Virus record (IMG/VR): IMGVR_UViG_3300037809_000210
Location: 1-22,460 of that record
Reading direction: 5' to 3' (one strand)
Length of the DNA: 22,460 nucleotides
Origin: a virus
The notes under the pieces were generated by a model. That model ran no database searches, was not told the origin of the DNA, and saw only the letters and a program-made list of their open reading frames with translations. This document shows positions 1 to 22,460 of this stretch, in pieces. Numbering within the stretch: position 1 is the first letter of the stretch; each line of letters begins with the position of its first letter. The translations under genes and the position numbers were made by a program.

Positions 1-2
1 AA

Positions 3-62
3 ATAGAAACAGTCGACCATAACTTTTTAGTGTGGAAAACTATACATTTGGAGAACAAATAA
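3..62 (+). CDS. 3' end of an upstream gene (partial)
   Basis: An open frame enters from the left edge and reads through to a TAA at 60-62, which overlaps the ATG of the next gene as TAATG. The visible tail ends in VWKTIHLENK. The same stop/start arrangement recurs at most junctions here, which is why I take this as the true end of a gene rather than chance. Only about 19 residues are visible, too few to assign a family. Given the FolE2 gene just downstream, a pterin or deazaguanine gene is possible but is pure inference. Confidence 0.5.
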   Translation: METVDHNFLVWKTIHLENK

Positions 63-973
63 TGAGTAATGAAAAACAATGTCCATCATCTGGACCAGCT
101 ATACAACTATCAGATTTACCAAAGAACGTTGATTGGGATAACTTACCTGATGTTCAGAATTATCTATCCACTAGAGGGGCAGAGGCTAATATTCAGAAAG
201 TTGGAGTAAAAGGTGTTGAAGTACCAGTCAAGTATTTTTCAAAAGAAGGTAAAGCGATAAAGTTAAAAACGACAGTATCAGCATATGTGTCGTTAACGAA
301 AGAGACTAAAGGAATTAACATGTCACGGTTGGTTAGAACTCTTTATGATCATCTTAGTACAGATTTGAGTATTGAGTTGTTACATGATGTGTTGAATGAT
401 TATAAAGATAAACTTGAATCTCGAGATTCGTATATAAAGTTTAGATTCGACTATCCAATGAAACAGATGTCGTTGAGATCTAAGCTAGAAGGATGGCAAT
501 ATTACTCGTGTATATTAGAAGGTAAGATGGATCATAATAACGACGTCAAGTTATTTCTAACAGTCGAATACATTTATTCGTCAGCATGTCCTTGTTCGTA
601 TGAAATGGGTCAATATGTCCACGAACAGACTGGAGAGCCTGTAGTATCACATTCACAGAGAAGTACTGCAAAAGTTACCATTCAATTGAATCCTGACGAT
701 CCATATCTAATCGAGGATTTAATACTCACTATGCGTAAAGCTATACCAACAGAGGTATTGGTTATGTGTAAGAGAGAAGATGAAGCGGAGTTTGCTAGAT
801 TGAATGGTTCAAATTTACTATTTTGTGAAGATGCTGGGAGAATTGCATATGAAGCTTTAGATGGAGATTCGAGGGTTTTGGACTTTGTAGTAGTATGTGC
901 ACATCACGAATCGTTACATAAACATGATGCGATATCAGTTATATATAAAGGTGTAGATGGAGGTTTAAGATAA
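62..973 (+). CDS. folE2: GTP cyclohydrolase I type IB (FolE2)
   Basis: FolE2 converts GTP to 7,8-dihydroneopterin triphosphate, the entry point to folate and to queuosine/7-deazaguanine synthesis. The 303-aa product carries the family landmarks: KGINMSRL (about 83-90), the metal/catalytic segment ACPCS (about 175-179), SHSQRS (196-201), an EDAGR stretch near 256-260 and ESLHKHDA (283-290). This is the metal-flexible type IB enzyme, unrelated in sequence to FolE type IA. I start it at ATG 62, which has GGAG at 50-53 about 8 nt upstream and overlaps the preceding stop; an in-frame GTG at 32 would add ten residues. It ends in a TAATG overlap with the dUTPase-like gene. Phages carrying FolE-type enzymes often use them for modified guanines, but no QueC/D/E or DNA transglycosylase gene is inside this window, so the destination of the product is unknown. 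Confidence 0.93.
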   Translation: MSNEKQCPSSGPAIQLSDLPKNVDWDNLPDVQNYLSTRGAEANIQKVGVKGVEVPVKYFSKEGKAIKLKTTVSAYVSLTKETKGINMSRLVRTLYDHLSTDLSIELLHDVLNDYKDKLESRDSYIKFRFDYPMKQMSLRSKLEGWQYYSCILEGKMDHNNDVKLFLTVEYIYSSACPCSYEMGQYVHEQTGEPVVSHSQRSTAKVTIQLNPDDPYLIEDLILTMRKAIPTEVLVMCKREDEAEFARLNGSNLLFCEDAGRIAYEALDGDSRVLDFVVVCAHHESLHKHDAISVIYKGVDGGLR

Positions 974-1488
974 TGTTTATTAATCCAAAAAAAGCGATTG
1001 ATAATGGTTGGCTTCAATACGTACCGTCTAAATGTATACAACCTAACGCGGTGGATATTCCAATGACAAGGATGTGGGAAGTTCAAGATGACGTTTTTGT
1101 GTTGAATGTAGATGGAAAAACTCACAGATCGAGAGTAGAGCTAACACCTACAATGGTAGATGATAATGTAGGTAGGTCAAGCCTTTGGGAAATTGGAACG
1201 GGGTCATATGATTTTATGAGTAATGTATATGTAAAAGTTCCAGAAGGGCATGTTGGATGGTTACATACTAGATCAACTTTAAATCGGAACGGATTATTTG
1301 TCCATTCTGGTATATACGATTCAGGGTTCGAAGGTCCAGTTTGCGGTATGTTATATAATCACATAGGAACCGCTCATTTAGAAGTTGATGCTTGTGTAGC
1401 TCAATTTATTATTGCTGAATCAGATTCACAAGGTATTTACACTGGTGATTATAACATGAAAGATGGTGAGGTGTGGCATGAGCGATAA
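973..1488 (+). CDS. dUTPase / dCTP deaminase superfamily protein, probably dUTPase
   Basis: This 171-aa protein belongs to the trimeric dUTPase/Dcd fold, which removes dUTP (or deaminates dCTP) to keep uracil out of DNA. The N-terminal QPNAVDI (about 23-29) resembles the Dcd/Dut opening motif. TRST (99-102) matches the GRSS phosphate-binding motif. GIYDSGFEG (113-121) matches dUTPase motif III with the catalytic-type Asp116. VAQFIIAE (142-149) matches the following strand. The Glu that Dcd uses in its LEFYN segment is replaced (GMLYN), so hydrolysis of dUTP is more likely than deamination of dCTP. It starts at the ATG in the TAATG overlap with folE2. Its 3' end overlaps the next gene by 11 nt. 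Confidence 0.85.
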   Translation: MFINPKKAIDNGWLQYVPSKCIQPNAVDIPMTRMWEVQDDVFVLNVDGKTHRSRVELTPTMVDDNVGRSSLWEIGTGSYDFMSNVYVKVPEGHVGWLHTRSTLNRNGLFVHSGIYDSGFEGPVCGMLYNHIGTAHLEVDACVAQFIIAESDSQGIYTGDYNMKDGEVWHER

Positions 1489-1885
1489 TATAAAACGTGG
1501 AGTTTATGCTTATAAAAATACCATTTCCGGTCATGTTATGTATATAGGATCGTCATCAAAAACGATAGCTCAGTTAGATAACACACATAGACGTGGTGAT
1601 TTAGACTTTTATTACAATAGAGGAGGTGCTACTTATAATATGACATCGTGGAGGCAAATTTTAAGAGGTCCGATAGCTCAAGAAGTTGAAGTTGGTTGGA
1701 TAGTAAAACCATCTGAGATGTCACATCCAGATGTTTTAAAATTAGAACAAACGTCTATATTAGAATATGCTGAAAAAGGAGAAGCTGTTTTTAATAAAGA
1801 CAGATATCCACATATAACGGCCTATGATAATAAAAAACGAATACAAATGTGGGCAAAAGATAAAAGGATTAGAGAACGTGGATAA
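1478..1885 (+). CDS. GIY-YIG-type nuclease-like protein
   Basis: The 135-aa product opens with GVYAYKN, a gap, then VMYIGSS (roughly residues 6-24), which reads as a diverged GIY-YIG signature. A Glu in LEQTSILEYAE, followed by a VFNKDRYP segment, sits where GIY-YIG domains keep the metal-binding Glu and the closing Asn. Such domains occur in homing endonucleases, UvrC and small phage nucleases. No extra DNA-binding module is visible; the protein is essentially the domain alone. The ATG at 1478 has a GAGGTG ribosome site just upstream; an in-frame ATG at 1463 is less well placed. It overlaps both neighbours (dUTPase by 11 nt, the clamp by 8 nt), so it is translationally embedded rather than a clean insertion. 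The tyrosine variation in the first half of the motif makes catalytic activity uncertain. Confidence 0.7.
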   Translation: MSDNIKRGVYAYKNTISGHVMYIGSSSKTIAQLDNTHRRGDLDFYYNRGGATYNMTSWRQILRGPIAQEVEVGWIVKPSEMSHPDVLKLEQTSILEYAEKGEAVFNKDRYPHITAYDNKKRIQMWAKDKRIRERG

Positions 1886-2594
1886 AAATAAATTAGAACA
1901 ATTCATCGTAAAGTACAATTTAGGTGGGAATGTTGATAGCGTTAAATGGGTATGTAAAGGTGACACTTTATCGACGTCATTTATTACTGATAGTAAATCT
2001 TTACTAGGAAACGTGTCAGTTGATAATTTTAAGTTTTGTAACGCAGATATTGGAGTCTACTCGACTAGTCAATTACAACGGTTGTTGAATACAGTTGACA
2101 ATTCTATGGAAATTGATGTGGTAGATATAAATGGCAAACCCATCTCACTAACATTTTCTGATACCAATTCAACTTGCAATTTTATATTAGCAGATTTATC
2201 TATAATTTCAACTCCACCCAAACTCAAGAATATGCCTGAGTTTGAAACTAGAGTTGATATTACTAATAACTTTACTACAACTTTTATACGAGGTAAATCA
2301 GCATTACCAGATGCGTCAACTTTTACTGTAATGGATAGGGGTGGTTTGAAGTTTGTTATTGGATATTCTACAACAAACACTAATAGAGTTACTATGGCGT
2401 TATCCACAAATGAATTACACATGCCTGAGTATATATCATTTAACGCTGAATTGTTTAAGGAAATATTAATAGCTAACAAAGAGTGTACTGGAGGGATTAT
2501 GGAAATATCTAATAGTGGATTATTACATATTAGTTTTCAACTTGGAGATTTTAAATCAGAGTACTATTTAGTAGCTCAGCAGGGTCATTCTTAA
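1878..2594 (+). CDS. 45: DNA polymerase sliding clamp (T4 gp45-like)
   Basis: Trimeric sliding clamp that encircles DNA and tethers the replicative polymerase; in T4 it also activates late transcription. The 238-aa length is close to T4 gp45 (228 aa). The sequence has the low-complexity beta-rich character of PCNA-like clamps, with a two-domain layout and the closing strand YYLVAQ. Recognition rests on this pattern and on position immediately before gp44, the T4 order, more than on short motifs. I choose GTG at 1878, which overlaps the preceding stop by 8 nt and has an AAGGA-like site upstream. An ATG at 1824 would give 256 aa but would overlap the GIY-YIG gene by 62 nt with an un-clamp-like leader. 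One base separates its stop from the gp44 start. Confidence 0.85.
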   Translation: MDKNKLEQFIVKYNLGGNVDSVKWVCKGDTLSTSFITDSKSLLGNVSVDNFKFCNADIGVYSTSQLQRLLNTVDNSMEIDVVDINGKPISLTFSDTNSTCNFILADLSIISTPPKLKNMPEFETRVDITNNFTTTFIRGKSALPDASTFTVMDRGGLKFVIGYSTTNTNRVTMALSTNELHMPEYISFNAELFKEILIANKECTGGIMEISNSGLLHISFQLGDFKSEYYLVAQQGHS

Positions 2595-2595
2595 T

Positions 2596-3519
2596 ATGGC
2601 TACTGAACATACATTATGGGTAGAACAGTATCGGCCAAATACACTGGATACTTACATTGGGAATAATCATCTCAAAAGTAAAGTATCTGCTTACCTTGAG
2701 AGTGGTGACTTACCGCATTTGTTATTATACGGAAAGGCCGGAACTGGTAAGACCACTCTCGCTAAATTAATCGTTAATAATATTGAATGTGACTATTTGT
2801 ACATTAATGCTAGTGATGAGAATAGTGTAGATGTAGTACGAACTAAAATAAAAAGTTTTGCATCATCTGTTGGGTTTAAAGATTTAAAAGTCGTTATATT
2901 AGATGAAGCTGATTTTATAACACCACAAGGACTAGCGGCGTTAAGAAATTTAATGGAGACTTTCAGTAAACATACAAGATTTATATTAACTTGTAATTAT
3001 ATCGAGCGTATTATAGATCCCATTCAAAGTAGATGTCAATCATTTCAAACAATTCCACCATCGAAAAGGGAAGTAGCTATACATTCGACAAATATATTAG
3101 ATAGTGAGAATATCAATTATAGTATAGATGATGTAGCTTTGATAATCAATTCAGGGTATCCTGATATAAGACGGATTATCAATTCACTACAACGTCAATC
3201 TATTAATGGGTTATTGTCTATAGATAAACATAGCGTTGTTGAAAACGACTACAAGTTGAAGATATTGGAAGTGATTCAAACTCAAGATAAGAAATCAGCA
3301 TTTACCACGATAAGGCAATTATTAGCTGATAGTAAGATAACAGATTTTGCAGATTTATTTCGACTGTTATACGATAGTGTTGATACTTATGGTAAAGGGT
3401 ATATCGCTGAAGTTATATTAATTATAGCAAAATATGAACAATCTGATGTCGTGGTCGTTGATAAAGAAATTAACACTATGGCTATGATGATAGAAATACT
3501 AGGAGTTATAAAACCGTGA
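2596..3519 (+). CDS. 44: Clamp-loader AAA+ ATPase large subunit (T4 gp44-like)
   Basis: This subunit, four copies per loader with one gp62 in T4, uses ATP to open and load the gp45 ring at primer-template junctions. The 307-aa protein (T4 gp44: 319) begins with the RFC-box-like WVEQYRP (8-14). It has Walker A GKAGTGKT (46-53), Walker B VVILDEAD (99-106) and the SRC motif supplying the trans arginine finger (145-147). Sensor 2-type sequence GYPDIRR follows near residue 190, then the helical collar domain. All catalytic features are intact. The start ATG lies one base after the clamp stop. Its stop overlaps the GTG of the zinc-ribbon gene. Confidence 0.95.
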   Translation: MATEHTLWVEQYRPNTLDTYIGNNHLKSKVSAYLESGDLPHLLLYGKAGTGKTTLAKLIVNNIECDYLYINASDENSVDVVRTKIKSFASSVGFKDLKVVILDEADFITPQGLAALRNLMETFSKHTRFILTCNYIERIIDPIQSRCQSFQTIPPSKREVAIHSTNILDSENINYSIDDVALIINSGYPDIRRIINSLQRQSINGLLSIDKHSVVENDYKLKILEVIQTQDKKSAFTTIRQLLADSKITDFADLFRLLYDSVDTYGKGYIAEVILIIAKYEQSDVVVVDKEINTMAMMIEILGVIKP

Positions 3520-3773
3520 ATATGAAAGCACAAAAACAATTTCAACCACCACATCAGGAGTTAGATTTAACTAAAGCTGATACAGAATCGTGTGATAAGT
3601 GCGGAAATTATCTATTTATCCACTCATTTATCATAAAGAAGATCTCTGCGATAATGTCACCTACAGGGAAAGAATCGCTAATACCGGTTCAGGTGTACAG
3701 CTGTGGGAATTGTGGTGCTGTACCTGAGAAATTGTTAAAGGGAAGTGGAGTATTTCCAGATAATGCCGAATAA
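3516..3773 (+). CDS. Small zinc-ribbon protein
   Basis: The 85-aa product has two CxxC knuckles, CDKCG (C26, C29) and CGNCG (C63, C66), 33 residues apart, the layout of a single zinc ribbon. The N-terminal 20 residues are hydrophilic and Gln/His-rich. It sits between gp44 and gp62, which are adjacent in T4, so it may be a small replication or transcription accessory factor; that role is inferred from position only. GTG at 3516 has AGGAG (3501-3505) about 10 nt upstream; ATG at 3522 is the alternative and removes two residues. Its end overlaps the probable 51-aa gene. Confidence 0.75.
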   Translation: MNMKAQKQFQPPHQELDLTKADTESCDKCGNYLFIHSFIIKKISAIMSPTGKESLIPVQVYSCGNCGAVPEKLLKGSGVFPDNAE

Positions 3774-3918
3774 TAAATCAAATACAGCGGGTAAGGGTGA
3801 TAAGCTCAGGAGAGGTATAACACAGGATGAGTGGGAAAAAAATTGGGAAGAAATCTTCAGTAAAAAGAAAAACGTTATTCGAACACCTGAACCACCTAAC
3901 AGCGGTTCAAACGAATGA
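3763..3918 (+). CDS. Probable small gene overlapping the 5' end of gene 62
   Basis: An ATG at 3763 overlaps the end of the zinc-ribbon gene and opens a 51-aa frame ending at TGA 3916-3918. The peptide is hydrophilic and very basic at first, then reads DEWEKNWEEIFSKKK (about 22-36), then a Pro/Ser/Asn-rich tail. The Trp/Phe-containing core is not what a chance frame usually gives and resembles short charged proteins seen in marine podo- and myoviruses, though I cannot name a family. Its last 92 nt are shared with the gp62 frame, so two proteins would be encoded in different frames there. If it is not real, the stretch 3774-3826 would be an untranslated gap, unusual for this window. Confidence 0.55.
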   Translation: MPNNKSNTAGKGDKLRRGITQDEWEKNWEEIFSKKKNVIRTPEPPNSGSNE

Positions 3919-4303
3919 CTACTGGGACACCTTATCATTAGAGGATAAGAAATCATGGTCTAATTATATGATTAATAGGTTTTTATCAATGAAACCTGAA
4001 TGGGTTGTAATTGTAAATGAATTTCAAAAGTACACGCTAGATCCTAAAATATTATATAAATTATATATAGACGTGATACCTAAACGTAAACAATATATTA
4101 AATACATAAAGGAAAAAGATAATATGAAATATCCACAATGGGTTTTAGAGGCAATCTCTAAACATTACGAAGTTAGTATCAAACAATCATATGAATACGT
4201 AGAAGTGTTCTTAATGACTGAAGGTGGTAAAGTTGAACTTCACGATTTATTAGCAAAATATGGCGTTGATCCTAAAGAGTTAAAAAAACTAAATCTAAGA
4301 TAG
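3827..4303 (+). CDS. 62: Clamp-loader small subunit (T4 gp62-like)
   Basis: gp62 is the single non-ATPase subunit that completes the T4-type clamp loader with gp44. The 158-aa product has the recognisable LFEHLNHLT (17-25) near its start, the YMINRFLSM helix (47-55), and a segment YKLYIDVIPKRKQYIKYIK (77-95) matching the basic VPRGKRY region of T4 gp62. A helix WVLEAISKHYEVS (105-117) matches LAKRYQV of T4. The C-terminus LLAKYGVDPKELKKL also fits. It is shorter than T4 gp62 (187 aa). The first 15 residues are Lys/Ser-rich and lie in the overlap with the small upstream frame, so the true start could be slightly downstream. ATG 3827 has AGGAG about 15 nt upstream and a closer AGG. Confidence 0.82.
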   Translation: MSGKKIGKKSSVKRKTLFEHLNHLTAVQTNDYWDTLSLEDKKSWSNYMINRFLSMKPEWVVIVNEFQKYTLDPKILYKLYIDVIPKRKQYIKYIKEKDNMKYPQWVLEAISKHYEVSIKQSYEYVEVFLMTEGGKVELHDLLAKYGVDPKELKKLNLR

Positions 4304-4312
4304 GGGGAACAC

Positions 4313-4858
4313 ATGAGTAGTATAGACAATCTGTTTAAACAAATAGAATGGGGCATCAACCTCAAATCCAATACAGTATATCTAACATACGATATTGATT
4401 CAGATCAGTTACATTCAATTATGTCTAGATTTGATGCAATGTCTCAGTATAATGGAGGGGAAGATCTTAATCTTATCATATCATCATATGGTGGTGATGT
4501 ATATTCAATGTTAGGGACTATTGATTACTTTAAGTCATTACCAGTTAAAGTGAATACCCATGCTGTGGGGACAGCTATGTCAGCTGCAGCAGTTATACTA
4601 GCATGTGGTACTGGTGAGAGAACTATGACTGAAAATTCTACAGTGATGATACATGAAGGCTCAGCATTTGAAGCTGGGAAGACGTCAGATGTGCTGAAGG
4701 GTGCAGATCACTTAAAAAAGCTTCAGTCGAATATTAATCGAATATTAGGTGACGTTACAACCAAATCACATACATTCTGGGATGAAGTTAGTAAACAAGA
4801 TACATATTTAACAGCAGAAGAATCGTTGAAATATGGTATAATTGATAGGATAATATAA
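4313..4858 (+). CDS. clpP: ClpP-type serine protease
   Basis: A 181-aa peptidase of the ClpP/crotonase fold. The catalytic triad is visible: Ser90 in GTAMSAAAV, His114 in VMIHEG, and Asp163 in KQDTYLTAEES, followed by the ClpP ending LKYGIIDRI. The strand IISSYGGDVY (55-64) matches the oxyanion-forming GG region. It lacks the longer propeptide region of bacterial ClpP (207 aa in E. coli). No ClpX/ClpA ATPase is in the window, so it would have to use a host unfoldase, act alone on peptides, or serve in capsid maturation; known phage roles include prohead protease folds of this type, but position in the replication block argues against that here. It has a strong AGGGGGAAC ribosome site before ATG 4313 and a TAATG overlap with the next gene. 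Confidence 0.92.
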   Translation: MSSIDNLFKQIEWGINLKSNTVYLTYDIDSDQLHSIMSRFDAMSQYNGGEDLNLIISSYGGDVYSMLGTIDYFKSLPVKVNTHAVGTAMSAAAVILACGTGERTMTENSTVMIHEGSAFEAGKTSDVLKGADHLKKLQSNINRILGDVTTKSHTFWDEVSKQDTYLTAEESLKYGIIDRII

Positions 4859-5271
4859 TGACTAACTTGAAAGAAGGTAGTAAACGTATATTATACGGGA
4901 ACGATGACCTCGAAGCAGATATCAACCACGACAGTGATAACGTAATTCAGTTGGTAGAACGAGAATATCCGGAATTGATGGCTGAGTTCAGAAGAATTCA
5001 ACGAGAACAATATAACCTATTCGCGATAAAACATCACGATTACGGCCCAGGTAACATTAGTATGGGAACTGATCTAAAGGATACATCTGATGTTAAACTA
5101 TCACTCACAGCATTAGTCGTACGTATTAATGATAAGGTAAATAGATTAATCAATCTTATAATCAAACGAGATGTTGAAGGTGAAGCTGAACCGGTGATGG
5201 ATGCTTTTGCAGATTTAGCTGTATATGGTATAATAGCACAAATTGTAAAGAATGGGAAATGGCATAAATGA
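4858..5271 (+). CDS. DUF1599 / MazG-like nucleotide-associated protein
   Basis: The 137-aa protein shows the pattern of the DUF1599 family (also called nucleotide modification associated domain 1), related to all-alpha NTP pyrophosphohydrolases. After an acidic N-terminus come FAIKHHDYGPGNI (55-67), VRINDKVNRL (88-97) and a closing helix DAFADLAVYGIIA (115-127). Acidic residues on the last helix would bind a metal. A role in clearing or handling modified nucleotides is plausible and would fit FolE2 and dUTPase upstream, but the substrate cannot be read from sequence. It starts in a TAATG overlap with clpP and ends overlapping the nuclease start by 4 nt. Codon use here is notably CpG-rich (I count about 17 CpG in 414 nt). 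Confidence 0.75.
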   Translation: MTNLKEGSKRILYGNDDLEADINHDSDNVIQLVEREYPELMAEFRRIQREQYNLFAIKHHDYGPGNISMGTDLKDTSDVKLSLTALVVRINDKVNRLINLIIKRDVEGEAEPVMDAFADLAVYGIIAQIVKNGKWHK

Positions 5272-6140
5272 GTGATATAAAGTCTGTAAGCTATTCTCAG
5301 TTCTCACAATGGGTTCAGTGCCCTTGGAAGTGGAAACTAAATTATGTCGATGATATGCGAGAATTTCATGGGAATATATTTACACTTTTTGGAAGTGCAG
5401 CTCATGAAGTGATACAAGAGTATTTAACTATAATGTATACTAAAACTGCTAAAGATGCAGATGCCCTAGACTTAAACGCAATGTTGTTAGCTAGTATGAA
5501 AGAGCAGTTTATCGATATAACAAAGAGCTCGTCTGGGGTAGAACCTTGTACTCAAGATGAAATGGTAGAGTTTTACTACGATGGAGTTACGATATTAGAT
5601 TACTTGAAAAAAAATAGGAATAAATATTTTTCTAAAAGAGGATATGAGTTATTGGGTGTTGAGATTGAGTTGAAGCATCAAGTATCAGACCACATCTCAT
5701 TTAGAGGTTTTATTGATATAGCTATAAAGGATACTCTTAGAAATCGTATCAAAATTATAGATATAAAAACATCTACTGTTGGGTGGAATAAGTGGATGAA
5801 GCAAGATAAAGTAAAAAGCGATCAGTTATTGTTGTATAAGCAATTTTATTCAAAACAATACAACGTACCTTTGAATAGTATAGATGTTGAATTCTTTATA
5901 GTTAAACGTAAATTGTACGAAAAAGTCGATTTTCCGCAAAAGAGAATACAAATATTCGCCCCAGCTAATGGAACTCCATCTATAAACAAGACTATGATTC
6001 AATTTAATAGTTTTTTAGATGACGCTTTTATTGATGGTGAATATAAAACAACCGGAACTTACAGAAAAGAACCTTCTGCAAAGAATTGCAAATGGTGTGA
6101 GTTTAAAACTAAACCAGAACTATGTGATAGGAAACGATAA
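5268..6140 (+). CDS. Cas4/AddB-type PD-(D/E)XK exonuclease with Fe-S cysteines
   Basis: The 290-aa protein has the order typical of RecB/Cas4-family nucleases. SYSQFSQWVQCPWKW carries the first cysteine (C18). H46 lies in GSAAHEVIQ. Asp150 lies in GFID and the catalytic pair Asp165/Lys167 in IIDIKTS. The QxxxY helix is QLLLY (186-190). A C-terminal cysteine group has C274, C277 and C286. C18 plus these three match the four-cysteine 4Fe-4S layout of Cas4 and AddB. The expected activity is single-strand DNA exonuclease action in recombination, repair or host DNA breakdown. No Cas1, Cas2 or CRISPR array is present, so a CRISPR role is not supported. It overlaps the previous stop (ATGA) and ends in a TAATG overlap. 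Confidence 0.9.
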   Translation: MSDIKSVSYSQFSQWVQCPWKWKLNYVDDMREFHGNIFTLFGSAAHEVIQEYLTIMYTKTAKDADALDLNAMLLASMKEQFIDITKSSSGVEPCTQDEMVEFYYDGVTILDYLKKNRNKYFSKRGYELLGVEIELKHQVSDHISFRGFIDIAIKDTLRNRIKIIDIKTSTVGWNKWMKQDKVKSDQLLLYKQFYSKQYNVPLNSIDVEFFIVKRKLYEKVDFPQKRIQIFAPANGTPSINKTMIQFNSFLDDAFIDGEYKTTGTYRKEPSAKNCKWCEFKTKPELCDRKR

Positions 6141-6586
6141 TGGAAACACCATATATTAATTTATCATTAAGATTGAATTTGTCTGATTTTATAGACACTA
6201 CATATGAAAGTGTTGTTATGGATAATATTGTCAAGTCGTATTCAGATTTAAGTACACAATTCAAGTTATATTTATGGTATGATTCTGATGACGTGATACC
6301 CCATTCTAGTCTAAAAGATTTTATGTTAAAATATGAAAAAGTGTTACATTATAAAACAAAAATTAGACCCAATAATGAATTAGATAGAAGTGATTACGTG
6401 TGGTATAATGTAGAATCTGATGCATGTAATTATTCGAATATTTTCTTTAGATTTAATTATAAATATCCCGAACCTTATGGCGCATATGGGATTTTAAACG
6501 GTATAGAAGAATTTAACAAATGCGCATCGTTTTGCCTATCACCTAAAGAACAGGTGAGAAAACAAAAAAGAAATGATGGGGTGTAA
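6140..6586 (+). CDS. Hypothetical protein
   Basis: I do not recognise this 148-aa protein. It is soluble-looking, rich in Tyr, Asn and Asp, with no signal peptide or membrane segment. A middle part (about 60-115) alternates aromatic and polar residues, suggesting beta structure, and includes YVWYNVESDACNYSNIFF. The last 12 residues are basic. The TAATG overlap with the nuclease gene and a following 51-nt gap suggest it ends a transcription-translation unit. Codon choice is similar to its left-hand neighbours but richer in AT. Confidence 0.7.
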   Translation: METPYINLSLRLNLSDFIDTTYESVVMDNIVKSYSDLSTQFKLYLWYDSDDVIPHSSLKDFMLKYEKVLHYKTKIRPNNELDRSDYVWYNVESDACNYSNIFFRFNYKYPEPYGAYGILNGIEEFNKCASFCLSPKEQVRKQKRNDGV

Positions 6587-6613
6587 AATAATGGTTGTAT
6601 TGTATAGAATAAT

Positions 6614-6624
6614 GTTGTAAATTA
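6614..6624 (+). promoter_or_regulatory. GTTGTAAATTA element in intergenic gap (possible promoter part)
   Basis: This 11-mer lies in the 51-nt gap before the SLOG gene, 13 nt before its ATG. Near-identical copies occur at 18204-18214 (GTTGTATATTA, 16 nt before an ATG) and 20539-20549 (GTTGTATGTTA). These are three of the few true gaps in the window. A promoter or leader element is possible; the short distance to the start codon would leave a very short leader. Confidence 0.3.
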
Positions 6625-6637
6625 AATAGGGGATGTT

Positions 6638-7042
6638 ATGAAAAGAGTTGGCATTGTTGGTAGCAGAGAGTACACTAACCGTAAGAAGATTAAGGAGTTT
6701 ATCTTTAAATTAAAAGAAAAGTTCGGCGATGATGTTGAGATAGTGAGTGGTGGTCAAAAGTTCGGAGCTGATGGTTTAGCTAAGAAATATGCACTAGAGT
6801 TTGATATGAAATACTCAGAATTCCCACCAGCACATTACACATATAATCAACACTGTGTTAATGAATCTAAATATTATGGTAAGCCGTATGGTGTTTGGTA
6901 TTATGCTAAACGTAATAAAGAAATCGCTGAATATAGTGATTGCATTATAGCGTTTATACCTGAAGGTAAGGTGTCTAAAGGGACGCTGAATACTATAGGA
7001 TACGCTGAAGATTTAAATAAAAAAGTAGTAATTTTAAATTAA
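6638..7042 (+). CDS. SLOG-fold nucleotide-binding protein (YspA/DprA-like)
   Basis: The 134-aa product is a compact Rossmann-like SLOG domain. It opens GIVGSREY (5-12), has SGGQKFGADGLA (37-48), and RNKEIAEYSDCIIAF (92-106), where the family binds the nucleotide ligand and the Asp precedes a hydrophobic strand; it closes with GYAEDLNKKVVIL. SLOG proteins bind nucleotides or cytokinin-like and NAD-derived molecules, and some relatives act in phage defence; DprA binds DNA. Which applies here is unknown. It has its own strong site (AGGGGAT) and follows one of the few real gaps, so it may start a new transcription unit. Confidence 0.85.
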   Translation: MKRVGIVGSREYTNRKKIKEFIFKLKEKFGDDVEIVSGGQKFGADGLAKKYALEFDMKYSEFPPAHYTYNQHCVNESKYYGKPYGVWYYAKRNKEIAEYSDCIIAFIPEGKVSKGTLNTIGYAEDLNKKVVILN

Positions 7043-7046
7043 TTCG

Positions 7047-7065
7047 ATATATATATATATATATA
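7047..7065. repeat. (AT)n dinucleotide run
   Basis: Nineteen bases of alternating A and T fill most of the 39-nt gap between the SLOG gene and the small RHH-like gene. It could be an easily melted promoter region or a polymerase-slippage tract. An AAGGGG ribosome site follows it directly. Confidence 0.85.
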
Positions 7066-7081
7066 AAGTTAAGGGGTTACT

Positions 7082-7276
7082 ATGAGCATCACTAAATTAA
7101 CATCAGTTAAAATATTAATAGAGTTATATAAAAGATTTAAAACTATATCGATAGAAGACGATTTCAGTTTACAAAAGCTGGTAAATAGATCAATGGATAA
7201 ATATGTTGAAGATGAAGATTTTAAAGATGAAATTAACAAATACGACCGACTCTCAGTGAGCGGTAGTGGATTTTGA
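7082..7276 (+). CDS. Small ribbon-helix-helix-like protein
   Basis: A 64-aa protein with a short N-terminal strand-like segment (SITKLTSVKI), a helix LIELYKRFKTI, then FSLQKLVNRSMDKYVEDEDF, which looks like the second helix region of Arc/CopG-type DNA-binding proteins. The tail is polar and acidic. A strand-helix-helix layout of this size fits a phage transcriptional regulator, but the match is by shape, not by a diagnostic motif. It has a good AAGGGG site 7 nt upstream of ATG and is followed after a few bases by the first large glycosyltransferase gene. Confidence 0.7.
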   Translation: MSITKLTSVKILIELYKRFKTISIEDDFSLQKLVNRSMDKYVEDEDFKDEINKYDRLSVSGSGF

Positions 7277-7290
7277 AACAAGGGATATAA

Positions 7291-8685
7291 ATGTCAAAAA
7301 AGAAAATATTACTATTATCTGATGATTTGAGGATGAGCAGTGGCGTCGGAACTATGTCTAGAGAATTTGTGATGGGCACATTACATAAATACGATTGGGT
7401 TCAAATGGGTGGTGCTATAAAACATCCAGAAGAAGGTAAGATAGTTGATATGAATGACGCTATTAGAAAGGAAACGGGAATTACTGATGCGTCTTTAAAA
7501 ATATACCCTATAAGTGGGTATGGTAATCAAGAAATGTTGAGAGAAGTGATCAACGTAGATAAACCTGATGGTATTTTAATATACACTGATCCCCGCTTTT
7601 GGGTGTGGTTGTTTCAGATGGAGCATGAAATTAGACAACATATACCAATCATGTATTATAATATATGGGATTCAATGCCATGGCCTATGTGGAATAGGGA
7701 GTATTACGATTCAGTGGATTCACTTTTCAATATATCCAAACAAACTGTTGATATTGTAAAAAATGTTAGATCAGAATATGAACCGTGGCAGGTAACATAT
7801 TCACCACATGGAATCAACGAAGATCAATTTTACCCTTTAGATGAAGTTCATGAAGAGTGGGATGAATTTCAGAAATATAAAACAAATGTTTTAGGCCCTG
7901 ATGTAGATTTTGTCATGTTCTATAATAATAGAAATATACGACGAAAAGTTCCAGGTGATATTATTTTAGCATACAAATCATTCTGCGATCAACTAACACC
8001 AGAACAGTCTTCCAAATGCGCTTTAATTATGCACACACAACCAATTGATAAGAATGGGACAGACCTGCCTGAGGTTGCTAGAGAAATGGCACCAGATTGT
8101 AAAGTAATCTTCTCACATCAGAAATTAGATACAAAATATTTAAATTTCTTATATAATATAGCAGACGTTACAGTCAATATGGCTTCTAATGAGGGGTTTG
8201 GGTTAGGTACAGCTGAAAGTCTTATGGCGGGGACACCTATTATAGTAAACGTAACTGGTGGCATGCAAGACCAATGCGGTTTTAAATTTAAAGATAAATA
8301 CCTAACGTCAGATGATTATGAGTGGGTTCATACATTACATGATGATACAAAGTGGAAAAATAACCCAGATTTAACATGCGGTGAATGGGTTAAGCCAGTG
8401 TGGCCTTCATGTAGGTCATTGCAAGGCTCAGTTCCAACACCATATATTTTTGATGATAGATGTAGATTTGATGAAGTAGCTGATAATTTAAAAGAATGGT
8501 ATGATGATGGGCATGATCTCCGAAAATCGAAAGGTTTGTCTGGTAGAGAGTTTGTATTGTCTGACGATGGCGGGATGTCGTCAAAACACATGTGTCATAA
8601 TTTTGTTAGAGATATAGATTCAACATTAAAAAACTGGAAACCTAGAAAGAGATTTACATTATGTGGAGTAACAAATGAGCAATAA
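7291..8685 (+). CDS. GT-B glycosyltransferase (GT4-like)
   Basis: A 464-aa retaining-type GT-B enzyme, expected to move a sugar from a nucleotide donor to an acceptor in the cytoplasm. The N-terminal Rossmann half begins KKILLLSDDLRMSSGVG (3-19), with the Gly-rich loop that faces the acceptor. The C-terminal half carries the donor-binding signature NEGFGLGTAESLMAG (about 300-314), in which the Glu contacts the sugar-nucleotide. An insert around 340-385, rich in Trp and Asp, is unlike minimal GT4 enzymes. There is no membrane segment. AAGGGA precedes ATG 7291. It overlaps the second glycosyltransferase by 11 nt, so the two are probably made together. Related enzymes occur in T4-like marine phages. 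Confidence 0.9.
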   Translation: MSKKKILLLSDDLRMSSGVGTMSREFVMGTLHKYDWVQMGGAIKHPEEGKIVDMNDAIRKETGITDASLKIYPISGYGNQEMLREVINVDKPDGILIYTDPRFWVWLFQMEHEIRQHIPIMYYNIWDSMPWPMWNREYYDSVDSLFNISKQTVDIVKNVRSEYEPWQVTYSPHGINEDQFYPLDEVHEEWDEFQKYKTNVLGPDVDFVMFYNNRNIRRKVPGDIILAYKSFCDQLTPEQSSKCALIMHTQPIDKNGTDLPEVAREMAPDCKVIFSHQKLDTKYLNFLYNIADVTVNMASNEGFGLGTAESLMAGTPIIVNVTGGMQDQCGFKFKDKYLTSDDYEWVHTLHDDTKWKNNPDLTCGEWVKPVWPSCRSLQGSVPTPYIFDDRCRFDEVADNLKEWYDDGHDLRKSKGLSGREFVLSDDGGMSSKHMCHNFVRDIDSTLKNWKPRKRFTLCGVTNEQ

Positions 8686-9964
8686 ACCTTTAGTGTTAGT
8701 GACAGCGCCAGTTGGGACTAGGAGTGGTTACGGAAGTCATGGTAGAGATATAGTTAGATCGCTAGTTGATTTGGATAAGTATGATGTTAGGGTTTGGCCA
8801 GTTAGATGGGGCACTACACCACAAAATGCTTTGAATGATAAGGATCCGAATGACATTCCTATCATAAAGAGGTTGATTGCAACTCCTAACCTAGAACGTC
8901 AACCCGATATACACATTCATATAGTAGTGCCTAACGAATTTCGCCCGATAGGTAAATATAATATAGGCATCACTGCTGGCATTGAAACTACAGCAGCACC
9001 TTCTAGTTGGGTTGAAGGTATAAATAGAATGGATTTAGTAATAGTACCTTCAAATTTTAGTAAAGAAATGTTAGAAAATACTAAATATACTGAACATGAT
9101 AAAAACACTAACAAACCTGTTAGAGAATTGAAAGTCACTACCCCTATAGAAGTGCTATTCGAAGGAGCTGATACTAATATATATAAGAAGACTAATGAGT
9201 TCAGTAAGGACTTGAATGATGAGTTGATGAAAATCGACGATAAGTTTTGCTTCTTATTCACAGGGCATTGGTTACAAGGGAACTTAGGACATGATAGGAA
9301 AGATGTTGGTATGTTAGTAAAAACGTTTTTAGAAACGTTTAAGAATAAAAATAAACAACCAGCACTTATCTTGAAAACAAGCACAGCCACATTTAGCATC
9401 ATAGATAAGAATGAGATGCTGAAGAGGATAGATAATATTAGGAATACTGTTAGTGGTAAATTACCTAATATATATTTACTCCACGGCGATCTCACAGACG
9501 ATGAAATGAATGGATTATACAATCATCCAAAGGTAAAGGCTCATGTATCATTCACTCACGGTGAAGGTTTTGGTAGGCCATTATTAGAAGCATCAATGAG
9601 TGAAAAACCGGTCATGGCTAGCAATTGGTCAGGTCATTTAGACTTTTTAAATAAATCTAATTCCATAAGATTATCAGGTGGGATGATTAATGTAGACCCA
9701 TCATCATTACCTGAAGGGATATTTATTGAAGGGTCTAAGTGGTTTAACGTAAATTACCAATACGCTTCCACAGTTATGAAGGATGTGTTTAAGAAATATA
9801 AAAATTATACATTAAACGCAAAGAAGTTAGGAAAGTATAATAAATCGCGGTTTTCGTTGGATGCTATGACTAAAGAGTTCGGTAAGATGCTTGATAAAAA
9901 CCTTCCCGAATTTCCAAAAGAGATAAAGCTTAAATTGCCAACGTTAAAGAAAAGGGTTAGTTAA
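8675..9964 (+). CDS. Second GT-B glycosyltransferase
   Basis: A 429-aa GT-B protein. It opens with LVLVTAPVGTRSGYGSHGRD (about 6-25), the acceptor-side glycine loop, and has ITAGIETTAAPSSWVEGIN near 98-116. The donor-side signature HGEGFGRPLLEASMSEKPVM lies at about 294-313, followed by a second-half Rossmann strand ASNWSGH. It differs clearly in sequence from the protein just upstream, so this is not a recent tandem duplication. GGAG lies 6 nt before ATG 8675. Its stop abuts the ATG of the next gene. Together the pair could add successive sugars. Confidence 0.9.
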   Translation: MSNKPLVLVTAPVGTRSGYGSHGRDIVRSLVDLDKYDVRVWPVRWGTTPQNALNDKDPNDIPIIKRLIATPNLERQPDIHIHIVVPNEFRPIGKYNIGITAGIETTAAPSSWVEGINRMDLVIVPSNFSKEMLENTKYTEHDKNTNKPVRELKVTTPIEVLFEGADTNIYKKTNEFSKDLNDELMKIDDKFCFLFTGHWLQGNLGHDRKDVGMLVKTFLETFKNKNKQPALILKTSTATFSIIDKNEMLKRIDNIRNTVSGKLPNIYLLHGDLTDDEMNGLYNHPKVKAHVSFTHGEGFGRPLLEASMSEKPVMASNWSGHLDFLNKSNSIRLSGGMINVDPSSLPEGIFIEGSKWFNVNYQYASTVMKDVFKKYKNYTLNAKKLGKYNKSRFSLDAMTKEFGKMLDKNLPEFPKEIKLKLPTLKKRVS

Positions 9965-10426
9965 ATGGAACAATTAATAGAATGTCCTATATGCAACAAT
10001 AAAGATAGATGTTTTGAGGATGTGTTAGAAGATAAAGATTTTAGTAGTTATTTGTGTTTTGGTTGTGGTTTTACTTCGAACTCACACTACACAAAAGAAT
10101 CTACAGATAGGCTCGAACATATACAGAAAACAGCTGATATAGTACGAGATTTGGAATTTTTCGATGAATCACGAGAGTTATACTGGTATCCATCAGTTAT
10201 AAACATGAACACTTTAGGGATTATATTCCCAGAAGGTACCCCTGAATCATTCGAATGGAAATATGCAAAGGTAGTCCCAGTATCTGATGGTGAACAATAC
10301 CCAGTTCCAGGTAAGCCTGGTGAGTTTTACGATACAAAACTAGATGTGGAAAACGCAGAAGTATTTGGCCAATATGAATTTTTAGATGCATGTAAAAGTA
10401 TGGGGATAGCTAAGGATACTGAATAA
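9965..10426 (+). CDS. Zinc-ribbon-containing hypothetical protein
   Basis: The 153-aa protein has an N-terminal zinc ribbon with CPIC (C7, C10) and CFGC (C31, C34). An acidic helix follows, then a C-terminal half with several Trp/Tyr/Phe residues and a PVPGKPGEFYD segment near 116-126. I do not recognise the family. The ATG follows the previous stop directly, and the gene ends in a TAATG overlap. The context is a glycosyltransferase block, but nothing in the sequence ties it to sugar chemistry; a DNA- or protein-binding role is equally possible. Confidence 0.75.
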   Translation: MEQLIECPICNNKDRCFEDVLEDKDFSSYLCFGCGFTSNSHYTKESTDRLEHIQKTADIVRDLEFFDESRELYWYPSVINMNTLGIIFPEGTPESFEWKYAKVVPVSDGEQYPVPGKPGEFYDTKLDVENAEVFGQYEFLDACKSMGIAKDTE

Positions 10427-10896
10427 TGGCTAGAATACAGACAACGTGGAATAAAATAAGTCCAGGTGATATAATATCATTTAAGTATAAAGGTTTAAAA
10501 AAAGAATCTAGAATGCAAATGCATACTGTAATTGTTTTGAATTACAAATTACCCACAAATACGAAGGCTGGAAGGGTGTATGAGGTTGTAGGTTTAAAAT
10601 TAAAACGAATGAATAAACCTACGATAAAACCATCAAATAGAACTAGAATGCTTTTAGAACAAATGGGTACTATAGAGTGGATGGAGCAGAGTCAAAAGAT
10701 ATATAGGGTTAATATAACACCCACATTTCTAAGTAGAAGAGGAGCAAAACCTACACTATATAAAAGAATTAAAAAATTTATAGAAAAAAATGATCTAGCG
10801 GTATATAGAACTTATAATTGGGAATTAGCTAAGAAAAGCCCAGTGTATTATGAGACTATACGATTACCTAAAGATTCAGTTGTGGAGAATGAATGA
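10426..10896 (+). CDS. Hypothetical basic protein
   Basis: The 156-aa protein is basic and Lys/Arg-rich, begins MARIQTTWNKISPGDIISFKYKG, and includes a probable small beta-barrel-like first half (SPGDIISFKYK, then MHTVIVLNYK) with a helical, basic second half. No catalytic motif or membrane segment is seen. Similar openings occur in conserved unknowns of marine T4-like phages, from memory only. The basic charge suggests nucleic-acid or capsid association. It is linked to neighbours by a TAATG start and an ATGA end. Confidence 0.72.
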   Translation: MARIQTTWNKISPGDIISFKYKGLKKESRMQMHTVIVLNYKLPTNTKAGRVYEVVGLKLKRMNKPTIKPSNRTRMLLEQMGTIEWMEQSQKIYRVNITPTFLSRRGAKPTLYKRIKKFIEKNDLAVYRTYNWELAKKSPVYYETIRLPKDSVVENE

Positions 10897-11516
10897 ATAT
10901 TAGCTACAGTGTAACAGTATGTAGTGAGATAGAAGAAATACAGAAATTACTTCCATTCATGCTAGACCACAAACGAGATGATGATGAAGTTGTTATAGTA
11001 TTGGATAGTAAAAATGGTAGTGATGAAGTTAGAGACTATTTATTTCACCATACCCATTCATTAGACTTCCATCAATATAATTACGAATTTGATGGTGATT
11101 TTTCAGCACTTAAAAACTTTGCCAAGTCAAAATGTAGTGGGGATTATATAATAGCATTAGATGCTGATGAAATACCACATGAGACTCTAATTACACAGCT
11201 CCCTCAAATTATAGAAATGAACGACGTAGATCTAATTTGGGTCCCTAGAGTGAATACTGTAGATGGTATTACAGGTGATCACATACACAAATGGGGGTGG
11301 GTTATGTCTGATCAGGGTTGGGTTAACTACCCGGACTACCAAAGCAGAATTTATAAAAATATTGAATATATAAAATGGGAAGGTAAAGTCCATGAGACTG
11401 TTAAAGGCGCTACATCATATGCGCATTTACCACCACATGAGGAATTATCTTTATATCACCATAAAACGATAAGAAAGCAGGAGATCCAGAATACATTATA
11501 CGAGCAACTGACATGA
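10893..11516 (+). CDS. GT-A (family 2-like) glycosyltransferase
   Basis: The 207-aa protein has the family 2 GT-A order. The first strand and helix region is YSVTVCSEIEEIQKLLPFML. VVIVLDSKNGSDE (34-46) is the nucleotide-binding segment. FSALKNFAKSKCSGDYIIALDADEIP (about 70-95) carries the DAD metal-binding motif. After it come a RVNTV strand and an aromatic YPDYQSRIYKN motif, with KVHETV near the catalytic-base position, as in LgtF/WaaE-like enzymes. It lacks the long C-terminal extension of bacterial WaaE. GGAG stands 5 nt before ATG 10893, and both ends overlap neighbours. I count about 9 CpG in 624 nt, more than in the genes that follow. Confidence 0.88.
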   Translation: MNISYSVTVCSEIEEIQKLLPFMLDHKRDDDEVVIVLDSKNGSDEVRDYLFHHTHSLDFHQYNYEFDGDFSALKNFAKSKCSGDYIIALDADEIPHETLITQLPQIIEMNDVDLIWVPRVNTVDGITGDHIHKWGWVMSDQGWVNYPDYQSRIYKNIEYIKWEGKVHETVKGATSYAHLPPHEELSLYHHKTIRKQEIQNTLYEQLT

Positions 11517-12184
11517 AATGTAATGTAGTGATTGCTGTTGATGATGTCCACCCAGAAGAAGGTTGGGGGTATGAAGGTGATATCCCTACTGGTTATTTGA
11601 ATGAGCTACATTCAGAGTTTGGTTGTAAATTTACATTATTTGTCCCTAGTAATTATCACAAGAAATTCCCCTTGTCTGAATATAAAGATTGGGTGGAATA
11701 TTGGAAATCCAAAGATTGGATAGAGTTAGCGGCTCATGGGCACTTCCACCAATGTGAGAGAACTGATATAGGTGAATGTGAGTTTTGGGAATTAGATACT
11801 ACCGAAAAGGCACAAGATAGGATTAAGTTAATGTTAAATGAATGGGAAGCAGTAAACCATAAACCTTCAGGCTGGAGAAACCCAGGTTGGGTAGGGCATC
11901 CTGTAGCAGTTAAGGAATTAGGCAAACATTTTAAATATTCAGCTGTTCATTACCAACATAATAATAATTTAAAATGGGACTGTAAAACATTTTTTGGTGG
12001 TGATGGTATTAATACAAATGATATCAAAATCCATAATGGAAATACTATAATGTTTCAATCTCATATAGCTGGAGAGTGGAATGATAATATATGGAGTGAA
12101 AGAAATTTTAATCAAATGAGACTATCGTTAGACCACTTAGTTAAAAATATGAATGTAAAATTTAAAACGTTAAATGAATTATGA
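11513..12184 (+). CDS. Polysaccharide deacetylase (NodB-type)
   Basis: A 223-aa NodB/CE4-like enzyme, expected to remove acetyl groups from N- or O-acetylated sugars with a bound metal. VIAVDDVHP places the base/metal Asp pair at 10-11. AAHGHFHQ gives the metal-binding His75 and His79. The RNPGW (122-126) matches the RPP-type motif that follows. A closing IMFQSHIAG segment near 184-192 supplies the late His of the family. No signal peptide is present, so it acts in the cytoplasm, on an intermediate or a precursor rather than on finished wall polymer. It overlaps the previous stop by 4 nt and the next start by 4 nt. CpG becomes scarce from here on (about 4 in 672 nt). Confidence 0.85.
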   Translation: MKCNVVIAVDDVHPEEGWGYEGDIPTGYLNELHSEFGCKFTLFVPSNYHKKFPLSEYKDWVEYWKSKDWIELAAHGHFHQCERTDIGECEFWELDTTEKAQDRIKLMLNEWEAVNHKPSGWRNPGWVGHPVAVKELGKHFKYSAVHYQHNNNLKWDCKTFFGGDGINTNDIKIHNGNTIMFQSHIAGEWNDNIWSERNFNQMRLSLDHLVKNMNVKFKTLNEL

Positions 12185-12855
12185 ATTTACCAAGAACAGT
12201 AAGAACATTAGAAGATAATATTAAAAGGTGGAATTATGATAAATGGGCACAAACCGGGATTAACCTTCAAGGTAGTCATTCCCCTACTTTTTGGGCTCAA
12301 GCATTAACCCATCTAGAACAAATATTTAAAGACACCCACCAATTTAAATCTATAGCAGATATCGGGTGTGGTGAAATACCTATTGACTTTAAATCTCTTA
12401 ATCAATTCCAATCAATTGAAAATATAATTAGAGCAGATGGTAGTAAAAGAGTTGCTGAGTTAGTAAAAGATGTTAGAGTTGAAAATTTTAATAAAAACCC
12501 ACTTCCACTAAAGGAAAATGAAGTAGAATTTGCAATTTCACTTGAAGTAATTGAACATATGTACTCAACTTATGGTTTTTTAGAGGAAATGGCTAGAATT
12601 TCTAAATATGGATTTTTAATAAGTAAACCAAATACAGATTATGATGGTTTAAATTCATATTGGTATGGTGATAAATATTTCTTTGCAACTGATGTTAAAT
12701 TAGCTGATGGTGGTATTAGATTTGAACATATAAACTTTATACCTAATTATGAATTATTTGGATTTGCTAAAGTTTTAGATTATAATTGTATATTATTAGA
12801 TGCAGAAGATGAAGAAATGCAATTCTTTTTATTTCTTAACAATGAATATTTTTAA
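12181..12855 (+). CDS. SAM-dependent methyltransferase
   Basis: A 224-aa class I methyltransferase. The SAM-binding motif I is IADIGCGEIPIDF (58-70). Motif II-like RADGS lies near 84-88. LEVIEHMY (121-128) is the segment seen in UbiE/Methyltransf_11 sugar and quinone enzymes, followed by the strand YGFLISKPN. The substrate is unknown; a sugar O- or N-methylation fits the neighbours. The gene is exceptionally AT-rich and nearly free of CpG (I count two in 675 nt). Start and stop are coupled to neighbours: ATGA at the start, and the stop abutting the next ATG. Confidence 0.88.
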   Translation: MNLPRTVRTLEDNIKRWNYDKWAQTGINLQGSHSPTFWAQALTHLEQIFKDTHQFKSIADIGCGEIPIDFKSLNQFQSIENIIRADGSKRVAELVKDVRVENFNKNPLPLKENEVEFAISLEVIEHMYSTYGFLEEMARISKYGFLISKPNTDYDGLNSYWYGDKYFFATDVKLADGGIRFEHINFIPNYELFGFAKVLDYNCILLDAEDEEMQFFLFLNNEYF

Positions 12856-13764
12856 ATGACAGTAGCATTTTTTACAGAAATGGATAGTTTTCCTAAAGAA
12901 GCAATTACTAAGGAATACAATAATATGAGAACCGAGTTTGCTTGGATGGTAGCTCTAAACTCAGACCATTACAATTTAAATGATAATAATATTTCTAAAC
13001 ATTATGATTTAGGTATAGTTATCAATTCAAAGAAAAACCCAGAGTGGGTTAATGTTTCTAAGTTAAAAACTTATTGTGATAAGGTAGCTGTAATGCAAGA
13101 AGGACCGTTTTGGTATTTTCAAGACTACCCACTATCAAAACAAATTCAATATTTTAATAATTTAGCAGATGCTGATATTATATATGCCCATAATGAATCT
13201 GATGTTGAATATTACAAAGGATTAGTTAACCATAAGGATGTTAGAGTTCTAAGATCACTTATGTATTCAAACCCAATAAAGACTATAACACACCATGAAA
13301 GTAGAAAGGGAGTGATGATTGGAGGTAATATGAAAAGTTGGTATGGTGGGTTTGATTCTTTTATGCTTGCATCTTCTATCACAAGTGAAATTTATCAACC
13401 AAAAATGGGTAGGAGAGAAGAAGGTGAGGAAGAGCTAGGGTTAACCCAATTGCCTTATATGGTGTGGAATGAGTGGATGTCAGAATTAAGTAAAAGAAAA
13501 ATAGGTATTCACATGATGCGTACGCATGCTGCGGGTACGTTTGCGTTAAATTGCTCATATTTAGGCATTCCGTGTATAGGTTATGATGGTTTAGATACTC
13601 AACGTATTCTACATCCAAACTTAACAGTAAAAGATGGGGATTTAAACACTGCAAGAACATTAATTTCAAGGTTGGACAATGATAGTGATTTTTATACATT
13701 ATGTAGCAATGAAACGTTAGAGATGTATAATGAACATTACCACGAATCTAAATTTAAGATATGA
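12856..13764 (+). CDS. GT-B-like glycosyltransferase
   Basis: The 302-aa protein looks like a small GT-B glycosyltransferase. The N-terminal half has strand-loop pieces (TVAFFTEMDSF, YDLGIVINSK, VAVMQEGPFWYFQDYP). The C-terminal half has GVMIGGNMKSWYGGFDSF (about 151-168), then RKIGIHMMRTHAAGTFALNCSYLGIPCIG (about 216-244), which resembles the donor-side ...G...EA...G.P signature, with the canonical Glu absent. Activity is therefore uncertain. Composition changes inside the gene: I count 2 CpG before about 13515 but 9 in the last 250 nt, which suggests a mosaic. It overlaps the following small frame by 4 nt. Confidence 0.7.
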   Translation: MTVAFFTEMDSFPKEAITKEYNNMRTEFAWMVALNSDHYNLNDNNISKHYDLGIVINSKKNPEWVNVSKLKTYCDKVAVMQEGPFWYFQDYPLSKQIQYFNNLADADIIYAHNESDVEYYKGLVNHKDVRVLRSLMYSNPIKTITHHESRKGVMIGGNMKSWYGGFDSFMLASSITSEIYQPKMGRREEGEEELGLTQLPYMVWNEWMSELSKRKIGIHMMRTHAAGTFALNCSYLGIPCIGYDGLDTQRILHPNLTVKDGDLNTARTLISRLDNDSDFYTLCSNETLEMYNEHYHESKFKI

Positions 13765-13883
13765 AAATATTAGTAATAGGGAAAGCAAGACATACCTTAA
13801 ATCAAAACCAACAAGCAGGAATAATACTAGGTTGGAACCCTGAAATAAATTTAATAGATTATTTAAAAACAGTAATAAAATGA
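13761..13883 (+). CDS. 40-aa ORF, small gene or gene remnant
   Basis: An open frame of 40 codons fills the gap between the GT-B-like gene and the aminotransferase, with ATGA overlaps at both ends. It begins MKILVIGKARHT, like the first strand and loop of a Rossmann-fold enzyme, then NQNQQAGIILGWNPEINLIDYLKTVIK. A free-standing 40-aa Rossmann start cannot be an active enzyme, so this may be a truncated glycosyltransferase or nucleotide-sugar enzyme left by recombination, or a short translational coupler. The overlaps argue that it is translated. Confidence 0.6.
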   Translation: MKILVIGKARHTLNQNQQAGIILGWNPEINLIDYLKTVIK

Positions 13884-15088
13884 AAGAAAAAGTTATGAAT
13901 AAACCAAACAATAAAATTCCATTATTTAAAGTATTTATGTCACCTACGGCAAAAGATAAAGTTGGTGAAGTTTTAGATAGTGGGTATATAGGACAAGGAC
14001 CTAAAGTAGAAGAATTTGAATCACTACTTAAAGATCGTTTTAAACATGATTATCTTCAAACTGTAAATGCTGGCACATCTGCTTTACATTTAGCTCTTCA
14101 TTTATTAAAAAAACCCTCCCAAAACCCAAAAAAATATCAAGGTATAATTCAATACAATTCTCAATGGCCTGGATTAGAACCAGAAGATGAAGTTTTAGCA
14201 ACTGCTATGACTTGTACAGCTTCAAATTGGCCTGTGTTAGCTAATGGTTTAAAATTAAAATGGGTTGATATTGACCCAACAACATTAAACATGGATTTAG
14301 ACGATTTAGCACGTAAAATAACGCCTAAAACCAAAGTTATAATGTTAGTACATTGGGGAGGATACCCTAATGATTTAGACAAAATAAAACAAATACAAGA
14401 TAAAGCTCAACAGATGTATGGGTTTAGACCTGCAGTAATTGAAGATGGAGCTCATTCTTTTGGATCTGAATATAAAGGAAAACCAATTGGAACTCATGGC
14501 AATTTAACTATGTTCTCCTTACAAGCTATTAAGCATATTACTTCAGTTGATGGAGGTTTACTTCTCTCTCCCCATAAAAAATTACATGATAGGGGTAAGT
14601 TATCTAGATGGTATGGTATCGATAGAGATGGAGATAGAAAAGATTTTCGCTGTGAAGCTGATATTGAGGAATGGGGTTATAAATTCCATATGAATGATGT
14701 TTGTGCTACTGTAGGTATTGAAAATCTAAAACATGCTGAAGAAATTATTCTTAAACATAAAGAAAATGCTGCGTATTACGATAAACACCTTCAAAATGTG
14801 GGGGGTGTAACTTTATTAAAACGTGAGAAAGGATTTGATTCTGCGTTCTGGATTTATTCTTTAAAAGTAGAGGATAGAGCTGGATTTTATAAACATATGG
14901 ATAAATGTAATATAGCAGTCTCTCAGGTTCATGAGCGTAACGATAAACATACTTGTGTTAGAGAATTCCAATCTGAATTACCTTCATTAGATGCTACAAT
15001 AGGGAAAATAGTTTCAATCCCAGTGGGTTGGTGGGTTACCCCTGAAGAAAGAGAATATATTGTAAATTGTATTAAAAAAGGATGGTAA
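13880..15088 (+). CDS. DegT/DnrJ/EryC1/StrS-type sugar aminotransferase
   Basis: A 402-aa PLP enzyme that converts a nucleotide-linked keto-sugar to an amino-sugar, usually with glutamate as donor. The features are in order: SGYIGQGPKVEEFE (34-47), NAGTSALHLAL (63-73) for the phosphate of PLP, a middle domain strand VDIDPTTLNMD, VIEDGAHSFGSEYKGKPIG (186-204) with Asp189 for the pyridine nitrogen, and Lys218 in SLQAIKHIT as the Schiff-base lysine, followed by DGGLL. All catalytic residues are present and the length is normal. The start is ATG 13880 in an ATGA overlap; ATG 13895 is an alternative. The next gene, a formyltransferase, overlaps by 7 nt, making an amino-sugar then formamido-sugar route likely. 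Confidence 0.93.
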   Translation: MKEKVMNKPNNKIPLFKVFMSPTAKDKVGEVLDSGYIGQGPKVEEFESLLKDRFKHDYLQTVNAGTSALHLALHLLKKPSQNPKKYQGIIQYNSQWPGLEPEDEVLATAMTCTASNWPVLANGLKLKWVDIDPTTLNMDLDDLARKITPKTKVIMLVHWGGYPNDLDKIKQIQDKAQQMYGFRPAVIEDGAHSFGSEYKGKPIGTHGNLTMFSLQAIKHITSVDGGLLLSPHKKLHDRGKLSRWYGIDRDGDRKDFRCEADIEEWGYKFHMNDVCATVGIENLKHAEEIILKHKENAAYYDKHLQNVGGVTLLKREKGFDSAFWIYSLKVEDRAGFYKHMDKCNIAVSQVHERNDKHTCVREFQSELPSLDATIGKIVSIPVGWWVTPEEREYIVNCIKKGW

Positions 15089-15666
15089 TAAATAACATTT
15101 TAATTTGTGGCTCAACTTTTTTGACAAAGGCCGTTACTGACGTAATTAAACATCATTATAATATAGTAGGGTATATCCCAACCAATAATAGTCCTTTCAC
15201 AACTAGTTTGGATTATCCGATTGTGGATTTTAATATAGACTATGATATAATCCTTTCAATTCAGTACGATAAAAAGGTATCAATATATGAAAATTCATAT
15301 AATGTCCATACAGGTTTATTACCTGAGTGGGGTGGGTGCGATATAATATACCATACTTTAAAATCAAAAGCTAATGAACAAGGTCTAACATTTCATCAAA
15401 TGTCTAAAAATTTTGACGAAGGTTCAATTATAAGTAAAATAACATATCCAATATTTAGCAATGATACTATGGAAAATTTATATGATAGAAATATCAGAAT
15501 AACACCATATTTTGTTTTAAATTCTCTAAAGTTATTAGAAACTTTACCTAATGAGTTAGAAATCCCTTTGTTAAAACCTAAATTATATAAGAGAGGTGAG
15601 ATATTAACAAAAGATTTAAAAGAATATAAAAATTTCCCTAAAAAAATTAAAAATAAATATGGCTAA
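15082..15666 (+). CDS. Sugar N-formyltransferase (formyl_trans_N type)
   Basis: The 194-aa protein has the core of 10-formyltetrahydrofolate-dependent transferases. It opens NILICGSTFLTKAVTD. The catalytic triad can be read as Asn74 and His76 in NVHTGLLPEWGG, and Asp112 in NFDEGSII, with GLTFHQMS (101-108) between, as in ArnA, VioF and QdtF-type sugar formyltransferases. It is short: there is no C-terminal Fmt or ankyrin domain. It most likely formylates the amino group made by the overlapping upstream aminotransferase, giving a formamido-sugar nucleotide. The formyl donor would come from host folate; FolE2 at the left end of the window feeds the same pterin pathway, an appealing but untested link. 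Confidence 0.88.
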   Translation: MVINNILICGSTFLTKAVTDVIKHHYNIVGYIPTNNSPFTTSLDYPIVDFNIDYDIILSIQYDKKVSIYENSYNVHTGLLPEWGGCDIIYHTLKSKANEQGLTFHQMSKNFDEGSIISKITYPIFSNDTMENLYDRNIRITPYFVLNSLKLLETLPNELEIPLLKPKLYKRGEILTKDLKEYKNFPKKIKNKYG

Positions 15667-15709
15667 TGGGATTTACAATTAATTTCCCCTTCCCAAAAAT
15701 AATTAAAAC

Positions 15710-16693
15710 ATGCAACAGTGGACAATAGATAAAGATCGTTTACATAATCTGGGTGAAGTACAATATCTTGGAGTACCTTATGAGATGATTAAAAATGGTG
15801 AAGTACCTACTTTACCTAAAGATTATAATGGGTGGTTTCCATTTATGAGAATGTGTTATAGTATAGGAGATTTAGGCATTATATCTGGAATATTTGAAGC
15901 TTTAAAACAAAAATACCCTAATATTAAGATTGCATTCCCATCTAAAGAATACATAAACCATATTTTAGGTCCTTCAGCAATAGAAAAATGGGGATTTGAT
16001 GAAAATAATACAGGTACTAGTAATTTAGATACTATATTAATAAATAACCCATTTATTGATAAAATATTTAACGTTGGAGAATTTACTAAAGTTTTTATAG
16101 ATCATGATAGATCTTATACTGAACTAGTACATGATGGCAATAAAGTTGTATCCTGTGATGAACCACTAGCTGAACAAATATTAAGAAGATGGGGATTTAA
16201 TGATGATGATATTAAAAATATTGATTCAACCCCAAAATTATATTTTACTCAAAAAGAAATGGGTAAGTGTGAAGATATAATTAACCAACATATTGGTTCA
16301 TATGATTATGGGTGTTTATTATTAGCATCCAGGTTAAAAGAATATGCTAATAGAGTATGGGATGGAGAGGAATACCTTTTCCAATATATTGAAAAATATA
16401 AAGATTTACCTATATTTTACTATTCTCAAAACCAACTAGAAAATACTAAATGGGAAGAATTTTTTCCTAATAGAATTGACTTTTCCCAATTAGGGTTAAG
16501 TATAAGAGAACAAATTTACATTAAGCGAAAAGCTAAATTTAATGTGGGGTATCAAGCAGGTATAACTGATATATCTTCTGGTGGAGGTAGTGATATAATT
16601 ACTTTATGTCCTTATAATTCAATAAGAGAAAATTGTATTAGAGGAACCAGATATGTTTACACCGATGGAAGTACTAAAATTATAGAAAAATAA
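15710..16693 (+). CDS. GT9-like (heptosyltransferase-fold) protein
   Basis: The 327-aa protein has YSIGDLGIISGIFEALKQKYPNIKIAF (about 51-77), the pattern of GT9/heptosyltransferase enzymes, in which a Gly-Asp-x-G loop precedes the first long helix. A second-half strand GCLLLASRLKEYANRVWDGEEY (about 201-222) and the C-terminal FNVGYQAGITDISSGGGSD fit the donor-binding half in order, with Ser/Gly replacing the usual PS..H.A. The donor and acceptor are unknown. It starts after a 43-nt gap, with no strong ribosome site visible. CpG is scarce (about 4 in 984 nt). Confidence 0.68.
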   Translation: MQQWTIDKDRLHNLGEVQYLGVPYEMIKNGEVPTLPKDYNGWFPFMRMCYSIGDLGIISGIFEALKQKYPNIKIAFPSKEYINHILGPSAIEKWGFDENNTGTSNLDTILINNPFIDKIFNVGEFTKVFIDHDRSYTELVHDGNKVVSCDEPLAEQILRRWGFNDDDIKNIDSTPKLYFTQKEMGKCEDIINQHIGSYDYGCLLLASRLKEYANRVWDGEEYLFQYIEKYKDLPIFYYSQNQLENTKWEEFFPNRIDFSQLGLSIREQIYIKRKAKFNVGYQAGITDISSGGGSDIITLCPYNSIRENCIRGTRYVYTDGSTKIIEK

Positions 16694-16717
16694 AAAAATA
16701 CTTTGGACAGAAATATA

Positions 16718-17947
16718 ATGAAAATATCACTAATTCAACCAGGTCGAAATAATCTAAAATACCTAAAATGGTCTTATGACTCAATAAGAAAAAATCAGGG
16801 CAACCATGAAGTGGAAATTTGTGTAGCAGATGATGCTTCAACAGATGGAACTTGGGATTGGTGTGTTGAGATGATGGGTAAAGATTCCAATTTCAAAGCT
16901 TTAAAATGGGATGGTCCTGAAAGAGTAGGTCATACTATTTTATATGATAGGCTAATTAATGAGGTAGCAACAAATGACATTTGTATGATTTATCATGCTG
17001 ATATGTACTTATGCCCAGGTGCTTTAGATGCGATTGAAAAACATATGTATGGAACAGCAGAAGAACCTGTAGTTGAGAGTAGAATAGTATCACTTACAAG
17101 AATTGAACCCCCATTACATCCCCCAGGACCAGAAAAAATATTACAAGATTTTGGAATAGAACCTGAAGAATTTGATGAAAAGGGTTTATTAGAATATGTT
17201 AAACTTTATCAACCTAATTTATCAACTACAGAAGGCATATTTGCACCTTGGGCATTTTGGAAAGAAGACTTTCAACAAATAGGAGGACACGACACTATGT
17301 TCGCTCCCCAATCGAAAGAAGACACAGACATATTTAATAGATTTCACTTAAATGGAGTAGAATTTATCCAAACATGGGAAGGATTTGTTTATCATATGAC
17401 TTGTAGAGGTAGTAGATTTGCTGATGGAGCAAAACGAAATCCAAACGGTGAAGTATTTATGAAAAATAGAGAAACAGATGAATGGTTAGCCCAAAATCAA
17501 AAATCAACACGGGAATTCATTCGTAAATGGGGTCATTTTTGTAAACATGACGCTTTAATGAAACCTATTGTCCCTCCTAAATATAATATTGGTTTAGTAG
17601 TGCATAATAGCAATATGCCTTTGATACAGACGTTAGAGCCATGGTGTGATAAACTATACCATGATTCTGGGTTCACCGTTGAACTGCAATATATTAAAAG
17701 TGAACAGCCAAACACATCACTTGATTTAGATTCGAGAGTAGTGTCTATTAATGTTGATAACAAGGATGTTGATGTATTAGTAGAGTTTGATGCTGATAAA
17801 TTAACAAATGAATCCTTTAAATTTATACAGAATCTCCCTTTAATATTGCAAGATAGTGGGGAGATAGGTGATATGGAATATGATATCTTTAAAATATCGA
17901 TAAACTCATTGAAAACATATGAACACTTATTAATTAAAGCAATCTGA
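16718..17947 (+). CDS. GT2 glycosyltransferase with C-terminal extension
   Basis: A GT-A fold enzyme of 409 aa. KISLIQPGRNNLKYLKWSYDSI opens the domain. CVADDASTDGTWDW (about 36-49) is the classic nucleotide-binding motif. YHADMYLCPGA, near 90-100, holds the metal-binding DxD-like element (HAD). FAPWAFWKEDFQQIGGHDTMFAPQSKEDTD follows near 180-210, the acceptor/catalytic-base region. From about residue 286 a separate segment begins (PKYNIGLVVHN) that is not part of a GT2 domain: about 120 residues, acidic, with a repeated VDNKDVDVLVEFDADK style. I start it at ATG 16718; a TTG at 16703 is in frame but weaker. It stops in a TGATGG overlap with the next gene. Confidence 0.88.
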   Translation: MKISLIQPGRNNLKYLKWSYDSIRKNQGNHEVEICVADDASTDGTWDWCVEMMGKDSNFKALKWDGPERVGHTILYDRLINEVATNDICMIYHADMYLCPGALDAIEKHMYGTAEEPVVESRIVSLTRIEPPLHPPGPEKILQDFGIEPEEFDEKGLLEYVKLYQPNLSTTEGIFAPWAFWKEDFQQIGGHDTMFAPQSKEDTDIFNRFHLNGVEFIQTWEGFVYHMTCRGSRFADGAKRNPNGEVFMKNRETDEWLAQNQKSTREFIRKWGHFCKHDALMKPIVPPKYNIGLVVHNSNMPLIQTLEPWCDKLYHDSGFTVELQYIKSEQPNTSLDLDSRVVSINVDNKDVDVLVEFDADKLTNESFKFIQNLPLILQDSGEIGDMEYDIFKISINSLKTYEHLLIKAI

Positions 17948-18201
17948 TGGATTACTATATATTACTTGAAGGGGACACTGAAACTGATGTATTATTAGAC
18001 AATAACCTATTGGGAACTGAGAGCTTTGGAGTATTTTATCCAGGTCAAGGGTTCGTAGCATTCCACAAAATAGTAAATGCTCGCCCCGATTTATTAGACA
18101 CTTTAACCATAAAGACTGATATGAATAAAACGTTAAGTGTCACAGAGTTTATGGATTTGTTTGTTAAATTTAAAATAAAAAACGTTGATGTTTGTATTTA
18201 A
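17947..18201 (+). CDS. Small conserved-looking phage protein
   Basis: The 84-aa product begins DYYILLEGDTETDVLLDNNLLGTESFG and ends with KTLSVTEFMDLFVKFK. The EGDT...D...N.LG..SF pattern is one I associate with small unknown proteins of marine T4-like phages, from memory only. No function can be read. It is acidic and soluble. The ATG overlaps the stop of the GT2 gene by one base, so it is coupled to the end of the glycan block but its character is that of the phage backbone. Confidence 0.75.
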   Translation: MDYYILLEGDTETDVLLDNNLLGTESFGVFYPGQGFVAFHKIVNARPDLLDTLTIKTDMNKTLSVTEFMDLFVKFKIKNVDVCI

Positions 18202-18203
18202 TT

Positions 18204-18214
18204 GTTGTATATTA
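18204..18214 (+). promoter_or_regulatory. GTTGTATATTA element (possible promoter part)
   Basis: Lies in the 29-nt gap before the small basic gene, 16 nt upstream of ATG 18231, and is followed by an AGAAGGA ribosome site. It differs at one base from the copy at 6614-6624 and at one from that at 20539-20549. Confidence 0.3.
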
Positions 18215-18230
18215 AGAGAAGGAAATAAGA

Positions 18231-18413
18231 ATGGCTACTGAGTGGAAGGATTGGGATGATCTTGAAGAAGATGCTCAATATATAGGAAGTGTGAAGCACA
18301 CTAAAAAGAAAAAAACGTGGAAGCAAATAGACGCTGATAAGAAGTCTATAAAAATTAAATGGCAGAAGAAAAAGAAAAAGGGAAAATATGAAAACGTTAA
18401 ACCTAATAAGTAG
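18231..18413 (+). CDS. Small lysine-rich protein
   Basis: A 60-aa protein with an acidic first third (WKDWDDLEEDAQYIG) and a very basic remainder, about 20 lysines, ending GKYENVKPNK. There is no fold signature. It could bind nucleic acid, or be a small phage factor with charge-segregated ends. AGAAGGA lies 8 nt before ATG 18231. The last 26 nt overlap the start of the lipoprotein gene in another frame. Confidence 0.7.
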   Translation: MATEWKDWDDLEEDAQYIGSVKHTKKKKTWKQIDADKKSIKIKWQKKKKKGKYENVKPNK

Positions 18414-18903
18414 TTTAGTATTATTAATTGCTATAGGATGTGAAGGAGATTCACATTCACCTGATATATTATTAGAAGTAACTCCTAATTTAACATTAGA
18501 CGGTAATGGGTATTATCATCTAAATATAAACACTGGTAGTTGGCAGACGTTGCATAGATTATCAGGAACTGTTTACAAAGATTCAGAACCACTAGATGTT
18601 TTAAAGGTGTATTGGGAAGCATCACATTATTGGTATATGGGTGACACTTTAGGATTTTCATACACAAAAGGATTAACTCACGATTTAAACTACGTTACAC
18701 TTGACACAACCTATATTACAGGATTTAACGGGCTAGAAGTTCCCGTTGTTAATTCGACATGCTACAGCAATTCTGATGGTGAAGTGAACACTATGTTTGC
18801 ACCAGTTAGAAGTATGGTGGGAGATACTGTGGTGGTGTGGATTTATTATTGGAATTACGATGATGAGTTAATGGAGTATAATATTTTTATAATTTTAGAT
18901 TAG
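18388..18903 (+). CDS. Phage-encoded lipoprotein
   Basis: The 171-aa product has a typical lipoprotein signal: MK, a hydrophobic core LISSLVLLIAI, then a lipobox ending in Gly17-Cys18, after which EGDSHSPD follows. After processing it would be lipid-anchored in the inner or outer membrane. The mature part is rich in Tyr, Trp, Thr and Val with alternating patterns (GTVYKDSEPLDV, YWEASHYWYMGDT, MVGDTVVVWIYYW), suggesting a beta-sandwich domain. There is a Cys near residue 121 in the mature part. Phage lipoproteins can block superinfection at the cell surface or aid lysis; neither is shown here. The start lies inside the preceding gene, with AAAGGGAAA just upstream. Confidence 0.85.
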   Translation: MKTLNLISSLVLLIAIGCEGDSHSPDILLEVTPNLTLDGNGYYHLNINTGSWQTLHRLSGTVYKDSEPLDVLKVYWEASHYWYMGDTLGFSYTKGLTHDLNYVTLDTTYITGFNGLEVPVVNSTCYSNSDGEVNTMFAPVRSMVGDTVVVWIYYWNYDDELMEYNIFIILD

Positions 18904-18913
18904 GATTATTGCA

Positions 18914-19165
18914 ATGAAATACAATTTAATAGACATTAACGATAATATAGTAACCAGTGTATTGTTAGAAGGTGCAACTAAAAGAGATGCAAAGCGATAT
19001 TTTATGAAACGTAAAATGTTTGATTTGGATGAATCAAATTTTGATAAATTGTGGAGAGTGATGTCTCAGGAAGAATGGAACGTTGAATTTGAAAATGGTC
19101 ATAAAAAACAAGGTATCGAATGGTGGTGCAAAAGATTTTGTAGAGTATCTTACCAAAAGTGTTAG
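18914..19165 (+). CDS. Small hypothetical protein
   Basis: The 83-aa protein begins YNLIDINDNIVTSVLLEGATKRDAKRYFMKRKMF and continues FDKLWRVMSQEEW. The opening two beta-like strands and the following basic helix look like a small alpha/beta domain of a sort common in T4-like phages, but I cannot name it. Two Cys close the C-terminus. It overlaps the next GTG start by 7 nt. Confidence 0.72.
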   Translation: MKYNLIDINDNIVTSVLLEGATKRDAKRYFMKRKMFDLDESNFDKLWRVMSQEEWNVEFENGHKKQGIEWWCKRFCRVSYQKC

Positions 19166-19719
19166 ATAGTTTATTGACAGGAGTAATCCTGTTTAGTTCA
19201 TTCTCGATGAGGACTGCAAACGTACAACCAAACCCAGATGATTATGAGTTTAGTGTAGGTTTGAAAACTGATTCTTGGTACTTGAATAGACAATGGGAAC
19301 GGGAGTTGGGCACTGACTATGTAGATACTCAACTGTGGGCTGTTTATGATGATAACAATGCATATATAAAGCCTGAATATTTTAATAAACAATCGAAGGA
19401 TGTTCTATATTTGAAGGTGGATTTACGATCATCTTATAAGGGTATAACCTTCGGATTAACTACAAGAAATAAGGATGAAACCTTAAAAACGTTTGAGAAT
19501 TTCTTTTCTGGTGGTTGTAATCTTGGTAAGGATTATGAAAAAATAAAAGTAGATTTTTCAGCAGATGGATATTACACTGAAGATTTTGATTATGAGACTA
19601 AGTATAATATGAGTTGGAAACTTACAGATACGGTATCGATATACAATGTTGGTGAATTTTTTAATATTAAAGGTAAAGAGTTTTATAAAGCGAAAATAGG
19701 GTTAGAGGTTAATTTATGA
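19159..19719 (+). CDS. Probable exported protein, function unknown
   Basis: The 186-aa product uses GTG at 19159. Residues 1-20 (LDSLLTGVILFSSFSMRTANV) look like a weak signal peptide without a leading Lys/Arg, with a possible cleavage near the Ala before NVQPNPDD. The remainder is rich in Tyr, Asp, Lys and Phe with alternating hydrophobicity (LYLKVDLRSSYKGITFGLTT; FYKAKIGLEVNL at the end), suggesting beta strands and possibly an outer-membrane or periplasmic beta structure. It follows the lipoprotein gene by one gene. An internal start at ATG 19207 would remove the signal. Its last base triplet overlaps the PRTase start by 4 nt. Confidence 0.65.
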   Translation: MLDSLLTGVILFSSFSMRTANVQPNPDDYEFSVGLKTDSWYLNRQWERELGTDYVDTQLWAVYDDNNAYIKPEYFNKQSKDVLYLKVDLRSSYKGITFGLTTRNKDETLKTFENFFSGGCNLGKDYEKIKVDFSADGYYTEDFDYETKYNMSWKLTDTVSIYNVGEFFNIKGKEFYKAKIGLEVNL

Positions 19720-20114
19720 AAAAATATTTATCATGGGAAGATTTTAGAATTGCTGTAGATGCTATAGCTGTAAGATTTAAATGTAACAAGTATAAGGGAG
19801 TGTATGGGATTCCTCGTGGTGGTTTGATTATGAGTGTTATGTTGAGCCATAAGTTAGGTATACCTCATTTAACTGAATTACCATCAATGCGTGGTAGGCA
19901 TTTTTTAGTAGTAGATGATATAGCGGATACTGGATATACGTTAGAGCATACTATGGGGCTTGATGTATGTGCACATGCTGATAGTGCTACTATCCATTAC
20001 CACAAAGATAGTTCATTCAAACCAGATTATCATGTTATGGAGAAAGGCAACGATTGGATAGTATATCCGTGGGAGTGTTGCGAGGAAGATGAAATACAAG
20101 ATTATAAACGATGA
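19716..20114 (+). CDS. Phosphoribosyltransferase (type I PRTase)
   Basis: The 132-aa protein carries GVYGIPRGGLIMSVMLSH (28-45), the pyrophosphate loop region, and FLVVDDIADTGYTL (63-76), the PRPP-binding signature with its paired acidic residues. The length and the IPRGG element resemble xanthine/hypoxanthine-type enzymes. The C-terminal hood segment DSSFKPDYHVMEKGNDWIVYPWE fits Xpt/Gpt-like enzymes, where KPDY and WIVYPWE recur. It would attach a base to PRPP to give a nucleotide, serving purine salvage in the infected cell. It overlaps the previous stop and ends in an ATGA overlap. Confidence 0.88.
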   Translation: MKKYLSWEDFRIAVDAIAVRFKCNKYKGVYGIPRGGLIMSVMLSHKLGIPHLTELPSMRGRHFLVVDDIADTGYTLEHTMGLDVCAHADSATIHYHKDSSFKPDYHVMEKGNDWIVYPWECCEEDEIQDYKR

Positions 20115-20287
20115 CTGATTTATCACCAGAAGCATTACAAGAATTAGAAGCGATTATAAAAGAAATAGAAGAAATCGCCAATGATGTAGTTAAGGATTAT
20201 GAAGATACACCGTCCGAAGAAAGCGGGAGTGTTATCGAGATACATATCAATAGTCCTTTATTAGAAGAAAACGAACAGGAGTTATAA
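20111..20287 (+). CDS. Small acidic protein
   Basis: A 58-aa frame from ATG 20111 (ATGA overlap with the PRTase) to TAA 20287. The first 30 residues form a likely acidic amphipathic helix (SPEALQELEAIIKEIEEIA), then a Ser/Glu linker, then VIEIHINSPLLEE. Nearly a third of the residues are Asp or Glu. It fills what would otherwise be the only unexplained 170-nt gap in this stretch. The next ATG follows after one base. The function is unknown. Confidence 0.75.
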   Translation: MTDLSPEALQELEAIIKEIEEIANDVVKDYEDTPSEESGSVIEIHINSPLLEENEQEL

Positions 20288-20288
20288 T

Positions 20289-20510
20289 ATGGTAGAGTTA
20301 CAATGGTATCACATAACAGCGTCAGCAATTGTTGGATTAATATTTGGATGGGTTATATTATCTATGTTAGTATCTAGCAAAATATCTGATCTAGAATCTG
20401 AAATAATTTCACTCAGAGCTGTGAGATCAGCATTAAAAGAAGAAATATTCAGGTTAGATAATCAATCAAAACCAAAGCCTAGAAAGAAAAGATCCCCTAA
20501 AAAATCATAG
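20289..20510 (+). CDS. Single-pass membrane protein with coiled coil
   Basis: The 73-aa protein has one membrane segment (about 8-29, ITASAIVGLIFGWVILSMLV), a Leu/Ile/Glu heptad-like helix SKISDLESEIISLRAVRSALKEEIFRL (30-56), and a strongly basic tail PKPRKKRSPKK. This shape is seen in spanin-like and holin-accessory proteins and in membrane anchors for phage complexes; there is no spanin-specific motif. The gene ends the long overlapping series: a 115-nt gap follows. Confidence 0.75.
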   Translation: MVELQWYHITASAIVGLIFGWVILSMLVSSKISDLESEIISLRAVRSALKEEIFRLDNQSKPKPRKKRSPKKS

Positions 20511-20538
20511 TTAATTGTTAATATTTGTTGCGTTTATA

Positions 20539-20557
20539 GTTGTATGTTATATTTATA
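20539..20557. promoter_or_regulatory. AT-rich candidate promoter in the 115-nt gap
   Basis: The gap 20511-20625 contains GTTGTATGTTA (20539-20549, see 6614 and 18204), running into TATATTTATA (20548-20557). The decamer recurs exactly at 21025-21034 in the next gap. Read on the minus strand it contains TATAAATA, the T4 late-promoter box, though the genes here run on +. No clear -35 hexamer is present. The rest of the gap is featureless apart from the GGAG site at 20613. Confidence 0.3.
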
Positions 20558-20625
20558 TGTATTAAAACATGACAATTGCTAATTGAATTCTTGCAAACAT
20601 AACCCTCTGATTGGAGAAACCCAAC

Positions 20626-20910
20626 ATGAATAAGAAAGAGCATCAGGATTTAGAATTAGTATTATACAGGCTCGATGAGCAAGACAGCAAACGAATTAAC
20701 TTGGAGACAGAAGTGAATAAGAAGCTAGTAGATATCCACAAAGATATACGTTTCATAAAAGAAAGTTTATTCAACCCAGATACAGGGCTATGGGCAGAGG
20801 TTAAGCAGAACTCACGATTCCGTGAAAGTAGCGATAAATGGAGAACTATGACTGGGGCGGCACTATTAACATTAATAGTTAAATCACTGTACGAGTTTTT
20901 TATACAGTAA
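20626..20910 (+). CDS. XhlA-like small membrane protein
   Basis: The 94-aa protein has an N-terminal coiled-coil stretch (KKEHQDLELVLYRLDEQDSKRINLETEV, then LVDIHKDIRFIKESLF), a conserved-looking NPDTGLWAEVKQNSRFRESSDKWR (50-73), and a C-terminal membrane helix GAALLTLIVKSLYEFF (77-92). This layout resembles XhlA-type haemolysin/holin accessory proteins of phages and is a candidate lysis component or inner-membrane anchor. TTGGAGAA precedes ATG 20626 by about 8 nt, which is why I reject the in-frame TTG at 20611. A terminator follows about 20 nt after its stop. Confidence 0.78.
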   Translation: MNKKEHQDLELVLYRLDEQDSKRINLETEVNKKLVDIHKDIRFIKESLFNPDTGLWAEVKQNSRFRESSDKWRTMTGAALLTLIVKSLYEFFIQ

Positions 20911-20931
20911 ATGCAATATCATTTATAAGAT

Positions 20932-20954
20932 AACCCTACAATAGTAGGGTTTTT
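20932..20954 (+). terminator. Rho-independent terminator
   Basis: A perfect 8-bp inverted repeat, AACCCTAC and GTAGGGTT, surrounds a 4-nt loop AATA, and the right arm runs into a short T run (TTTTT in all). It lies 22 nt beyond the stop of the XhlA-like gene, where a transcription unit should end. The T run is short, so termination may be partial. Confidence 0.8.
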
Positions 20955-21024
20955 GGGTTACAGTCCATCTCATCCAAATTAGCGTTTCAATATTCAGAAA
21001 AAGCACCACATTTAACACCAGCTG

Positions 21025-21034
21025 TATATTTATA
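21025..21034. promoter_or_regulatory. TATATTTATA repeat before the 413-aa gene
   Basis: Exact second copy of the decamer at 20548-20557, 27 nt before ATG 21062. The 107 nt between the terminator and this gene hold nothing else that I can recognise; an AAGGA ribosome site lies at 21050-21054. The minus strand reads TATAAATA here as well. Confidence 0.3.
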
Positions 21035-21061
21035 ATCACACGTAAATATAAGGAAAATATT

Positions 21062-22303
21062 ATGATATTATTAAAGAGTTTAATTCCAAATAAATTCATT
21101 ATATCTGAAGGAAAGGGGATGAGTTCGAATACTCACATAGGTGATGCTATAGTTTTTACAAACAATCAAACTGTACCATATATATTGATAAGCAATGATT
21201 TTTATGCTGACGTTAGTAGTTCTGCAGAGAAAATGGGTTTAGATACAACAATCGTGCACAAAATTCCAAAAGTTAAGACAAATATCAAATCAGGTTTTAT
21301 CTTTGTACTTGAATCACCGGATAAAACAATTGGGATAGTGAGATATTCTAAAAAAAATAGTGGCAACTATCCACCAGGGAAATTTGAGCTTAAATGGGTG
21401 AAGTCTTCAGAGAGCTTTGATATAAAACCTCAGAGTATAATACCAAGTATGTTAGGTAAGCTACAAACTATTATTGCTTTTAAAAAGGGAATAATAGATG
21501 GTGTAAACAGTAGATCAGATTTAGATCAAGGATTGAAAGATTATTTAGTAGATATTACAAACAAAGCTAACGGAAAGCTTAACATATCTGTAGACATATC
21601 ACAATATATACCCACACCTACAAAAAGAGCATTTGCACAAATAGAAAAGAATTTCGCTGAGATGATTAGCGCAATTGAAGTGTGTGGTAAAACTGATAAA
21701 ATATATATACCTAAAGCTGGAAATGAACCATTGCTTGACTTTAGAATATATAAGAACGATGGTACTATAATGAATTACTCAGCAAAATCTAAAAGTAAAT
21801 CAGCTAATACTGTAAAACTAAAAAGCATTAAAGATACGATAGATAGCGATAAAACTAAATATGAAAAATTCATGAAAGGGAAATTTAAAATAGTATATGA
21901 TGTGTTAACTATAGCATCTACTAAGACGATTAGAGGAGCATACTATCCATTGTTTGAATTGTTTGATATTAAGTTTGACGACTCACATAAAACGAAATGG
22001 GGTACTTTTAAAAACCTATCCAAAGAAGATAAGATTAAAGAAGGGGTATATGTGATGGAACGTAGTAAGCTATTATTTGCAAAGTTAAACACTAAAACGT
22101 TTAAAACTTTAGCAGAAGATGTAATAAATAGTTTAGTGACAGTGGACTTTGTTATATCAGATATAAATAACAAAACAGGAAGTGTTACAACTAAAGTAAA
22201 AGCAGCAACAGATGTTAGTATTTTATTTAGAGAAAAGAATTATGTATCATTTAACAAGCAGTCGTGGAGACTTGATAGTAAGTTGGGATTTAACGTCAAA
22301 TAA
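21062..22303 (+). CDS. Hypothetical protein with a possible nuclease-type motif
   Basis: I do not recognise this 413-aa protein. It starts MILLKSLIPNKFIISEGKGMSSNTHIGDAIV. In the middle, after a helix with Glu200 (NFAEMISAIE), comes LLDFRIYKNDGTIMNYSAKSKSKSANTVK: Asp226, Ser240-x-Lys242 and a basic Ser-rich loop. This spacing resembles a PD-(D/E)XK nuclease core, where D and the (D/E/S)xK bind the metal, but the match is by eye only. The C-terminal half has alternating Lys-rich strands. AAGGA precedes ATG 21062. It is alone behind a terminator and a gap and followed by repeats, so it is probably a separate transcription unit. A virion structural role cannot be ruled out. Confidence 0.8.
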   Translation: MILLKSLIPNKFIISEGKGMSSNTHIGDAIVFTNNQTVPYILISNDFYADVSSSAEKMGLDTTIVHKIPKVKTNIKSGFIFVLESPDKTIGIVRYSKKNSGNYPPGKFELKWVKSSESFDIKPQSIIPSMLGKLQTIIAFKKGIIDGVNSRSDLDQGLKDYLVDITNKANGKLNISVDISQYIPTPTKRAFAQIEKNFAEMISAIEVCGKTDKIYIPKAGNEPLLDFRIYKNDGTIMNYSAKSKSKSANTVKLKSIKDTIDSDKTKYEKFMKGKFKIVYDVLTIASTKTIRGAYYPLFELFDIKFDDSHKTKWGTFKNLSKEDKIKEGVYVMERSKLLFAKLNTKTFKTLAEDVINSLVTVDFVISDINNKTGSVTTKVKAATDVSILFREKNYVSFNKQSWRLDSKLGFNVK

Positions 22304-22336
22304 GAAATTTTTGAACCAGCCCAATGAAATCCCCGA

Positions 22337-22347
22337 TTTTTTTTTTT
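22337..22347 (+). other. Run of eleven T
   Basis: An uninterrupted T tract about 34 nt after the end of the 413-aa gene. It could be the tail of a terminator, but the only partner stem I see (GGGATTT inside the gene end with AAATCCC just before the tract) has a loop of roughly 35 nt, so I do not call a terminator. Confidence 0.6.
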
Positions 22348-22364
22348 GAGAAGCATAACATATA

Positions 22365-22381
22365 AGTGTGGTACCCACACT
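22365..22381. repeat. Perfect 7-bp hairpin next to the repeat array
   Basis: AGTGTGG and CCACACT surround a 3-nt loop TAC. It has no T run after it. Its right arm overlaps the first four bases of the first 14-bp repeat, so the hairpin and array form one structure. Confidence 0.75.
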
Positions 22382-22460
22382 AAGCACGAATAGCACGATC
22401 AGCTGGAGCACTAAGCACGAATAGCTGGAGCACTAAGCACGAATAGCACTAAGCACGAAT
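22378..22460. repeat. Nested direct-repeat array, 4 copies of CACTAAGCACGAAT
   Basis: Four exact copies start at 22378, 22409, 22431 and 22447, at distances of 31, 22 and 16 nt. The spacers shrink: 17 nt (AGCACGATCAGCTGGAG), 8 nt (AGCTGGAG, identical to the end of the first spacer) and 2 nt (AG). The fourth copy ends at the last base of the window, so the array may continue. It is not a CRISPR: the repeats are short and the spacers are pieces of one another. Candidate roles are a replication origin, a protein-binding array or a recombination/packaging site; an assembly artefact at a contig end is also possible. Confidence 0.9.

Follow-up and report, generated by a model that had tools for sequence, protein, structure and literature searches.

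The closest described counterparts of the array studied here are tandem repeats of the VNTR or minisatellite type that arise by replication slippage, such as those in the intergenic DNA of Borg elements (PMC9879509). Like these, it consists of exact units placed head to tail in intergenic DNA, free of substitutions and apparently recent, and in neither case do related genomes conserve the sequence. Borg repeats have an excess of A and C and a deficit of T and G (PMC9879509), while the present array is richer in GC than its surroundings; further, it has only four copies, and the unit length falls from 31 to 22 to 16 nt. It has also been noted that automatic assemblies get tandem repeat regions wrong (PMC9879509). 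The array is probably an ordinary slippage-type repeat: it has copies of a single unit, head to tail, and the gains and losses are bounded by a short direct repeat (AGC). A CRISPR array, with constant repeats and unrelated spacers of constant length, looks different, as the spacers here are nested and 17, 8 and 2 nt long.

The window, i.e. the whole stretch of DNA that was analysed, is an entire public linear IMG/VR contig of 22,460 bases. It encodes a clamp loader, a sliding clamp, a head-maturation-protease-like protein and an exonuclease, together with GTP cyclohydrolase, a dCTP deaminase/dUTPase-like protein and glycosyltransferase-type genes, and many viral contigs match this gene block. 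The nearest named phage found is Flavobacterium phage immuto (46.5% identity, via one glycosyltransferase), which comes from a Baltic Sea mesocosm and has T4-like capsid genes annotated in its record. Judging from this match and the gene content, the source is probably a marine T4-like phage. The features used below are:

20611-20910, plus strand: 99-aa ORF, with relatives at 50-78% identity; anchor of the comparison with L140-L145
21062-22303, plus strand: orphan 413-aa ORF, the last ORF, just upstream of the array
22337-22347, plus strand: run of 11 T downstream of the last ORF's stop codon, with no stem in front
22365-22381, no strand assigned: perfect hairpin with a 7-bp stem, AGTGTGG-TAC-CCACACT, which overlaps repeat copy 1
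22378-22408, plus strand: unit 1, the longest, CACTAAGCACGAATAG + CACGATCAG + CTGGAG, 31 nt
22409-22430, plus strand: unit 2, without CACGATCAG, 22 nt
22431-22446, plus strand: unit 3, without CACGATCAG and CTGGAG, 16 nt
22447-22460, plus strand: unit 4, 14 nt, cut by the contig end

The original prediction described four exact 14-bp repeats with nested spacers, a perfect hairpin overlapping the first copy, and a position in non-coding DNA after an 11-T tract and up to the last base; all of this holds to the base. The 14-mer CACTAAGCACGAAT has exactly four exact copies in the window, all of them terminal (22378-22391, 22409-22422, 22431-22444 and 22447-22460), against an expected count of 0 in 100 dinucleotide shuffles, and a chance origin is excluded. 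The spacers are AGCACGATCAGCTGGAG, AGCTGGAG and AG, every shorter one being a suffix of the longer. The array occupies the final 83 bases (22378-22460), downstream of the stop at 22303, and its last base is the end of the assembly. The 413-aa ORF in front of it has no relative found in homologue searches; its N-terminus (LIPNKFIISEGKG) resembles a T4-type prohead-protease cleavage signal.

The first three copies have 16 nt in common, CACTAAGCACGAATAG; of the exact repeats, the two longest measure 25 nt (22401/22423) and 19 nt. Everything after unit 1 (22409-22460, 52 of 52 nt) is an exact copy of earlier array sequence, in three pieces and with no substitution, and the copies are therefore either recent or artificial. 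The two internal losses, CACGATCAG (9 nt) and CTGGAG (6 nt), both have AGC at the junction, which for the CACGATCAG skip means a homology of 3 nt. If AGC triplets are taken as the separators between words, the array can be spelled d a b c / d a c / d a / d a, where d is ACTA, a is ACGAAT, b is ACGATC and c is TGG. The earlier suggestion of stepwise slippage or deletion within one original unit fits this exactly: three copy events suffice.

We therefore propose, as the probable explanation, that the array is a slippage product in intergenic DNA of a marine T4-like phage and that the assembly breaks within it. Recent serial replication slippage would have started from one 31-nt unit, the growing strand re-pairing repeatedly at AGC or AGCAC words and adding whole units, and skips of 9 and then 6 nt would give the successive lengths of 31, 22 and 16 nt. 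The adjacent hairpin and T run may have favoured polymerase pausing. The array would then coincide with the contig end because the assembly stopped inside it, and it presumably continues beyond. Beyond neutral or near-neutral turnover of repeats, we propose no function for it.

An informative comparison is that with a syntenic relative. Through the 99-aa gene (78% identity) we found the 58.5-kb contig IMGVR_UViG_3300007760_000015 (L140/L141), in which the gene order of window positions 12856-20910 is largely preserved, with some genes in between differing. After its copy of the 99-aa gene comes non-coding DNA that holds copies of the GAATACGTGTATCG type and also CCAGAAAAGTTTCAGCC(TTCAGCC)TTCACTTTTTG units, first 35 nt and then 28 nt long, the latter lacking TTCAGCC; further on there are ATTCACTTATAGCCT units. 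As in the window, these arrays lie in non-coding DNA downstream of the same gene block, the first unit is the longest and an internal segment is lost in the next. They differ from the array of the window in that they follow directly after the 99-aa gene rather than after a 413-aa ORF, lie inside a long contig and have an unrelated unit sequence. Hence there is no conserved motif, and what the two have in common is slippage outside coding DNA: by comparison of the two sequences, the behaviour of the array appears to recur in this syntenic relative while its sequence is not conserved. Both genomes also have a hairpin just after the 99-aa gene: in the window it is terminator-like (AACCCTACAATAGTAGGGTT, 20932-20951, then TTTGGG), and L140 has a similar hairpin with a T run at the matching place (~6310-6340).

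Such arrays are not found everywhere. L142 and L145, which are more distantly related, have none just after the 99-aa gene, L143 and L144 have none in the short stretch covered, and Flavobacterium phage immuto, checked against gene tables, has no comparable array in its non-coding DNA. Across some 2.3 Mb of loci, three occurrences of one exact 12-mer in a stretch of 120 nt are rare, being seen in the window, in L140/L141 and in four other loci.

The position of the array at the end of the contig was compared with other contig ends, taking as a repeat at least 12 matching bases at a fixed period. Among 74 ends, those of the window and its relatives, only the right end of the window has an exact repeat of this kind, leaving 72 related contig ends without one; within the loci, at a somewhat stricter limit of 14, such a repeat is present in 25 of 8946 windows of 150 nt. 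With one array at 74 ends and such arrays rare inside loci, it is unlikely to be a coincidence that the contig ends inside the array: the array either brought the assembly to a halt or was itself a product of the assembly. In another set, L167 begins at base 1 in a perfect tandem array of five 12-nt units (L167:1-60). This shows that contig ends inside tandem arrays do occur in this collection, as is expected if arrays stop assemblies. The contig-end effect raised in the original prediction is thus supported.

It counts against the slippage explanation that a perfect array of 83 nt alone would not normally stop a large-k assembler. Consequently, the array is longer than what is seen or the coverage fails there.

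An assembly or library artefact, in which the terminal 80-96 nt would be absent from the phage genome, is the main rival; we consider it less probable than slippage but a serious possibility. It would have arisen when templates were switched during amplification, or when the assembler took a wrong path through short shared words (AGC, CAC) at a low-coverage contig end. In its favour, the array lies exactly at the contig end and its words are joined by AGC. Further, the 96-nt end segment has a GC content of 49%, more than any other stretch of this length in the contig (33% overall); this would also fit a chimeric join near 22365, and it counts against slippage. That the final 32 nt (22429-22460) have a period of 16 was considered as a k-mer signature of an assembly cycle, and not adopted.

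The searches for the motif elsewhere, which may leave out records very near the window's own, give the artefact some further support, since nothing beyond chance matches was found in IMG/VR or in the phage, plasmid and genome collections. A 16-mer search of IMG/VR gave two matches, both in unrelated sequence; the hairpin 16-mer has one match in viral contigs, also unrelated; and the word CACGATCAGCTGGAGC has 55 matches, in which the match to the array extends over at most 18 nt. A 19-mer of the array is in no contig of the genome collection, and the phage and plasmid collections gave short, weak chance matches only. For slippage, too, it is a disadvantage that no relative was found to carry the array of the window. 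Against an artefact, none of twelve adapters and linkers matches. The LA linker, whose sequence was confirmed in PMC3466414, is the best of the twelve, at 15/22, a level that is also reached 64 times in 2.29 Mb (one strand), and carry-over was rejected. The array words were not found as a published primer in the literature searched. Also against an artefact, similar nested non-coding arrays occur well inside the 58.5-kb contig of the syntenic relative. Together with the 52 nt copied exactly, the AGC at both losses and the start of L167, these nested arrays count for slippage as the cause.

The original prediction also considered an origin, a packaging site or a recombination site. Non-coding DNA in which exact repeats adjoin a hairpin would suit a functional intergenic site, for instance an iteron-type origin, where a protein would bind the 14-mers. 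However, iterons are regularly phased and lie near a skew switch, whereas the copies here follow each other at 31, 22 and 16 nt, without phasing, and GC skew, the check suggested for an origin or terminus, is positive over the whole contig. The other suggested check, a search of relatives for the 14-mer, found none with the motif; it is absent from the collections as well, and the L140 arrays are unrelated in sequence. This part of the prediction is unsupported, and we regard a functional site as improbable.

An element acting in the transcript seems just as improbable. In this case the hairpin would terminate or stabilise the transcript of the 413-aa gene, with the repeats belonging to a small RNA. 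A hairpin and a T run do follow the stop codon, and the terminator scan lists the hairpin (22365-22381) as terminator-like, but weakly and on the minus strand (TATATGTTAT tail). On the plus strand the T run comes before the hairpin, which is the wrong side for an intrinsic terminator with its GC-rich stem followed by T, and the scan has no plus-strand site there. Moreover, the whole region folds no better than its shuffles (RNA z = 0.20; DNA z = -0.95), and there is no Rfam family and no tRNA.

In some of the relatives there is a conserved non-coding element, which is not in the window. It is about 270 nt long (GACAATTAGGTAGTAAATTCATCACG...GGGCGATGTTAACGGCG...GTGTCAAGGGGTGATGA) and is found in marine phage contigs, at L142:3625-3860, L145:10412-10680 and in L146-L169 except L160. 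Of the 24 contigs retrieved by a 17-base word, two of which are those of L142 and L145 once more, 23 have the element; L153 has the first part only before the locus ends, and L160 was rejected as an unrelated match. The RNAalifold structure has 53 pairs, of which six show two-sided changes; the changes lie in few linked blocks, so that they represent few independent events. One element sequence folds no better than its shuffles, and in L142 and L145 the element has no Rfam match at E <= 1. It is possibly an undescribed structured RNA.

In L142 and L145 this element lies after TTGAC-type promoter-like repeats. A promoter-like CTTGACTT...TAT..TGTA repeat occurs three times in L140 (7787-7824, 7940-7977 and 9089-9126), two of the copies lying just before small ORFs, and the same type of sequence recurs in L142-L145. 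L142 also has a manA RNA match upstream of an ORF (4178-4373; 47.9 bits, gathering 55.2, E 3e-9).

In general, features at the ends of metagenomic viral contigs should be read with caution, as they coincide with the places where assembly fails; a tandem array at such an end tells more of the assembly than of origins or packaging. The conserved element of some relatives may be of more interest than the array. It is conceivable, but highly speculative, that in phages of this group the gene block is followed by a maintained non-coding stretch where directional, progressively shrinking arrays are remade repeatedly, as in the window and L140, with the repetition itself being selected, e.g. as a pausing or recombination site. 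What the recurrence of nested arrays in the syntenic relative does suggest is that slippage is frequent in this intergenic zone.
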